Source: Thermoanaerobacter pseudethanolicus ATCC 33223 (lineage in GTDB: Bacteria > Bacillota > Thermoanaerobacteria > Thermoanaerobacterales > Thermoanaerobacteraceae). Taken from it: 64,000 bases of DNA. The notes under the pieces are model-generated. The model saw nothing but the letters and a program-made list of their open reading frames with translations. It had not been told where the DNA came from and did not search any database. Position numbers and translations under genes: made by a program. Positions 1-64,000 of the stretch are shown piece by piece (positions within the stretch are counted from its first letter, which is position 1; every line of letters begins with the position of its first letter). The stretch covers positions 1,871,001-1,935,000 of the forward strand of contig NC_010321.1 in assembly GCF_000019085.1 (NCBI RefSeq), written 5' to 3'.

Positions 1-1383
1 AATAATATCAGCGACTTTGTCAAACCCTTCTTTTGTCTGCTCAAATATATCTAATACTTTATTTACCTCCTGAGATGCTTTTGTAGAATTATCAATGTTT
101 TTGATGACATTATCCACAGTATTTCTTGTAAATTGGGTAAGAGATTCTATTATTTCTCCTATTCTTTCTACACTTTCTGTCGATTGCGCTGCAAGTTTTC
201 TTATTTCCTCTGCTACGACCGCAAATCCTCTTCCATTTTCTCCAGCTCTTGCTGCTTCAATTGCCGCATTAAGTGCCAAAAGATTCGTCTGTTCCGCTAT
301 ATCTGATATTGAATAAAGAATATCTTTTATACCACCCATTCTTTTCTCTAGTTCATTCAGTTGTTTTGAAGTATTTTTGGAGTTTTCCAAGCTTTCTTGT
401 AAAGATTCAATTAATGATTTAACTTCTTCTCCTTGCCTGTTTGCATTTTCTTCTATTTCTTTGATTCTCATCATTGCTTCATTCATGTCTCTCATAAGTT
501 TATCGGAGACTTGTGACAAATTTTCATTAGTCTGTGAAACTTTAGTAATAGACTCAGCAACTTCATTTATATTTTCTGAAATTATGTTAATCCCATTCAC
601 TAAATCCTCTAAACCTTGTTTTGAAGAAGTTATGTTCATAGTATTTTCTTCTGATTTGTTTCTTATGTTTACCGCGTAATTCATGACTTCTTCTGATTGC
701 TTTTCTGCATTTATAATTTCAGAATTAATAAGTTTTGCATATTTCCTTAATTTTCTTGTTATTATCGCTGCATAAATTAAAATTATCAATAGTATTACAA
801 TACTCATTCCCAGTGATATGTAAAAATTTCTTTTATTACTTTCTATCATTTGATTAAAATAAGGTAAAAAGCCCTGGGAATATGTAGAGCTAAAATCATT
901 CAAAGCACTTTGTATACGATTCAAATAATAAGTAATAGTTACTACTTTGTCGCTATCATTAACAGAGTCATACTTTTCGGGTAATTCATTTACTGCTTTC
1001 TTTAGGTCCTGAATACCTTCTTTAATTAGCAATAAATTTTTATTAAGTGAGTCGTAATTCTTGGTATTTTTATAGTCATCTAAGCTATTTTGGATATTAG
1101 CAATGTAGATCTCCATTGAACTAATTGGAACTCCAACGGAAAAATTTGTCGTATTGCCATTCATATAGTCATTTAAAGTTTGTTGAATATTGCCACTTAA
1201 TACCGCAATTTGAACTTGGGCATTTGACACGTTAATGACTTGATTTACCACATATTTTCTTAATTTTTCAATGTTGTTAATAGTATTTATAAGTCCTAAA
1301 TTCACAATCACCGAAAGTATAACTGTTAAAATGCCTATAATTACAAAAGATCGCACAACCTGAGCTCGAATAGTTTTTCCCAT
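1..1383 (-). CDS. Methyl-accepting chemotaxis protein, C-terminus cut off by window edge
   Basis: The reading frame starts at ATG 1383, after an AGGGGAG ribosome site, and runs without a stop off the left edge, giving 461 visible residues. A membrane segment lies near residues 9-31, followed by an extracellular helical region of about 150 residues and a second membrane segment near 184-206. The cytoplasmic part carries the conserved receptor tip ([20 protein letters not shown], about residues 366-385), the CheA/CheW contact region of methyl-accepting proteins. The long helical, Cys-free sensor looks like a four-helix-bundle type; I see no clear HAMP domain after the second membrane segment. 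The ligand is unknown. It is transcribed away from the nucleoside operon, separated from it by a hairpin. Confidence 0.9.
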
Positions 1384-1462
1384 TTACACTTCTCCCCTCT
1401 AACTAAAAATAAAAATTCCGTATTTATTTATCGGTTTAAATCGGCAAAAATTTAATAGAAAT

Positions 1463-1500
1463 AAGCGGTTCTTCTTACAAAACACTAAAAAGAACCGCTT
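1463..1500 (-). terminator. Hairpin terminator after the nucleoside operon
   Basis: AAGCGGTTCTT (1463-1473) pairs with AAGAACCGCTT (1490-1500). It lies just after the pdp stop codon and so ends the nucleoside operon on the minus strand. The U-tract is clean on the plus strand (TTTTT) and interrupted on the minus strand. Confidence 0.65.
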
Positions 1501-1505
1501 TTTTG

Positions 1506-2801
1506 TTACTCAAATATTAATGTTGGCCTTTCCACAGGCTCATCAGAGAGAAGAATATACTTTTTAATTTCATTTAAAGCCCATTCAGCTTTACCCTCAT
1601 CATTAGCATATATTGTAGCAATAGGCTCACCTTTTCTAACTATATCTCCAACTTTTCCACCTAGCATTATACCAACTGCTAAATCTATTTTGTCTTCTTT
1701 TTTCTCTCTTCCCGCTCCTAACTTCATCGCTACAAGGCCTAAATCTAAAGCCATCATGTCTTTTATATATACATCCCTGTCGGCAATCCAAGGTCTTACA
1801 TACTTAGCCTGTGGTAAAAGTGAAAAATCGTCAACTACTCTTTCATCTCCACCTTGAGCCTTTATAAATTCTTTAAATTTTTGTAGGGCTTTTCCGCTAT
1901 CAAGCGCTTCTTTTAGTTTTGCCCTCGCCTCTGTATCGTCTTTTGCAACACCTGCAATTTGAAGCATATCAGAACCAAGTAGCATACATACTTCCAATAA
2001 ATCTTTAGAACCATGACCTTTTAAAACTTGAACAGCTTCTATTATCTCAAGTGCATTTCCTATCGCAAGCCCTAACGGATAATCCATATTTGTAACGTGA
2101 GCTACAGTCTTTCTCCTTACAGAATTTCCTATATCCACCATCAATTTAGCAAGGGCTTTGGCGCTTTCTAAATCTTTCATAAAAGCTCCTCTACCCACTT
2201 TCACATCTAATACTATGCCATCTGCACCTGCGGCAATCTTTTTACTCATAACAGAGCTTGCAATAAGAGGAATAGAATCTACTGTTGCAGTAACATCCCT
2301 TAAAGCATATAATTTTTTATCAGCAGGGGTGAGATTTTTTGTCTGTCCAATAATAGCAATGCCGTATTTATTTACGTTATCAATAAACTCCTCTTCGCTG
2401 AGTTCTACTCTCATTCCTGGTATTGACTCAAGTTTATCTATCGTTCCACCGGTATGTCCTAAACCTCTTCCCGACATTTTTGCAACAGGCGCTCCACAGG
2501 CTGCTACCATCGGAGCAAGCACCAGTGTAGTAGTGTCAGCTACACCACCAGTTGAGTGTTTATCCACTTTGATTCCTTTAATGGCTGATAAATCCATCAC
2601 ATCGCCAGAGTAAGCCATAGCCATAGTAAGATGTGCAGTCTCTTCTGGCGTCATTCCTCTAAAATATATAGCCATTGCCAAAGCGCTCATCTGATAATCA
2701 GGAATATAATCTTTTGTGTAAGAGGATATTATAAAATCAATCTCTTCTTTTGTAAGAACTCCACCGTCTCTCTTTTTCATTATAAGGTCATACATCCGCA
2801 T
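1506..2801 (-). CDS. pdp: Pyrimidine-nucleoside phosphorylase
   Basis: Splits uridine, thymidine or deoxyuridine with phosphate into a free base and (deoxy)ribose 1-phosphate in the cytosol. The 431-residue length is usual for the family. KHSTGG (residues 81-86) is the phosphate-binding loop, and the family signature [10 protein letters not shown] (110-119) is followed by TIDKLES. The alpha domain, hinge and C-terminal alpha/beta domain all appear intact. It is the last gene of an eight-gene nucleoside import and breakdown operon and lies 15 bp after deoB, whose product takes the pentose 1-phosphate onward. A thymidine-only phosphorylase (DeoA) is the alternative; the length and Gram-positive context favour Pdp. 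Confidence 0.95.
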
Positions 2802-2816
2802 AAATCATACCCCCAC

Positions 2817-3986
2817 TCATAAAGGTAATTCCTTCAAGAAAGATGTGCCATGCTTTGTAGGACCAACCCTGAATGTTTCAGCTATTGTGGCAGCAATATC
2901 TGCATATGTGCTCCTTACTCCTAAATTAACTCCATGTTTCATTAAAGGACTATAAACTAATAGTGGCACATATTCCCTTGAATGGTCTGTGCTTTCAGTA
3001 GTAGGGTCACAACCATGGTCAGCAGTTATAATTAGTAAATCTTCCTTTGTGAGTTTTTCCATAATTTCTGGAAGTCTGTTATCAAAATGTTTCAAAGCTT
3101 TTGCATATCCTTCTACATCATTTCTATGGCCATACAACATATCAAAATCAACTAAATTTGTGAAAATTAACCCATTTTTAATTTCATCCATCGCTTTTAT
3201 AGTAGCTGTAATGCCCTCGTCATTGTTTGTCGTATGATTTTTCCCAGTAATTCCTTGCCCAGCAAAAATATCCTCAATCTTTCCTATAGCAAAAACCTCA
3301 TATCCATCTTCTTTTAACATATCTAATATAGTAGGCTCAAAAGGCTTTAACGAAAAATCTCTCCTATTTCCTGTTCTCACAAAATTTCCAGGAGTACCGG
3401 TAAAAGGCCTTGCAATGACTCTTCCTACCGCATGGTCTCCTTTTAGTATTTCCCTGGCAATTTCACAAATTCTATAAAGCTCTTCAAGAGGTATGACATT
3501 CTCATGGGCTGCTACTTGAAATACGCTATCAGCAGAAGTATAAACTATAGGATATCCTGTTTTTACATGTTCTTCTCCCAGCTCTTTTATTATTTCCGTA
3601 CCTGAAGCAGGCTTATTTCCCAAAACTTTTCTACCAATTCTTTTTTCAAATTCCTTGATAATTTCATCAGGAAAACCATGGGGATAAGTAGGGAAAGGTT
3701 TCTCAATAAAGAGTCCTGCTATCTCCCAATGACCTGTAGTAGTATCTTTCCCTGCTGATTTTTCAGCCATCTTGCCATATCCACAAATAGCGTTAGGGTT
3801 TTCAGGAACGCTTTTTAAAGGAATTATATTCCCTAGCCCTAATCGCCCCATATTAGGAAGTTCAACACCTGTCTTTTCTGTCACATGGCCTAAGGTGTTT
3901 GAACCTTCATCCCCAAACTTATAAGCGTCTGGCAATTCTCCTACTCCTACGCTATCCAAAACTATTAGTATGACTCTTTTGAACAT
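2817..3986 (-). CDS. deoB: Phosphopentomutase
   Basis: Interconverts ribose or deoxyribose 1-phosphate and the 5-phosphate, passing nucleoside-derived sugar to the pentose phosphate pathway or to deoxyribose-phosphate aldolase. It belongs to the alkaline-phosphatase superfamily. The N-terminal metal-binding motif [17 protein letters not shown] is at residues 5-21, the phosphorylated Thr region KDTTTGHWE near 80-88, and the C-terminal metal ligands lie in [19 protein letters not shown]. The 389-residue length is typical of Bacillus-type DeoB. It sits between cdd and pdp in one operon, with short gaps on both sides. Confidence 0.96.
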
Positions 3987-4018
3987 TTTACCACCTCTTC
4001 TATGAACTTATGTCCGTA

Positions 4019-4435
4019 TTATTTCTCTAAATCTTTTGAGGTAAAAGCACCTGGCAACAAATCTTTAACAGTGACAACAGCATAATCGCCTTTCATGTTG
4101 CTCAATATAACAACCATGTCTTCTCCACCCAATTCCATCATTACCTGTCTACATGCACCACAAGGAGAAACAGGACCTTCAGTATCTGCAACTACAGCAA
4201 TTGCTTTTAATTTTCTATCTCCATTTGCATAAGCGCTAAAAAGTGCTGTCCTTTCTGCACAATTGGTAAGACCATAAGAAGCATTCTCAATATTGCATCC
4301 TTGGTAAGCTTTTCCATCTTCAGTAAGAACACATGCACCTACTTTAAAGTGGGAGTAAGGCACATAGGCCTTCTCCCTTGCATCTTTCGCTAATTCCACA
4401 AGCTTCTCATAATCTTTATATTCCACTTTATACAC
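4019..4435 (-). CDS. cdd: Cytidine deaminase
   Basis: Hydrolyses cytidine or deoxycytidine to uridine or deoxyuridine, feeding the phosphorylase encoded two genes downstream. At 138 residues it is the short tetrameric type, with three zinc cysteines: Cys59 in TNCAERT, which also carries the catalytic Glu61, and Cys92 and Cys95 in PCGAC. The substrate motif NIENASYG is at 49-56. It starts only 6 bp after the upstream GntR regulator gene, so the two are almost certainly co-transcribed. Confidence 0.96.
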   Translation of the reverse strand: MYKVEYKDYEKLVELAKDAREKAYVPYSHFKVGACVLTEDGKAYQGCNIENASYGLTNCAERTALFSAYANGDRKLKAIAVVADTEGPVSPCGACRQVMMELGGEDMVVILSNMKGDYAVVTVKDLLPGAFTSKDLEK

Positions 4436-4441
4436 CTACTT

Positions 4442-5173
4442 TCATAATATTCTTTTGCGTATAATATAGAAGTCGAATTTAGAAGCATTAAAATAGTTAG
4501 AAGAATAAAGGATTGGCGTATTGTTTTCATCGTAATGCACCTGTTCTAACAAAAGAATTGAATCATTTTTGTCCATCATTAGTTTTTTCTCAACTACAGG
4601 GTCATGTTTTATAACTCTTATATTAGAAACTGCATAGGTTATTGTAATAGAGTGTTCACTTTCAAGGTAAGAAAACACAGATTGTTCAAATCCCGTAAAA
4701 GATTCGCCTACAATGCTTCGAGGTAACCTGTCAATGCAATACACAACCGGGACCTCATCTGCTGTTCTTACCCTTTCTACTTTATATATAATATCTCCTG
4801 GTTTCAATTTTAAGTGATTTGCCTCATTTTCTGTAGCAGGCAATTTATATACAGTAAAATCTTTTGTACCAGGTACCATCCCTTGCCTTTCAATTAAAGT
4901 GGTAACACTAAATAACTCTTCCAAGCCACTCTTTATAAGGGGTTTTCTCCTTACAAAAGTTCCTACCCCTTGCTGTTTCACTATAAGTCCTTCATCTTCT
5001 AAAATTCTCATTGCTTCTCTTAAAGTAGCTCGACTAATACCAAATTGTTTGGCAAGCTGTGATTCAGAAGGGAGCTTGCTGCCCTCTTTCCACTGCCCTG
5101 TCTTTATCAATTCTTCCATTTTCCTTAAGGCAAGCTCATACAGCGGTTTTTTCTCAGGTAGCAGCATCGACAT
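4442..5173 (-). CDS. GntR/HutC-family transcriptional regulator of the nucleoside operon
   Basis: A 243-residue regulator with an N-terminal winged-helix GntR DNA-binding domain (about residues 10-77; SQLAKQFGISRATLREAM is the recognition helix) and a C-terminal UTRA ligand-binding domain (about 95-235) of the HutC/FarR subfamily. It lies inside the nucleoside operon, 9 bp after the second permease gene and 6 bp before cdd, so it probably responds to a nucleoside or pentose phosphate and controls its own operon. The inverted repeat at 9837-9862 in the operon leader is a candidate operator. The effector cannot be read from the sequence. Confidence 0.85.
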   Translation of the reverse strand: MSMLLPEKKPLYELALRKMEELIKTGQWKEGSKLPSESQLAKQFGISRATLREAMRILEDEGLIVKQQGVGTFVRRKPLIKSGLEELFSVTTLIERQGMVPGTKDFTVYKLPATENEANHLKLKPGDIIYKVERVRTADEVPVVYCIDRLPRSIVGESFTGFEQSVFSYLESEHSITITYAVSNIRVIKHDPVVEKKLMMDKNDSILLLEQVHYDENNTPILYSSNYFNASKFDFYIIRKRIL

Positions 5174-5182
5174 AAAATCACC

Positions 5183-6103
5183 TTATTTCTTTGGTGTATA
5201 TGGTACTCCATCTGCAGCAGGTGGTACGCTCTTTCCACCGACACCCACAAGTGCAAGTATTGTCACTATATAGGGCAACATCATGATTATATTCTTAGAA
5301 AATGCCGTATTTTGGAGCTGCATGCTGAAAGCCGTTGCGAATCCAAAGAGAAGTGCAGCACCAAAAGACCCAAAAGGCGTCCATTTACCAAAAATCATTG
5401 CTGCCAACGCAATGTAACCTCTACCACTTGTCATATCAGGGATGAAACTATTTAACGCACCTATTGACAGGTAAGCACCACCCATCGCAGAAAGAACACC
5501 GCTTAATGCAACGCCAAGATACCTTAATTTTATAACATCAATACCCGCTGTTTCAGCCGCCTCAGGATTTTCACCAACTGCTCGAAGTCTTAAACCTAAA
5601 TTTGTGTGGAACAGAAAATAATCTGACACAAATAAAATTATTATCATCAAATATACTACTACACTGTGACCACTCAAAACTTGGCCTAAAAATGGTGTAT
5701 CTTTAATGCCTGGGATTTCTATAGTAGGTAGCATAGGAGTGTCAACAGGAGTTCCTGTAAAACCATACATCGTATTTAAAAGGTATGCCGTAATACCCGA
5801 TGCAAAAATATTAATTGCCATACCTAAAATTATTTGATTAGCCGTTAAGCTTACAGCTGCCCACGCAAAAATCAAAGCTACTATAAGCCCAACTATCATA
5901 GCACCTAAAAGTCCTAGCCAAGCGCTACCAGTCGCATGAGCAAATACAACTGCAAAAAATGCTGCAATAAGCATAATACCTTCCATCGCTATATTTACAA
6001 CACCAGATCTTTCAGAAAAAGTACCACCTAGCGCAGGTAATGCTAATGGTGTGGCCATCGCCAAAGTAGCTGCCCAAAGTTGTGGATTTAAAAATATTTC
6101 CAT
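5183..6103 (-). CDS. Nucleoside ABC transporter permease (NupQ-like)
   Basis: A 306-residue integral membrane protein of the BPD_transp_2 (RbsC/LivM-like) permease family with about eight to ten membrane segments. The cytoplasmic coupling motif with VGENPEAAETAGID lies near residues 177-190. With the neighbouring permease it should form the channel of a BMP-dependent nucleoside importer, as in Bacillus NupNOPQ and Streptococcus/Lactococcus homologues. Its start overlaps the end of the upstream permease gene, a sign of translational coupling. Substrate assignment rests on the operon (deaminase, phosphorylase, mutase). Confidence 0.9.
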   Translation of the reverse strand: MEIFLNPQLWAATLAMATPLALPALGGTFSERSGVVNIAMEGIMLIAAFFAVVFAHATGSAWLGLLGAMIVGLIVALIFAWAAVSLTANQIILGMAINIFASGITAYLLNTMYGFTGTPVDTPMLPTIEIPGIKDTPFLGQVLSGHSVVVYLMIIILFVSDYFLFHTNLGLRLRAVGENPEAAETAGIDVIKLRYLGVALSGVLSAMGGAYLSIGALNSFIPDMTSGRGYIALAAMIFGKWTPFGSFGAALLFGFATAFSMQLQNTAFSKNIIMMLPYIVTILALVGVGGKSVPPAADGVPYTPKK

Positions 6104-7161
6104 TATGCTTGCGCCTCCTTTTTGCGGTTTTTCGCAAATTTGTCTTTAATAACTTCTGCTACTCTATGAGCTGCAACGAAGAATACTATAAGCCCTGTAA
6201 TAACGTCTGCCATTTGACCCGGTACCTGCGCATTAAGCTGCATATACTGAGAACCAGTATCTAAAGCCGCAAACAAAATTGCCGCAAATATAACTCCTAT
6301 CGGATTGTTGTTTGCGAGAAGCGCTACAACTATTGCTGTATAACCGTATCCAGCAGTAAAACTGTCATAAAGCCTATGCTGGACTCCTAACATCTGAACA
6401 GCTCCAGCAAGTCCTGCAAATGCACCACTTAATCCTAATGAAAACACCATATTCAAAGGCACATTCATCCCTGCATATCTTGCTGCTCTTTGATTATATC
6501 CTACTGCTCTCATTTCAAAACCCCATGTCGTTTTAAACATAAGCCAATATACAAAAATTGCAGCAGCAAGAGCAATAAAAATTCCATAAGAAAGTTGTGT
6601 ATTCTTAATTAAAAATGGTATAACTGCGCTCTCCTTAATACGTGGAGATTGAGGAATTGTTCCTCCCTTCTCCATCATAGGGCCAAATTGAAGCAAAAAG
6701 TGGCTAAAATATATTGCAATGTGGCTCATCATCATTGTAGTTATAACTTCATTAGCACCAGTATAGGCTTTTGCAAGTCCCGGAATGAGTCCTGCCCAAA
6801 GTCCTCCTGCTATCATCGCAGCTATAAGTGCAAAAGGTATGTGGATATACCAAGGTAATCCAGTAAAACTATAGCCTACCCAAACACCTACTATTGCACC
6901 TATCCAATACTGTCCTTCTGCACCTATATTAAATAGTCCAGCCTTAAAAGATATAGCTACACCCAATCCTGTCAATATAAGAGGTACAGCAGCTGCAAGA
7001 GTATTTGCAATATTATTAACTGAACCAAAAGCACCTATAAATAAAGATATATAAGCTGTTGTAGGATTAAATCCTGTAATAAGCATTATAATAGAACCAA
7101 CTATTATTGCTATAAGCACAGCTGCAACAGGAATATACAGTTCTTTTAAAAGATTCTTCAT
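6103..7161 (-). CDS. Nucleoside ABC transporter permease (NupP-like)
   Basis: The larger permease subunit of the importer, 352 residues, with about eight to ten membrane helices. The conserved FNIGAEGQYWIGA segment near residues 76-88 and the coupling region RAVGYNQRAARYAGMN in the second half are typical of BPD_transp_2 permeases working with BMP-type binding proteins. It overlaps both the ATPase gene upstream and the second permease gene downstream, so stoichiometric, coupled translation is likely. The C-terminus is Lys/Arg rich and cytoplasmic. Confidence 0.9.
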   Translation of the reverse strand: MKNLLKELYIPVAAVLIAIIVGSIIMLITGFNPTTAYISLFIGAFGSVNNIANTLAAAVPLILTGLGVAISFKAGLFNIGAEGQYWIGAIVGVWVGYSFTGLPWYIHIPFALIAAMIAGGLWAGLIPGLAKAYTGANEVITTMMMSHIAIYFSHFLLQFGPMMEKGGTIPQSPRIKESAVIPFLIKNTQLSYGIFIALAAAIFVYWLMFKTTWGFEMRAVGYNQRAARYAGMNVPLNMVFSLGLSGAFAGLAGAVQMLGVQHRLYDSFTAGYGYTAIVVALLANNNPIGVIFAAILFAALDTGSQYMQLNAQVPGQMADVITGLIVFFVAAHRVAEVIKDKFAKNRKKEAQA

Positions 7162-8690
7162 TATCTCGCCTCCAATGTCGTCTTATCAAATCGCGAACCA
7201 GCCATAAGCATTCCTATTTGTTCTCTCGTTGCAGTTTTGCCGTCCAAAATATCCATAAGCTGTCCATTGTATATAACTCCAATCCTATCTGATAATGCCA
7301 TTATTTCTTCTAGCTCTAATGAAATGAGAAATACAGCAGCACCTTTATCTCTCAATTCAAGTAGTCTCTTATGGATATATTCTATAGCACCAACGTCCAT
7401 TCCTCTTGTGGGTTGAACTGCAATTAAAAGCTTAGGATTGTATCCTACTTCTCTCGCCAGTATTACCTTTTGCTGATTTCCTCCTGATAAACCACGAGCC
7501 TTAAGCATGTACTCAGGAGGCCTTACGTCAAACTCTTTAACTTTTCTCTCGGCATTTTCATATACTTTTTTATATTGAATTACACCATAACGAGAATAGG
7601 TGGGATCTTTATATTCCCTCAAAATCAAATTTTCTGCAATTGTAAAATCCAAAACAAGTCCATCTGCTTGCCTATCTTGTGGAATATACGATATACCCTC
7701 TCTATAAAGCTGTCTTGTAGTAAAATTTGTAACATCTTTCCTGTAAAATAAAATATTACCAGATTTCTTAGGCCTTAATCCCATTATAGCTTCTACTAAT
7801 TCTAACTGCCCATTTCCATCAATACCAGCCAGTCCAAAAATTTCTCCTTCGTGTATATCAAAACTTACATCTTTAACCTTAGGAACGTTCTGCTGGTCAA
7901 CTACATTTAAATTTTTAACACTTAAAACGACATCCCCTGGCTTGTACTCACTCTTTTCTATTCTCAATACTACTTCTCTACCTACCATTAAATTAGCAAG
8001 TTCTTGCTCATTCGTTTCTTTTGTGTTCAAAGTACCAACAGTTTTACCTCTTCTCATAACTGTAACTCTATCAGAAATTTCTAATACTTCTTCTAATTTG
8101 TGACTTATAAATATTATTGACATACCTTGTTTTACAAGTCCCCTCATTATTTCAAATAATTTTTCTGTTTCCTGAGGAGTAAGCATAGCTGTTGGCTCAT
8201 CCAAAATCAAAAGTTTTGCTTTTCTATAAAAAGCCTTTAAAATCTCAACTCTTTGCTGAAGACCAACAGATAAATCTTTTACTTTTGCTTCAGGATCTAT
8301 TTCTAAGTGATATTTTTTTGAAATCTCTCTTATGAGTTCATTTGCTTTTTCCCTATCGTAAGTTATGCCTTTAGGCTCTGCACCTAATACAATGTTTTCT
8401 GCAACTGTCAAAACAGGAATAAGCATAAAGTGTTGATGTACCATTCCTATACCTTTTTCAATAGCTTCATGAGGACCACTTAGATTGAGTTCTTCACCAT
8501 CAAAAATGAGCTGACCTGAATCCGGTTTATATAAGCCGTATATAATATTCATTAAAGTAGATTTGCCAGCACCATTTTCTCCAAGTATAGCGTGAATTTC
8601 TCCCTTTTCAACTGTAAGGTTGACATTGTCATTTGCTACAACCTTAGGAAATACTTTCGTAATATTCTTTACTTCCAATATAGCGCTCAT
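7161..8690 (-). CDS. Nucleoside ABC transporter ATP-binding protein, double-domain (NupO-like)
   Basis: A 509-residue tandem ABC ATPase that powers the nucleoside importer at the inner face of the membrane. The first domain has a complete Walker A (GENGAGKST, residues 37-45), signature and Walker B (LLILDEPTAML). The second domain, from about residue 257, has a Walker A without the catalytic Lys (GIDGNGQ) but a good signature (LSGGNQQ), the usual asymmetry in RbsA/MglA-like proteins. It is separated from the binding-protein gene upstream by a hairpin that probably lowers its expression relative to that gene. Confidence 0.93.
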   Translation of the reverse strand: MSAILEVKNITKVFPKVVANDNVNLTVEKGEIHAILGENGAGKSTLMNIIYGLYKPDSGQLIFDGEELNLSGPHEAIEKGIGMVHQHFMLIPVLTVAENIVLGAEPKGITYDREKANELIREISKKYHLEIDPEAKVKDLSVGLQQRVEILKAFYRKAKLLILDEPTAMLTPQETEKLFEIMRGLVKQGMSIIFISHKLEEVLEISDRVTVMRRGKTVGTLNTKETNEQELANLMVGREVVLRIEKSEYKPGDVVLSVKNLNVVDQQNVPKVKDVSFDIHEGEIFGLAGIDGNGQLELVEAIMGLRPKKSGNILFYRKDVTNFTTRQLYREGISYIPQDRQADGLVLDFTIAENLILREYKDPTYSRYGVIQYKKVYENAERKVKEFDVRPPEYMLKARGLSGGNQQKVILAREVGYNPKLLIAVQPTRGMDVGAIEYIHKRLLELRDKGAAVFLISLELEEIMALSDRIGVIYNGQLMDILDGKTATREQIGMLMAGSRFDKTTLEAR

Positions 8691-8707
8691 ACTCCTACCT
8701 CCAAAAA

Positions 8708-8730
8708 GGGGCTGAACAGTATTCAGCCCC
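8708..8730 (-). terminator. Intra-operon hairpin between binding protein and transporter genes
   Basis: A perfect 9-bp stem, GGGGCTGAA (8708-8716) with TTCAGCCCC (8722-8730), has a 5-nt loop and is followed on the minus strand by five U (8707-8703). It lies 20 bp past the lipoprotein stop codon and about 18 bp before the ATPase gene. It is probably a partial terminator or 3'-end stabiliser giving an excess of binding protein. Confidence 0.8.
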
Positions 8731-8749
8731 GGTTTTTTATGGTTTTAGT

Positions 8750-9808
8750 TTATTTTGAAACTTTGTCAGATACTGTTATCTTACCGTCTTTTATATCTTG
8801 TGCTAATTGATTAACTTTATCTATGATAGATTGTGGAACATCTTTATTCACTTTACCTATTCCAACACCGTCATTCTTTAAGTCAAAGTATACAATTCCA
8901 CTCTTAAAGTTGCCATTTAAAGTATCTTTTATAACATTGTATGTTGCAACATCAACCCTCTTAACTGCTGATGTCAAAACATGATCAGGAGCTAAATAGC
9001 TTTGGTCTGCGTCAACACCAATAGCATATACGTTTTTCTCTTGGGCTGCTTTTATTACTCCGTCACCAGTACCACCAGCAACTTGGAAGATGATTTCTGC
9101 ACCCTGGCTTATCTGTGTCAAAGCCATTTGTTTACCTGTTGCTGGGTCATCGAAATTATTTGTATAATTGATTAGAATTTTTATGTCCGGATTAACAGCT
9201 TTTGCACCTTGTTGATAACCTGCAATAAAGCGATCAACTGGTGGTATCTGCATTCCGCCAACAACACCTATGGTGTTTGTACCTTTTACCTTACCAACTT
9301 TTTCTTTTTCCATTAATCCAGCCATAGCGCCTACAAGATAGCCGACTTGCTCTTCCTTGAACATAGCTGATGAAACGTTAGGCCTGTCTGTCACTTCTGA
9401 ATCAATTATCAGAAATTTTGTGTCAGGGAATTTTTGTGATACCTCTTCAACAGCATCATGCATCATAAAACCTACTGCAATTACCAAGTTGTACCCTTGT
9501 TGTGCAAAATTTGTTAAGTTCGGTACATAGTCTTCCATTTTCTTTGATTGTATTACGTTCACTGTAACACCTAATTCTTTAGCAGCTCTTTGCAAGCCTT
9601 CATAAGCCATTTGGTTAAAGCTGCGGTCATTGATGCCACCCACATCTGTTACAAGACCTACTTTAAAATCTTTGTTTTTAGATTCTTGCGTAGTTTGGGG
9701 TTGTGTACTTTCTTGCTTTGTCTTTGAAGAGCATCCTGACAAAAGCACTGAAACTGATAACACTACAATTAACAAGGATGCTAAAACAACACGCCACCTT
9801 TTCATCAT
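8750..9808 (-). CDS. BMP-family nucleoside-binding lipoprotein
   Basis: The substrate-binding subunit of the ABC importer, anchored outside the membrane. The signal peptide ends in the lipobox LLSGC with lipidated Cys26, followed by a Ser/Gln/Thr-rich linker. The mature domain begins with KVGLVTDVGGINDRSFNQ (about residues 49-66), characteristic of BMP/PnrA/Med proteins that bind purine and pyrimidine nucleosides. Its 352 residues are full length. It is the first gene of the operon; two ATG codons follow the AGGAGG site, and either could be used. A promoter and a leader inverted repeat precede it. Confidence 0.93.
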   Translation of the reverse strand: MMKRWRVVLASLLIVVLSVSVLLSGCSSKTKQESTQPQTTQESKNKDFKVGLVTDVGGINDRSFNQMAYEGLQRAAKELGVTVNVIQSKKMEDYVPNLTNFAQQGYNLVIAVGFMMHDAVEEVSQKFPDTKFLIIDSEVTDRPNVSSAMFKEEQVGYLVGAMAGLMEKEKVGKVKGTNTIGVVGGMQIPPVDRFIAGYQQGAKAVNPDIKILINYTNNFDDPATGKQMALTQISQGAEIIFQVAGGTGDGVIKAAQEKNVYAIGVDADQSYLAPDHVLTSAVKRVDVATYNVIKDTLNGNFKSGIVYFDLKNDGVGIGKVNKDVPQSIIDKVNQLAQDIKDGKITVSDKVSK

Positions 9809-9836
9809 ATAACCTCCTACAAAAAATTTTGTTACC

Positions 9837-9862
9837 GTTTACCGATTTTGCACTCGGTAAAC
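9837..9862 (-). promoter_or_regulatory. Inverted repeat, candidate operator in nucleoside operon leader
   Basis: GTTTACCGA and TCGGTAAAC form a perfect 9-bp inverted repeat with an 8-bp spacer. It lies between the predicted transcription start and the BMP ribosome site. Position and symmetry fit a GntR-family dimer site, most simply for the regulator encoded in the same operon, but the link is inference. Confidence 0.55.
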
Positions 9863-9889
9863 ATATAAGCTTGTCTGACATCTAACTTT

Positions 9890-9918
9890 ATTATAACTTT
9901 ATCAAAGGTCATATACAA
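9890..9918 (-). promoter_or_regulatory. Sigma-A promoter of the nucleoside operon
   Basis: On the minus strand TTGTAT (9918-9913) is followed after 17 bp by a perfect TATAAT (9895-9890). This places the transcription start near 9883, leaving a leader of about 75 nt that contains the inverted repeat at 9837-9862. Confidence 0.6.
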
Positions 9919-10017
9919 CTCCTAAATTCATCAGTTTTACTTAAAAGGCATACAATTTCTCTAAAAATCTCCGTTTTTCTTTATGTATCTTTCACAATTA
10001 TATTTTTTATTTTACTA

Positions 10018-10659
10018 TTACCCTGAAATTTTATTTAATACTTTATTTACAACTTCATCTCTTACTTCCTTGTATTTATTTAAAATTTCATCGCATTCTA
10101 TCCGCGCTTTTTCTGCCAGTTCTTTATCCTTAATATAAGGCAAATTCACTTTTACATTTAAAACAGCTCCTTCTATAGCTGCATATAGTAGAATAGCCCC
10201 AACTGCCGCATCAGATATGGCATTAGGATTCCCGTATTCCGCAATCAACATCGTCGGGGTAAATGCCTCTCCACATAATCTCGCAAGTTTTAGAGGAACA
10301 TTCATAGCGTTAATATAAGCTTTTTGAAGCGCTTCGTTCCTTATTTTTCTATTTTCTTCAGTATCTTTTGGCATTTTAAGGGCTTTCATCACTTCGTCAT
10401 AAGCTACAGTGTCTTCATCAATAAGCTTTACATATTCTGCAAGAAGTCGATTACATATACTAAGCCCTTGTTGAATCTCTTCTTTAATATCATCAGTATA
10501 TTCCTCATAAAATTTTCGCCCTATTGTAAGATTGTAAACCATAGAAGAAAGGGCAATCCCAAGGCTTGCTGATACCGCCGATACACTTCCTCCTCCCGGT
10601 GTTGGTGATTTTGAGGCCACTTTTTCAATATACTCCTTTAATGAATCATCAATTAGCAT
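10018..10659 (-). CDS. Formimidoyl-/methenyl-tetrahydrofolate cyclodeaminase family protein
   Basis: A 213-residue member of the cyclodeaminase/cyclohydrolase family (FTCD C-terminal domain; FchA). The signature SPTPGGGSVSAVSASLG is at about residues 18-34. In this setting it should convert 5-formimidoyl-THF, made by the glutamate formimidoyltransferase encoded upstream, to 5,10-methenyl-THF and ammonia. A start at 10659 (MLIDDS) is chosen because GGAG lies just before it; the frame extends 28 codons upstream without a ribosome site. It has its own extended -10 promoter and is separated from hutI by a terminator. A methenyl-THF cyclohydrolase role is the alternative. Confidence 0.85.
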   Translation of the reverse strand: MLIDDSLKEYIEKVASKSPTPGGGSVSAVSASLGIALSSMVYNLTIGRKFYEEYTDDIKEEIQQGLSICNRLLAEYVKLIDEDTVAYDEVMKALKMPKDTEENRKIRNEALQKAYINAMNVPLKLARLCGEAFTPTMLIAEYGNPNAISDAAVGAILLYAAIEGAVLNVKVNLPYIKDKELAEKARIECDEILNKYKEVRDEVVNKVLNKISG

Positions 10660-10702
10660 AAAATCATCTCCTTCTCTGTGTATATATTTTCCCCCACTAC
10701 CT

Positions 10703-10711
10703 ATTATACCA
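10703..10711 (-). promoter_or_regulatory. Extended -10 promoter of the cyclodeaminase gene
   Basis: On the minus strand TGGTATAAT is an extended -10 element about 45 bp before the start codon; no good -35 hexamer is seen. It would let the gene be expressed apart from the hut genes. Confidence 0.5.
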
Positions 10712-10813
10712 ATGATATATAATTTCCGTAATACAACTGCCAAAAAAATTGTTACAATATTTTTGAGAGTTTTATATTATTTGGGGGTTTTCAAAGATAT
10801 ATTTGTATAAAAA

Positions 10814-10837
10814 AATCCACAGCGCATACTGTGGATT
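10814..10837 (-). terminator. Terminator after the hut genes
   Basis: AATCCACAG (10814-10822) and CTGTGGATT (10829-10837) form a stem with a 6-nt loop, flanked by A/T runs on both sides so that it could act in both directions. It separates hutI and the small frame after it from the cyclodeaminase gene. Confidence 0.75.
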
Positions 10838-10867
10838 TTTTTGACGTCATACTTTTCACCACGTTTA

Positions 10868-10945
10868 TTAATAATTTTCTAAAACTTCCTCATTATATTT
10901 ATCATAAACATATTTAAAATCTGCTGCACGTTGTAAAATACGCAT
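10868..10945 (-). CDS. Possible 25-residue peptide after hutI
   Basis: A short frame begins with ATG two bases after the hutI stop codon and encodes MRILQRAADFKYVYDKYNEE followed by VLENY. A GGGGTAAGG sequence overlapping the hutI end could serve as ribosome site. It ends just before the hut terminator. The composition (aromatic, charged, helical) is protein-like, but no family is recognised; it may be a remnant of a longer protein or chance. Confidence 0.3.
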   Translation of the reverse strand: MRILQRAADFKYVYDKYNEEVLENY

Positions 10946-10947
10946 TT

Positions 10948-12195
10948 TTACCTTACCCCAATTACAACCGCCTTATCTCCTTTTGACTTTATAACTGTGT
11001 TTACATGATTTATTCCAAAGTGGTACATCACATAGTCAAGGTTTGGTACGTCAATTAAGAGTATGTCTGCCTTTTTACCCTTTTCTATTGTGCCTATTTC
11101 ATTTCCCCTATCAATAGCACAAGCTGCATTTAAAGTTACAGCAGTTAAAATCTCTTTGGCAGACATTTTCATTTTTATATACGCAAAAGACATTATAAGC
11201 TGTAAATTTTCTGTAGGGCTTGTCCCCGGGTTGTAATCCGTACCAAGAGCCACAGCAAGACCTTTTTCAATTAATTTTCTTGCATTGGCATAAGGTCTAT
11301 CTAAAAAATAAGAAACTCCAGGAAGAAGTACCCCTACAGTACCTGCTTTTTTCATAAGTTCAATTCCTTTTTCAGATACCTCTTCAAGATGGTCTGCGCT
11401 TACAGCACCTAATATTCCCGCCAATTCTCCTCCACCACTTTGTGTCAACTCATCAGCGTGAATTTTAAGTTTCATTCCATACTTTTTAGCCTCTTCTAAT
11501 ATCTTTTTAGACTGTTCATAGTCAAAAGCTCCATCTTCGCAAAAAACATCACAAAACTCTGCAAGATTTTCCTCTTTTACTTTGGGAATCATTTCATTTA
11601 TAATTTTATCAACATATCCCCAAGAATTCTCCTTAAACTCCGTGGGTATTGAATGAGCCCCTAAAAAAGTAGGAACAATATCCACAAGAGAGATTGAATT
11701 AAGCTTATTCATAAGTCTTAAAAGCCTTATCTCTTCTTCTGTGCTAAGTCCATATCCACTTTTTACTTCTACAGTAGTAGTGCCATGAGATAGCATTATA
11801 TCAAGGCTTTTCATAGCTTTTTCTATCAATTGGTCATCAGAAGCATTTCTGGTTGCATTAACAGTAGAAAGTATTCCTCCACCTTGCTTTAATATGTCTA
11901 CATAACAATACCCTTTTAATTTAAGTGCCACTTCATTTTCTCTTGAGCCATAATGTATAAGATGAGTATGAGGGTCTACAAATCCAGGAATTGCAATCAT
12001 GCCTTTTGCGTCAATTTTTTCTTTTGCAGAAATTGCGGCAGGTGATTTTCCTGCCGCTAAAATTTTTCCATCTTTTATTGCAATATAAGCATCTTCAATT
12101 TCTTCTATATTTTCCATGTCACTTCCACATTGTGGGCAATTGCCAAGAGGTGTATAAATTTTCTTAATGTTGTATATTAACAAATCTGCCTCCAT
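10948..12195 (-). CDS. hutI: Imidazolonepropionase
   Basis: Hydrolyses 4-imidazolone-5-propionate to N-formimino-L-glutamate, the third step of histidine breakdown. It is an amidohydrolase-superfamily enzyme of 415 residues. The metal motif PHTHLIHYGSREN lies at about 74-86, the substrate-loop region KSGYGLSTEEE near 142-152, HADELTQSGG near 249-258, and the final metal Asp in LGTDYNPGTSPTENL near 324-338. An extra N-terminal CPQCG pair (about residues 19-23) may bind a metal or simply vary. It lies 9 bp after the formimidoyltransferase gene in one operon. Confidence 0.95.
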   Translation of the reverse strand: MEADLLIYNIKKIYTPLGNCPQCGSDMENIEEIEDAYIAIKDGKILAAGKSPAAISAKEKIDAKGMIAIPGFVDPHTHLIHYGSRENEVALKLKGYCYVDILKQGGGILSTVNATRNASDDQLIEKAMKSLDIMLSHGTTTVEVKSGYGLSTEEEIRLLRLMNKLNSISLVDIVPTFLGAHSIPTEFKENSWGYVDKIINEMIPKVKEENLAEFCDVFCEDGAFDYEQSKKILEEAKKYGMKLKIHADELTQSGGGELAGILGAVSADHLEEVSEKGIELMKKAGTVGVLLPGVSYFLDRPYANARKLIEKGLAVALGTDYNPGTSPTENLQLIMSFAYIKMKMSAKEILTAVTLNAACAIDRGNEIGTIEKGKKADILLIDVPNLDYVMYHFGINHVNTVIKSKGDKAVVIGVR

Positions 12196-12204
12196 TTTAA
12201 CACC

Positions 12205-13101
12205 TCATTCGTATATTCTGTTTTCTAAAACCATATTTTCAGAAAAGTTCTCTATTCTTAAATAATAATCTGCCACATCAAACAAAGCCTTTGCTGGCAC
12301 AAGCCCTATTATTTCACTGCCTATAACATTTACCCCATACCTACTAGCTTCTGCTTTAATTGTTTCAAAAACTCTGTAAATAGGTGTTTTATTAAAATCA
12401 GTAAGGTTCATCGACACCTGCACAATTCCTCTTTCTTTTAATTCCACCCCCATCGCCTTTACATACCGGTAACCGCCGTTTGAAAATCGGATAGCTTTAG
12501 CAATTTTGTTAGCTATATCAATATTGTCTGTAGCAAGATTGACATTGTAGGCAATGAGAAAATTTCTTGCGCCAATCACTGTCGCACCGCTTTTGGGGTT
12601 CATCTCCTGCGGACCAAAGTCTGGCTTCCATTCCGGCTGTTTTATCTTTTCAAAAAAACCTTCATATTCTCCCCGCCTTATATTCTCTAAATTTTTTCTT
12701 TCAGGAGTTGTAGCAGCTTCTTCATATAAATACACAGGTATACTAAGCTCTCTTCCAACCTTTTCTCCTACTTCTCTTGCAATTTGGATACATTCTTCCA
12801 TTGTAGCATTTTTCACAGGTATAAAGGGTACTACATCTGTTGCCCCAATCCTCGGATGCTCCCCTTTATGGTACCTCATATCAATTATCTCTGAAGCTTT
12901 TTTAATGAGCTTAAAAGCCGCTTCTTTTACTCCCTTTGCATCTCCACAAAAGGTTATAACTGTCCTGTTGTGGTCTTTATCGGAAGAGTAATCCAAAAGC
13001 TTTACTCCTTCCGTCGACACAACTTCTTTGACAAGCTGTGCTATTTTTTCTTGGTCTCTTCCTTCACTAAAATTAGGTACACATTCAATTATCTGATCCA
13101 T
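12205..13101 (-). CDS. ftcD: Glutamate formimidoyltransferase
   Basis: Transfers the formimino group of N-formimino-L-glutamate to tetrahydrofolate, giving glutamate and 5-formimidoyl-THF. This 298-residue protein is the stand-alone transferase domain of the bifunctional animal FTCD. It starts with the family motif IIECVPNFSEGRD (residues 4-16), and the active-site region YHKGEHPRIGATDVVPF lies near 77-93. The cyclodeaminase half is a separate gene downstream. Its use in place of HutG/HutF means the formimino carbon enters the folate pool, as in acid-producing histidine fermenters. Confidence 0.94.
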   Translation of the reverse strand: MDQIIECVPNFSEGRDQEKIAQLVKEVVSTEGVKLLDYSSDKDHNRTVITFCGDAKGVKEAAFKLIKKASEIIDMRYHKGEHPRIGATDVVPFIPVKNATMEECIQIAREVGEKVGRELSIPVYLYEEAATTPERKNLENIRRGEYEGFFEKIKQPEWKPDFGPQEMNPKSGATVIGARNFLIAYNVNLATDNIDIANKIAKAIRFSNGGYRYVKAMGVELKERGIVQVSMNLTDFNKTPIYRVFETIKAEASRYGVNVIGSEIIGLVPAKALFDVADYYLRIENFSENMVLENRIYE

Positions 13102-13124
13102 TTATTTCCTCATCCTTTCCAACG

Positions 13125-14774
13125 TTATTTTAGCATAGGCATTTTTATTCCTTTTTCTTTCGCAGTTCTTATTGCAATTTCATATCCAGCATCTGCATGT
13201 CTCATAACACCAGAACCAGGGTCAGAGGTCAAAACCCGCTCTATTCTCAAGTCAGACTCTTTTGTTCCATCGGCACACACCACTACTCCTGCGTGTATTG
13301 AATATCCTATTCCAACTCCACCGCCGTGATGTACTGATACCCATGTAGCTCCTGAAGCAGTATTTAACAAGGCGTTAAGTATTGGCCAATCTGCGATAGC
13401 ATCACTGCCATCTTTCATTGCCTCCGTTTCTCTGTAAGGGGATGCAACAGAACCTGTATCATGGTGGTCACGACCTATTACAATAGGAGCTTTCAGTTCG
13501 CCTTTTCTCACCATTTCATTTATTGCAAGTCCAAATTCCGCCCTTTGGCCATATCCTAACCAACAAATCCTCGCAGGCAATCCTTGGAATTTAATCTTTT
13601 CTCTCGCTAACCTAATCCATCTTTCAAGCAGTTTATCTTCAGGGAAAAGTTCTAAAACTTTTTCGTCAGTCTTGTAAATATCCTCAGGGTCTCCTGATAA
13701 TGCAATCCAGCGGAAAGGTCCCTTCCCTTCAGAGAATAAATCTCTTATATACTCAGGAACATAACCTTGGATATTAAAAGCCTCTTTTACCCCTTCATCA
13801 TAAGCCATTCTCCTTATGTTATTGCCGTAATCAAAAGCTATTGCTCCTCTTTTTTGCATCTCAAGCATTGCTGAAACATGCTCTGCCATAGCTTTTTTAG
13901 CTCTCTTTATATATTCCTCCGGATTTGATTTTCTAAGAGCAAATGCCTCTTCTAGTGTCATTCCATTTGGCACATATCCGTTTAATGGGTCATGGGCTGA
14001 TGTCTGGTCTGTTACAACGTCTGGAATTATTCCTCTCCTTACAAGCTCAGGATGAACATCTGCGGCATTTCCGACAAGTCCAACTGACAAAGGCTTTCCT
14101 TCTTCTTTCGCTTTCAAAACCATTTCTAAAGCTTCGTCAAGATTGTCTGTCATTACATCAAGGTATTTAGTATCTAATCTTCTCTGTATTCTATTTCTGT
14201 CCACTTCTACTACAAGGCATGCGCCATCCAACATGGTAACTGCTAAAGGCTGCGCTCCGCTCATACCTCCAAGTCCGGCTGTAAGTACAAACTTTCCCTT
14301 CAATGTTCCATCAAAATGTTTTTTAGCAAGAGCTGCAAAAGTCTCAAAAGTTCCTTCTATAATCCCTTGTGTTCCTATATATATCCAACTTCCTGCTGTC
14401 ATTTGCCCATACATGGTAAGCCCTTTTGCCTCAAGGTCCCAGAAATTTTCCCAATTAGCCCATGCAGGTACTAACATTGCATTGGATATGAGCACTCTTG
14501 GTGCCATTGTATGAGTTTTAAAAATTCCTACAGGTTTCCCAGATTGTATGAGAAGTGTCTCATCTTCCTCCAAATTTTCTAAGCTCTCTATTATTTTATC
14601 AAAAGCTTCCCAATTTCTTGCAGCTTTTCCTGCTCCTCCATACACTATCAAATTCGCCGGGTCCTCTGCTACCTCCGGATCTAGATTGTTCATCAAAGTC
14701 CTGTAAGGCGCCTCTATTTGCCAATTCTTGCAATGTAATGTGGTCCCCCTTGGCGCTCTTATAACTCTTGACAT
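13125..14774 (-). CDS. hutU: Urocanate hydratase
   Basis: Adds water to urocanate to make imidazolonepropionate, using tightly bound NAD+ as an electrophile. At 549 residues it is full length. The NAD-binding Rossmann segment [15 protein letters not shown] is near 170-184, the active-site Cys lies in [13 protein letters not shown] near 407-419, and a conserved [12 protein letters not shown] lies near the C-terminus. It is the first gene of the hut operon and follows a GGGGGGA ribosome site. No histidine ammonia-lyase gene precedes it, so urocanate must come from elsewhere in the genome or from outside. Confidence 0.96.
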
Positions 14775-14805
14775 ATTTAAATCCCCCCATAAATTTTTTA
14801 ATTTG

Positions 14806-14832
14806 GTGATATAGTATATTTCTATTTATCAC
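14806..14832 (-). promoter_or_regulatory. Imperfect inverted repeat upstream of hutU
   Basis: GTGATATAG (14806-14814) faces CTATTTATCAC (14822-14832) about 35-55 bp before hutU. It overlaps TATACT-like -10 sequence and is a possible operator or promoter region for the hut genes. Confidence 0.3.
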
Positions 14833-14875
14833 TTCAAAAATCCTGCTAATATTTATACATTTTTAAATTTAAAAA

Positions 14876-14891
14876 GCGGGAATGACCCCGC
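14876..14891 (-). terminator. Terminator of the chemoreceptor gene
   Basis: GCGGG (14876-14880) and CCCGC (14887-14891) form a short GC-rich stem followed on the minus strand by a TTTTT run, directly after the receptor stop codon. Confidence 0.75.
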
Positions 14892-14893
14892 CT

Positions 14894-16873
14894 TTACTCA
14901 ACTTTAAATTGTTTAATCGCCTCAATGAGAGTATTTGCATAATTCTTAAGTTCATTTGCTGTTGATGCCATCTCTTCCACAATTGCCGACTGTTCTTGTG
15001 ATGTTGCGGATACTTCTTCCGCTGATGCCGCTGACTCTTCTGATACAGCCGCTATGTTCTGTATTGAATCTACTATCTTGTTTTTATGTTCCTCTATCTC
15101 CTTTAATGATTTGTTTAGATTGTCAATCTTCTCTACTATGAAATTCACTGCATGAAGTATTCCTTCAAATACATCTTTTGTGGTATTGACTACATTGCTT
15201 TGCTCTTCTATTGATTTTGTTGAGTCTTCTACTGTCTTGTAAGTATCGTTAATCGTGTTTTGTATCTCAGATATTAAGTTAGCTATATTTCTCGCTGCCT
15301 GTGAGGACTGCTCTGCCAATTTCCTCACTTCGTCTGCTACAACGGCAAAACCTCTTCCTGCCTCTCCTGCTCTTGCTGCTTCTATCGCGGCGTTTAGTGA
15401 TAAAAGATTTGTCTGGTCTGCTATGCTTGTTATCGTCTCTACAATCTTGCTTATTTCCGTAGATTTTTCTAAAAGATAATTTGTGGATTCTTTTACATTG
15501 TTATTTGCTTCTACTGTCAATTCTGTCTTTTTAATTAAGTCATCTATAATCACAAGCCCTTCGTTGGATACCATGCTGACATTCGCTACTTCTTGGTTTA
15601 TCTCATCAGCGTTTTTAAGGGATTGGTCTATCAATTGCCCAAGTAATACAGTGGCATTAGTGCTCTCCTCTGCTTCTCTTGCTTGGCTAGAAGCTCCTTG
15701 TGCGATTTCTTCAATGGCTTTTGCAACGTCTTGTGTGGCTTGTGCTGCTTGTTCAGAAGCTACAGCCATGTTTTCCGCTGAGTGATTTACGGACTCTGAT
15801 ACGCTTCTTATGTCAAAAACAAGCCTTTTTATTCCTTCAATCATGGTGTTGAAGCTATTTGCCAATATTCCAACTTCATCTTTTGCTTTTACATTAGCTT
15901 TAACCGTAATATCCCCTTTAGCTGCTGCAGACATAGCAGTTACCACTTTTTTGATTCCTGAGGATATAGAATTTGCAAAGAAGTATGCTATTAAAAATCC
16001 TATGAGTAATACTATTATACTTACAGTGATTACAAAATCTCGTATTTTCGTCACATCTTTTGTTAATTCGCTATTTCCCATTGTAACTACTGCTTTCCAC
16101 CCAAAGCTGTCAAGATTTCTCACACTGGCAAACTTGTACACATTGTTTGAACTGTACTGTATAGTAGCATTATTAAGACTTAACAATTTTTCCCCAAAGT
16201 CATATTTTTTTATAGAAGTAAACAACTTAGTAGTATCCGGATGAGTAATAACAGTACCATCTTTTGTAACTAGGTATATGTACCCTGTCTTTCCAAGTTT
16301 AACACTAGATATATTTTTAGAAAGTTGTTCTAAACTTATATCAATTCCTAATATGCCTACTAACTTACCACTCGAACCCGTAATGGCTTTAGTAACAGTG
16401 ATTTCTGGCGCCTTAGTATTGAAATCTTCATAAGGATCTGTCCAGACAATATTACCTCCGGCTTTTTCAGCATCTTTATACCACGGCCTTTCTGTTGGAT
16501 CGTAATTTTCTAGTTTTTGAGGTGGGTACAAAATCATCTTTTTATCAGGTGTCGCAAAATACACATTCATTGCATTTGGCATAGATTTTTTGACTTCTTC
16601 TAATTTTTTAAGTACTGCCTCATCTGAAGCGCTGCTCCCATCATAATTCATTATAGTATTTGATTCAGCTAACATTTCAAGCATTGATTCTGTGTCTTGT
16701 TTAATAGAATTTATGTACTTATTTAAAACCGATAAAGCTGCTTGATTAGAATCGTTTATCTTGGTTTTAAGAACACTCTCTGCAATATTTGTAGAAAAAT
16801 ATCCTGTTATGACAAGGGGAATTAAAATAAACAAGAGTATAAACACCAAAAGTTTTGTTCTAATGCTTTTCAT
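14894..16873 (-). CDS. Methyl-accepting chemotaxis protein with dCache-type sensor
   Basis: A 659-residue transmembrane chemoreceptor. The first membrane segment is at about residues 7-29. An extracellular double-Cache (dCache_1) sensor spans about 35-270, with [20 protein letters not shown] near 125-144 typical of small-molecule binding. The second membrane helix is near 279-300, HAMP follows to about 352, and the signalling domain contains [21 protein letters not shown]-terminal Ala/Ser/Glu-rich helices carry methylation sites. dCache receptors often bind amino acids or carboxylates; the ligand is not known here. Its promoter region borders the left end of the following insertion sequence. 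Confidence 0.93.
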
Positions 16874-16986
16874 TTGTTACCCTCCCATTATATAGAAATA
16901 TAGACTTGTGCAAAATTCAAAAGCCTTCATTTAAGCCATTCCACAGACATGCTTTTTTTCTATCACTCTTGAATTTTTTATCTTTT

Positions 16987-17067
16987 ATGTAGGATTTCCC
17001 CTCCCATTTGTCGAATTATTATATATACCGCATGAAAATATTTTTTAAGGAGGGGGAAATCCTACAT
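16987..17067 (+). promoter_or_regulatory. RBS- and start-codon-masking hairpin before the transposase gene
   Basis: ATGTAGGATTTCCCC (16987-17001) is the exact inverse of GGGGAAATCCTACAT (17053-17067). The right arm contains part of the AGGAGGGGG ribosome site and the first two bases of the start codon. A transcript entering from outside would fold and hide the start. One starting in the loop, where TATATA (17020-17025) is a weak -10, would not contain the left arm. Confidence 0.75.
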
Positions 17068-18343
17068 GTACCAGCTTCAATTACTTTTAAATATACCTGA
17101 ACTCTTTACTTCTCTGTCTAAAATTGATTTCTATTCTTCTATGTTTAAAAATCTAGACTTGTCTTCAATACCTGAATTCCATTCCTCTAGTCCTGGCCGT
17201 AAGGGTTATTCTCATCATGCAATGTTTAGAGCTTTTATTGTTATGAAAGCTGAAAGATTCGGTACAATTTCTGACCTTTTAGATTATCTCCGCAATAATC
17301 TTATCATTGCTCATCTTTGTGGCTTTAACATCCTTAAACCTCTTCCTTCTTATTGGACTTTCCGCCGTTTTATTAATGAGTTCTCTCATGATTATTTGAC
17401 CTCTATCTTTCAAAATCAAGTCAATATCCTCAAAAATATGGGCATTATCTCTGGTGAGTTTATTTCCATGGACTCTACCCCTATTAAAGCTAACACTAAG
17501 TTAAATAACCCTAAGTCTTTTTCTAAAAATAAATTCTCTAAAGATAATCAGCCTAAGTCTGATAAGGATTGTAAATTAGGCGTTTATTCTGCTTCTAATG
17601 ATTCTTCTAATAAACGTTATAAGTTTTATTGGGGCTATAAAAATCATATTATTGTTGATGCTATCTCTGGATTGCCTATCGCTGAAACTACTACTCCCGC
17701 TGATGTCCCCGATTTTGAAGTTGCTTTGTCTTTACTTGAAAAGACTAATAAGTGGTTTAACCTTAAGTATGTTAATTTTATTGCCGATAAGGGGTATGAT
17801 GTTAAGAGAGTTTATAATTTTGTTAGAGATACTCTCCATGGTCATTGTTTTATTCCTCTTAACAAGCGTAATTCTAAAAATCCCCCACTGACTGATGATG
17901 GTTATATCGTTTGTGAAGCAGGTATTAAAATGCTCAAAGACGGCAAGCAGTATTTTGATGGTTTTATTAAGCAAAAATTTGTTTGCAAGTTCTGTAATTC
18001 TAAAGATGACTCTGCCTGCCCTATAAAGCATCCTAAATATTTTAATGGCAAAAAGCATAGAGGCTGTACTAAGTATGCTATTATATCTTCTGATTATAGG
18101 TCTTCTATTAATAGAGACTCCCTATATTTTAAGGCTGTCTATAGACTAAGAGTAGAATCAGAAAGATATAATTCTCGATTTAAAGCTCTGGATTTTGAAA
18201 AGGCTTATGTTAGAAATATTAATTCTGTCAGCAACCTTAATACTTTTGGCCATATTACTTTGCTTACTGTCGCTATTGTAGCTATTAAACTGGGTAAATT
18301 TGATGAGTTTAAGTCTCTTGTTGCTCTGATGCAATCGGCTTAA
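17066..18343 (+). CDS. DDE transposase (IS4/IS5/IS1182-like)
   Basis: A 425-residue transposase. An N-terminal DUF772-like helical domain (about 35-125) is followed by an RNase-H-like core with Asp in EFISMDSTPIKAN, Asp in NFIADKGYDVKR and Glu in RVESERYNSRFK. A four-cysteine cluster (CKFCNSKDDSACPIK) sits in the insertion between the second Asp and the Glu. The frame is intact and the ribosome site AGGAGGGGG is strong but buried in a hairpin. The exact IS family cannot be fixed by eye; IS1182 or a relative is most likely. Confidence 0.85.
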   Translation: MYQLQLLLNIPELFTSLSKIDFYSSMFKNLDLSSIPEFHSSSPGRKGYSHHAMFRAFIVMKAERFGTISDLLDYLRNNLIIAHLCGFNILKPLPSYWTFRRFINEFSHDYLTSIFQNQVNILKNMGIISGEFISMDSTPIKANTKLNNPKSFSKNKFSKDNQPKSDKDCKLGVYSASNDSSNKRYKFYWGYKNHIIVDAISGLPIAETTTPADVPDFEVALSLLEKTNKWFNLKYVNFIADKGYDVKRVYNFVRDTLHGHCFIPLNKRNSKNPPLTDDGYIVCEAGIKMLKDGKQYFDGFIKQKFVCKFCNSKDDSACPIKHPKYFNGKKHRGCTKYAIISSDYRSSINRDSLYFKAVYRLRVESERYNSRFKALDFEKAYVRNINSVSNLNTFGHITLLTVAIVAIKLGKFDEFKSLVALMQSA

Positions 18344-18528
18344 CTTTTGCTGAATTTAGTTCATGCCATTTTTTAACATTTGACTTCTACAGGATATTTA
18401 TGCCCTTTTTTAGCTCCTCTTTTTGTCTTTTCTTTTCCCTTATCCCTTACTTTATGTTTGATTGTCAGTCTTGATTACTATATATTGTATGTCATACATA
18501 TTTTGGTTTTTGATTATGATTATTTTAA

Positions 18529-19143
18529 TTAATTTTGCACATCCCTAATAGAAATAAAGTGTTGTTGATCCCCCTTTTTATCCCACAACACTTCTTCTAA
18601 TGCTTCTACGATTTTGTAATTATATTTTTGTGGTTGGGTTTTTAATTCAAATATTGCCTCGTGTATACTTTTTAACCTCTTTTCATTATAAGGCCTTTTT
18701 GTAGTCATTGCATCAAAAGAATCACAAATTCCTATTATTTGAGCATTTAAAGGAATAATACTGACACCAAAAGGATAGCCAGAACCATCTAGCCTTTCAT
18801 GATGGTAAAGTACCCCTGGAATTAAATCCTTCAAAGAAGGAAAAATTTTTAACATCTCCGCGCCATAACTCGGATGTATCTTCACAAATTCGTATTCTAA
18901 CTCTGTAAGCGAACCTGGCTTGTCAAGAATGGCGACAGGTACTAATACCTTGCCAATATCGTGTAATAATCCCCCCTTACAGTTATAAATTTGCTCCTCT
19001 TTGGGTAATCCCAATTTTTTAGAAACTAAATAAGTAAGTTTCGCAACTCTTATACTGTGTAAATAAGTTATATAATGATAATGTTTCAAACTCGTCATTA
19101 AATGCTTTATAAGATAATACTCGCTGTAATTGTATACTTCCAC
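18529..19143 (-). CDS. HD-GYP domain phosphodiesterase
   Basis: A 204-residue single-domain HD-GYP protein, predicted to hydrolyse cyclic di-GMP or a related dinucleotide. Metal ligands appear as HSIRVAKL (about 29), GLLHDIGKV (HD pair near 61-62) and HHERLDGSGYPFG (about 112-124), the last giving the GYP motif, followed by CDSFDAMTTKRPY. No receiver or sensor domain is attached. The last residues DVQN and the stop overlap the candidate right end of the neighbouring insertion sequence, so its original C-terminus may have been slightly different. A 73-T tract lies about 80 bp upstream of its start on this strand. Confidence 0.88.
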   Translation of the reverse strand: MEVYNYSEYYLIKHLMTSLKHYHYITYLHSIRVAKLTYLVSKKLGLPKEEQIYNCKGGLLHDIGKVLVPVAILDKPGSLTELEYEFVKIHPSYGAEMLKIFPSLKDLIPGVLYHHERLDGSGYPFGVSIIPLNAQIIGICDSFDAMTTKRPYNEKRLKSIHEAIFELKTQPQKYNYKIVEALEEVLWDKKGDQQHFISIRDVQN

Positions 19144-19222
19144 CGTTTTCCCTTCTTCTCGACATAATTTGACAAAAAAATTATACCATTTGTTTCTTAT
19201 AATGTCAATTTTAAAAAAGTTT

Positions 19223-19299
<77 letters not shown>

Positions 19300-19401
19300 T
19301 GTTTTTTCTTGCGATATTTTTCTTGATATTTATTTTTTCTATGAGTTATTTAAGGATGTATTAACAAAGGACAATCTGGATAAACTGTAAAAGAGAAACC
19401 A

Positions 19402-19431
19402 TTGACAAAAATCTAAAAAAAGCTATATAAT
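19402..19431 (+). promoter_or_regulatory. Consensus sigma-A promoter of the amino-acid permease
   Basis: TTGACA (19402-19407) and TATAAT (19426-19431), 18 bp apart, match the consensus at all twelve positions. The start site is expected near 19438, leaving a leader of about 65 nt before the GATGGAGG ribosome site. Confidence 0.8.
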
Positions 19432-19505
19432 ATGCGTTGGAATATTTTTGTATATATTAAAAAAATGTTGTAGTTAAAAAAAACGTGTAAGATGGAGGTT
19501 TTTTT

Positions 19506-21047
19506 ATGACATCAAATGTAAACGATGCAAAAAAATTAGCTTTGATTCCCCTCATTTTAATGATCTTTACCTCGGTATTTGGCTTTACAAATATTCCTCG
19601 TTCTTTCTATTTGATGGGATATGGAGCTATCCCATGGTATATTCTATCAGGTATAACTTTCTTTATACCTTATGCCTTTATGATGGCAGAATATGGTTCA
19701 GCTTTTAAAGAAGAAAAAGGTGGCATATATTCTTGGATGGAGAAATCAGTAAACCCAAAGTACGCTTTTATAGGAACTTTCATGTGGTATGCTTCTTATA
19801 TCATATGGATGGTAAACGTAAGCTCCTCTATATGGATACCTCTTTCCAATGCTTTATTCGGAAAAGACACTACTTCTACGTGGAACCTTTTTGGTTTAAA
19901 ATCAACTCAAACTTTAGGACTTTTGGGGGTAATATGGGTAATCACTGTAACTTATGTGGCTTCTAAAGGATTAAAAAGTATTTCAAAGGTATCTTCTGTA
20001 GGTGGAACTGCAGTTGCTTTATTAAATATAGTCTTACTTTTAGGAGGTATATTTGTCCTAATCGCTAACGGTGGAAAAGTTGCTCAACCAATTATTTCAG
20101 CTCATTCATTTACTACATCACCAAATCCTGCTTATCAATCAACTATCGCCATGTTTGCATTTTTAGTTTTTGCTATATTTGCATATGGAGGATTGGAAGT
20201 AGTAGGAGGACTTGTAGACCAGACAGAAAAGCCAGAAAAGAACTTTCCAAAAGGATTATTGATTTCTGCACTGCTTATTTCTATTGGATATTCAATAGGA
20301 ATTTTTATGGTAGGAACATTTACTAACTGGAAAGAAGTATTAGGCACTCAAAATGTCAATATGGCAAATGTAGCATATGTAGTAATGCAAAATTTAGGTT
20401 ACAAAATAGGACAAGGATTAGGACTTAATGAAGCTACATCTCTTACTATAGGTGCTTGGTTTGCAAGGTATGTAGGATTATCAATGTTTTTAGCATTGAG
20501 TGGCGCTTTTTTCACTTTATCTTATGCACCTTTAAAACAAATAATAGAAGGAACTCCTGCAGAGTTATGGCCAGGTAAAATGGGTAAAATCGAGGGCGAT
20601 ATTCCTAAAAATGCTATGTGGGTGCAATGTGCAATAGCGGTTGTAATAATTATCCTTGTTTCTTTTGGAGGAGAAGCTGCAGCTAAATTTTTCGCAAAAC
20701 TCATATTGATGACAAATGTAGCTATGACATTGCCTTATGTATTTTTATCAGGTGCTTTCTACTCCTTTAAGAAAAATAAACAAATCCAAAAACCTTTTGC
20801 AATATTTAAAACTGACAGCAGTGCACTTATAGCAACAATAATTGTTACAGCAACAGTGGCTTTCGCTAACTTCTTTACAATAATCCAACCGGCAATTAAC
20901 GGAGACACAAACTCTACTATCTGGATGATTGTAGGTCCACTATTTTTCTCCATCGTCGCACTTTTAATGTATAGACGTTATGAAAACAGGAAAGAAGCTG
21001 CAAAAGGCAAAGCTATTCAGACAAAAATAAGACCAGGACACAGATAA
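19506..21047 (+). CDS. APC-family amino-acid permease (YjeM-like)
   Basis: A 513-residue membrane protein with 12-13 hydrophobic segments, intact, starting after GATGGAGG. The N-terminal segment with VFGFTNIPRSFYLMGYGAIP and the following EYGSAFKEEKGGIYSWMEK match the glutamate/GABA-antiporter branch of the APC superfamily (GadC/YjeM). It probably exchanges or imports an amino acid; the substrate is not evident. It is monocistronic, with its own consensus promoter and terminator. Confidence 0.88.
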   Translation: MTSNVNDAKKLALIPLILMIFTSVFGFTNIPRSFYLMGYGAIPWYILSGITFFIPYAFMMAEYGSAFKEEKGGIYSWMEKSVNPKYAFIGTFMWYASYIIWMVNVSSSIWIPLSNALFGKDTTSTWNLFGLKSTQTLGLLGVIWVITVTYVASKGLKSISKVSSVGGTAVALLNIVLLLGGIFVLIANGGKVAQPIISAHSFTTSPNPAYQSTIAMFAFLVFAIFAYGGLEVVGGLVDQTEKPEKNFPKGLLISALLISIGYSIGIFMVGTFTNWKEVLGTQNVNMANVAYVVMQNLGYKIGQGLGLNEATSLTIGAWFARYVGLSMFLALSGAFFTLSYAPLKQIIEGTPAELWPGKMGKIEGDIPKNAMWVQCAIAVVIIILVSFGGEAAAKFFAKLILMTNVAMTLPYVFLSGAFYSFKKNKQIQKPFAIFKTDSSALIATIIVTATVAFANFFTIIQPAINGDTNSTIWMIVGPLFFSIVALLMYRRYENRKEAAKGKAIQTKIRPGHR

Positions 21048-21070
21048 AGAGGGCATTAAAAGCCCTCTTT
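21046..21070 (+). terminator. Terminator of the permease gene
   Basis: AAAGAGGGC (21046-21054) and GCCCTCTTT (21062-21070) form a 9-bp stem that begins in the stop codon; a T-rich stretch follows. Confidence 0.85.
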
Positions 21071-21128
21071 CTAGTTCTATTTTTTGATATAGATTTATCA
21101 TAAAAAAGTTTTAATTTTTTTGACGGTG

Positions 21129-24858
<3,730 letters not shown>

Positions 24859-24863
24859 AAAGT

Positions 24864-24887
24864 GGAGGGGGTATTCCCTCCTTTTTT
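24864..24887 (+). terminator. Terminator of the pyruvate oxidoreductase gene
   Basis: GGAGGG (24864-24869) and CCCTCC (24876-24881) form a stem, with six T following. The next element's 8-bp target duplication begins within this T tract. Confidence 0.85.
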
Positions 24888-25099
24888 ATTTTGGCTCTTT
24901 GTCAATAGTTGGGGTGGGTATTTTTTCTGAATGCCCACCTATAAATCTTATCACATAATATGGTAATATTTGTAAATTGTTAGTTGTGATAAGAGATATA
25001 GCTAGAAGTATGGGTGGATATTTATCTATGCCTTTTCATCAAAGCTCTATAATATCCTTGAATATCCTTTATCACTAAAAATAGTATTAAGTTAGAACA

Positions 25100-26281
25100 T
25101 TAAGCATTACAATATAATATTCTCTTTCTAAATCGATGAAAATTTCTATAGCCATATGCAAGCCTTTTTAGCACCTTAATTTTATTATTGTAACCTTCTG
25201 TTACAGAATTAGTATATGGTATATCAAAGGCATTTGTTATTTCTTCAAACCAACGGTTAAATACTTGCACACATCTTTTAAATTCATCAATTTTGCTTTC
25301 TTTAGCTAACTGTATCCATCTTTTTAATTCTATTTTTGCTTCCTTTGAATTTTTGCATTTTAATACTTTATCATTAAATTCTTCTTTTAAAAGGTATGCT
25401 ATTCTTAAGTCGTCGCTGTACCAGAACATTACTTCCAATTCTTCTTTTTGTTCTGTTGTTAAAGTATCATATTTTGCAAGAAGAAGCTTACGGCTTCTTT
25501 TGAAATATTTTCTTTTATTGTCTGGTAGCTCTTTTTGTATTCTCTTTCTTACATTTTCTATCGCCCAATATATGTATCTTGTAAAATGAAATTTGTCTAT
25601 TGCTATTTTAGCTCCTTTGAAATATGTTTTTACTGTATCTGAAAAAGGCCTCCACATGTCTATAATAACCCACTTTACTTTATTCCTGTCTTTAAATCTT
25701 TTGAAATATTCACTTAGATTCTCTTGTTTTCTGTCTTTTAAAATATCTAATATTTTTCTTTCTTTTGGGTCTACAATAATGCAATGATATTTCCTGCCTC
25801 CAGAGTTCCCTTTGAATTCGTCTATACTGATAATTTCCGGTAATGTTTTATAATCAGGTTCTACTCCTATTGTGTCTAAAAGTCTCATCACAGTCGTAAT
25901 TGATACCCCTGTAACTTCAGATATATCTTTCATGCTTTGTTGTTTTTTTAGTTGTTGTAGTATGTAAATAGATAATCTGTTGGTCATTCTATGGTAACGT
26001 GGTAAATAGTCTACATGTTCATAGAATTTCTTGCCACAGTGTTTACAAACGTATCTCCTCTTTTTTAGTACTATCACTGTTGGTTTCCCGAATAGCGGTA
26101 CATCTTTTATTCTTTGTACTCTATAATCATGAATCTTAGATGTTATTTCCCCGCACCTTGGACAAATATGTGGTTTCTGTTTCATCTTAATATGAAGCTC
26201 TATCCTGTTGTCATTCTCTACAACACCTTCCAAAATTGTATCTTCAGATTTTAAGAAATTTGTGATATAATTACCTTGCAC
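25100..26281 (-). CDS. ISL3-family transposase
   Basis: A 393-residue transposase with an N-terminal ISL3 zinc finger (CPRCG at about 39-43 and CKHCG near 78-82), a helix-turn-helix (SMKDISEVTGVSITTVMRLL) and a DDE core: Asp in ISIDEFKG, Asp in VIIDMWRPF and Glu in NSVTEGYNNKIK. The start is GTG at 26281, ten bases after AAGGAGG; no ATG is better placed. The initiation region lies in one arm of a 17-bp hairpin whose loop holds an extended -10 promoter, which should limit expression to transcripts starting inside the element. Confidence 0.93.
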   Translation of the reverse strand: MQGNYITNFLKSEDTILEGVVENDNRIELHIKMKQKPHICPRCGEITSKIHDYRVQRIKDVPLFGKPTVIVLKKRRYVCKHCGKKFYEHVDYLPRYHRMTNRLSIYILQQLKKQQSMKDISEVTGVSITTVMRLLDTIGVEPDYKTLPEIISIDEFKGNSGGRKYHCIIVDPKERKILDILKDRKQENLSEYFKRFKDRNKVKWVIIDMWRPFSDTVKTYFKGAKIAIDKFHFTRYIYWAIENVRKRIQKELPDNKRKYFKRSRKLLLAKYDTLTTEQKEELEVMFWYSDDLRIAYLLKEEFNDKVLKCKNSKEAKIELKRWIQLAKESKIDEFKRCVQVFNRWFEEITNAFDIPYTNSVTEGYNNKIKVLKRLAYGYRNFHRFRKRILYCNA

Positions 26282-26351
26282 TTATTCTGATGCCTCCTTT
26301 TGTTGGGTTATTTTAACCACTTCTATTATAGCAGGCATTCAGAATAAGTGC
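26278..26351 (-). promoter_or_regulatory. Foldback promoter/RBS region of the ISL3 element
   Basis: The arm at 26334-26351 (GGCATTCAGAATAAGTGC) is the inverse of 26278-26294 apart from one extra base. The latter arm contains the GTG start codon and touches the AAGGAGG site. The loop contains TGCTATAAT on the minus strand (26333-26325), an extended -10, so the element's own mRNA starts inside the loop and lacks the first arm. Read-through RNA would carry both arms and mask the start. Confidence 0.8.
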
Positions 26352-26448
26352 TCTCTTTTTATAGATTTCTTTTTCCCCACCCCAACATTTATTATAGAAC
26401 CTTTATTTTGTAATAATTATCACTATTGGTTTTAATCCTTCTTTAATA

Positions 26449-26457
26449 TGGTATAAT
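26449..26457 (+). promoter_or_regulatory. Extended -10 promoter of the first rubrerythrin-VIT1 gene
   Basis: TGGTATAAT lies about 63 bp before the start codon. The same sequence and about 70 bp of leader recur before the second copy at 52962, showing that promoter and gene were duplicated together. Confidence 0.6.
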
Positions 26458-26519
26458 AAATATAAATTTTATTTCTGGTATTTTCACAAAAATTATTCGC
26501 AGAAAGGAAGGTATGACAA

Positions 26520-27607
26520 ATGAATCCTATAGACCAAGCTATCAATTTTTACAAAGAAGAAGTTGAAGCTGCCGAGCTTTATAATACCTTGCAAAAATAG
26601 AAAAAAATCCACAAACTAAAAGTAATTTTGACGCGCTTGCAAAAATGGAGCATGTTCATGCAAAATTTTGGCATCAATTTTTAAAAACCAGGAATATAGA
26701 AATTCAAGAAGGAAAATTCCACAAATTTAAGCTTTTTACTTATAAAATATTGAGAACTTTACTTGGAAGCAAATTATTTGTCACAATACTTGAGATGAAT
26801 GAGGTAATAAGTACCGAATCCTATTACCGCTATTTTCACGAAGCCTCTCTTACAGAAAAAGAAAAATTAATTCTCTCAAAAATCATAGAAGATGAGCTTG
26901 AACATGAAAAAATGTTTAGCAGACAAAAAGATAAATTCAACATAGAAAACATAAGAGATTTCATACTTGGAATGAACGATGGCCTTGTGGAAATCTTAGG
27001 AACTGTAACAGGACTTTCAGCTATTTATCCAAAAAGCCCCATCACCGTTGGAACCGCAGGTTTAGTAGTAGGAGTAGCTGGTGCTCTTTCTATGGCAATA
27101 GGTGCATACACCTCTGTACGGTCTCAAAGACAAGTAAATGAAGGAATAAAAAGGAAAATGGAGCTTTTATTTAAAGTCTCAAAAGACAGGGCAAAAGAAG
27201 AATTTTTAAATAAACTGTCAGAATCTGGTATACCCGAAGATGTCGGAACAGAAATCGTAGAAAAACTCAGTAACAATGAAGATGCCATGACAAACCTCTT
27301 AACTGAAGAAATTTCTGAAAACGAAATAAAATCTGCTCTATATACTGGTATCGCATACCTTGTAGGACTTGTATTCCCCGTTTTGCCTTACTTTATAATC
27401 ACTTCATCCTCTTTAGTAGCTCTTGCATTTTCAGTAATTTTTGCAGCAATAGCACTTTCTATAGTAGGAATTATAGTATCTGTCGCTTCAGAAAGTCTGT
27501 CTATAAAAGGAAAGGTTTTAGAAATGGTAGCAACAGGCCTTGGCGCAGCAGCGCTATCCTACCTCTTTGGAACATTAGTGCAAAAAGTATTTGGAATAAG
27601 TGCATAA
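26520..27607 (+). pseudogene. Rubrerythrin-VIT1/CCC1 fusion (MbfA-like), copy A, frameshifted
   Basis: The gene starts with MNPIDQAINFYKEEVEAAEL at ATG 26520 but hits a TAG at 26598; the rest is open from about 26600 to 27607. Alignment with the intact copy at 53032 shows one missing base near 26582 (CTTTATAATACC against CTTTACACATACC), and the total is exactly one base shorter. The product would be a ferritin-like iron-binding domain fused to a VIT1/CCC1 membrane transporter, thought to move Fe2+ or Mn2+. An internal ATG at 26645 could give a 320-residue product lacking the first metal-binding Glu. It may be a true pseudogene or a sequencing error. Confidence 0.85.
26859..27345 (+). repeat. 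487-bp near-identical tract shared with 53372-53858
   Basis: Within the two rubrerythrin-VIT1 genes this tract differs at one position only, whereas the flanking parts of the same genes differ at many positions. The partner tract is in direct orientation 26,513 bp away. Confidence 0.9.
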
Positions 27608-27630
27608 ATGAGGAGAAAGACTCTCCTCAT
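27608..27630. terminator. Bidirectional terminator between convergent genes
   Basis: ATGAGGAGA (27608-27616) and TCTCCTCAT (27622-27630) form a 9-bp stem followed by TTTTT on the plus strand. It serves the rubrerythrin-VIT1 gene and may also serve the minus-strand gene ending at 27638. Confidence 0.8.
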
Positions 27631-27637
27631 TTTTCTA

Positions 27638-28555
27638 TCATTTTACTCTCACTTTTACTTCTTTTCCCCCAATAAAATTAGGATAGTCAATGATTTTTAG
27701 TTTAATTGGATTGTCATAAGAAACGTTTGGTATCCTAATTAAAACTTCCTCTACTTTTCCTTCCCTTCCTCCATGAATCTCCTCCCCTAAAAAATGATAT
27801 TTTTTCATAGATGAATCTTCAAATTCACTGTAAAAAGGACTATAAAGATTATTTGTATTATCTATTTTTTCAAGCGTAAATGTAAGCTGTATATCATTTT
27901 TATTGTACACTATATCATTTAACTTCAACTTTTCATCCGGTTTTTTTAAAATCATTTTATTCTTTAAATCTATAATTACCTCCGCCTTATCCTTACCAAT
28001 TGCTTTAACTTTTGAAAAAGCTACATATAGTTCTTTTGGTTTTTTAAAATAATTACTTTGAAAATAAAGTATTATATTGTTGTCATCTTTTCTTGTACCA
28101 GATACCCCATTACTTATTTGGCCAAATATATCTCCTTTCTCATCCACAATTCCTATATCCGGATAACCAAGTATTTTTTTGCTGTTTAAAGGGTCATAAT
28201 GAATATAAAGAGCAATACGTGTAGGATAAATAATGACTTTTTCAAAAGTAATTTTTTGACCATCTATTTCCATTGTTCTATTTACAGCATAAACTTCTTT
28301 TAATCCCTTAAATTTATTTTTATCTATGTGAATAGAAAAGTTAAATGTATTGTATTTTAGGCCTTTAAATTCGATACTTAAATTTAATACCTCCGGTATG
28401 CTATTGTTATCTCCCGAAAAAGCAATATCTATAAAACTTCCTTTTTCTACACTATTATTATCAAAACCACTCCAGCTTAAACTTAATTCATATAAGCCTC
28501 TCCTATCACTTCTATAAATTAGACACAGAAATTTCAAAAATAGTTTTACCTTCAT
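27638..28555 (-). pseudogene. Extracellular part of a DUF4179/DUF5643-like membrane protein, 5'-truncated
   Basis: A 305-residue frame rich in beta-strand sequence (LYELSLSWSG, ITFEKVIIYPTRIALYIHYD), resembling the outer half of DUF4179 proteins, which usually act as anti-sigma or sensor partners of ECF sigma factors. The expected cytoplasmic N-terminus, membrane helix and first part of the domain are missing. The frame opens at ATG 28555 without a ribosome site, about 8 bp from a palindromic repeat. No sigma factor gene is adjacent. It is probably a remnant left after an insertion or rearrangement; family assignment by eye is tentative. Confidence 0.55.
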
Positions 28556-28573
28556 AAAAAATTATTCAGACAT

Positions 28574-28647
28574 TCAGACAAAGGGGACGGTTCCTCTCAT
28601 CTGAACAATTTAGAATTCAGACAAAAGGAACCGTCCCCTTTGTCTGA
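28574..28647. repeat. REP-like palindrome with 21-bp perfect arms
   Basis: TCAGACAAAGGGGACGGTTC plus one C (28574-28594) and its exact inverse (28627-28647) enclose a 32-nt loop. The GGGGACGGTTCC core resembles dispersed REP-like palindromes seen in many Clostridia and related genomes. The remaining intergenic DNA on either side holds no gene. Confidence 0.8.
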
Positions 28648-28870
28648 GTTTAAAAAATGTTGATATTATCATACATAAATATCTTGTACAATGAAAGTAA
28701 GAACAATAAATTTTAACCTCTTCCCGAGGAGGTCAAAACAGTTGGAATTCATAATAAAAAATGATACAATTTCAATTGAGCGATGATGAACGTTATTAAC
28801 TATAAAAAGTTAAGGAGCTTTATGATATAATCAGAATTACAGTAATAAACTAGGGAAAAGAAAGATTAAT

Positions 28871-28887
28871 GACCCCAACAAAGGGGT
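28871..28887 (+). promoter_or_regulatory. Small hairpin covering the tnpB ribosome site
   Basis: ACCCC (28872-28876) pairs with GGGGT (28883-28887), which is part of the AAGGGGTGG ribosome site eight bases before ATG 28898. The stem is short, so masking would be weaker than in the other two elements. Confidence 0.45.
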
Positions 28888-28897
28888 GGTAAAAAGC

Positions 28898-30333
28898 ATG
28901 ATAGTAATACAGGCTAAACTCATTTTTCTAAACCAACAAGACAAACAAATAGTATTAGACTTAATGAGAAGATGGTCCTCCTGCATGAGATTTGCATATA
29001 AGAGACTTTTAGAAGGATATGATAGAAACACACTAAAAAGAGACCTTCAGGGAACATTTGACTTAAACTCAAGGTATGTAGATGATGCAATAATGAAAGC
29101 AGAAAGCGCATTAGAATCTGTCAGAGAATTAGGGAATAACCCAAAGAAGGTCATTTTTGGTGGGAAAAAGCTATTTAAAAAACTCCAAAAACGCCATATA
29201 AATGGAAAAGCGTATAAAAAATTAAAAAATAGGTGGCAAGAAAAAAGAAAAGGGAATCTCTATTCAAGAGGAGATAAAAGCAAAAAAGGTAATCTCAATA
29301 CAAGGATAGAAGCAAAAGAAAATGGCACTTTTTTAAGGATAAATGTAGGAGAAAGAAAATATGTATATTCCAGAATAGAAGCAGGGTATAAAAAGAATAA
29401 GAGGAGAGAAGAACTCCTGCAGGAAATTGCCAAATCAAACATACCCTACTCTGTAGAATTAAAACTCAAAAATGGCAGTATGTACGCCTATTTTGCTATT
29501 GAAGAAGAATATCCAAAAATAAAAATAACAAAAGAAAAAGGAGTTATAGCAATAGATATAAATGCATATCCAGACAACATATCATGGGCAGAAACAGATG
29601 AAAAAGGGAATCTAATAAGCTATGATAAAATACCAATGCCAGAACTTGCAAGCGGAAATAAAGACAAAAAAGAATACTTCAGATGGCAGTATGCTCACAA
29701 GATAGTAAAAATAGCGAAAGAAAAAGGAAAAGCAATAGTAATTGAAGACTTAGAAATAAAAGAGAAAGGCAAAAGAAGAGACTTTTCAGGAAGAAAATCA
29801 AGAAGGATAAGACATAGCTTTAGCTATAAATCACTTCTTTCAAAAATAAAAGCACTAGCAAAAAGAGAAGGGATAGAAGTAATAGAAGTCAATCCTTCTT
29901 ACACCTCAATAATAGGGATGTTAAAATATGCACCGCAGTATATGATAACAAAAGATATAGCAGCAGCCTATGTAATAGCAAGAAGAGGATTGAGTAAAGA
30001 AAAAAAATACCAGGCAATTATATAAAGTTTCTCAATGCATTGACTGTAGATGAACTGGAAGAATTAAAAGAACATGTAAAGAAAACAGTCAAAAACATAC
30101 ATTTAAAGAAAAAACATTTAAAAGAGATAAACAAAGCAATAAAACTCATACAAAGCCTTGAGAGTGAGCCAGGAAGGGGGCTAGAACCTCTGGATGGAAC
30201 AAGTTTTAGTACCTATGATTTCTGGCAAGTTCTCAAGGTAGCGGTGGTAACTCCACTCTCTCCTGAAAAGGTGCTAAGAGACTTCTCTCCCCTGAAGGAA
30301 TTACTAATTCAGGGCAAGTGGGGAGACCCGTAA
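28898..30333 (+). CDS. tnpB: TnpB-related RuvC nuclease without zinc finger, interrupted by a -1 frameshift
   Basis: OrfB/TnpB-like protein of the IS200/IS605 group. RuvC motifs are visible: Asp in GVIAIDIN (about residue 221), Glu in AIVIEDLEIK (about 281) and Asp in MITKDIAAAYVIARRG (about 352). The usual CxxC zinc finger between motifs II and III is absent; the stretch reads EVNPSYTSIIGMLKYAPQY, as in TnpB-related accessory proteins. Frame 0 stops at 30025, but the -1 frame continues at once with PGNYIKFLNALTVDELEELK and runs to 30333. The switch falls at a run of seven A (29999-30006 region) that reads A AAA AAA in frame. Start 28898 follows AAGGGGTGG. No TnpA is present. Confidence 0.8.
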
Positions 30334-30433
30334 GGGCGTGAGTTCCTGCTTCTTGGGGCAGGGGCTATGGCTTTCCCAAATACCGCCTGCTGGGGCTGGA
30401 AAAGTCTGAAGGGCGGACTACAAATACCCCAGC
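30160..30433 (+). ncRNA. Candidate guide/omega-like RNA at the tnpB 3' end
   Basis: This stretch is clearly more GC-rich than the DNA around it and full of pairing: GAGAGTG (30160-30166) with CACTCTC (30254-30260), GGGGAGACCC, and GCTGGGG (30389-30395) with CCCCAGC (30427-30433) enclosing AGTC/GACT. It overlaps the last codons of the shifted tnpB frame and continues beyond it to the element end. In IS200/IS605 elements the TnpB guide RNA comes from exactly this place. Boundaries are estimated. Confidence 0.55.
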
Positions 30434-30438
30434 TATCT

Positions 30439-30462
30439 AAACTGTACAGTTTTGTACAGTTT
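30439..30462 (+). mobile_element. Right-end stem-loop of the tnpB element
   Basis: AAACTGTACA and TGTACAGTTT form a perfect 10-bp stem with a 4-nt loop, as expected for the subterminal hairpin of an IS200/IS605 right end. The element probably ends within about 10 bp to the right. A matching left end could not be fixed; a small hairpin near 28716-28731 is a candidate. Confidence 0.6.
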
Positions 30463-30481
30463 GGGTAACCAGGGAGAAAAG

Positions 30482-30610
30482 ATGTTTAAATTCAACCTTA
30501 AAAATCTCATCTGGGCAATATGAGGGCTTGTTCTACTCACAGTGGCTGTATTTTTTATAGTCAACTGGCTTGTAAATTCAAAAAATAGCACCTCTAGTGA
30601 AAATGCGTAA
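30482..30610 (+). pseudogene. Small membrane protein with an in-frame TGA
   Basis: After AGGGAG, an ATG at 30482 begins MFKFNLKNLIWAI, then TGA (30521-30523), then GLVLLTVAVFFIVNWLVNS and a short polar tail to TAA at 30610. Without the TGA it would be a 42-residue single-span membrane protein with good initiation signals and a terminator. It is most simply a nonsense mutation, perhaps of TGG or CGA. Confidence 0.5.
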
Positions 30611-30622
30611 GTCCATAAATAA

Positions 30623-30651
30623 AAAGACCCCGCGTAAGAAGCAGGGTCTTT
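30623..30651. terminator. Bidirectional terminator
   Basis: AAAGACCC (30623-30630) and GGGTCTTT (30644-30651) form the stem, with T-rich DNA on one side and A-rich on the other. It separates the small plus-strand gene from the M42 operon that ends at 30656 on the minus strand. Confidence 0.75.
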
Positions 30652-30655
30652 TGCT

Positions 30656-31639
30656 TTATTTTTCCAGTATTTTTATCAGGAGGTTAATACTTGCCTCCAC
30701 ATCATTTTTATCCACCATTTCTGAAACGCTGTGGACATACCTTGTGGGAATAGAAATCACTCCAGAGGGTACTCCCCCTCTTGAAAGGTGAATCGCTCCT
30801 GCATCAGTACCGCCAAATTCCAGTATTTCTAATTGATACGGAATATTGTTCTCTTTCGCCACTTCAATCATCATATCTCTCACAGAAGGGCTCACAATTA
30901 TTGATCTGTCCATTACCTTTATTGCTGCACCTTTACCGAGAGCCACCGCCATTTTCTTCGCTTTAGGAGTATCTCCCGTTGCTGTAACATCAACAGCAAT
31001 AGCAAAATCAGGATTAATACTGTAAGCGGCTGTAGTAGCTCCTCTCAAACCTACTTCTTCCTGCACTGTGAAGACAAAATACAGCTCATTTTCTGTCTTC
31101 ACGTTTTTTAGCGCTTCAATCGCCACATAGCATCCTATCCTGTCGTCAAAAGCCTTGGAGACTAACCTATCTCCAGCTTCTACAAACTCCCCTACAAAAG
31201 CCCCACTATCTCCTATTCTGACAAGCTCTTCAGCTTCTTTTTTATCCTTTGCTCCTATGTCTATATAAAGCTTTTCTAGTTTAAAATCCTTTTTATCTTC
31301 CAAATGTTCTACTCCAATCACTCCTACTGTACCATTTTTAAACACAACTCTTCTTCCCACCAGATGCTCTACATAAACGCCACCTATCGTTGTAAACCTC
31401 AAGAAGCCTTCCTCTTCAATATGCGTAACCATAATGCCTATTTCATCAGCATGAGCAGCCACCATTATCTTTTTCCCTTTTCCCTTTTTCACACATATCA
31501 TGTTTCCCATCGCATCATGAGTAATTTCATCGCAAAAGCCTTTGACTTCCTCTCTTATAATCTCAAAAACCTTCTCCTCACTTCCCGAAGGTCCAAAAGC
31601 CTGTGTTAGCTTTTTTATAAGTTCCACATTCACACTCAT
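30656..31639 (-). CDS. M42-family aminopeptidase, third gene of array A
   Basis: A 327-residue cobalt/zinc aminopeptidase of the TET/PepA(glutamyl)/FrvX type, expected to form large cytosolic dodecamers that trim peptides. Metal ligands are His in MVAAHADEIG, Asp in SKAFDDRIGC, the Glu pair in FTVQEEVGLRG, Asp in IAVDVTATGDTP and His in TRYVHSVSEM. It overlaps the second gene by 4 bp. Its counterpart in array B is at 54248. Substrate specificity cannot be read directly. Confidence 0.93.
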   Translation of the reverse strand: MSVNVELIKKLTQAFGPSGSEEKVFEIIREEVKGFCDEITHDAMGNMICVKKGKGKKIMVAAHADEIGIMVTHIEEEGFLRFTTIGGVYVEHLVGRRVVFKNGTVGVIGVEHLEDKKDFKLEKLYIDIGAKDKKEAEELVRIGDSGAFVGEFVEAGDRLVSKAFDDRIGCYVAIEALKNVKTENELYFVFTVQEEVGLRGATTAAYSINPDFAIAVDVTATGDTPKAKKMAVALGKGAAIKVMDRSIIVSPSVRDMMIEVAKENNIPYQLEILEFGGTDAGAIHLSRGGVPSGVISIPTRYVHSVSEMVDKNDVEASINLLIKILEK

Positions 31640-32655
31640 TTCAATACCTCCTCAATATTTTTAATCACTAAGTCCACAAGCTTAACTGTATTTTCAAAGT
31701 CACTCAGCTTAGCTACAGAATTGAAGGAATGAATATACCTGCAAGGTACAGATATAGCTACCGTCTTTATTCCTCCCTTTGTAAGGTGAATTTTCCCTGC
31801 GTCATTACCACCGCTAGCTATTCTTCTAAACTGATAGGGTATCTTATTCTTTTCTGCTATCTTGACGATTTTATCGATAATCTTTCTATCATACAAAGTA
31901 GTTCTATCCATAAGTGAAATCGCTGGTCCTTTTCCTAGTTCTGTAGAAACCAAATGAGGTTCTGAATCCACAACATCTGCAGCGACAGTGCCTTCTACCA
32001 CTATTGCAAAATCAGGATCTACATTGTAAGCTGCTACACCTGCGCCTCTTAAACCAACTTCTTCTTGAACTGTAAAAGCTGCACAAACAGGATACTCATA
32101 TGTATTCTTCAGAATTTCTATCAGCACGTTACAACCTATCCTATCGTCTAAAGCCTTTGCCTTAACGTATCCATCCCCCAAAAGTTCAAAATTTGATTCA
32201 AAGTAGACATAGTCACCGGGTGAAACGTGCTTTAAAGCTTCTTCTTTAGATGCTGCTCCAATGTCTATATAGAGTTCATCAAAGTCAAGAGGTTTTTCCT
32301 GCTCTCCTTTTTTCTGAAGATGTATAGGTTTTGCACCTATTACCCCGTTTATCTTCTTCTCCCCTACCTTTACTGCTTTGGCTACCAGAATACGGTTGTC
32401 AACTCCGCCCACAGGAGAAAAACTTAATGTCCCGTCTTCATTTACAGACTTCACCATTAAAGCAACTTCATCCATGTGAGCAGCCAGCATCACCTTTGGT
32501 TTTTCCTTTTTCCCTTTTTTGCAGGCTATCAAATTTCCAATTCTATCCACATAAAGCTCATCCACATAAGGTTTAACTATCTCTTTTATCTTCTCTCTTA
32601 CCTCTTTTTCATCTCCAGAAGCACCTAAAAGCTCAGTTAACTCCTTTAATAGCAT
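31636..32655 (-). CDS. M42-family aminopeptidase, second gene of array A
   Basis: A 339-residue M42 peptidase, with ligands in MLAAHMDEVAL, KALDDRIGCN, TVQEEVGLRGAG and CRYIHSFNS. At the position of the usual metal-binding Asp it has Glu (AIVVEGTVAAD), a change also present in the array B counterpart at 55228 and so conserved. It overlaps both neighbours (10 and 4 bp), implying coupled translation. The three paralogues may form mixed or separate TET assemblies with different cleavage preferences; this is inference. Confidence 0.93.
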   Translation of the reverse strand: MLLKELTELLGASGDEKEVREKIKEIVKPYVDELYVDRIGNLIACKKGKKEKPKVMLAAHMDEVALMVKSVNEDGTLSFSPVGGVDNRILVAKAVKVGEKKINGVIGAKPIHLQKKGEQEKPLDFDELYIDIGAASKEEALKHVSPGDYVYFESNFELLGDGYVKAKALDDRIGCNVLIEILKNTYEYPVCAAFTVQEEVGLRGAGVAAYNVDPDFAIVVEGTVAADVVDSEPHLVSTELGKGPAISLMDRTTLYDRKIIDKIVKIAEKNKIPYQFRRIASGGNDAGKIHLTKGGIKTVAISVPCRYIHSFNSVAKLSDFENTVKLVDLVIKNIEEVLK

Positions 32656-33686
32656 AAATGTCCCTCCAATTCCTCAGGCAGATTGGCAATATAGTGAGCA
32701 AGCAACCTGCCACTTTCTATTATGTCTTTCATATTAGCAGTTTCCACAGAAGTATGCATGTACTTCAAAGGTATTGACACAAGCCCTGTAGGAACTCCTT
32801 TTTTTGACACCTGGATTGCCCATGCATCAGTGCCTGAATGCCCAGGAAGCGGCTCTATCTGATAATTTATATTGTATTTTTTAGCTATATCTACAAGCCC
32901 TTTATATACAGCAGGATGAATATTGGGTCCCTTCCCTATGGCAGGCCCTTTCCCTATCTCTATGTCGCGGCTAACTCCCCTCGCTTTCGCATGAGTCACG
33001 TCAATCGCTATAGCTATGTCAGGTTCAATATTGTAAGAAGAAGTTGTAGCTCCTCTTACCCCCACCTCTTCCTGAAGAGTAACTACAGCATACACGTCGT
33101 GATAATGGTATACCTTCTTGAGCTCCTCAAGGCATACTGCCATCACCACAACCCCTGCTCTATCGTCCAGAGCTTTCCCCGATACATTCTCATTCAAAAG
33201 CTCTTTAAACTCCCTCTTTACAGTTATTATATCTCCAATACTTACAAGTTTCTCTACCTCTTCTTTTGGAAGCCCGACATCTACATACATATCGTCTATT
33301 TTTATCGCCTTTTTCATATCCTCCGAAGACAAAAGATGTGGCGGTTTACTTCCTATAACCCCCAATAATTCCTTTTTGCCGTGAACTATAACTTCCTGTG
33401 AAGGAAGAGTCCTTTGGTCCACTCCTCCAACAGGAGTAAACTTTATAAATCCTTTCTCATCAATATCTTTCACCATAAGCCCTATTTCATCCAGATGGGC
33501 TGCTAACATCACCTTGTACTTGCCTTTTGTGCCCTTCTTTTTAAAAATAAGATTGCCAAAATTGTCTTCTTTAACTTCATCTGAAATTGGTTCAAATTCT
33601 TTTTTTAAGAGGTCATAAATTCCTCTCTCATGTCCAGAAACCCCGTGATTTTCACTAAGCTTTTTTAATAAATCCTTATAATCCAT
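32646..33686 (-). CDS. M42-family aminopeptidase, first gene of array A
   Basis: The first gene of the three-gene peptidase operon, 346 residues, following GGAAGGGG. Ligands are His in MLAAHLDEIGLM, Asp in GKALDDRAGV, Glu pair in LQEEVGVRG, Asp in IAIDVTHAKARG and His in LKYMHTSVET. The region between the Asp and last His has SGTDAWAIQVS. Its partner in array B begins at 57281 and has almost the same layout. Confidence 0.93.
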   Translation of the reverse strand: MDYKDLLKKLSENHGVSGHERGIYDLLKKEFEPISDEVKEDNFGNLIFKKKGTKGKYKVMLAAHLDEIGLMVKDIDEKGFIKFTPVGGVDQRTLPSQEVIVHGKKELLGVIGSKPPHLLSSEDMKKAIKIDDMYVDVGLPKEEVEKLVSIGDIITVKREFKELLNENVSGKALDDRAGVVVMAVCLEELKKVYHYHDVYAVVTLQEEVGVRGATTSSYNIEPDIAIAIDVTHAKARGVSRDIEIGKGPAIGKGPNIHPAVYKGLVDIAKKYNINYQIEPLPGHSGTDAWAIQVSKKGVPTGLVSIPLKYMHTSVETANMKDIIESGRLLAHYIANLPEELEGHLCY

Positions 33687-33832
33687 TTTCTACCCCTTCC
33701 CGTATAGTTTTATTAAACCACCTTCAAATTTTAATGATTAACCTCTACAAGTTTATTATTTCTACATAGATCTTTAAATTCCTTCTTATTTTTTCTAGCT
33801 TAAAAATTGTTTTAATAATTTTTTAAAACTCA

Positions 33833-33871
33833 TTGACAAAAAAGTTTTATAGTGTTATATAATTATATAAC
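33833..33871 (+). promoter_or_regulatory. Promoter overlapped by an 18-bp perfect palindrome (YtrA-type operator)
   Basis: TTGACA (33833-33838) is followed by TATA-rich -10 sequence around 33855-33863. GTTATATAATTATATAAC (33854-33871) is its own reverse complement and covers the -10. GntR proteins of the YtrA subfamily usually repress their own ABC operon through such A/T-rich palindromes; the YtrA-like gene here lies 1.1 kb downstream. Confidence 0.75.
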
Positions 33872-33897
33872 AGTATAAAACTTTGGGAGGTCGTCTT

Positions 33898-35022
33898 ATG
33901 AATCAAAATTTAATTGAAACTATTGTATTTTTAGTGGCTTTTGTAGCCTTAGTAACCGGTTTTATTTTCCTATTCTCAAGCAAAACTTCAAATTTGCCCA
34001 TTGTAAAAACTTTTAAAGAAAGTGCCACTATAAGAGTAGCTGCATCAGGAGTTAGCATCTTATTAGCTTGGATTTCTCCATGGATTTCTTTAAAAGTATT
34101 GCTTTTTATTTTATCTTTTGTACTTTTAATAAGTATCTTCCCTATAAGAAAAGGGCTATCTTCTTCACTTTCAATTGTTTTACTCGTATTATTTATAATG
34201 GTAATTACCGTACCAATTTTAGGAATGGGTTTATTTTTTAATGTTAAGACAAAAACTATAAAAGACAATGGCACAAAAATTGATATTCCAGGTATTCATA
34301 TTAATATTCCTCCAATAACTATCCCGAATAGTTCTAATTATGACTTACGCCCTCATGAAAATTTTCTGCCGGATAAATCAATTTCAGTAAAAGACATAGA
34401 TAGCATATCTATTAAAGTCTCCTCAGAAATTGAGTTGGAACTTGTTGAAGGCGATACTTTGTCTTATCCTTCTCGATTAATAGAAACCGGAGATAATAAA
34501 GTTTTACATTTAGAAGAATTTTCTCCTATAAAAAATTCTACTTATGTTATAAAATTAGGTACATCACTTGCAAAAAACCTTGATATTGATTGTACATCAG
34601 TCAAGATAATTGGTAGTGGAAACATTAAAGACATTCATATAAACTCTGTTGGAACTACAATAAATGCTGATATCGTATCAGAAAATAACATTTATATAAA
34701 CACCGTTGGTTTTGACTTGAATGGCAAATTAAAAGGTAAAAACTTAAATCTCAATACTACAGGGAGTAACATAAAAGGAGAATTAGATTTTGATAAAATC
34801 ATATTAGACGCCACTGGTGTAAATATTGATATAAAATCAAAATTTAACAATTTTAATATAAATGCCACTTCTTTAAATGGAACACTTGAAATTTTAAATA
34901 CTCCTGATGAAACTGGTGAATTTTATATAGATGCAACAGGCGGTTCTTTAAAAATTATAAACAAAAGCAAAGCTCCTATCGACATAAAAAATTCAGGCAT
35001 TATAAAATTAATCAGAGAGTGA
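33898..35022 (+). CDS. Membrane protein with N-terminal helices and beta-rich adhesin-like (DUF4097) region
   Basis: A 374-residue protein. Four hydrophobic helices occupy about residues 5-110. The rest is an extracellular or cytoplasmic beta-rich region with repeating strands (IKIIGSGNIKDIHINSVGTT, LNLNTTGSNIKG, INATSLNGTLEI), like the right-handed beta-helix of DUF4097/toast-rack proteins. It starts at 33898 after GGGAGG. It is the first gene of a four-gene operon with a GntR regulator and an ABC transporter, so a role in envelope stress or antimicrobial peptide response is plausible but unproven. Confidence 0.75.
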   Translation: MNQNLIETIVFLVAFVALVTGFIFLFSSKTSNLPIVKTFKESATIRVAASGVSILLAWISPWISLKVLLFILSFVLLISIFPIRKGLSSSLSIVLLVLFIMVITVPILGMGLFFNVKTKTIKDNGTKIDIPGIHINIPPITIPNSSNYDLRPHENFLPDKSISVKDIDSISIKVSSEIELELVEGDTLSYPSRLIETGDNKVLHLEEFSPIKNSTYVIKLGTSLAKNLDIDCTSVKIIGSGNIKDIHINSVGTTINADIVSENNIYINTVGFDLNGKLKGKNLNLNTTGSNIKGELDFDKIILDATGVNIDIKSKFNNFNINATSLNGTLEILNTPDETGEFYIDATGGSLKIINKSKAPIDIKNSGIIKLIRE

Positions 35023-35031
35023 TGGTGCAAA

Positions 35032-35388
35032 ATGCTAAGAAAAGTAGATAAACACAGTGGAGTGCCTGCATATTTACAAATAGTAAACATGATAAAATCA
35101 GAAATTTTATTAGGTAACCTTCAAAAAGGCAGTCAACTTCCATCTATCAGAGATTTACAGGTGATATTTGACGTAAATATAAATACAGTTATAAAAGCTT
35201 TAGAAAAATTAAAAAACGAAGGATATATAGAGTCAGAGCAAGGCATAGGATATTTTATAAAGAAAGACATTGATGTAGAAGAAGGTGTAATAAAAATTAT
35301 AAGAGAATGTGTCACAAAATTGAAAAACAGTCGTATAGACTATTATACTTCTATGTTGATTTTCGAGGAGGTCTGGAAAAATGAATGA
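35032..35388 (+). CDS. YtrA-subfamily GntR transcriptional regulator
   Basis: A 118-residue short GntR regulator: winged helix (about residues 10-75; SIRDLQVIFDVNINTVIKAL) plus two C-terminal dimerisation helices and no ligand domain. YtrA-type repressors control adjacent ABC-transporter operons in response to cell-wall-active compounds or other stress. The palindrome at 33854 is the likely operator. It overlaps the following membrane gene by 8 bp. A fragment of a paralogue survives at 57412. Confidence 0.9.
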   Translation: MLRKVDKHSGVPAYLQIVNMIKSEILLGNLQKGSQLPSIRDLQVIFDVNINTVIKALEKLKNEGYIESEQGIGYFIKKDIDVEEGVIKIIRECVTKLKNSRIDYYTSMLIFEEVWKNE

Positions 35389-35971
35389 AGTGATAAATAA
35401 AATGGATATTTATATACAGAAAGAATTAAAGGAGAAAACTGTAAGAATACTTTTTCTTACTTTTCTACTATTCATACCAGTAATATTAATCAAAACAATT
35501 GCACTTTTGTTTTTATCTGCCACTTTTATAGTGTATGATATAAGGCATCAAAATGCAGAACTTTTATACTTCCTACCTTTTTCTAAAAAAGAATTGTTCC
35601 TTTACAATCTCATTTTCTTAAGCCTTGTTGTGATTGTAACCTCTGCTATTGGAGAAATATTTTTAGGAGTCCCTTTTATAAATAAATTTGAGCCTATTTT
35701 GAGAAGTTTAATACTTTTACTTGCAATCTTTGGTCTTCAAATGGCTTTTTCTGGCTTTGAAATGGACGGACTAGGCTGGAGCGCTTTTGTGGTTATTTTA
35801 GATGCACTTTTAGGTAATATAGGTACAACAGATATCAATAGCTTTGCCTTCAATCCTTACAGCCTGATAAGTTTTACTCGGCAGGGAAATTTACTTCTAT
35901 CCTTGATATACTCATCCCTCATTTGTCTCTTGGGCTTCTGGTCATATGTAATAAAAGGCGGTGAAAATTAA
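35381..35971 (+). CDS. ABC transporter membrane subunit, small
   Basis: A 196-residue protein with about six hydrophobic segments; probably the permease of the adjacent ATPase, although short for an ABC-2 type permease. The early region with YDIRHQNAELLYFLPFSKKE resembles the loop between the first helices of ABC-2 proteins. It shares the last base of its stop codon with the ATPase start. The C-terminal quarter, from GTTDINSFAFNPYSLISFTR, is conserved in the scar at 57412-57600. Confidence 0.75.
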   Translation: MNEVINKMDIYIQKELKEKTVRILFLTFLLFIPVILIKTIALLFLSATFIVYDIRHQNAELLYFLPFSKKELFLYNLIFLSLVVIVTSAIGEIFLGVPFINKFEPILRSLILLLAIFGLQMAFSGFEMDGLGWSAFVVILDALLGNIGTTDINSFAFNPYSLISFTRQGNLLLSLIYSSLICLLGFWSYVIKGGEN

Positions 35972-36768
35972 TGTACACATTAGAAGTAAAGAATCTAAGT
36001 AAACAAATTGATGGAAAACAAATACTCTCCAATGTAACTTTTAAAGTAGAAGAAGGAGAAATAATGGCACTTGTGGGTCCAAACGGTGCAGGAAAAACCA
36101 CAACATTAAAATGCATAATGAACGCAGTAAAAAAGGATTCAGGCGAAATATTCATATTCGAAAAGCCTTTTCACCCTTCTATAAAAAAAGATATAGCGTT
36201 TGTTACAGAACACAGAAAAGTCTTTAACAATTTACAACTGGCAGACTATTACAAACTGTACAAAACTCTGTATCCATCATGGGATGATATGTTTTTTAAA
36301 AACTTTCTCTCCCGATATGGCTTTAACTTAAATGAAGAAATGCAAAAATTCTCAAGGGGTCAAAAAACTCTTATATTAGCGATATTAGCTTTTTCAACAA
36401 ATGCAAAACTCATAATACTGGATGAGCCTACACAGCACCTTGACCCGGCTGCTAGGTTTGAACTTATAGAAATAATAAAGCAATACGTCAATGAAAAGAA
36501 GGGCACTATTTTACTTTCTTCTCATGAAATATTTGAATTAGAAGAATACGCCACAAGTTTTGCCATAATAAAAGATGGAAAAATACTATATACAGATTCC
36601 ATTGATGAAGCGAAACAAAAACACAGAATAGTTAGCCTAAATGAAAACATAAAAGGGGCAAAAGTAATCGCAGTAATGAATAACGAAGTTTTAGTACAAA
36701 CTGAAGAAGATATAGGTGAATATCCCCGCTTAAATCAAATAATTGTAGGCTACCTAAAAAGTACCTAA
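35971..36768 (+). CDS. ABC transporter ATP-binding protein
   Basis: A 265-residue single-domain ATPase with Walker A GPNGAGKTT (about residues 36-44), a divergent signature (KFSRGQKTLI) and Walker B LIILDEPTQHLDP, followed by the switch His in LLSSHE. It is of the YtrB/EcsA drug-or-bacitracin exporter kind. It completes the membrane protein, GntR, permease, ATPase operon and is followed by a strong terminator. Confidence 0.92.
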   Translation: MYTLEVKNLSKQIDGKQILSNVTFKVEEGEIMALVGPNGAGKTTTLKCIMNAVKKDSGEIFIFEKPFHPSIKKDIAFVTEHRKVFNNLQLADYYKLYKTLYPSWDDMFFKNFLSRYGFNLNEEMQKFSRGQKTLILAILAFSTNAKLIILDEPTQHLDPAARFELIEIIKQYVNEKKGTILLSSHEIFELEEYATSFAIIKDGKILYTDSIDEAKQKHRIVSLNENIKGAKVIAVMNNEVLVQTEEDIGEYPRLNQIIVGYLKST

Positions 36769-36829
36769 TAAACAAGGTAACAATAAGAAATTTAAATTGA
36801 TTTTCCTATAAAACATCTATTTGATTCTC

Positions 36830-36861
36830 CCCCTCTGAGATGTAAATCTAGCTCAGAGGGG
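36830..36861 (+). terminator. Terminator of the YtrA/ABC operon
   Basis: CCCCTCTGAG (36830-36839) and CTCAGAGGGG (36852-36861) form a perfect 10-bp stem with a 12-nt loop, followed by TATTTT. Confidence 0.8.
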
Positions 36862-36904
36862 TATTTTCACAGTTGGTGTACCAATTTATTTTTAAAGCTA
36901 TTTC

Positions 36905-37297
36905 TTACTTCTTGCTGACTATAAAAATCAATGAATATCCTGCTACCACAGATAGTGCATTAATAACATGTCCTAGTACATAAGAAAGGTCCAATAAGAT
37001 GGGATAAAAATACAAAAAAACTACTGCAAATAAGGGTAAAATAAAAGCCAATAGACATTTATAATTTATCATCCAATTCCCTTCTTTCTTTGTTTCACTT
37101 AAAAAGAAAGGAATTGTTAATAATATTCCTAAAGCGAAATAAAAAATTAGATTACCCCACACAAGTATTATTTGGTTGTATGTAACTTCTGAAATACGGA
37201 TTATCTTTTGTAACAATATGTTACCTACCATTAAATAAATATATATTAGCAATATAAAAAATATCTTAAACTCTACATTTTCTTCTTTCATTAACAC
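36905..37297 (-). CDS. Small membrane protein, unknown
   Basis: A 130-residue protein with four predicted membrane helices (about residues 10-30, 42-62, 75-98, 103-125) and a short Lys end. A ribosome site (GGGAGAG) precedes the start. No family is recognised and no conserved motif is visible. It starts a series of minus-strand genes for membrane or exported proteins. Confidence 0.6.
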   Translation of the reverse strand: MLMKEENVEFKIFFILLIYIYLMVGNILLQKIIRISEVTYNQIILVWGNLIFYFALGILLTIPFFLSETKKEGNWMINYKCLLAFILPLFAVVFLYFYPILLDLSYVLGHVINALSVVAGYSLIFIVSKK

Positions 37298-37373
37298 TCT
37301 CCCTTTCTTTTATTTTTATAAAAAAGAATACCTCTGTGTTATTGTAATACTTTTCAATTCTTTTAATTTAATA

Positions 37374-37635
37374 TCAATTTACATATCCATTATTTAACAT
37401 CAACACCCATTCACTACTAGTCTCCCTATGAAGTGTTACCCATGAAGTAGAAACATATCCATGCAAAATATCCGTTCTTACAGGTAGCCAACCATAACTT
37501 GAAAGATCATAGTAATAATAGTTTGATGTCGGATAAAAATATTTTGTAGAAGTTAAGGTTATGTGTTCGTATCCAAAGGACATCTGGTTTAAAAGGCGTT
37601 CTAGTAAAAGGTAAAGGTTTTATATTTTTTCTCAT
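37374..37635 (-). pseudogene. Remnant of a small Tyr/Ser-rich protein
   Basis: A 69-codon frame (37374-37583) encodes a Tyr-rich, Thr/Ser-rich C-terminal piece (YFYPTSNYYYYDLSSYGW, HRETSSEWVLMLNNGYVN). A possible earlier start in another frame (ATG 37635, MRKNIKPLPFTRTPFK) would join it by a frameshift. There is no ribosome site before either. The sequence is protein-like but unrecognised, probably the end of a larger secreted protein. The 170 bp to the right hold nothing recognisable. Confidence 0.35.
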
Positions 37636-37809
37636 TGCTACTATTATCAATTGATATTTTTTAATATTTTGTAAAATTTATACATTTTTAAATCTTGTAA
37701 AACCTCTTAAGTATTCTTTACGGTTATTATAATATATATTTTTTCCAACGTCTATAGAGCAATAGTATTATAAAAAATTTTTTCATTCCCCTCTCCTACC
37801 TCTACAAAA

Positions 37810-38535
37810 TCAATCTACTCTGAAGCCTCTAAACATATCTTTATATTTTTCATCAATCGATATTTTAGCCTGTTTTACATATTGATCTATTATATTGTCA
37901 AAATACTTTTTATACTCATTTTGCACCTCTATGGTCATTTTATCCGTTTTCTTCAATTCCCCATTTTTAATTCCTTCATTGATTATCGCATTGTACAGCT
38001 TATCAAAAAGCAACATTCTTTTTACATTGTATCTCTCATAATCGTTCCAGTATTCCTCATATCTCATACCACTTGCAGAAATTAACTCTTTCAATTTTCC
38101 CTCCGCTTCAGGAAATTCTTTAAATTGTTGTTTCTCTTTTTCAATATATGAATTTATTTCATCTTCAGATACCTTTAGATTGTATTTCATAGCAAGATAT
38201 TCTTTTACTTTCTCTCTCACCAATTTATTTAAAACAAAATTATTTATATCGTTTACCTGTCCTTCCGATGCCAATGTCAATCCCTTACGCAATTCAAATT
38301 CGTTTTTATATATCGGTATACCGTTAGCCTCTGCAATCACATCCCCTTCATTGACTTTCAATTTGTCTTTATTACCCTTTAAAAAACTGCCTACTTTTTC
38401 AATAATTTTATCAAACTGTGATTGATTTGGCCCATCCCCTGCACTAACTCTCGAGACTGACAATCCAAGGGCAATTATACTCAATGATAAAACAATGGCA
38501 AAAGCGATTAATAAAAAAGTTTTTGTTTTCCTCAT
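37810..38535 (-). CDS. SurA-N-like exported protein
   Basis: A 241-residue protein with an N-terminal signal or anchor helix (about 5-27, Ala/Leu-rich, ending VSRVSAG). The mature part matches the SurA/PpiC N-terminal chaperone domain (EANGIPIYKNEFELR, then NNFVLNKLVREKVKEYLA and NLKVSEDEINSYIEKEKQQF). No parvulin isomerase domain follows. Start 38535 is preferred over a start five codons earlier because GGAGGTAGG lies just before it. It may help fold exported proteins at the membrane surface. Confidence 0.78.
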   Translation of the reverse strand: MRKTKTFLLIAFAIVLSLSIIALGLSVSRVSAGDGPNQSQFDKIIEKVGSFLKGNKDKLKVNEGDVIAEANGIPIYKNEFELRKGLTLASEGQVNDINNFVLNKLVREKVKEYLAMKYNLKVSEDEINSYIEKEKQQFKEFPEAEGKLKELISASGMRYEEYWNDYERYNVKRMLLFDKLYNAIINEGIKNGELKKTDKMTIEVQNEYKKYFDNIIDQYVKQAKISIDEKYKDMFRGFRVD

Positions 38536-38599
38536 TGCACCTACCTCCAAACAAATATTAATCCTTCCATTCCTAATTTATTTTATTTTTTACTTCGCC

Positions 38600-39022
38600 T
38601 TATCTGATAGATTCCCAAAAAGACTGTAAATAATCCTGTACAATAGAGTTATCGAAAACATCGTATGTATACCCATTTACTATAATTATTTTTTTATTAT
38701 CTTTATCAAAAGCTATAAAGCCGTTCTCTACATGAGAATAAAAATTTATTACATAATAAGAAAAATCTATTTTTCTTTTTACCGTGCTGCTCATTTTATA
38801 TTTGTATCCTCTTAACCATTCGGTTAATTCTTTAATTTTTTCTTTATCTTCTGTTATTTTTGGTTGCTCATTTCTTAATATCTCTACTTTATAAACATTA
38901 TCAAGATTAAATCCAATGGCTTCATCAAAGGTCTTTACTCTATATTCATACAGATTTTTAGCCAAAATAGCGATAAAATAAATTATTACAATTAATACAA
39001 TAACTCTTATTTTTCTATACAT
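38600..39022 (-). CDS. Membrane-anchored protein, unknown
   Basis: A 140-residue protein with one N-terminal membrane helix (about residues 5-25) and an outside domain of mixed alpha/beta pattern (VYKVEILRNEQPKITEDKEK, FIAFDKDNKKIIIVNGYTYD). It follows a weak GAGGATGAG ribosome site. The layout resembles small DUF5301-like lipoproteins, but no firm family is recognised. Confidence 0.6.
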   Translation of the reverse strand: MYRKIRVIVLIVIIYFIAILAKNLYEYRVKTFDEAIGFNLDNVYKVEILRNEQPKITEDKEKIKELTEWLRGYKYKMSSTVKRKIDFSYYVINFYSHVENGFIAFDKDNKKIIIVNGYTYDVFDNSIVQDYLQSFWESIR

Positions 39023-39068
39023 TCTGTTCTCATCCTCCTCATTTTCTCCTTATACACCAATTGAAATT

Positions 39069-40159
39069 TTAAAACTTCTTATCCCACGTATAACCGCCAT
39101 TTTCACTGTAAAATAAATTTGTCCCACCCGATGTTGAAGCTAAAGCCCACACTGTTTTATTATCTATAAATTGAATTTGAAATGTACCTTGAGGAATATT
39201 TAGCTTTTCCCATGTATTTCCTCCGTTATTTGTTTTAAATAATTCATCTTCAAATAAAACATACCAGTTTTCTTCATCTAATACATAAATTTCCTTAGGA
39301 GAATTCTTATATATAAAATAAGCTTTTTCTTTCCAACTGTTCCCATTATCTTTGCTTACTAAAAACAGTATTGCAAAATCCTTTTTCACATCATCAAATC
39401 CAGATATTGGCCAAATTATTTCACCATCAACAAATTTAAGAGAATATACAAAAATATATTTATCACTCAATTTTGAAAGCAAAGGAATATTTTTCTTATA
39501 CCATGTATATCCTCCGTCACTTGTCATATATAAACTAGACTTTCCTGGATCCCGCCTTTCTATCGCAACAAAACCGGTCTTTGCATCCGGCAAAAAAATG
39601 AAACTCTTTTTATCTCCCTCATAAGGAAGCAAATTGCGAGATGCCAAAGTAGAATTGGGCAACCCCCCTTGTGAATTAGTGTCCATTCATTGTTTATTAA
39701 TCTATACACATCTACAGGTACATTTCCAGATGCGGTACCATCCTCCTTAAGGACCCAGCCTTGATATGTACCATTAGAATTTAGAAAAAATAATTTACCC
39801 ATATCAAAAGGCACTTCATCATCATACCAGTTTCTACCTCTATTTTCTGTCCTGTAAAGAATCCCATTAGAATAAAGTATCCAAGCATGATCAGAATCCA
39901 TAAAAAACCATTCACGAATGTCACCTATGGCAGAAGTCAAAGCAGTCACCCATGTAGTGCCTCCATCATTTGTAATAAATACTTTATTTTCTCCCATATT
40001 TTCTCCAATAGCCCATCCATTATTTCTATCTATCATTTGGAAATATTGAAAATTAGGAATTAGTTTGTGAAACGTATTACTCTCCTTAACCTCTCTTTTT
40101 GTTTGGCATCCGCCAAATAACAAAGTTAAAATTATCAAAATTACAAGAGCTTTTTTCAT
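39069..40159 (-). pseudogene. YCF48/BNR-repeat lipoprotein, frameshifted in a G tract
   Basis: The first frame (from 40159) encodes a lipoprotein signal with lipobox LLFGGC, then repeats of the WD40/YCF48 type (NNGWAIGENMGENKVFITNDG, DHAWILYSNGILYRTENRG). It leaves frame at a run of six G (plus-strand C at 39663-39668). The second frame continues in register with more repeats (TSDGGYTWYKKN, TNNGGNTWEKLN, YSENGGYTWDKKF) to 39069. One extra G restores a single 363-codon gene. A full-length relative lies at 42853. The promoter is the duplicated 63-bp block at 40186. Confidence 0.82.
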
Positions 40160-40185
40160 TCCTCACCAAAACCTCCCATAAATTC

Positions 40186-40248
40186 TTCTACCAACATTAT
40201 ACCATTATTTCGTTTGTCAGATATTACAAATTGGTTACAAATTATTAA
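40186..40248 (-). promoter_or_regulatory. 63-bp promoter repeat, copy 1
   Basis: This block is 61/63 identical to 42794-42856. On the minus strand it contains the extended -10 TGGTATAAT (40204-40196) about 30 bp before the BNR lipoprotein start, and two TTTGTAA/TGTAACC motifs further upstream. It probably gives the two exported-protein genes the same regulation. Confidence 0.75.
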
Positions 40249-40481
40249 ATTTTTATTAATTCCCCTTAATAATTTGCTTAGAAAATAGCCTTAAAGCTCC
40301 ATATTTCGCAGCAGGCAGTAAATAAAACAAAGAAAAGAGCATTGAAAAAATGAGAGAATTTTTAGGAGAAGATTTCTTAGATGGGTTGTAAATTAGCATA
40401 TAAAACTCTCTTTAATAGGTAGAAGGGTAAATCGGCCGATTAGTCCTTGAAAAAATAAATAATAGAAGGAGGTGGAATCTT
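40249..40481. other. Intergenic region between divergent genes
   Basis: No convincing gene. A 13-codon frame (ATG at 40349, MREFLGEDFLDGL) is too short and lacks a good ribosome site. The right end holds GAAGGAGGTGG, the ribosome site of the next gene. Confidence 0.5.
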
Positions 40482-41170
40482 ATGAGTACCGATCTTAAAA
40501 ATACAATTTTCTCAGTAAACATATTTAATACAAATACTTCTCAATGGGAAAGATATACTCTAAAAGGATTAGAACCAATGCCAAAAGCAGAAAATTTATC
40601 AGTATACGAATTGGCAGATTATAGCTCTGATTTTGATAAATTATATACTACTTATATTTTTACAGATACAAAAACACTAAATCAATGGAATAACTATAGA
40701 AAAGCAATAGGAACTCCTATACGTATCACCCGCGCATATTGCTCTGTTAAACACAATAAAGATTTAGCAAGTAAATATCCTGGACAAGTAGCAAAATATT
40801 CTCAACATATGGCAGGAAAAGCATTTGATATGGTCCCTTATTACGGAAATATAACATTAGAGCAAATGTATAAAATTGCTCTATCCTATTGGACTTTCGT
40901 TGAACCAGATTATAGCAGTCATGTTCATGGTGATGCAAGAGATCCAGGTTCCCCATATTATCCAATAGTTCAATACGGTAGTCAAAATGTTTATGTAGCA
41001 ACTTGCCAGGATGCACTATATTACAATGGTTATCTCACACTTACTGATATAGATGGAATTTTTGGAGATATTACGAAAACGCAGTTATAAAGTTTCAAAA
41101 AGACCATAACTTAACACCTGATGGAATTGTTGGTTCTCAAACTTGGTCTGCATTGCTACCTGATACCTAA
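40482..41170 (+). pseudogene. M15-like peptidoglycan peptidase with C-terminal PG-binding domain, frameshifted
   Basis: Frame 0 (40482-41090) encodes an M15/VanY-like D,D-peptidase-type fold, with QHMAGKAFDMVP and SSHVHGDARDPG as metal-ligand motifs, and no signal peptide. It ends in the first helix of a peptidoglycan-binding domain (TDIDGIFGDITK). The next frame continues with AVIKFQKDHNLTPDGIVGSQ and ends at 41170. Adding one A at the AAAA near 41076 restores a 229-codon gene. Cell-wall hydrolysis by a phage- or spore-type lysin is the likely original role. Confidence 0.78.
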
Positions 41171-41176
41171 ACTAAA

Positions 41177-41205
41177 ACTCCCTCACAATTAAAATGTGAG
41201 GGAGT
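41177..41205. terminator. Bidirectional terminator between convergent genes
   Basis: ACTCCCTCACA (41177-41187) and TGTGAGGGAGT (41195-41205) form a perfect 11-bp stem with a 7-nt loop and T runs beyond. Confidence 0.85.
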
Positions 41206-41211
41206 AATTTT

Positions 41212-41874
41212 TTATAATCTCGTACCTGTATCTACCCATATAAATTCCTTGATTACATTTTTAGCTATTGGATTAAACATGTCTGACGCTTCAAGAGTAG
41301 GATGAATAATAATATAGAAATATCTCCCTTCATGCTCTCCTAAAACTATAACTCCATAAACTCCATTCCTCTGAAATATCGCCCAATTAAAAATCTTTTG
41401 CTCTTCTTTAAGCTTATATTTGTTTGCAAGACCTTTTACTTTTTCAATTGCATAAGATTTATCTACATTTCTCGGCAAAAAAGTTATTTCAATATAGTCA
41501 TAGTCATGAAGAAATTGTCCATTTATTATTTTTGAAGTTTCTATACGCACAGTTGTGCTTCCATCTCCAAAATTATTAATACTTGTTTCCATGTTTTCCG
41601 GAATATAAGTTATAAAACCAGGTGATAATTTAGAACAATCAAAAAGTGTATATGAAACTTTATAATCCACACCTTCAATAGTCGCAGTCTCTTCCTTGCT
41701 TTTAGGAAGTTCACTAATATTTATTTTGTTTGTTTTTTTTTCACTAAAATTTTCTTTTGTTTTAGACACAGGAGGTATAATGCTTTCTGAGCTGTCTTTA
41801 TCAGTTTTTGTGATATTAATATAGCAGCCACTCAAAAATAATATTACCATTAAAATAATGAGAAGTTTTCTCAT
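41212..41874 (-). CDS. Lipoprotein, unknown
   Basis: A 220-residue protein with a signal peptide and lipobox LFLSGC (Cys17), then a Ser/Lys/Glu-rich linker of about 45 residues and a globular beta-rich domain (ATIEGVDYKVSYTLFDCSKL, STTVRIETSKI, GVIVLGEHEGRYFYIIIHP). No family is recognised. It sits among other exported proteins. It shares the terminator at 41177 with the convergent peptidase remnant. Confidence 0.7.
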   Translation of the reverse strand: MRKLLIILMVILFLSGCYINITKTDKDSSESIIPPVSKTKENFSEKKTNKINISELPKSKEETATIEGVDYKVSYTLFDCSKLSPGFITYIPENMETSINNFGDGSTTVRIETSKIINGQFLHDYDYIEITFLPRNVDKSYAIEKVKGLANKYKLKEEQKIFNWAIFQRNGVYGVIVLGEHEGRYFYIIIHPTLEASDMFNPIAKNVIKEFIWVDTGTRL

Positions 41875-42113
41875 CCAGACTCACTCCTTAAAATATATGT
41901 TTTCATTAATTTCAAAATTTATCATCTATATCTTTCCAGCATCATCAATAAGAGTTAAGAGAAACAATTAATATTAAAATTACGATATTGATTGTTATAT
42001 CTTATTAGCCTTTAGCTACAATAAGCCCAATCCCCTATATCTATTGATGGTATATAACCCATTCAAGAAAACTTTTTCTCTGAAACTTTCTTAAACCCAG
42101 ACAATATTTCTCT

Positions 42114-42758
42114 TTAATTAGGTATAAATTCAGTCTTACCATTAATCCAATCCAATTTGGTAATAAAATACCTACTCGAAACCACTGAACAGTCAGGATA
42201 TCTTTCTGGTTCTACTGTCAACTTTATTTCAAAAGCTAATGTTGGTGAATTATTATCATAAGGACCATAATATGCCTTAACATTATATACCCAATAATAA
42301 TTACTATAAGAAACTTCTTTAATTTCTATTTTTGTTACAGGTGTAGAAGGACCTATTATTTCAGGTTTTATTTGCCCCCTAATTTCAGGACTTAAAAATA
42401 AACGAGCCACAGCTCCATTTCGTTCTTGCAAAGCATGGGCAAAGTTTTCTACAAAATGCTTAGGAGTTTCAGCTGTTCGCAAATAATTGCTAATCAAATC
42501 CGTTTCTACTTTATCACTAAAAGAATTCGTAACAATTCTGTCTTGTTTGTCCCACTTCACCTCTGCCCCTACGGCTTCAGCTACCCACTTAATTGGCACC
42601 ATTGTCCTTCCATTGATAATCTGCGGTGGCACATCTGGCTTAATTTCACTACCATTGACAATCAATTTGATTGTACTATTCGCAAAAGCAATTACGGTAA
42701 AAAACGACACCATTAGAATAGCACTAATAACCAATACCAACCTCTTTTTCAATAACAT
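42114..42758 (-). CDS. Exported protein with copper-amine-oxidase N-terminal-like domain
   Basis: A 214-residue protein with a signal peptide (residues 1-26, cleavage after VIAFA). A single Cu_amine_oxidN1 unit follows (IKLIVNGSEIKPDVPPQIIN, then GRTMVPIKWVAEAVGAEVKW), the beta-rich module common in thermophilic Firmicute surface proteins. The C-terminal part (about 85-214) looks like an NTF2- or DUF4878-like domain with a conserved VYNVKAYYGPYD. It uses the second copy of the 63-bp promoter block. A binding or scaffolding role outside the cell is likely; no catalysis is expected. Confidence 0.82.
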   Translation of the reverse strand: MLLKKRLVLVISAILMVSFFTVIAFANSTIKLIVNGSEIKPDVPPQIINGRTMVPIKWVAEAVGAEVKWDKQDRIVTNSFSDKVETDLISNYLRTAETPKHFVENFAHALQERNGAVARLFLSPEIRGQIKPEIIGPSTPVTKIEIKEVSYSNYYWVYNVKAYYGPYDNNSPTLAFEIKLTVEPERYPDCSVVSSRYFITKLDWINGKTEFIPN

Positions 42759-42793
42759 CTACCCCATTTTTAATATTTCCCTTTCCAAAATAT

Positions 42794-42856
42794 TTCTACC
42801 ATCATTATACCATTATTTCGTTTATCAGATATTACAAATTGGTTACAAATTATTAA
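42794..42856 (-). promoter_or_regulatory. 63-bp promoter repeat, copy 2
   Basis: It is 61/63 identical to 40186-40248. The extended -10 TGGTATAAT is at 42812-42804 on the minus strand, about 40 bp before the Cu_amine_oxidN1-domain gene. The block's upstream end overlaps the stop codon of the BNR lipoprotein gene at 42853. Confidence 0.75.
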
Positions 42857-43758
42857 TTCTTTCTTAATCTCCACGTATTACCCCCATCTATTGTTTCATA
42901 AACTAAAATATGTTTTTCTAATTTATTATCTTTATTAGGCCCATAAAGTTCCAAAATTAATTTCCCCTGTTTATTATCAGCAAATACAGGTACATTTGCA
43001 GATGAAAGATAACAATTCTTATAAATCTCAGGCACAGATAATTCTATTTTTGACCAACTTTTCCCACCATCTGTTGTTCTAAAAAGCAGTGGAGCAGGAC
43101 CTAAGTTGTTTGAGATACTAATCCATCCATTATTTTTGTTGTAAAATTTCATATTTGAACGATCTGCCGCACTATAAATCCCATCATAGTTCTTTTTGCC
43201 TGTTATATTCACATTTTCCCACGTTTTACCTCCGTCATTGGTTTTCAATAAATAGTTTATCTGCATTCCTGCACCATTCATTGTGGTCAAAATCCAACCC
43301 TCTTCAGGAGTAACAAATTGAAGAACTGATATAGCTTCTCCATATTTGCCGATTTCAAATTTAAATATATCCCAATGTAAACCTCCATCTTTTGTTTTAA
43401 GTATATGTAATGTTTGGGGGACAATCCATGCTATCCACACATTATTATCCATAAAGTAAGGTACTATATTCTCAGCATCTTTATAAGCACTCTCAGGAAT
43501 TTTATTAACGGGGATATAAATTTGTGTCCATGTTTTACCCCCATCATCACTTTTATACAATTGCAAATCCTTCAAGGATGAAATCTTATTATCTTTGAAA
43601 CTCCATCTCCATTTTTCATTTTGGATATCATTAGGAGTAACATCTTCACTTACATTTTGGTTGGAGGGCTTTGCTAAATTACCATGATTTTTGACATTAA
43701 TCTGGCACCCACTAAAAAATAAAGTTAAAATTAACAAGCCAATAAATATTTTTTTCAT
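42853..43758 (-). CDS. YCF48/BNR-repeat lipoprotein
   Basis: A 301-residue exported lipoprotein, with signal and lipobox LFFSGC after the start at 43758 (AGGAGGAG just upstream; the frame extends 32 codons further without a site). At least four beta-propeller repeats of the sialidase/YCF48 kind are seen: KSDDGGKTWTQIYIP, KTKDGGLHWDIFK, KTNDGGKTWENVN, RTTDGGKSWSKIE, and a last ETIDGGNTWRLRKN. It is the intact relative of the broken gene at 39069-40159. Such propellers bind proteins or glycans at the surface; the partner is unknown. Confidence 0.83.
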   Translation of the reverse strand: MKKIFIGLLILTLFFSGCQINVKNHGNLAKPSNQNVSEDVTPNDIQNEKWRWSFKDNKISSLKDLQLYKSDDGGKTWTQIYIPVNKIPESAYKDAENIVPYFMDNNVWIAWIVPQTLHILKTKDGGLHWDIFKFEIGKYGEAISVLQFVTPEEGWILTTMNGAGMQINYLLKTNDGGKTWENVNITGKKNYDGIYSAADRSNMKFYNKNNGWISISNNLGPAPLLFRTTDGGKSWSKIELSVPEIYKNCYLSSANVPVFADNKQGKLILELYGPNKDNKLEKHILVYETIDGGNTWRLRKN

Positions 43759-43919
43759 ACTTACTCCTCCTAAAACTTCTTTAACAACATTATACATCCA
43801 GTTGATCTTTTTGTTGTTACATATAATATCTTCCCTCTTTGAAATTTTTATCATTTTATGTTATCCTTAATAAATAAGTCTAACACAGTGCTATATTCTC
43901 TCATAAGGAGGCTCTTTTG

Positions 43920-44867
43920 ATGGAAACTTTCTTCTCTGCAGTTCAGGGAGTTTTAATAATTGTATTTATATTAGCACTTGGCTATTATCTATCAAAAATA
44001 GGGTGGTTTGATAAATCAACATCAGACCTTTTTGCAAAGCTTGTAATTAATGTATCTTTACCTCTTAATATGATTGTAAACATTTCTACAACTTTTTCTA
44101 AAGAACAACTAGAACACTCAGTAAGAGGACTTTTAATTCCGTTTTTATCTATACTTCTATCCTATATAGTGGCTTACATATTTGCTGAAACTTTTAAAAT
44201 AAAAAAGGGAAGAAAAGGTGTTTTTGTAGTGATATTCTCCCTCTCAAATACTATTTTTGTTGGACTACCTATGGCTCAAGCTCTTTTTGGAGATATAGCA
44301 ACACCTTACGCGCTTTTATATTACATGGCAAACACTACAATATTGTGGACTTTAGGAGTATATAGTGTTATAAGAGATGTAAATGGAAAAGAAAGAAACG
44401 TTGTAAACTGGGATACAATAAAGAGAATATTCAATCCTCCTCTTTTAGGTTTTATAATAGGAGTAATTTTTGTGCTTGCAAATATTTCTCTTCCAAAATT
44501 TCTCTTTGAAAGCTTTAGAATGATTGGAAATCTCACTACTCCTTTATCAATATTCTACATTGGCATAGTCATTCATGAAATGGGTTTTGATAAATTTAAA
44601 CTTGACAAAGATGCCATTCTAGTTTTCATTGGAAGATTTTTAATAACTCCTGCCCTTGTATTGCTTCTAAACATATTCATCCCTGTGCCAAAGCTTATGA
44701 GGGATGTATTTGTCATAATGTCAGCAATGCCTGTGCTGGTAAACTCTGCAATTATAGCAAGAGTTTACGGAGCAGATTATGAATTTGCCACAAGTATGAT
44801 CACATATACAACAATATCCAGTGTCGTTATAATGCCCTTTTTGATGGTCTTACTGCGAGTAATTTAA
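43920..44867 (+). CDS. AEC-family transporter, copy A
   Basis: A 315-residue membrane protein of the auxin-efflux-carrier family with about ten helices in two inverted halves. It starts at METFFSAVQG, after AAGGAGG. The conserved ALGYYLSKIGWFD near the N-terminus and MSAMPVLVNSAIIARVYGAD near the C-terminus are typical. Known bacterial members move malate or other organic acids. The same gene occurs at 58505 with closely similar sequence. It overlaps the convergent lipase gene by 18 bp. Confidence 0.9.
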   Translation: METFFSAVQGVLIIVFILALGYYLSKIGWFDKSTSDLFAKLVINVSLPLNMIVNISTTFSKEQLEHSVRGLLIPFLSILLSYIVAYIFAETFKIKKGRKGVFVVIFSLSNTIFVGLPMAQALFGDIATPYALLYYMANTTILWTLGVYSVIRDVNGKERNVVNWDTIKRIFNPPLLGFIIGVIFVLANISLPKFLFESFRMIGNLTTPLSIFYIGIVIHEMGFDKFKLDKDAILVFIGRFLITPALVLLLNIFIPVPKLMRDVFVIMSAMPVLVNSAIIARVYGADYEFATSMITYTTISSVVIMPFLMVLLRVI

Positions 44868-45794
44868 TACTCTCTTTCCAATCCATGTAAGAATATCTTC
44901 ATAAACCTTTTCCCTCTCTACTTCATTGAGAAGCTCATGCCTTTTCCCTGGATAAAGCTTTATATTCACTTGTTTTAATCCTATACTTTTGTAAAGCTCA
45001 TAGAGCCTCTTTACTAATTTACCATACTCACCTACAGGATCTTCTTCTCCAGAAATTATAAATAAAGGCAAATCTTTTGGTATTGCCAGTAACCTTTGAG
45101 GCTTATACAGATTTAAAAGTCCTTTAAAAAAGTAATAAAAAAATCCCGCTGTAAAGACGCCGCCACAATAAGGGTCTTCTTCATATTTTTTAACCTCTTC
45201 CTTATCTGTTGAAAGCCACTCAAATTTGCTCAGGTTATCGCCCTTTATCCTTTTATTATAGCTTCCAAATGTAAGTCTATCTAAAACTTTGCTCCTCTTT
45301 TTCTCACCAAAAAGTGTTTTTTCGACAAAAGCCAAAGCATAACCAAATCTAAGAGGCAATTCCTTAACTGCAGAGGAACCGCTCAATATAACGCCATTAA
45401 CTTCTTTGCCATACCTTATCATAAACTCTTGAGCCACAAAAGATCCAAAACTATGGCCAAATATAACAATGGGAAGATTTCCGTATTTTTCTTTCAAAAA
45501 CTTCATTATCAGATATTCATCTTCTACTATCTTATTAAAGCCATCTTTTCCTATGTAACCTACATTATCCAGGCTCCCTGCTGTTTTCCCGTGACCTCTA
45601 TGGTCATCGGCACATACTACAAATCCTTTTTCATTCATATAACGGGCAAAATTTTGGTATCTTCCCCCCTGTTCAGCCATTCCATGAAATACCTGAATAA
45701 TACCCCTGGGAATTTCCTCTGGCACCCAAAGATGAAGGTATATATCTGCCCCATCCTCCCCTTTTATAAAAAAACCGCTATAATTACCTGCCAT
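44850..45794 (-). CDS. Alpha/beta hydrolase (lysophospholipase / monoacylglycerol lipase type)
   Basis: A 314-residue Hydrolase_4 family enzyme. The nucleophile Ser is in VIFGHSFGSFVAQ (about residue 116), the oxyanion region in IIQVFHGMAEQGGRY, the acid Asp near SGEEDPVGEYG and the catalytic His in PGKRHELLNEVER. It is soluble, without a signal peptide. It likely hydrolyses monoacylglycerols or lysophospholipids, or another short ester. Confidence 0.9.
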   Translation of the reverse strand: MAGNYSGFFIKGEDGADIYLHLWVPEEIPRGIIQVFHGMAEQGGRYQNFARYMNEKGFVVCADDHRGHGKTAGSLDNVGYIGKDGFNKIVEDEYLIMKFLKEKYGNLPIVIFGHSFGSFVAQEFMIRYGKEVNGVILSGSSAVKELPLRFGYALAFVEKTLFGEKKRSKVLDRLTFGSYNKRIKGDNLSKFEWLSTDKEEVKKYEEDPYCGGVFTAGFFYYFFKGLLNLYKPQRLLAIPKDLPLFIISGEEDPVGEYGKLVKRLYELYKSIGLKQVNIKLYPGKRHELLNEVEREKVYEDILTWIGKRVLNYSQ

Positions 45795-45829
45795 TTTGCT
45801 CCCCTCTTCACACTTTTTTACAATAATAT

Positions 45830-46585
45830 TTATTCTATAAAAATTTCATTTAACCTGCTAAATTTTACAAAGAAAATTTCCATTGGCAGCCCCAAAAGGT
45901 CTTTTTCTTTAAAATTTGTAGGGAAAGAGCATATATTTCCCTCTTTCTTAATAGCCAAAATCCCTGTTGCAAGTAAAATCAAAGCATCCACTATATCGTC
46001 TCTTCTTAAGCCTTTAATTTTATCTTCAACTATCTCACATCCAAACTTTCTAAAAAGTATTCTTAAAAACTCTATTCTCTCTTTATACCCTTCCTCATCT
46101 CTTTTACTAAATTTTGCTACCTCTCCTTTTAAGCCTTTAAAAGCCACCTCTGGATGAGATTCTTTTAAAAATTTAACTGCTTCTGGATTTTTAATTACAA
46201 ATTCATCCACTTCCTTTATTTTGGGAACAATATTCCAGGCTTGTTTTGACAACCCTTTCCCCAAAATCTTTTTATTTATAGCTAGTGCCTCTTTATAATC
46301 TCTAGCCTTAAAAACTTCTCTGCAAGGAGGAGAAAATATACTGGAAGAGCGAGGATACCCCAGAAATTTCCTCGCTTCTTCATCACAGCTTCTATACCTT
46401 TTCTCCGAATGAGGAAGACCAATGGGAATATCAATGAGAACAAGTTCTAATTTATCCCTGTAAGAATGCCATACATCCTCAATTTTTTTAAAAAATTGCA
46501 CAAAAGCCTTCCCATTTTTACAAGTAGCTACAGCCCATCCGCCTTTAGCACCGTCTATACCTAAAACTCTTTCGTCAATATTCAC
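45830..46585 (-). CDS. DUF429 predicted RNase H-like protein
   Basis: A 251-residue protein of the DUF429 family, predicted to have an RNase-H-like fold: VLGIDGAKGGWAVA (Asp near residue 10), VLIDIPIGLP (Asp near 53) and a conserved Arg/Cys/Asp region RSCDEEARKFLG, with RRDDIVDALILLA near the C-terminus. The family is widespread but its function is not established. It lies 35 bp from the hydrolase gene and is probably co-transcribed with it. Confidence 0.82.
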   Translation of the reverse strand: MNIDERVLGIDGAKGGWAVATCKNGKAFVQFFKKIEDVWHSYRDKLELVLIDIPIGLPHSEKRYRSCDEEARKFLGYPRSSSIFSPPCREVFKARDYKEALAINKKILGKGLSKQAWNIVPKIKEVDEFVIKNPEAVKFLKESHPEVAFKGLKGEVAKFSKRDEEGYKERIEFLRILFRKFGCEIVEDKIKGLRRDDIVDALILLATGILAIKKEGNICSFPTNFKEKDLLGLPMEIFFVKFSRLNEIFIE

Positions 46586-46600
46586 TGCTATCCCTTCTTT

Positions 46601-46867
46601 TTATCCCAATTCTACTTCTTGCACTTTTCTGTATCTTTCAAAATAATAATACAGTATTAAAAAAGTAATTAAGATAACAAGAGTAGTAATTATTCCTCCT
46701 TCCAGTCCAAACTCCCCTCCGGAGAGGAAATTGTTTTTCGGAAAAGCATTGTAAATGCCTCTCATAGCATTGCCACTCACATTAAACCCGAATATGTAAC
46801 CTTGAAAATAATTCCATGATATGTGATATCCAATCGGCATCCACAGATTCCCTGTCTTTAGATACAT
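46601..46867 (-). pseudogene. C-terminal fragment of a CPBP-family membrane protease, copy A
   Basis: An 88-residue piece with the third CPBP (CAAX protease / bacteriocin-processing) motif MPIGYHISWNYFQG and a last membrane helix ending in YYYFERYRK. The first motif (EExxxR) and the other helices are missing. The opening codons run into unrelated sequence to the right. A similar fragment lies next to the second AEC gene at 59935, so the intact protease gene belonged to the duplicated block. Confidence 0.75.
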
Positions 46868-46884
46868 GTAGGAAAATAAAACAC

Positions 46885-47125
46885 CTATGAGAAATATAGA
46901 ACTAAAAATATTAAGTCCCTTTCGCTTCCATCAAATTTTTCAATATTTAAACTTAAAAAGCGTAAACTATTCATAAAATATCCATTAATACTATCCATTT
47001 GAGCTTTATAATTCTGGATAACTTTATAGTGTTGCAGGTTTAAAATTAATGAAGTTATTAGTAAAATTGAAGTAATCCATGAACCAATATTCTTTTCAAT
47101 TTTAAACTCCTCCTTACATTTGCAA
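46885..47125 (-). pseudogene. Remnant of a small membrane protein
   Basis: An open stretch without a usable start reads KNIGSWITSILLITSLILNL, then QMDSINGYFMNSLRFLSLNI, ending at a TAG (46885). AAGGAGG precedes it, but the following TTG is in another frame. It is one membrane helix plus a short tail, unrecognised. Confidence 0.4.
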
Positions 47126-47139
47126 AAATATCTGTCTTA

Positions 47140-47760
47140 TTATCTTCCTATTGCGTAGAAGTAAGAATCCATAGAACCTATGTATACTGTACCATTTGTT
47201 TCGCCAAATTCTTTATCTAATTGACGCTTTATTTTTTCATAATCTGGTTCAGGTAATTTTTTATCAATCCATAATTCATACTGTGTCAAGCCTTGATATG
47301 TATGATTTATTATCTTCCAATGCCCGTCTTGTTTTTCCAATTCAAAGATATTATCACCTGGACATATAAACATTGGGTAAGCCTTAGTACGATCTATTTC
47401 TAATTCCACTACTACTTTTGCTCTGTTACCATTTATATCTATATTTTTGTAATTAAATTTCAAAGGAAATCGCCTTCTTTCAACGTATCCATACCCTTTT
47501 TCAAAAGCATATTTTCTTCTAAATGTTAATTCTTTAAGTGCTATTACTTTATTTTGATTCTGTATTTTTGTCATATCCAGATATGGTGTTGTGTCAATAT
47601 ATTCCATTTTTAAGTACGCTTTATACTGCACATTGTAAAACTTTTCAATTGTATACTTAACATGGTCTTCTTCATTTTTAAATGTATAACCACATGCCGA
47701 TAATAATCCGGATAAAGTAAATAAAACAAGCATGATTTTTAAAGGTTGTTTAAACATCAT
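47140..47760 (-). CDS. Lipoprotein, unknown
   Basis: A 206-residue protein with a signal peptide and lipobox LLSAC (Cys23), followed by an alpha-plus-beta domain of NTF2-like pattern (EKFYNVQYKAYLKMEYIDTT, AKVVVELEIDRTKAYPMF, WKIINHTYQGLTQYELW). No family is firmly recognised; DUF4829- or SnoaL-like is possible. It lies just outside the left end of the transposon at 47834. Confidence 0.65.
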   Translation of the reverse strand: MMFKQPLKIMLVLFTLSGLLSACGYTFKNEEDHVKYTIEKFYNVQYKAYLKMEYIDTTPYLDMTKIQNQNKVIALKELTFRRKYAFEKGYGYVERRRFPLKFNYKNIDINGNRAKVVVELEIDRTKAYPMFICPGDNIFELEKQDGHWKIINHTYQGLTQYELWIDKKLPEPDYEKIKRQLDKEFGETNGTVYIGSMDSYFYAIGR

Positions 47761-48018
47761 TTATTGACCCTTTCCATATATTTTTTAATATCTCAAAGAC
47801 TCTTTCTTCCATTATACCCTTTTAAATGTTAAATGTCAATTCTCAAATTAAATCTCCAAAGATTTTCAAATTATAATGGCATTTTTTAAGTGCATAAAAG
47901 TATTTTTTCTCAAATTATCACAGCCTGATTAAAAATTTTTTTCACTTTTTAAGAGCATAACCGCCAAAATATGTTAATATCTGTTATTGGCAATTTGGGT
48001 TAATTGAAGTATAATCGA

Positions 48019-49925
48019 GTAGGAGCTGAATAATTATTTTATTCAGCGTCCTCTCACACCACCGTACGTACCGTTCGGTATACGGCGGTTCATTAGGAAT
48101 TGTGTACAATTAGATATCTTTGGGATAAACTCTTATAACCTATGCTTTCAAAGTATTTATTTGTAAGAGTCTTATTTAGGATTGGGCTATTGGATATTCT
48201 CCAGTAGCCTTTCCTTGTATTGGCGTATTCCCAGGCTTTTTGTTCTTCTACTCCTAGTTTTACTAAGTTATCATGCTTCGTTTTTATCTTCTTCCATTGT
48301 TTCCATATACATGCCCTTAGTCTTCGCCTTATCCATTCGTCAAGGGTTTTCATTATGCTTTTCGCGTCTGCTAATCCAAAATAGTTGACCCATCCTGTTG
48401 TTATTTGATTTAGTCTTTTTATTCTGTTTTCCATGCTTATTCCCTTGTTCCGATTGGTTATTTCTCTTACTTTTTCCTTAAACCTTTTGATGGATTTTTC
48501 ATGGATTCTTATTCTTACTTCGTTTTCTTTTGTGTAGAATGAAAATCCAAGAAATTTTCTTCTCCATGGTCTATCTACAGCACTTTTTGCTTCGTTGACT
48601 TTTAGTTTTAATTTGCTTTCTATGAATTTCTTTATGCTCTTCATTACTCTGTTTCCTGCAGACCTGCTTTTTACATATATGTTGCAGTCATCTGCATATC
48701 GGCAGAATTTATGCCCTCGTTTCTCAAGTTCTTTGTCTAGTTCGTCCAACATTATGTTTGCTAATAGTGGACTTAATGGCCCTCCTTGGGGTGTCCCTTC
48801 TTCTGTTGATACTTTGATTCCGTTTATCATTACTCCTGATTCTAGGTATCTTCGTATTAACTTTAGTACTCTTTTGTCTCCTATCCGCTTTTCTAGTTTG
48901 GACATTATTATGTCGTGGTTTACTCTGTCAAAGAACTTTTCTAAGTCCATATCTACAACCCATGTGTATCCTTCATTTATGTATGCTTCTGCGGCTTTTA
49001 TTGCGTCTTTTGCACTGCGTCCTGGTCTGAATCCATAACTGCTATCAGAAAATGTATGGTTGTAGACTTTATTTAGTATTTGGGCTATTGCTTGTTGTAT
49101 TAGTCTGTCTAGTACTGTAGGTATTCCTAGTAGTCTTTTCCCTCCATCAGGTTTTGGTATTTCTACTCTTCGCACTGGTTGTGGTTTGTATTTCCCCTCC
49201 AGCAGTTGTTGTTTTATGGTTGCCCAGTTTTCTTTGAGATACGGTAGAAGTTCATCTACTTCCATCCCATCGACTCCATGGCTTCCTTTATTTGCAACAA
49301 CGCGCTTGTATGCTGCTTCCATGTTCCCTCGTTCTACTATCATTTCAAGCATCTTGCTGGTATATCTTTGTACCTCGTTTCTTCCATCTTCCGACGCCGA
49401 TGATATACTATGCACTTCCGTTGTCTTTTGAAATTCCATTTCTCTATTCAACGGATAGCCTCTTTGTTGAGTTGTCTGCAGTCTCTGCATATCTTTCGAG
49501 TCCATAAGATTTCCAAAACCTCCTAACGTTCGGTCCTTCCTTATCTATTCATGTCTAGATAAGTACTATGACCTCTGCTGACTTCTCAAGGTTCAGCCAT
49601 ACATCACTGCATGGGTTGTCACTTCAGATTTTACTCCCATGACTTATCCTTGAGACCTCCCCGGGTAAGAACGATAACTTTCATCTCATATATCTGCCAG
49701 ATTTACTGTATGGGATTCGGGTAGTGTTGGACTTCGTTTTGTTACGCAAACTCATCCATCCCAATTCAGCCTCTTATCTGGTTCTTATTCATCAGACCGA
49801 GATTTTGCCTTAAGCTTCCTTCAGATTCCACCTCACGATGGACACCCTTGCTCTTGGCTAGTGGTTCCCACTACCAAGCCCACAGCGGACTTTCACCGCC
49901 TAGTTATCGCCCATGCCGGGCGCAC
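48019..49925 (-). mobile_element. Group IIC intron with maturase
   Basis: Read on the minus strand, the 5' end GTGCGCCCGGCATGGGCG (from 49925) and about 420 nt of structured RNA precede the maturase gene. Domain V (about 48091-48056, GAACCGCCGTATACCGAACG onward) and domain VI (CTGAATAAAATAATTATTCAG, ending near 48024) follow it. The 3' end is estimated at 48019 (CCTAC). The intron starts two bases after the T run of a terminator hairpin, the target preference of group IIC introns. The maturase lacks an endonuclease domain, also as in IIC. Confidence 0.9.
48093..49505 (-). CDS. ltrA: Group II intron reverse transcriptase/maturase
   Basis: A 470-residue intron-encoded protein. Reverse-transcriptase motifs include GVDGMEVDELL, RPVRRVEIPKPDGGKRLLGI-type RT2, YGFRPGRSAKDAI, and the catalytic CRYADDCNIYV (about residue 270). 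Domain X (maturase) follows with GWVNYFGLADAKSIMKTLDE and the C-terminus has KGYWRISNSPILNKTLTN. There is no HNH endonuclease domain, as is usual for class C. Start 49505 follows AGGAGG. It binds and helps splice its host intron and copies it into new sites. Confidence 0.95.
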   Translation of the reverse strand: MDSKDMQRLQTTQQRGYPLNREMEFQKTTEVHSISSASEDGRNEVQRYTSKMLEMIVERGNMEAAYKRVVANKGSHGVDGMEVDELLPYLKENWATIKQQLLEGKYKPQPVRRVEIPKPDGGKRLLGIPTVLDRLIQQAIAQILNKVYNHTFSDSSYGFRPGRSAKDAIKAAEAYINEGYTWVVDMDLEKFFDRVNHDIIMSKLEKRIGDKRVLKLIRRYLESGVMINGIKVSTEEGTPQGGPLSPLLANIMLDELDKELEKRGHKFCRYADDCNIYVKSRSAGNRVMKSIKKFIESKLKLKVNEAKSAVDRPWRRKFLGFSFYTKENEVRIRIHEKSIKRFKEKVREITNRNKGISMENRIKRLNQITTGWVNYFGLADAKSIMKTLDEWIRRRLRACIWKQWKKIKTKHDNLVKLGVEEQKAWEYANTRKGYWRISNSPILNKTLTNKYFESIGYKSLSQRYLIVHNS

Positions 49926-49927
49926 AT

Positions 49928-49960
49928 AAAAAATGAGAGTAGCGAAAGCTACTACTCTCA
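49928..49960 (-). terminator. Terminator of the transposon genes and intron target
   Basis: On the minus strand TGAGAGTAG (49960-49952) and CTACTCTCA (49942-49934) form a 9-bp stem, then six T (49933-49928), then AT, then the intron. The stem begins inside the ATPase stop codon. Confidence 0.88.
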
Positions 49961-50758
49961 TAAACTGATTTCATTTTGTGCCTGGTATATTGCTTCTTCA
50001 TCTATTTCTCTTAGCCTTTTAGAATACGCATAGAGAAGAGAAGCCGTTACCAGGTTATTTATTATCCTTGGCAGCCCTTTTGTTAGAGAATATATTGCTT
50101 CATATGCCGATGGTGTAAATATATCATCCATCACTCCAGCTATTTTCATTCTTGTTTTTATATAATCTTGAATTTCTTCTTTTTTTAGCCCTTGCATTAC
50201 ATACTTTATAGAAATTCTTTGCCTTAGTGCACTGTTTACATTCAAGGCTAGTTTGTTTCTTATGTGTGGTTGTCCTGAAAGTATCAATATATACGGGTTT
50301 TGAGAATCCATATTAAAGTTAAATATTATTCTCAAATCTTCAAGAACATCATTAGAAACCAGTTGTATTTCATCTAATATTATGACAGGAGTTATCTTCT
50401 GGCTGTAATAAAGTTCTGTTATCGCTCTTTGTATCTGGTGAAAGAGCGTTACTTTTTTGTATGAGGGGGTTTCGCCTAAAATCATAGCCAATGCTTGATA
50501 GAATTCTCTCACTGTGAGTGTAGAAAGGGCAAAGTAACATGGTTTAAATGTAGAACGATTGAGGCTTTCAGCATATTTTCTTAATGCGGTAGATTTGCCT
50601 GAACCCGCCTCCCCAACGATAAGTCCTATACCCCTTGTTTCTTGTAAATATTTTAGCCTGGCATTTAATTCAGCAATGTCTTCACTTATATAAAGGTCAT
50701 TTACACTTATCTCTTTAGAAAATGGATTAAATTTCATTCCAAAATATTGGGTAAACAT
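49958..50758 (-). CDS. ExeA/TnsC/TniB-like AAA+ ATPase of the transposon
   Basis: A 266-residue AAA+ ATPase, starting at MFTQYFGMKFNPFSKE after AGAGGTG; a start 11 codons earlier overlaps the transposase gene. Walker A GEAGSGKST (49-57), Walker B VIILDEIQ (about 122-129), sensor ILSGQP and an arginine-finger region SALRQRISIKY are present. Such ATPases (TnsC, MuB, TniB) choose or immunise target DNA and activate the DDE transposase. The gene follows the transposase gene by 16 bp, the usual pairing. The ExeA-type C-terminal AAA lid is included. Confidence 0.9.
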   Translation of the reverse strand: MFTQYFGMKFNPFSKEISVNDLYISEDIAELNARLKYLQETRGIGLIVGEAGSGKSTALRKYAESLNRSTFKPCYFALSTLTVREFYQALAMILGETPSYKKVTLFHQIQRAITELYYSQKITPVIILDEIQLVSNDVLEDLRIIFNFNMDSQNPYILILSGQPHIRNKLALNVNSALRQRISIKYVMQGLKKEEIQDYIKTRMKIAGVMDDIFTPSAYEAIYSLTKGLPRIINNLVTASLLYAYSKRLREIDEEAIYQAQNEISL

Positions 50759-50774
50759 TGTAAACACCTCTTTT

Positions 50775-52100
50775 TTAATCAATGATATCATTAAAGGATA
50801 TTACTGGGGGATTAGGTTTTGCAGCAAAATCCACAGTATCTTCATTTTCGCTTACAACCTTTCTGTCTTCGATATATTCTACAGGAATTTTAGCATTCTC
50901 ATGAAAATTTACCTTATACGCTTCCCCTACTTTTTTGCCTTCATGAAAAAGTAAAAGGGGTGTATTATCCTTAAGCCACTGCGGGTCATATCTGACTTCT
51001 AAGCGCATACCTTTAAACTTTTCTTCTGTTTCGTAAAGTATATTTTCCACTTTAAGTGTGGCATCTTTGTTTACTTTACGATTTACTCTTATGAGAAAAC
51101 ATTCATTCAACATATCTATGTCACCACACATATTTACCCTTGATATTTGAGACATGAAAAAATCTAAAGGACTCATGCCAATACTGCTATGTTCTTTTCG
51201 GTTGTAATCCTCCTCCAGCCATTTAAAAAACATCATATTGAGCTCATCTATACTCTTTATGGATGTAGGATCTATTGTGCTTAAAAATCTCATTCTCACC
51301 GTATGAAAGAATCTTTCTATTTTCCCTTTTGAATGAGGTGAAAAGGGCTCAGCATGAATAAGAGATGTACCTAATGATGCACATATATATTCAAATTGAG
51401 TGCTTCTATATATCTTTCCATTGTCAGTGTAGAGCATTTTGGGTATTCCCCTTCTTAGCACTGCTTCTTTAAATGAGTCTCTTAAAGCTAAAAAATTCTG
51501 GGTATAGTAAAAGCGAGCATAGGTACACAGCCTGGAAGCATCATCTATATATGCAATAAGGTACGTTTGCCTTTTTGTTTTACCTTCTTTAATATATGGC
51601 CCATACATGACATCAGTCTGCCACAGTTCATTGATGAATTCATGGGAAAATCTCTTTGTTTTACCCTCTTTTTCTTTATCTAAAGATTTTACAGGAATGT
51701 TTTTCAAAAACCTATAGAATGTCGAAAGGGATACTTTATCCGGTGAGATTATTCCTTCTCCTATCAATGTCTCATAAAGAAGTTTGTTTGGCATTTCAGG
51801 ATGTTCAAGCTTTTTTTGCTTTATTTTCTCTGAAAGTTCAAAGTTTATCTTTCTGTATTTGCCTCTGTCGCTTCGATAACCCGGCTTTAACGCTTCTATA
51901 CCGCCTCTTAAATACTGATATAGCCACCCTCTAAGTGTCTTGGGAGTATATCTTCTCATTCCAAGATAAGGTATCTCAATAGGTTTATCGGAAAGAGCAT
52001 CAAAATATTCTTTCTGATTTTTTACCTGTCCGTTTAGCACCGGACTTATCAGTGAAAATCTCTTTAATGCTATAGCTTCTCTCGCTTTTTCATCAAGCAT
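50775..52100 (-). CDS. Mu/TnsB-type DDE transposase
   Basis: A 441-residue transposase of the retroviral-integrase superfamily. N-terminal helix-turn-helix regions (about 15-135; RYTPKTLRGWLYQYLRGGIE and SLSTFYRFLKNI) precede the rve catalytic core with Asp in LWQTDVMYG (about 164), Asp in MLYTDNGK (about 226) and Glu in KGKIERFFHTVR (about 259). A Mu-C/TnsB-like beta-barrel domain follows (LRVN-type RVNRKVNKDATLKVENILYE). Its pairing with the adjacent ATPase is as in Tn5053, Tn552 and Tn7. No TnsA-like nuclease or TniQ gene lies nearby, so replicative (cointegrate) movement is likely. Confidence 0.9.
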   Translation of the reverse strand: MLDEKAREAIALKRFSLISPVLNGQVKNQKEYFDALSDKPIEIPYLGMRRYTPKTLRGWLYQYLRGGIEALKPGYRSDRGKYRKINFELSEKIKQKKLEHPEMPNKLLYETLIGEGIISPDKVSLSTFYRFLKNIPVKSLDKEKEGKTKRFSHEFINELWQTDVMYGPYIKEGKTKRQTYLIAYIDDASRLCTYARFYYTQNFLALRDSFKEAVLRRGIPKMLYTDNGKIYRSTQFEYICASLGTSLIHAEPFSPHSKGKIERFFHTVRMRFLSTIDPTSIKSIDELNMMFFKWLEEDYNRKEHSSIGMSPLDFFMSQISRVNMCGDIDMLNECFLIRVNRKVNKDATLKVENILYETEEKFKGMRLEVRYDPQWLKDNTPLLLFHEGKKVGEAYKVNFHENAKIPVEYIEDRKVVSENEDTVDFAAKPNPPVISFNDIID

Positions 52101-52236
52101 TTATATGTTCCCCCTTCACTTTTTTGATTTCTTAATCGTAATTTTAGCTCATACCTGGGGGACATTAAAGGAAAAAGTTATGTTGCTAAGAAAAAATCAA
52201 AATTTTTATTTAAATCTTTCGGATTTAATGCTAAAA

Positions 52237-52818
52237 TTATGTGAGAGAGGCCAGAAATGATTTTTGGCAATGAGCATAAAACCGTTGGGAGAAGAGTGGT
52301 ACAATGCTTATTATGTCCAAAATCTCTCTGGCCCTCTCTCTTTGTGAGTCAGTCTCAGATAACTTTATGTAAGGGTCTATTTGCCTTAATCCGTATATGA
52401 TAAAACTTAAATTATTCATTATCCTTTTGGTGTAAAAATATATATGCTGTCTTGAAAATAGTATGGTGGGAAAGTTTCTTTTTAAGTCACTTATGAAAGA
52501 ACTGAGAGTTTTTTCTCTTGTAAGTGTCTCTTTTAAAGACTTTACAATCATATTGAAAGAATACTGAAAATGGGGAAGACAGAAATCAGGAAGGTAGGAA
52601 AGAGTTCTTTTGCACACAGGACATATATATCTTCTTATGGCTATTTTTATACAGTTGGATCCGTCTAAATAGTAACGGTAATAAAACCCGTGCTTTTTTA
52701 GTTTTACTCTACACTTGCAATCGGGATAAGGACATCTATCTGGCGGGGCAGGGAAATTGTAATCTTTGCCCTTTCGTAAATACTCTTCAATGTTATCAAC
52801 ATGGAAAACTATTTGCAT
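52237..52818 (-). CDS. Zinc-ribbon protein of the transposon (DUF6431-like)
   Basis: A 193-residue protein with two Cys pairs, RCPYPDCKCRVK (about 29-40) and YICPVCKRTL (about 69-78), enclosing KKHGFYYRYYLDG, then a helical Arg/Lys-rich region to the C-terminus. This is like the DUF6431 domain often found beside such transposases. A start at 52818 (MQIVFHVDN) is chosen because GGAGAGG lies six bases upstream; the frame opens at a TTG inside that site. It is the first gene of the transposon and lies 136 bp before the transposase gene. It could bind transposon ends or targets; its function is unknown. Confidence 0.75.
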   Translation of the reverse strand: MQIVFHVDNIEEYLRKGKDYNFPAPPDRCPYPDCKCRVKLKKHGFYYRYYLDGSNCIKIAIRRYICPVCKRTLSYLPDFCLPHFQYSFNMIVKSLKETLTREKTLSSFISDLKRNFPTILFSRQHIYFYTKRIMNNLSFIIYGLRQIDPYIKLSETDSQRERAREILDIISIVPLFSQRFYAHCQKSFLASLT

Positions 52819-52835
52819 AAGTAACCTCTCCAATT

Positions 52836-52893
52836 AAAATTAATGCTAAAGGAATCTGAAAAAAATTTATCAAATTCCTTTAGCATTAATTTT
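52836..52893. promoter_or_regulatory. 20-bp perfect inverted repeat before the zinc-ribbon gene
   Basis: AAAATTAATGCTAAAGGAAT (52836-52855) and its exact inverse (52874-52893) enclose an 18-nt loop directly upstream of the GGAGAGG ribosome site. It could insulate the transposon genes from outside transcription, or be a protein site at the right end. Confidence 0.6.
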
Positions 52894-52961
52894 ATCACAA
52901 GATTATTTAATCTGAAAAATTTTTTCGATTTTAGGCTAAATTAATTTGAGAAATGACAATA

Positions 52962-52970
52962 TGGTATAAT
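52962..52970 (+). promoter_or_regulatory. Extended -10 promoter of the second rubrerythrin-VIT1 gene
   Basis: TGGTATAAT, identical to that of copy A, begins four bases after the transposon end, so any -35 contribution now comes from transposon DNA. Confidence 0.6.
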
Positions 52971-53031
52971 AAATATGAATTTTATTTCTGGTATTTTCGC
53001 AAAAATTATTCTCTGAAAGGATGGTTTACAA

Positions 53032-54120
53032 ATGAATCCTATAGACCAAGCTATTAGTTTTTACAAAGAAGAAGTTGAAGCTGCTGACCTTTACACATAC
53101 CTTGCGAAAATAGAAAAAAATCCACAAACTAAAAGTAATTTTGAAGCACTTGCAAAAATGGAGCATGCTCATGCAAAATTTTGGCATCAATTTTTAAAAG
53201 ACAGAAATATAGAAATTCTAGAAGAAAAATTTCACAAATTTAAGCTTTTTACTTATAAAATATTGAGAACCTTAGTTGGAAGCAAATTATTCGTCACAAT
53301 ACTTGAGATGAATGAAATAACAAGTACCGAATCCTATTACCGCTATTTTAACGAAGCTTCTCTTACAGAAGAAGAAAAATTAATTCTCTCAAAAATCATA
53401 GAAGATGAGCTTGAACATGAAAAAATGTTTAGCAGACAAAAAGATAAATTCAACATAGAAAACATAAGAGATTTCATACTTGGAATGAACGATGGCCTTG
53501 TGGAAATCTTAGGAACTGTAACAGGACTTTCAGCTATTTATCCAAAAAGCCCCATCACCGTTGGAACCGCAGGTTTAGTAGTAGGAGTAGCTGGTGCTCT
53601 TTCTATGGCAATAGGTGCATACACCTCTGTACGGTCTCAAAGACAAGTAAATGAAGGAATAAAAAGGAAAATGGAGCTTTTATTTAAAGTCTCAAAAGAC
53701 AGGGCAAAAGAAGAATTTTTAAATAAACTGTCGGAATCTGGTATACCCGAAGATGTCGGAACAGAAATCGTAGAAAAACTCAGTAACAATGAAGATGCCA
53801 TGACAAACCTCTTAACTGAAGAAATTTCTGAAAACGAAATAAAATCTGCTCTATATACCGGCATTGCATACCTTGTAGGACTCCTATTCCCTGTTTTACC
53901 TTATTTTATAATCACCTCATCGTCTTTAGTAGCACTTTTATTTTCAGTGATTTTTGCAGCAATAGCACTTTCTATAGTAGGAGTTGTAGTATCTGTCGCT
54001 TCAGAAAGTCTGTCTGTCAAAGGAAAGGTCTTAGAAATGGTAGTAACAGGTCTTGGCGCAGCAGCTTTATCATATCTTTTCGGCACTTTGGTACAATATG
54101 TATTTGGCATACAAGCATAA
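53032..54120 (+). CDS. Rubrerythrin-VIT1/CCC1 fusion transporter (MbfA-like), copy B
   Basis: A 362-residue protein. The N-terminal ferritin-like domain (about 1-135) has di-iron ligands in FYKEEVEAADLY, KMEHAHAKFW and EDELEHEKMF. The C-terminal VIT1/CCC1 membrane domain (about 145-360, five helices) has GMNDGLVEILGTVTGLSAIY and VVGVAGALSMAIGAYTS. In related proteins this architecture exports iron (MbfA) or stores Fe/Mn away. It is intact, unlike copy A at 26520. The strong ribosome site and leader are shared with copy A. A terminator follows. Confidence 0.9.
   Translation: MNPIDQAISFYKEEVEAADLYTYLAKIEKNPQTKSNFEALAKMEHAHAKFWHQFLKDRNIEILEEKFHKFKLFTYKILRTLVGSKLFVTILEMNEITSTESYYRYFNEASLTEEEKLILSKIIEDELEHEKMFSRQKDKFNIENIRDFILGMNDGLVEILGTVTGLSAIYPKSPITVGTAGLVVGVAGALSMAIGAYTSVRSQRQVNEGIKRKMELLFKVSKDRAKEEFLNKLSESGIPEDVGTEIVEKLSNNEDAMTNLLTEEISENEIKSALYTGIAYLVGLLFPVLPYFIITSSSLVALLFSVIFAAIALSIVGVVVSVASESLSVKGKVLEMVVTGLGAAALSYLFGTLVQYVFGIQA
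53372..53858 (+). repeat. 487-bp near-identical tract shared with 26859-27345
   Basis: Only one base differs over 487, while the flanking gene sequence is clearly more diverged. This fits recent gene conversion between the two copies. Confidence 0.9.
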
Positions 54121-54144
54121 AAGGGCAGAATCCTCTGCCCTTTT
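54119..54144. terminator. Bidirectional terminator
   Basis: AAAAGGGCAGA (54119-54129) and TCTGCCCTTTT (54134-54144) form an 11-bp stem with a 4-nt loop, between the convergent transporter gene and the M42 array B. Confidence 0.88.
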
Positions 54145-54247
54145 ATGCTTTCTATTATCTTCCCTGCTAGCTTTTACAAGCAAACAAAAGGAGGGTTCTC
54201 TTGTCTTATAGAAAAGAACCATCACCTTGTCTGTATATTTTTACCAA

Positions 54248-55231
54248 TCATTTCTCAAGAACTTTTTTCAAAAGTTCAATGCTTGCCTCAACGTCATTTT
54301 TATCTACCATTTCTGATACGCTGTGGACGTACCTTGTCGGAATTGATATGACACCAGCTGGTATACCGCCTTTTGTCAAATGTATAGGCCCTGCATCAGT
54401 TCCACCAAATTCAAGTATTTCCAGCTGATAAGGGATGTTGTGTTTTTGAGCTATTTCAATCATCATCTCCCTCACAGAAGGGCTTACTATTATTGACCTG
54501 TCCATCACTTTTATAGCTGCCCCTTTACCAAGAGAGACTGCCATCTTTTTCGCTTTAGGTGTATCGCCAGTTGATGTAACATCAACTGCTACAGCAAAAT
54601 CTGGATGTATGTTATAGGCAGCTGCAGCTGCACCTCTTGTTCCAACTTCTTCTTGAACAGTAAAAACAAAATATACCTCATTTTTTGTCTTAAGATTTTT
54701 CAATACCTCAATTGCCACATAACAGCCTATTCTATCATCAAATGCTTTTGAGATAAGCCTATCTCCTGATTCAATAAACTCACCGGCAAATGCGGCACTA
54801 TCACCTATATTTACATATTTTTGAGCCTCTTCTTTATTTTTCGCTCCAATGTCTATATACAACTTTTCAGTCTTTATCTCTTTTTTATCCTCTAAATGCT
54901 CTACTCCTATAACTCCTTGCACTCCATTTTTAAAAATTACTCTTCTTCCTATTGTCTGCTCTACAAAAACTCCCCCTATAGTAGTAAACCTTAAGAAACC
55001 CTCATCTTCTATGTGTGTAACCATAAGCCCTATTTCATCCGTATGAGCAGCTACCATTATCTTTTTTCCTTTTCCAGCTTTTTTGCATATCATATTTCCC
55101 AAAGCGTCATAAGTTATATCATCACAAAAATCCTTTACTTCCGCTTTTATAATTTCAAGCACTTTATCCTCATTTCCTGAGGGTCCATAAGTTTGTGTAA
55201 GTTTTTTTATCAATTCTATATTTAAACTCAT
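54248..55231 (-). CDS. M42-family aminopeptidase, third gene of array B
   Basis: A 327-residue metal aminopeptidase, the counterpart of 30656-31639 with the same length and most residues identical. Ligands are His in MVAAHTDEIGLM, Asp in SKAFDDRIGC, Glu pair in FTVQEEVGTRG, Asp in VAVDVTSTGDTP and His in TRYVHSVSEM. It overlaps the second gene by 4 bp, as in array A. Cytosolic peptide trimming after oligopeptide uptake or protein turnover is the expected role. Confidence 0.93.
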   Translation of the reverse strand: MSLNIELIKKLTQTYGPSGNEDKVLEIIKAEVKDFCDDITYDALGNMICKKAGKGKKIMVAAHTDEIGLMVTHIEDEGFLRFTTIGGVFVEQTIGRRVIFKNGVQGVIGVEHLEDKKEIKTEKLYIDIGAKNKEEAQKYVNIGDSAAFAGEFIESGDRLISKAFDDRIGCYVAIEVLKNLKTKNEVYFVFTVQEEVGTRGAAAAAYNIHPDFAVAVDVTSTGDTPKAKKMAVSLGKGAAIKVMDRSIIVSPSVREMMIEIAQKHNIPYQLEILEFGGTDAGPIHLTKGGIPAGVISIPTRYVHSVSEMVDKNDVEASIELLKKVLEK

Positions 55232-56250
55232 ATTAAAGCCTCCTTTTCAATATTTTTGATTATCAAATCAACCAATTTAACTGTGTTATTAAAATCTTCT
55301 AAAAAGGCTACAGAATTAAAAGAATGAATATACCTACATGGGACTGATACAGCAATTGTTTTTATGCCACCTTTTGTAAGGTGAATTTTACCTGCGTCAT
55401 TCCCACCACTGGCTATCCTCCTAAACTGATAAGGCACTTTATTCTCTTCTGCTATTTTTACAATCTTGTCAATCACCTTTTTATCGTAAAGAGCGGTCCT
55501 GTCCATTAATGAAATTGCAGGCCCTTTCCCCAGTTCAGTAGAAACTAAATGGGGTACTGAATCGGAAACATCTGCTGCAACAGTGCCTTCTACAACTATA
55601 GCAAAGTCAGGCTCTACATTATAAGCTGCAACACCAGCTCCCCTTAAGCCAACCTCTTCTTGCACAGTGAAAGCTACACAAATAGGATATTCATACTCAT
55701 TTTTTAAAACTTCTATCAAAACATTGCATCCTATCCTGTCATCCAAAGCCTTCGCTTTAACATAGTCGTTTCCCAATATTTCAAAATTTGAATCAAAATA
55801 AATATAGTCTCCTAGAGAAACGTGTTTTAAAGCTTCTTCCTTAGAAGTCGCTCCTATGTCTATGTAAAGAGAATCATAATCAAGTGGTCTTTGCTGCTCT
55901 TCTCTTTTTTGAAGGTGTATTGGCTTTGCACCAATAACGCCGTTTATCTTCTTTTCACCTACTTTTACTGTTTTAGAAACAAGTATGCGGTTGTCTACTC
56001 CGCCAACTGGTGAAAAGCTCAATGTTCCATCTTCATTTACTGATTTTACCATCAATCCTACTTCGTCCATATGAGCAGCTAACATTATTTTAGGTTTGTC
56101 TTTTTTCCCTTTTTTACAAGTTATCAAATTCCCCATTTTATCTACATAAACATTATCTACATAAGGTTCAACAATGCTTTTTATCTTCTCCCTTATCTCC
56201 TTTTCATCCCCTGAAGCACTCATTATTTCTGTCAATTCTTTTAATAACAT
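55228..56250 (-). CDS. M42-family aminopeptidase, second gene of array B
   Basis: A 340-residue M42 peptidase paired with 31636-32655. Motifs are MLAAHMDEVGLM, KALDDRIGCN, TVQEEVGLRGAG and CRYIHSFNS. Like its partner it has Glu in place of the usual metal Asp (AIVVEGTVAAD), which shows that the change predates the duplication of the array. Overlaps of 10 bp with the first gene and 4 bp with the third are kept as well. Confidence 0.93.
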   Translation of the reverse strand: MLLKELTEIMSASGDEKEIREKIKSIVEPYVDNVYVDKMGNLITCKKGKKDKPKIMLAAHMDEVGLMVKSVNEDGTLSFSPVGGVDNRILVSKTVKVGEKKINGVIGAKPIHLQKREEQQRPLDYDSLYIDIGATSKEEALKHVSLGDYIYFDSNFEILGNDYVKAKALDDRIGCNVLIEVLKNEYEYPICVAFTVQEEVGLRGAGVAAYNVEPDFAIVVEGTVAADVSDSVPHLVSTELGKGPAISLMDRTALYDKKVIDKIVKIAEENKVPYQFRRIASGGNDAGKIHLTKGGIKTIAVSVPCRYIHSFNSVAFLEDFNNTVKLVDLIIKNIEKEALI

Positions 56251-57281
56251 AAATGTCCCTCCAATTCCTCTGGAAGATTAGCAATGTAATAAGCTAAAAG
56301 CTTGCCGCTATTTATTATATCTTTCATATTTGCTGTTTCTACTGAAGTATGCATGTATCTTAAAGGTATTGATACAAGCCCAGTTGGAACCCCATCTTTT
56401 GAGATTTGTATCGCCCATGCATCCGTTCCAGAAGGCCCCGGCAAAGGCTCCACTTGATAATTTATGTTATAACTTTTGGCAGCTTCTACAAGCCCTTTGT
56501 ATACTGCCGGATGCATATTAGGTCCTTTTCCAATTGCAGGTCCTTTACCCAGCTCTATCTCTATACTAAGTCCCCGAGCTTTACCATGTGTAACATCAAT
56601 AGCAATAGCAATGTCTGGCTCCACATTGTAAGCAGAAGTTATAGCTCCTCTTACCCCTACTTCTTCCTGCAGTGTTGCCACTGCGTATACATCGTGATAA
56701 TGATAAAGTTTATTAAGCTCCTCAAGGCATACTGCCATTACAGCAATACCTGCCCTGTCATCCAAAGCTTTACCTGAAACATAATCATTTAAAAGCTCTC
56801 TAAACTCTCTTTTTATAGTTATTACATCTCCAATTTTAACTAATTCCTCTACTTCTTTTTTGCTCATTCCTACATCTATGTACATATCCTCAATCTTTAT
56901 GGCTTTTTCCATATCCCCTAAGGATAAAAGATGCGGTGGCTTGCTTCCTATAACTCCCAATATATCCTTCTTTCCGTGAACTATTACCTCTTGAGAAGGA
57001 AGAGTCCTTTGGTCTATACCCCCTACAGTGGTAAACTTGATAAATCCTTTATCGTCTATATCCTTTACTATAAGACCTATTTCATCTAAATGAGCTGCCA
57101 GCATTACTTTATACTTACCTTTTGTGCCCTTTTTTAAAAAAAATAAATTGCCAAATTTATCTTCAGTGACTTCATCGGAAATTTGAGCAAACTCTTCTTT
57201 TACTAAGTCATAGATACCTCTTTCATGTCCAGAAACTCCATGGCTTTCGCATAATTTCTTCAGCAAATTCTTATAATCCAT
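56241..57281 (-). CDS. M42-family aminopeptidase, first gene of array B
   Basis: A 346-residue M42 peptidase paired with 32646-33686, the first gene of the operon. Motifs are MLAAHLDEIGLI, GKALDDRAGI, LQEEVGVRG, IAIDVTHGKARG and LRYMHTSVET. The leader upstream of about 130 bp remains recognisably similar to that of array A, including CATTTTCTACCCCTTCCC read on the plus strand at the start codon. Confidence 0.93.
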   Translation of the reverse strand: MDYKNLLKKLCESHGVSGHERGIYDLVKEEFAQISDEVTEDKFGNLFFLKKGTKGKYKVMLAAHLDEIGLIVKDIDDKGFIKFTTVGGIDQRTLPSQEVIVHGKKDILGVIGSKPPHLLSLGDMEKAIKIEDMYIDVGMSKKEVEELVKIGDVITIKREFRELLNDYVSGKALDDRAGIAVMAVCLEELNKLYHYHDVYAVATLQEEVGVRGAITSAYNVEPDIAIAIDVTHGKARGLSIEIELGKGPAIGKGPNMHPAVYKGLVEAAKSYNINYQVEPLPGPSGTDAWAIQISKDGVPTGLVSIPLRYMHTSVETANMKDIINSGKLLAYYIANLPEELEGHLCY

Positions 57282-57411
57282 TTTCTACCCCTTCCCATAT
57301 AGTTTTATTAAACCTTTCCTTTTATTTTATGAACAACCCTTACAAGTTTATTATTTCTACAAAACCTCTCAAATTCCTGCTTATTCTTTTGTTGAATTAA
57401 AAAATACTTTT

Positions 57412-57640
57412 ATGATAAAATCAGAAATTTTGCTAGGAAACCTTCAAAGGGGTATTGGCTCAACTGATATTAACGCATTTAATTTTAATCCTTACAGCCT
57501 TATCAGCTTTACTCGTCAAGGAAATGTGGCATTATCCTTTTTGTTATCCTGTTTAATTTGCCTTTTTTGGCTTTTTGTCCTATGTAAAAAAAGCTGGTGA
57601 AAATTGAAATGCACGCATTGGAAATAAAAAACTAATAGCT
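57412..57640 (+). pseudogene. Fusion scar of a lost YtrA/ABC operon
   Basis: A 62-codon frame (57412-57600) joins a GntR piece (MIKSEILLGNLQRG) directly to the end of the small ABC membrane subunit (GSTDINAFNFNPYSLISFTR onward). It is followed by the first eight codons of the ATPase gene (ATGCACGCATTGG, MHALEIKN) and a stop. Comparison with the intact operon at 33898-36768 shows loss of the promoter, the first gene, most of the regulator and permease, and nearly all of the ATPase. No function is expected. The remaining 100 bp to 57746 hold nothing recognisable. Confidence 0.85.
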
Positions 57641-57746
57641 ATTTTGCAGATCTCAATTATAAATATTTAAATCCTTATATCCAAAATCTTGAACTTTGAA
57701 GCGTTTTTCGCTTATTCGATTAAAAACCTCATTCTCTTTATTGTTT

Positions 57747-58403
57747 TTATTTATTCCTAAAAATCACATAAGAATACACAACTGGCACTATAACGGCAGC
57801 AACAAGAAGAACAAACATCAAAATACCCACCCATGTGCCGGTGAATAATAAAGCAAATACTCCGACAATACCTGCAATAAGCCATACTTTTCCGCCCATC
57901 TGGTGTGTCTTATTCCACACCTCTTCATCCGCCAGAGTCCAGGGCGTCCTTATGCCAACAAAATAATTGTGTTGAATTTTACCCATATAGCTTCCAAACA
58001 CAATCAACATCACAGGAATAATAGCATTCCCAAGCCTATCTATGTTCACCTTATATCCCAATGCAGAAAAGGTAGCGGCAAGGTACACTGCAGATAAAAT
58101 AATTATTAAAACAGCCCTTATCACCCTATATGCCCCGGCAAACTTACCATAATTAGCTTTTTTAGGGTCAATCAGAGGAACAAATACCATCAAAAAATAT
58201 ACTCCGGTAATGATTGAAGGTAAAATAAACACATCCTGCTTTGGTCCAAAACTATCTACTTGGCCAGAAATATTCCAATGCATTGGAATTTTATCCGGCA
58301 AACGCCCAAAAACAACAAAGGTAAAAATCCATATCAATAGTATAATTCCAATTAACCACCAATCTTTTTTCATTTCCTGTTTTACATCATAATTTTCATA
58401 CAT
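57747..58403 (-). CDS. SdpI/DUF1648-family membrane protein
   Basis: A 218-residue membrane protein with six helices. The N-terminal DUF1648 motif is LPDKIPMHWNISGQVD (about residues 35-50), and the SdpI domain has NYFVGIRTPWTLADEEVWNK with THQMGGK near 165-172. SdpI proteins give immunity to the SdpC toxin in Bacillus and act as sensors, but many members have no known toxin partner; none is seen here. The start follows AAAGGAG. It has no counterpart in copy A of the duplicated block. Confidence 0.9.
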   Translation of the reverse strand: MYENYDVKQEMKKDWWLIGIILLIWIFTFVVFGRLPDKIPMHWNISGQVDSFGPKQDVFILPSIITGVYFLMVFVPLIDPKKANYGKFAGAYRVIRAVLIIILSAVYLAATFSALGYKVNIDRLGNAIIPVMLIVFGSYMGKIQHNYFVGIRTPWTLADEEVWNKTHQMGGKVWLIAGIVGVFALLFTGTWVGILMFVLLVAAVIVPVVYSYVIFRNK

Positions 58404-58504
58404 GATATTTTTACTCCTTTCTTAACCTATTTGAAATTTTTCTTTTTTGTGTTACTCTTAAAAGTAAATACAAAGTTAAACTTTCACATCAGGGAGGCAG
58501 TTTA

Positions 58505-59452
58505 ATGCAGACTTTTTTATCATCGGTTCAAGGAGTACTTACAATTGTATTCATGTTAGCTCTTGGCTATTATCTTGCAAAAGCAGGATGGTTTGATAGT
58601 TCAATATCAGATTTATTTGCTAAACTTGTCGTCAATATCTCTTTGCCACTTTCTATGATAGTAAACATAACATCAACTTTCTCAAAAAAGCAATTAGAGC
58701 GCCCAGGAAGAGGACTTTTGATACCTTTTTTGTCAATACTTTTATCCTACTTGATTGCATATATACTGGCTGAAATTTTTAAAGTCAAAAGAGGAAGAAA
58801 GGGAGTATTTACAGCAATATTTTCACTATCAAATTCAATATTTGTGGGGCTTCCAATGTCTCAAGCTCTTTTTGGGGAAATTGCGACACCTTATACTCTT
58901 TTGTACTACATGGCAAATACTACAATTTGGTGGACTTTGGGTGTGTATGGCATTGTTCGTGACACAAAAGGCAAAGATCAAAAAATATTAACTTTAGATA
59001 CGTTAAAAAGAATATTTAATCCCCCTCTTATTGGTTTTATCATAGGTGTAATCTTGGTTTTTGCCAATATTAAACTTCCAAAACTTATTTTTGACAGCTT
59101 CAAAATGATAGGAGGACTTACAACACCCCTTTCAATATTTTATGTTGGTATAACTATTTACGAAATGAGTTTTGATAAATTTAAGCTTGATAAAGATGCT
59201 TTAATGGTTTTTATCGGGAGATTTTTGGTGACTCCTGCCTTAGTATGGATATTAGATTTATTTATACCAATTCCTCAGCTTATGAGAGATGTCTTTATAA
59301 TAATGTCTGCAATGCCTGTCATGGTAAACTCAGCAATAATAGCAAGGGTTTATGGTGCAGATTACGAATTTGCGACAAGCATGATCACGTACACAACAAT
59401 ATTTAGTGTCATTATAATGCCATTTTTAATGGTTTTGATAAAAACTATATAA
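58505..59452 (+). CDS. AEC-family transporter, copy B
   Basis: A 315-residue, ten-helix organic-acid carrier of the auxin-efflux family, same length as the gene at 43920 and with most residues shared (for example SALRQ-free core SAMPVMVNSAIIARVYGADY against SAMPVLVNSAIIARVYGADY). The start follows GGGAGG. Strong conservation of both copies suggests both are functional, perhaps with different substrates or regulation. A short AATGAG/CTCATT stem just after the stop may be a weak terminator. Confidence 0.9.
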   Translation: MQTFLSSVQGVLTIVFMLALGYYLAKAGWFDSSISDLFAKLVVNISLPLSMIVNITSTFSKKQLERPGRGLLIPFLSILLSYLIAYILAEIFKVKRGRKGVFTAIFSLSNSIFVGLPMSQALFGEIATPYTLLYYMANTTIWWTLGVYGIVRDTKGKDQKILTLDTLKRIFNPPLIGFIIGVILVFANIKLPKLIFDSFKMIGGLTTPLSIFYVGITIYEMSFDKFKLDKDALMVFIGRFLVTPALVWILDLFIPIPQLMRDVFIIMSAMPVMVNSAIIARVYGADYEFATSMITYTTIFSVIIMPFLMVLIKTI

Positions 59453-59691
59453 TGAGTGAATATACAATCTCTCATTCCATATAAACACTACTTTAAAACT
59501 CATGAAAAACTAATGCCTTACTATTATTAAAATATAAAGTAAAAAAATATTAAAAAAGTAGAATAATCCCTGCTAAAATGTCATAAACTCCATGAAAAAT
59601 TTGTTTTTTGCTTTTCGCTTGAGGATATCCGCTCTTATCTATTTCGTACATTACTTGATTTCATTTTGCCTTTTTAAATCATTTCTTTCTA

Positions 59692-59916
59692 CTACTTTTG
59701 GCTCATCCAGCGTCCGGTTGTTTTTTCTCTTTGAACTAAACCAAAAAAACAACTATTCATTATCCCTTCATAGAAAGCAAATTTGGTAAGATAAGGCGGT
59801 AAAAGAGAAATCAAAGATAACACTACTAAAAAAGTAAAAGATAGAATAAAGAGCTTTATTTTAGGCTTTACATATTTAAAGACAAGATGCAGTAGTTCTA
59901 ATTCTTTCGCCTTCAT
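59692..59916 (-). pseudogene. N-terminal fragment of an ABC exporter
   Basis: The frame begins MKAKELELLHLVFKYVKPKI with a first membrane helix and PPYLTKFAFYEGIM, the start of a half-size ABC exporter (membrane plus ATPase). It then leaves homology and stops at 59692. The rest of the roughly 600-residue protein is missing. The 239 bp to the left (59453-59691) hold no gene. Confidence 0.65.
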
Positions 59917-59934
59917 GCTCTTTTAACACTCCTT

Positions 59935-60203
59935 TCATACTTCTATCTCTTTCTCCTTCTTGTATCTTTCAAAATAATAATACAATATGGCAAAAGCAAC
60001 TAAAACGACAAGAGTTGTGAGAATTCCTCCTTCTGGTCCAAAATATGTATCTGAACTGCCGAATTCTGAGACATCGAATTCAACCTATCAATAAACTCTT
60101 TTGAAGAAAAGGCCGGAGTAAAAAGCAACATAATTATCTCTATTGCCAGAACAATAATAATATTAAATCTTATCACCTTTTTGTAAGGATACATGGTCTT
60201 CAT
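59935..60203 (-). pseudogene. Fragment of a CPBP-family membrane protease, copy B
   Basis: The start at 60203 (MKTMYPYKKVIRFNIIIVLA) gives one membrane helix, then sequence in a second frame resumes the CPBP C-terminus (GPEGGILTTLVVLVAFAILY, then YYFERYKKEKE) to 59935. This end closely matches the fragment at 46601. The catalytic middle is deleted and the two parts are out of frame. Confidence 0.65.
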
Positions 60204-60421
60204 CTGCTTCTATGTTACCAAATTTTTATATTCTTTGAATTTGACATTTAAAAGGCTTTATTAATAAATTTTACTAATAAGCCAGGCAGTAGTGATAAAA
60301 ACATCTAATTCTAGCCATCTGTAATTCTACCCCCACTTGTGCTATAATCTTAATATAATTTTGATTTGATACGGAACTCGGTTTTCGTGCAAAGGTAGAA
60401 TAAAAAAGTGGAGGGTTAAAG

Positions 60422-61105
60422 ATGTTTCCAATCAGGGATAATATACCGAGCAGACGACCACCCGTTATTACGCTCCTGCTCATAATAATAAATTCGCTCA
60501 TATTTTTCACTCTTTCAAGTGCTTCATACAGCACTTTTGCCGGGTTTGTTTACAAATACGGGCTTATACCGGCAAAAATTACAAAACTGGTTATATCCGG
60601 TGTACCGTTTTCCAGCAGCGACTTATACCCTTTTATCACCAGTATGTTTCTTCACGGTAACACACTTCACCTAATTAGCAACATGTGGATACTCTGGCTG
60701 TTCGGAGATAATGTTGAAGATAGGATGGGCCATATAAGGTTCCTCATTTTCTACCTCCTTAGTGGGGTAATCGCAGGTGTATTTCACCTGGTTTTTAATC
60801 CCCTCTCACAAGTACCGGTGGTAGGGGCTTCTGGAGCTATTGCAGGCATTATGGGTGCATATTTTGTATTATTCCCGTCGGCAAGGATAATTACGCTGGT
60901 ACCAAGCTTTTTCCTGGTTCCAGTCTTCCTTCCGATACCCGCCGTGGTCTACCTCTTCCTATGGTTCCTGACCCAGCTCTATTCCGGCACGGTCTACTCT
61001 GTCATTGGTGGTACAACGGTTGGTGGAATAGCCTGGTGGGCGCATATAGGAGGATTTATCAGTGGTGTGTTGTTAAATAGGTTCTTCCTTAGAGATAGGC
61101 ATTAA
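60422..61105 (+). CDS. Rhomboid-family intramembrane serine protease
   Basis: A 227-residue six- or seven-helix rhomboid. The conserved HGNTLHLISNMWILWLFGD is at about 78-96, catalytic Ser137 in VVGASGAIAGIMGAY and catalytic His in WWAHIGGFISGVL (about 208). A tryptophan-arginine-type loop motif is present in reduced form. The gene is visibly more GC-rich than its surroundings, with more CTG, CCG and ACG codons, and its neighbours are remnants, so horizontal arrival is possible. The start follows GTGGAGGG. Substrates are unknown. Confidence 0.9.
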   Translation: MFPIRDNIPSRRPPVITLLLIIINSLIFFTLSSASYSTFAGFVYKYGLIPAKITKLVISGVPFSSSDLYPFITSMFLHGNTLHLISNMWILWLFGDNVEDRMGHIRFLIFYLLSGVIAGVFHLVFNPLSQVPVVGASGAIAGIMGAYFVLFPSARIITLVPSFFLVPVFLPIPAVVYLFLWFLTQLYSGTVYSVIGGTTVGGIAWWAHIGGFISGVLLNRFFLRDRH

Positions 61106-61150
61106 TTAACTCGTGCTCACAATGGCGATTCCTCCACAGCCCCAAGGAAG

Positions 61151-61352
61151 CTAATATGTACCCAATAATCCATTTTTTCTGGCGTACCTACTACTCATAC
61201 CAAAAACCACTGAACCAACTATAAGCCACAAGATACTTATAAGTATAAGTAGTAGCCACTCATTGTAAGAAATAGCAATATTACTTACTGATTTTCTCGC
61301 TATATCATTTTCTATTTTATATGAAAAACTTTCTTTTAAACTTCTTTTTATT
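61151..61352 (-). pseudogene. C-terminal fragment of an ABC-2 permease
   Basis: An open stretch without a start reads KIENDIARKSVSNIAISYNE, then a membrane helix (LLLILISILWLIVGSVVFGM) and a short end GLLGTY before TAG. It lies next to the ATPase remnant at 61386-61998 and was probably its permease. Confidence 0.55.
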
Positions 61353-61385
61353 TAGCTATTACAATGTTTAAATATTTGAACATAT

Positions 61386-61998
61386 TTAAGCCCCCTTTAA
61401 ATTTGCATGTATTTTATATTTATTTTCTATGTCTTCTGCTGTAATATTGATATTTGCGAATTCATCAACGATGTTCCCATTGTTTATTATTATAAATCTG
61501 TCAACTGTCTTTCTCAAAAAATCTACATCATGAGAAGCAAGTAATACTGTTATCTTCATCTCCTCTCTTAAGGATTTAATAGCATTGGTCAGTAAGACAC
61601 GTGACTCTATATCTAATCCATTGGAAGGTTCATCCAAAATTAAAAGTTCCGGTTCGTGAAGTAAAGAAACAGTTATTGCTACTCTTTGTTTTTGACCCAT
61701 TGAAAGAGTTTTTACTTTTCGTGTTAATACTGTTGCCTTCAAGTACTACGCCTATTTTCTCCATTATTTTCAATCGAGTTTTATCTCCCATTTTGATATT
61801 GGATATAATAACCTCACCTAAATCAGGAATTGTTAAACCGCATATTATTTTAAGTAAAGTGGTTTTACCCGCTCCATTCGGTCCAAGAAGTCCTACTATT
61901 TCCCCTTTATTTATATTCATGGATACATTGTTTAAAGCTATAATCTTGCTTTTATTGTATTTTTTGTACAAATTTTTGACAGTAAGCAAATCTTTCAT
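61386..61998 (-). pseudogene. ABC transporter ATPase with internal deletion and frameshift
   Basis: The first frame (from 61998) has Walker A GPNGAGKTT and continues to GVVLEGNS. Next, in another frame, come the signature and Walker B (KTLSMGQKQRVAITV, LLILDEPSNGLD) and the switch His (LLASHDVDFL) to 61386. About 40 residues between Q-loop and signature are missing, and the two parts are out of register. The gene is overlapped at its start by the stop codon of the small frame at 61995. Confidence 0.85.
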
Positions 61999-62156
61999 TC
62001 CTCCTTGTTATTGTCTATCGAAAGAATAATTACATCATTTCTAAATCTGCTTGATTTTAGCATTATTAATGGCGCAGTTATTGAATGGTCAATACCCATT
62101 TTACTGCATCGTTTATAAGAAGAAAGTAATTCCTCCTGCGGACATAAAAAGTCCAT
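61995..62156 (-). CDS. 53-residue protein, perhaps remnant, coupled to ABC remnant
   Basis: ATG 62156 follows AGGGG and opens a frame (MDFLCPQEELLSSYKRCSKM, then DHSITAPLIMLKSSRFRND) whose TGA overlaps the ATPase ATG. The ELLSSYKRC stretch recalls the N-terminus of sigma-54-type regulators, but this is weak. It may have been the small first gene of the ABC operon or a truncated regulator. Confidence 0.4.
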   Translation of the reverse strand: MDFLCPQEELLSSYKRCSKMGIDHSITAPLIMLKSSRFRNDVIILSIDNNKEE

Positions 62157-62297
62157 TTTTTATACCCCTAAAAATGTAAAAACACTTTTTAAATATTATA
62201 CAATATTTGAAATTAAATTTGTGGATTTTGGAACGAAAGTGTCATTTTTGGGAACGAAAATGCATTTTTCGCCTAATATTTTACAATTATATGGCTA

Positions 62298-62631
62298 ATG
62301 TTATCTGGTAGTGCCACGGAATATCAAAACAAAAACAGCGATATTGATTTTGCAGTTTTATACAATAAAAATGTCTCATTGGAGGAAGAACTTACATTAG
62401 AAGTTAAAATAAGTGAAATATTCAAAAAGAGATGACATTGATGTGATAAATTTAAATAAAGCTCCTTTAAACCTTCAACACAATGTCATTTATACGGGAG
62501 AATTATTATATTGCAGTGATTATTTGAAACTGGCGGATTTTAAAGAAAAAGTTTTTAAATACCATGGAGACTATGGAATTACTCTCAAATTCTTTTATGA
62601 TTATTATTTGGAGGGACTGATTAAAAAATGA
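62298..62631 (+). pseudogene. MNT-type nucleotidyltransferase remnant
   Basis: The frame from 62298 shows the nucleotidyltransferase motif LSGSATEYQNKNSDIDFAVL. It shifts near 62430 (SEIFKK to KRDDIDVINLNKAPL) and ends at 62631. The N-terminal helix before the GS motif is missing. Such proteins (MntA/DUF4111-like) are often antitoxins beside HEPN toxins; no HEPN gene is seen. Upstream, at 62219-62275, an element TTTTGGRAACGAAA occurs twice without clear meaning. Confidence 0.7.
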
Positions 62632-62640
62632 CCATTAATT

Positions 62641-62726
62641 AGGATAAGATAACTTTTCTGTTGCGAAAACATGACTTATCCTATATAATAATATTCAAGT
62701 TATGCTTTATCAATTTGTATTGATAA
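62641..62726 (+). promoter_or_regulatory. Promoter and inverted repeats upstream of icd
   Basis: TTGCGA (62661-62666) and TATAAT (62684-62689) are 17 bp apart. AGGATAAG (62641-62648) and CTTATCCT (62675-62682) flank the -35, and TTATCAA/TTGATAA (62707-62713, 62720-62726) lie just after the start. Both pairs could be operator sites for a repressor of this gene. Confidence 0.55.
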
Positions 62727-62770
62727 ATTTTCGAAGTTTTTGTTATATCTTAGACAAAGGAGAGAAGTAA

Positions 62771-63982
62771 ATGGCTAACAAAATTCAAATGAAGGTACCC
62801 CTCGTTGAAATGGACGGGGACGAAATGACAAGAATCATATGGAAATTGATAAAAGAAATACTTTTAGAGCCCTATATAGACCTTAAAACGGAATATTATG
62901 ACCTTGGAATTAAAAACAGAGATAAAACAGAGGATCAGGTCACGGTTAATGCGGCATATGCCATCAAAAAATATGGTGTCGGCGTAAAATGTGCAACAAT
63001 TACTCCAAATGCCCAGAGAGTTGAAGAATACAACCTTAAAAAAATGTGGAAAAGCCCTAATGGTACAATCAGAGCAATACTTGATGGCACAGTTTTTCGC
63101 ACACCTATTATTGTGGAAAGTATTAAACCTCTCGTAAAAACATGGAAAAAGCCCATTACAATTGCAAGGCATGCCTATGGAGACATTTATAAAGATGTAG
63201 AATATCGGGTTGAAAACAAAGGAAAAGCAGAACTTGTTTTTACCTCTGAAACAGGTGAAGTGTCAAGGCAAACAATACATGAATTTGAAGGTCCTGGTGT
63301 CATCCTTGGCATGCACAACACTGATGAATCGATAAAGAGTTTTGCAAGAGCATGTTTTAACTATGCCTTAGATACAAAGCAAGATTTGTGGTTCGCAACC
63401 AAAGACACCATATCAAAAATTTATGACCACAGATTTAAAGACATATTCCAGGAAATATACGAAAATGAATATAAAGAAAAATTTGAGAAAGCGGGAATTG
63501 AATATTTCTATACTCTTATTGACGATGCTGTGGCTCGAATTATAAGGTCTGAAGGCGGAATGATTTGGGCATGCAAAAATTATGACGGCGATGTAATGTC
63601 AGATATGGTAGCAACAGCATTTGGAAGCCTCGCCATGATGACATCTGTGCTAGTATCTCCTGATGGCAAATACGAATTTGAAGCAGCTCATGGAACAGTT
63701 ACAAGGCATTATTACAAATACCTTAAAGGAGAAGAGACCTCTACAAATTCTATTGCTACAATTTTCGCATGGACAGGTGCTTTGAAAAAGAGAGGAGAAC
63801 TTGACGGAATAGAAAGCCTCGTAAACTTTGCTGACAAACTGGAAAATGCATCTCTTCAAACAATTGAAAAAGGTATAATGACAAAAGATTTAGCAGCTCT
63901 CTCTGATTTGCCAAATAAAACTGTTGTAAATACAGAAAGTTTTCTTCTTGAAATTAAAAAGACCTTGGAAGAGATAATGTAA
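62771..63982 (+). CDS. icd: NADP-dependent isocitrate dehydrogenase (type II, dimeric)
   Basis: Oxidises isocitrate to 2-oxoglutarate and CO2 with NADP+, supplying glutamate carbon and NADPH. It has 403 residues and belongs to the eukaryotic-like homodimeric class rather than the E. coli type: [16 protein letters not shown] (about 9-24), the substrate loop [20 protein letters not shown] with [16 protein letters not shown], metal Asps in LIDDAVARI and NYDGDVMSD, and the NADP motif [12 protein letters not shown]. It starts after AAAGGAGAG and is complete. No citrate synthase or aconitase gene lies in the window. Confidence 0.96.
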
Positions 63983-64000
63983 AAAGTAGTATGTGTCTTC

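Follow-up and report, generated by a model that had tools for sequence, protein, structure and literature searches.

The window, a 64,000-nt stretch of the Thermoanaerobacter pseudethanolicus ATCC 33223 genome, carries at 28733-30473 a tnpB-containing element that is, judged by its relatives, of the IS607 type. We set its limits by comparing the same locus among congeners. The empty site in one of them (L086) reads ...CCCGAGGAGG followed at the insertion point by GAGAAAAGATGTTTAAATTC; the 20 nt to the right of the element are the same as the 20 nt after GAGGAGG at this site, and AGG is common to both junctions. Two congeners, G002 (L077) and G005 (L017), carry a copy at the same site, and the locus is without an insertion in six other genomes (L086, L089, L091, L099, L101, and L102), with GGAGG immediately preceding the insertion point in the congeners' empty sites. 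A second locus, upstream of metG, is continuous in eight genomes, with no insertion in the joined site; six of these were read directly and have GAGGAGG ahead of the start codon. At the HAD-gene locus, most congeners were too diverged for another empty-site comparison. The features of the element and its flanks are listed below.

28726-28732, plus strand: left flank GAGGAGG, containing the putative TAM (GGAGG), from congener empty sites and the left flanks of related elements
28731-28732, plus strand: putative crossover dinucleotide GG
28733-28877, plus strand: left end of the element, including what is left of the 5' part of tnpA (for an IS607-type serine recombinase; otherwise deleted), recognized from fuller copies
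28898-30025, plus strand: tnpB reading frame in its present form (375 aa), with RuvC D, E, and D (NCBIfam TIGR01765, TIGR01766)
30000-30007, plus strand: A8 run with one base deleted relative to other copies, including the L077 same-site copy; frameshift at residue ~370
30040-30333, plus strand: C-terminal part of tnpB after the frameshift, overlapping the RNA scaffold; relatives read through, and the tail has low pLDDT
30154-30473, plus strand: candidate guide-RNA (omegaRNA) scaffold, from covariation with controls and a covariance model
30464-30473, plus strand: right end GGTAACCAGG, with ACCAGG kept in nearly all relatives; supplies AGG before the downstream gene
30474-30493, plus strand: predicted guide GAGAAAAGATGTTTAAATTC, the first ~20 nt of the right flank, with an ATG at 30482; identical in the L086 empty site

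A 32-nt inverted repeat (91% complementary) lies just left of the element, at 28574-28647. Since similar sequence recurs beside the congeners' empty sites, it is part of the locus and not of the element. Rfam matches at 28.56-28.66 kb were miRNA-like models on an unrelated hairpin outside the element and were rejected.

An IS607-type element with a damaged tnpA

The host genome (2,362,816 bases) holds six copies of the element, the other five sharing 86-90% identity with that in the window. Copies or fragments occur in each of the ten genomes of the genus, and full or partial copies among them number in the dozens. More complete copies have an additional 161-465 bp between the left-end block and tnpB, and those with a complete left part have a serine recombinase reading frame upstream of tnpB. 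The intact TnpA in L053 is 197 aa long with N-terminal MerR-type and Resolvase domains; MerR and Resolvase domains were also found in TnpA of L046, and a Resolvase domain in that of L070. The hallmark of IS607 elements, a serine recombinase with a MerR-like HTH upstream of tnpB, is therefore present in relatives, and most of this gene is deleted in the window copy. Empty-site comparison revealed no target duplication, and GG is present in the target as well as at either end of the element, in agreement with published IS607 behaviour (PMC6188088). Nearly all left boundaries have GG and nearly all right ends CCAGG; one copy, that of L092, has AG at both ends. Repeated ACAGTT motifs at both ends may be TnpA binding sites. 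Rfam scans with gathering and with relaxed thresholds found no group I intron of the kind that would mark an IStron.

The window ORF stops at 375 aa where relatives read tnpB through to 478 aa. Its TnpB looks short due to the one-base deletion in the A-run, which falls just after the modelled core of the protein. The same-site copy in L077 has a single frame across the run, which argues against programmed frameshifting, and other copies also differ from the window there; mutation or sequencing error is the likelier source. The original prediction described the protein as compact, a description that does not apply to relatives of 443-536 aa. The prediction also did not include the IS607 context with its serine recombinase, the loss of most of tnpA, the frameshift, or the identity of the target motif with a ribosome-binding site. 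The window copy is damaged and at best trans-mobilisable, and intact relatives exist that are fit for tests.

A predicted RuvC nuclease without a zinc finger

All 22 TnpB proteins examined match both TIGR01765 and TIGR01766, and the RuvC residues D220, E283, and D353 (L070 numbering) are invariant among them. The 70-71 residues from the RuvC-II glutamate to the RuvC-III aspartate contain no cysteine in any of the 22, excluding the CxxC...C of a canonical zinc-finger TnpB, and the Pfam TNB match is limited to model positions 1-28 of 60. As a positive control, the zinc finger TSKTCSNCGRK...YKCQCG can be read in L214, a canonical TnpB from the same genome. Both protein features proposed at the outset, loss of the zinc finger and retention of three RuvC acids, are confirmed.

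An AlphaFold2 model of a relative (mean pLDDT 71.4) has a TnpB/Cas12f-like fold over residues 1-370, followed by a tail, encoded by the RNA stretch, with pLDDT of about 27-45. Its structural matches were Cas12f1 (Z 18.9), ISDra2 TnpB (Z 14.4), and ISFba1 (Z 12.7), and a PDB sequence search returned Cas12f1 as the sole match, a weak one (E 0.004). Among solved structures, Cas12f proteins have the closest fold (residues 1-376, Z up to 18.9), but sequence identity is low (16%) and a CRISPR array beside the elements was seen only at phage relatives. One such phage TnpB, 36% identical, is found in the region L190:1462-3632 (Thermus phage Lalka8, PQ109075). The record annotates a CRISPR array 16 bp further, in which we read several copies of a ~29-nt repeat, GTTTCTCCCGTGCGCGCATGGAGGCACCG; this repeat is unlike the right end of the present element family, and the omegaRNA model described below matches there weakly (E 0.19).

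We considered whether the protein could be part of a nuclease-dead, TldR-like RNA-guided repressor, given that the targets are gene starts, where binding alone would repress. Retention of RuvC D-E-D in all 22 relatives argues against TldR membership, as do the multiple copies and variable locations of the elements, and we regard a repressor of this kind as extremely improbable.

A covarying, pseudoknotted RNA fold at the right end

The original prediction placed a strongly paired guide-RNA candidate over the end of the TnpB-like gene, ending at a perfect 10-bp hairpin. The stretch 30160-30462 does fold at -116.9 kcal/mol, compared to -98.9 +/- 4.55 for 100 dinucleotide shuffles (z -3.95). It also overlaps the tnpB gene, whose frame extends after the frameshift to 30333; the RNA begins ~180 nt ahead of the tnpB stop, and in relatives the frame is open through most of the stretch. 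The hairpin is present (30439-30448 with 30453-30462) and grows to 14 pairs, but the boundaries needed revision: conservation begins at ~30154, and the right end of the element, at 30473, is 11 nt beyond the hairpin. The hairpin need not serve as RNA only, since it overlaps the ACAGTT motifs. The helices of the scaffold are as follows.

30158-30163/30231-30236, 30168-30174/30220-30226, and 30178-30187/30203-30212, plus strand: helices
30341-30351/30356-30366 and 30370-30377/30398-30405, plus strand: further helices
30383-30387/30412-30416 and 30389-30395/30427-30433, plus strand: pseudoknots
30435-30448/30453-30466, plus strand: terminal hairpin
30237-30239/30468-30470, plus strand: closing helix

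A MAFFT alignment, made without structural information, comprised right ends from Thermoanaerobacter, Caldanaerobacter, family f4 (probably Caldicellulosiruptor), Thermovorax and relatives, and family f51. RNAalifold predicted 71 pairs, 38 of which have changes on both sides. In a fuller structure with the two pseudoknot helices, evaluated over 32 diverged right ends, 96.6% of cells were paired compared to 37.6-50.3% for slid partners, a percentage biased in the structure's favour because the structure was partly picked by eye on the same sequences. Both-sided changes occurred in 43 of its 91 pairs. Cells with such changes numbered 240, versus 71.4 +/- 6.9 in shuffles and 20-66 with slid partners. 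All eight pairs of helix 30370-30377/30398-30405 changed on both sides, and all six standard pair types occur at one position of helix 30178-30187/30203-30212. The ~90-nt module bearing the pseudoknots appears dispensable, as it is absent in Thermus, f129, and two f4 elements. Versions of this module differ among elements of one genus or genome and are common to other genera (A2 alignment, columns 261-330; e.g. L005, L155, and L162), a distribution that suggests recombination or transfer between elements.

These changes bear on whether the stretch is a mere transposon end, composed of TnpA-binding repeats and the 3' end of a coding sequence, without RNA function. The ACAGTT motifs at both ends and the open frame in relatives are compatible with such an end. 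However, compensatory both-sided changes are spread over ~300 nt, remote from the end repeats, and some covarying helices alter the encoded amino acids; the low pLDDT of the encoded tail also speaks against this reading, and we consider a bare transposon end very unlikely.

As a test more independent than the percentage paired, a covariance model of the 5' domain was built from 28 Firmicutes sequences, with Thermus, f51, and f129 members excluded. It found all eight Thermus plasmid relatives searched and a relative in phage phiLo (E 6e-10 to 2e-5), f51 elements (E ~1e-10), and, weakly, f129 elements (E 0.0004-0.03), each at the expected place; because the model scores both, these matches alone cannot separate sequence from structure. 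In the host genome, it matched exactly six places, which are the six copies, whereas three canonical tnpB loci and three empty sites were all without a match. Rfam has no family matching the stretch at gathering or relaxed thresholds, nor the right ends of seven relatives.

The RNA stretch ends exactly at the transposon end, adjoining the flank, in all families. This placement is not what would be expected of a cis-regulatory RNA or attenuator acting on tnpB or the downstream gene, and the stretch is also accompanied by an intact RuvC nuclease and a constant left motif. Rfam does call some RNAs at such a position cis-regulatory, among them malK-I at a canonical tnpB in the same genome, and the element sits directly ahead of start codons; even so, we assign regulation without a guide only a slight chance. 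Collectively, the sequence evidence, namely the ends and empty sites of the element, its conserved RNA fold, the RuvC triad, and the left-flank GGAGG, supports the interpretation that the stretch very probably serves as omegaRNA scaffold for an IS607-type transposon with a zinc-finger-free TnpB, the flank being the guide. The guide-RNA candidate is therefore borne out in sequence and structure by covariation, the covariance model, and the left motif.

By analogy with related systems, a transcript through the end of tnpB would fold into a multi-helix, pseudoknotted scaffold, stopping at the right end ...GGTNACCAGG, and the first ~20 nt of flanking DNA would serve as guide, a length adopted from ISFba1 (PMC11061315). 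TnpB and this RNA would then cut unoccupied sites reading GGAGG plus guide, and repair from the occupied copy would retain and spread the element. RNA production, binding, cleavage, and homing are all attributed here from those systems. This candidate omegaRNA family lies outside Rfam and is tied to a naturally zinc-finger-free TnpB group in several Firmicutes families and Thermus. With it one can ask directly whether RNA-guided cleavage can do without the zinc finger, and the group is a source of candidate nucleases of thermophilic origin for which a purine-rich target motif is predicted.

Target motif, gene starts, and known systems

The search for a target motif left of related elements, proposed at the outset along with covariation over homologous elements, found GGAGG in 49 of 59 distinct left flanks. 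Base counts at the last five positions were G 58, G 54, A 54, G 56, and G 59, where the last two served to place the boundary and only the first three are independent of that choice. GGAGG belongs to the target, as it is present in empty sites; it is our putative TAM and is the same as the Shine-Dalgarno sequence. Beyond 55 of 71 distinct right ends, a start codon lies within 16 nt, with 6-9 nt the commonest distance, and opens a frame of 50 codons or more; at shifted positions in the same flanks the figure is 21%. Site choice seems to depend on the motif and not on the start codon, since GGAGG is kept at elements that do not precede such starts (L046, L140, L142, L164, and L167). IS607 TnpA alone prefers just (G)GG targets (PMC6188088), whereas 18 of 22 strains with RAGATH-18 IS607 TnpB cut at AGGAG (PMC11061315). 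A TnpB requirement is therefore the likelier cause of the GGAGG signal, although part of it could reflect TnpA's own preference.

A tentative extension, which we think somewhat doubtful, is that the family specialises in ribosome-binding sites: the TAM would be the Shine-Dalgarno sequence, the right end would restore AGG at the right spacing and so keep the downstream gene open to translation, and that gene's start codon would lie in the guide. If so, related species would have conserved guides, metG being an example, which would help homing, and translation of the gene would face competition from guide RNA maturation. Such a location gives a testable account of low-harm insertion beside genes, even metG. 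The open-access literature contained no relevant paper linking a TnpB target motif to Shine-Dalgarno sequences, with subscription journals mostly outside the search.

The element is predicted to work like TnpB-omegaRNA systems, of which the closest known is RAGATH-18 IS607 TnpB (ISFba1; Ren et al. 2024, PMC11061315, PDB 8iaz). The two share a serine-recombinase IS607 context, RuvC D-E-D, an RNA 3' of tnpB, and the flank as guide (predicted here), and the TAM shown biochemically for ISFba1 and related IS607 TnpBs, AGGAG, is nearly the same as GGAGG (PMC11061315). The present RNA, however, has no Rfam match and overlaps the coding sequence, unlike the non-overlapping RAGATH-18 RNA; the proteins are longer than the 330-433 aa of RAGATH-18 TnpBs; and the zinc-finger cysteines are absent. 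Due to the different RNA, coding-sequence overlap, and longer protein, this is not a RAGATH-18 system. As in IS200/IS605 TnpB-omegaRNA (ISDra2; PMC8612924, PDB 8exa, 8h1j), the RNA overlaps the tnpB 3' end and stops at the right end, the TAM is in the left flank, and the overall fold is the same, but intact relatives have a serine recombinase rather than a Y1 transposase, the motif is GGAGG, the zinc finger is missing, and the RNA is different. Thermus plasmid members bear the TIGR01765/TIGR01766 annotation ('IS200/IS605 family accessory protein TnpB-related protein'), labels for a transposase or accessory protein that carry no RNA, TAM, or IS607 assignment. No paper on this group or on a Thermoanaerobacter TnpB was found in the open-access literature, which, with subscription journals largely outside the search, is weak evidence of novelty.

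Two other loci yielded separate observations. Near position 2157936 of the host genome (L214:1241-1460, minus strand), Rfam malK-I (RF03069, filed as cis-regulatory) lies just 3' of the canonical tnpB on the same strand, a position from which it may itself be a TnpB guide RNA. The TnpB encoded there reads IILGNL at the expected position of the RuvC-II glutamate and is possibly nuclease-dead. Elsewhere in the window, group II intron domains (Rfam RF02001, RF01998, and RF00029) occur on the minus strand at 48014-49842.

Follow-up and report, generated by a model that had tools for sequence, protein, structure and literature searches.

A transposon family pairing a DUF6431 zinc-ribbon gene with a DDE transposase and an AAA+ ATPase in Thermoanaerobacter and other genomes

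The bases at 47834 and 52958 of a 64,000-nucleotide stretch of Thermoanaerobacter pseudethanolicus ATCC 33223 DNA (hereafter the window) mark the ends of a real transposon, which measures 5125 bp as it stands and 3.2 kb in its basic, intron-free form. We consider it likely that this basic element is an autonomous transposon of a distinct three-protein kind, with the mechanism and history proposed below. Its gene order, DUF6431 zinc ribbon, DDE transposase and AAA+ ATPase, is widely conserved, and the family, which is distinct from Tn7, Tn5053, Tn552, IS481 and IS21, is widespread and has apparently gone undescribed so far. Judged from the loci compared, DUF6431 is the usual, but not universal, partner in this family. 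The features of the window copy are as follows.

47834..52958, genes on the minus strand: whole element; ends identical across all 8 genomic copies
47834..47851, no strand: ATPase-side terminal inverted repeat TGTCAATTCTCAAATTAA, from end comparison
47842..47917 (starts 47842, 47865 and 47909), no strand: candidate transposase-binding sites CTCAAATTA / TTCAAATTA / CTCAAATTA on the ATPase side
48014..49926 (boundaries within 1-2 bases), minus strand: group II intron (Rfam RF02001, RF01998, RF00029)
48093..49505, minus strand: intron-encoded reverse transcriptase/maturase, 470 aa (RVT_1, GIIM; TIGR04416, 461 bits)
49933..49961, minus strand: intrinsic-terminator-like hairpin (11-bp stem with a T run behind it), 3' of the three genes
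49958..50791, minus strand: AAA+ ATPase, 277-aa frame (AAA_22, E 2e-26)
50775..52100, minus strand: DDE transposase, 441 aa (rve and Mu-transpos_C)
52237..52833, minus strand: zinc-ribbon protein (DUF6431, PF20020), 198 aa when counted from TTG, helical towards its C-terminus
52835..52894, no strand: inverted repeat with 29-bp arms, 93% complementary (leader hairpin or operator), just upstream of the zinc-ribbon gene
52941..52958, no strand: zinc-ribbon-side terminal inverted repeat TTAATTTGAGAAATGACA, from end comparison and element-free homologous DNA

Ends, genes and intron of the window copy

The first-pass annotation had placed 18-bp ends at these positions and proposed that they be aligned across copies. 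The genome holds eight copies with 99-100% identity over 3.0 kb, and when aligned all eight started and stopped at the bases equivalent to 47834 and 52958. The terminal repeats of the window copy are 94% complementary. The right boundary is also defined by homologous DNA that continues without the element, both at window position 26446 and in genome G007, and an element carrying an IS110 passenger is identical end to end at two targets. The internal repeated sites described in the annotation proved to be real but few. The ATPase end bears three, two of them CTCAAATTA (positions 9 and 76) and the third the one-mismatch site TTCAAATTA (position 32); the zinc-ribbon end bears two, at position 9 and, more weakly, at position 40.

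Domain searches agreed with the annotation on the identity of the three genes. The zinc-ribbon protein belongs to DUF6431 (PF20020; 40.5 bits, E 2.5e-10, gathering cut-off 26.6), a Pfam entry that gives no function, and its residues C34, C39, C71 and C74 are invariant among 15 proteins. As read by eye, its start is likelier to be the ATG at 52818 (193 aa), which follows GGAGAGG, than the TTG. Residues D163, D226 and E262 of the transposase are invariant across 9 sequences. The best solved relative of its profile (A2) was TnsB (E 6e-20, positions 51-390) and the second was the IS5376 transposase, which we take to be of the IS21 family. The ATPase profile found its best solved match in target DNA activator B (E 9e-10), with dynein and Cdc6 scoring above TnsC (1e-3 to 5e-3). 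The annotation's statement that TnsA, TniQ, Cas and resolvase genes are absent held for the four gene-like frames scanned among ORFs of at least 80 aa; the other ORFs inside the element are antisense frames of 81-147 aa.

What the three-gene description had overlooked is a 1.9 kb group II intron, present in the window copy and absent from the other seven. It lies directly behind the operon's terminator-like hairpin, one of 4 such hairpins found in the stretch where 3.4 were expected by chance. All 12 of the genome's other full-length introns likewise lie directly 3' of an intrinsic terminator, as judged by eye. In this position the window intron resembles class C group II introns, and the Rfam models that it matches are those of group II introns.

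Co-occurrence of DUF6431 with the transposase

We next consider how constant the partnership is. A DUF6431 gene lies directly upstream of the transposase in the window element and at 33 of 46 genomic loci. Ten of the remaining 13 are truncated, broken or at a contig end, and three, all in genome G120, have a different first gene. The zinc-ribbon gene was also found upstream at all 15 close viral-contig loci and at 7 of 7 related, hand-picked plasmid loci, and at none of 24 more distant loci. Zinc-ribbon-bearing elements were the source of the transposase profile, so the sample is skewed towards them. Viewed in reverse, from hand-picked DUF6431 loci (one in each of 40 genomes, out of 50 that have a match), the transposase adjoins the DUF6431 gene at 28 of 40 and is not adjacent to it at the other 12. 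In a tree of 63 transposases, for which the tool flagged long branches, the 14 distant ones without a zinc-ribbon gene fall on one side of a single branch (100/99). Distances among the three proteins are correlated across 48 loci (0.90, 0.93 and 0.82), and none of 2000 permutations reached values as high.

The expected co-conservation of the zinc ribbon stands at the 33 genomic loci and fails in the three G120 copies, whose transposases branch within the DUF6431-transposon clade. Their first gene encodes a 174-aa protein that is not detectably DUF6431 (3.6 bits to a custom model; hhalign probability 1.2%), and since their upstream DNA is intact, the zinc ribbon is replaceable. Universal presence, which fitted the 29 best loci, was rejected when 16 lower-ranked loci yielded these 3 exceptions. 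Among the 46 genomic loci we saw none that had an intact upstream region yet consisted of transposase and ATPase alone.

Replacement in G120 also speaks for a zinc-ribbon protein that is a regulator alone, such as a repressor of its own operon, and stands outside strand transfer and targeting. Its gene is small and first in the operon, with the 29-bp-arm inverted repeat directly upstream, and L079, L087 and L089 have strong hairpins at the corresponding position, although none is evident in L090, L223, L130, L193 or L305. The gene is, however, retained widely, down to ~30% transposase identity, and retention across such divergence exceeds expectation for a mere regulator. We regard a purely regulatory protein as unlikely.

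Instead, we propose a mechanism in which the transposase would bind the asymmetric ends and then join them to target DNA, while the ATPase would deliver or license the target. The zinc-ribbon protein, for which DNA binding is predicted, would be a dedicated partner that either assembles the transpososome or links ATPase, target and transposase, occupying the place of TniQ in Tn7. In one lineage a different first gene stands in for it, the Thermoanaerobacter copies that survive are mostly within other mobile elements, and the window copy would have acquired its group II intron behind the terminator at a later stage. Within this explanation we tentatively place an adaptor in assembly or targeting first; end binding is a more doubtful role, and regulation more doubtful still.

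A search of 50,697 phage records gave no match at E 1e-15, although relatives exist in viral contigs. Among the matches listed from open-licence PMC papers, no paper was on this family; DUF6431 itself occurs there in one paper, in a table row next to a DDE transposase. The T. kivui megatransposon of PMC12056078 is an IS1182-type element.

Target duplications and relation to known transposons

In contrast to the 5-bp duplications that had been anticipated, 25 two-ended Thermoanaerobacter copies gave duplications of 6 bp (13 copies), 7 bp (5) and 8 bp (1), and 6 copies gave none; the one-sided copies L100, L101, L103, L109, L115 and L128 and the fragment L102 fall outside this set. The window copy is among the six without a duplication, and its flanks have probably been rearranged. 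In the B lineage (39-40% transposase identity) 7 of 10 copies have a 6-bp duplication. Nine copies in four other genomes, for which the search tolerated end shifts of at most 25 bases, gave 6 bp in 5 cases and 5 bp in 1, with 3 not assignable; of 14 stretches retrieved, 8 served for this comparison of ends. No common insertion motif was seen by eye among the Thermoanaerobacter and B-lineage duplications, and sequence specificity of insertion is not obvious.

The target duplication of Tn7 is 5 bp. The element resembles Tn7-like transposons in its TnsB-related DDE transposase and AAA+ ATPase, its TGT/ACA ends and internal sites that differ between one end and the other. It departs from them in having a DUF6431 protein while lacking TniQ, TnsA and Cas genes, in duplications that are mostly 6 bp, and in a basic form without cargo genes. 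Thus the label Mu/Tn7-like, if taken as membership of Tn7, does not suit an element without TniQ and TnsA whose duplications measure 6-8 bp in 19 of 25 copies. Tn5053/Tn402 and Tn552 combine a transposase and ATPase core with a resolvase, and Tn5053 also has TniQ; the window element shares the core, but neither resolvase nor TniQ. A plasmid relative (L268) that has a recombinase gene and no DUF6431 falls outside the clade. IS481, the nearest NCBIfam name for the transposase, has TGT ends too, but the score of 172.1 bits is below the cut-off of 224 and the element has three genes, including an ATPase. IS21 (IstA-IstB) likewise pairs a DDE transposase with an AAA+ helper, but is not known to have a third gene, and here the transposase scored 59 bits against an NCBIfam cut-off of 160.

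It is very unlikely that the zinc-ribbon protein is a TniQ diverged beyond recognition and the element of the Tn7/Tn5053 type. The protein has no TniQ family match, the duplications are mostly 6 bp and not 5 bp, and the transposases separate from the distant ones sampled in the tree. Foldseek searches with two models gave no match with E ≤0.001, which, like the missing sequence match, is weak as exclusion; VIA-align ranked an unrelated CARD domain first for the window protein (Z 4.7). On the other side, TniQ cores also carry a zinc finger between helical domains, according to PMC10293859.

Nesting in other mobile DNA

Among distinct duplication-flanked Thermoanaerobacter copies, 13 of 18 are inserted within mobile-element genes or at their start (12 of 18 without L104, at the start of a 57-aa transposase-type ORF, which was scored mobile). 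Control IS copies from the same three genomes are so placed in 2 of 13 duplication-flanked cases and 3 of 18 overall, and the excess gave Fisher p values from 0.0004 to 0.018, varying with the counting of borderline rows. In the 18-site tests L114 and L107 count as one site; L107/L114, L112/L113 and L097/L098 share sequence. Among the controls, the truncated IS256 L152 was excluded, five of 18 have no duplication (L143, L147, L149, L150 and L151), and L147 and L150 were scored from the left flank, L147 being mobile by coordinates and L150 not.

This excess could mean that the zinc-ribbon protein selects targets and steers the transposon into introns, IS and ICE DNA. A single intron family harbours 3 of 8, 2 of 7 and 3 of 11 copies; its length predicts 0.35 in total (P ~3e-8, the duplicated site counted once), although P becomes 0.005 when insertion is taken to be tolerable in no more than 15% of the genome. 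Of the 7 duplication-flanked copies of the B lineage, 3 lie within or next to mobile-element genes and 2 in CRISPR-cas DNA. However, insertion points are scattered and share no common site, a distant copy disrupts a formamidase-like gene, and the mobile-DNA bias was noticed post hoc. We find such steering improbable, and no less so the corresponding view that DUF6431 loads the AAA+ ATPase onto mobile DNA and is thus a novel type of target selector, comparable with TniQ, TnsE and Cas effectors.

Somewhat more probably than otherwise, insertion is near-random and includes coding DNA, and selection purges hits in host genes, so that the remaining copies sit in mobile-element genes that the host can spare. 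The different sites of the two control IS families would then reflect their preference for AT-rich intergenic DNA. Consistent with this, mean G+C at the 25 insertion sites is 34%, like the window, versus 26% at 15 of the 18 control sites; coding DNA accounts for 16 of 18 sites versus 3 of 18 control sites (4 with L143); and four duplication-flanked copies (L018, L021, L093 and L108) interrupt ordinary genes. Intergenic DNA should tolerate insertion about equally well and accounts for more of such genomes, but it holds few copies, which counts against purging by selection. Targeting and selection cannot be separated from these counts. In T. wiegelii an intron-plus-transposon composite occurs twice, behind two terminators; it has probably moved as one unit, which suggests that the transposon may also ride on other mobile elements.

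Among elements that combine a DDE transposase with an AAA+ ATPase, the chief difference is the extra protein that chooses the target, and a widespread third protein that diverges together with its partners and has been swapped in at least one lineage is a testable new case. If DUF6431 were a selector, the transposon would prey on other mobile elements as well as ride them, and the different first gene of G120 would be an exchanged selector. DUF6431, a domain without an assigned function, is now tied to a transposon family, and annotators can treat as a single unit what otherwise bears three unrelated names. Taken together, the nested copies in introns and IS provide a natural record that bears on whether transposons are steered to other mobile DNA or shelter in it, and of a group II intron taking a transposon along.

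Structure and ends of the element

The transposon and the intron within it lie in the window (1871001-1935000 of a single 2,362,816-bp contig) as follows:

47834-52958, genes on minus strand: element with 18-bp inverted ends, 94% complementary
Gene content of the element, minus strand: DUF6431 protein, DDE transposase and AAA+ ATPase
About 48014-49926: group II intron with reverse transcriptase, inside the window copy

The first-pass annotation had proposed this three-gene content (DUF6431-like, DDE transposase, ATPase), and all three genes were found on the minus strand. Likewise, the proposed ends at 47834 and 52958 were confirmed by 7 more copies in the genome, which possess the same ends and show 99-100% identity across the 3.0 kb that was compared. 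The group II intron is missing from these 7 copies; the basic element measures 3213-3214 bp. Past 52958, the flanking DNA is unbroken both in genome G007 and in a paralog (96% identity) at window 26446, and the right boundary is therefore exact. No target duplication was found at the window copy, and its left flank does not adjoin the DNA homologous to the right flank in either the paralog or G007. Since the left flank is out of place and a target duplication is lacking, the window copy was probably rearranged after inserting.

The paralog is part of a 942-bp duplication within the window (26446-27387 and 52959-53900, 96% identity) that holds most of the 362-aa gene adjoining the element. A terminator-like hairpin directly precedes the intron of the window copy, as judged by eye for all other full-length introns of its family in the genome (12/12); PMC3522654 describes insertion behind terminators as the habit of class C introns. 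At the ATPase-side tip, TTGACA reads outward and is followed at 17 bp by a flanking TATAAT (window 47811-47839); together they give a minus-strand promoter match (12 of 12) that precedes the gene at 47140-47760.

The 5-bp target duplications initially proposed were not borne out. Among 25 two-ended Thermoanaerobacter copies, 19 are flanked by duplications of 6 bp (13 copies), 7 bp (5) or 8 bp (1), and 6 by none. A related lineage (B lineage; 39-40% transposase identity) has TGTTA...TAACA ends and a 6-bp duplication in 7 of 10 copies, and 9 copies from four other genomes gave 6 bp in 5, 5 bp in 1 and 3 that were not assignable when ends were allowed to shift. Internal repeated sites, also proposed, are present at both ends but few: three at the ATPase end, one of them with a mismatch, and one clear plus one weak at the zinc-ribbon end.

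Association of the zinc-ribbon gene with the transposase

We measured this association in both directions. In 40 genomes of the phylum, one DUF6431 locus each, the transposase lies directly downstream on the same strand in 28 (L202 was counted on its match from the phylum-wide DUF6431 search). Among the 12 without it, L185 and L209 run into a contig edge and L214 is 606 bp away from one; the three inspected (L183, L189, L222) are lone or fused DUF6431 frames. The L183 frame (L183:928-4860, 1311 aa) opens with DUF6431 followed by VWA, TSP3 and AHH nuclease domains, and is perhaps an in-frame transposon remnant; the lone L222 gene adjoins a homolog, by eye, of 47140-47760, the gene left of the window element.

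Starting instead from the 29 best distinct transposase loci, we found the zinc-ribbon gene upstream in 26, the remaining 3 being cut short (L034, L288, L281). Among sixteen lower-ranked loci, 7 have the gene, 6 are truncated or fragmentary, and 3 lack it although their upstream DNA is present; a broken copy (L133) has none within 0.9 kb. The expected co-conservation thus holds in 33 of 46 loci; another 10 are truncated or broken, which leaves 3 true exceptions, all in genome G120. The gene is present in 15/15 close viral-contig loci and in 0/23 more distant ones, 7 of which extend <500 bp upstream. Among 8 plasmid records chosen out of 186, it occurs in 7 (Geobacillus, Sporosarcina, Planococcus, Pandoraea, Acidithiobacillus, Rhodococcus and Streptomyces); the eighth, a distant one, lacks it. 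A tree of 63 transposases, which carries a long-branch warning, places 14 distant ones together on one side of a single branch (support 100/99). Across 48 loci having all three genes, protein distances correlate at 0.90 (transposase/zinc ribbon), 0.93 (transposase/ATPase) and 0.82 (ATPase/zinc ribbon), with 0/2000 permutations equally high.

The exceptions (L319-L321) form one lineage whose first gene is not the zinc-ribbon gene but one of 174 aa, 93% identical among them. Its product is without the zinc-ribbon cysteine pattern, and at 3.6 bits to the DUF6431 model and 1.2% by hhalign, its sequence likeness to DUF6431 is marginal at most. The L319-L321 transposase branches within the clade (FastTree; 30 and 48 rows around, local support 0.82 and 0.94), and three other G120 copies (L306-L308) carry the zinc-ribbon gene.

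Four cysteines are invariant across 15 zinc-ribbon proteins. Predicted models of the window protein and a distant member (mean pLDDT 82.7 and 75.2, respectively) both place strands at the N-terminus and helices at the C-terminus. Foldseek returned no match reaching E 0.001 for either model. VIA-align ranked an unrelated CARD domain (Z 4.7) first for the window protein and, lower down, a portion of the ISCth4 transposase (Z 3.9, 47 residues, 2.6 A), and gave for the distant member the NrdR zinc ribbon (Z 3.5, 45 residues, 2.2 A). DNA binding by the zinc-ribbon protein is thus plausible, but inferred.

Insertion sites and probable joint movement

With L114 and L107 taken as one, there are 18 distinct Thermoanaerobacter copies flanked by duplications, and 13 of them lie in mobile-element genes.

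Locations of the 18 duplication-flanked copies
Group II introns, five: L022, L095, L098, L105, L107
ISLre2, three: L096, L106, L112
One each: IS256 (L019), IS3 (L094), TnpB-related gene (L099), PrgI gene (L023)
Start of a small transposase-type ORF, one: L104
Ordinary genes, four: L018, L021, L093, L108
Unclassified, one: L111

Among the 6 copies without a duplication, the window copy alone has neither flank in a mobile element; the other 5 have one flank or both in such an element. As a control, 11 ISLre2 and 7 IS256 copies from the same three genomes were mostly intergenic, with 3/18 in or at mobile elements (L145, L146, L147; 2/13 counting only duplication-flanked copies). Fisher p was 0.0004 to 0.018 for mobile DNA, depending on counting of borderline rows, and 3e-5 to 5e-4 for coding DNA. 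One intron family holds 8 transposon copies (7 without the duplicate) compared to 0.35 expected (P about 3e-8, or 0.005 if just 15% of the genome tolerates insertion), taking L020 by its right flank only and L024 with a gap between flanks. Mean G+C was 34% at element sites and 26% at 15 control sites. Random insertion followed by filtering by selection is the simpler account of this distribution. In the B lineage of G011, L118 and L120 interrupt a cas7/csh2 gene and lie, by eye, in an apparent CRISPR array.

T. wiegelii L107 and L114 have in common a 5.1-kb unit (99.84% identity) that follows a different terminator hairpin at each locus. The unit spans an intron, give or take a few bases at the ends, whose reverse transcriptase gene contains the transposon; most likely, this composite was mobilized as an intron. 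In G008, the transposase and ATPase genes of L097 and L098 are separated by an IS110 passenger, and the two copies are the same end to end at two targets; the transposon therefore moves with extra load. T. wiegelii L112 and L113 have part of ISLre2 and the whole transposon in common but differ in their outer flanks, which points to recombination or to movement as one piece. Fourteen short introns of G009 lack the reverse transcriptase gene and retain roughly 560 bases at the start and 98 at the end, as though intact introns had mobilized them in trans.

Relation to known transposon systems

Of the solved proteins, TnsB comes closest to the transposase profile and the IS5376 transposase second; the element's transposase itself falls under the family cut-offs of both IS481 and IS21. 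For the ATPase profile, target DNA activator B is the closest, with TnsC below dynein and Cdc6. As first proposed, TniQ, TnsA and a resolvase are absent from the element's gene-like ORFs. A survey of Tn7 target selectors names TniQ/TnsD, TnsE, TnsF and Cas effectors, and its main text gave no match to the word 'DUF' (PMC10293859). In the open literature searched, DUF6431 is mentioned in one paper, as a table row. Taken together, this is a real, widespread three-gene transposon family of the DDE-plus-AAA+ kind, apparently undescribed so far.
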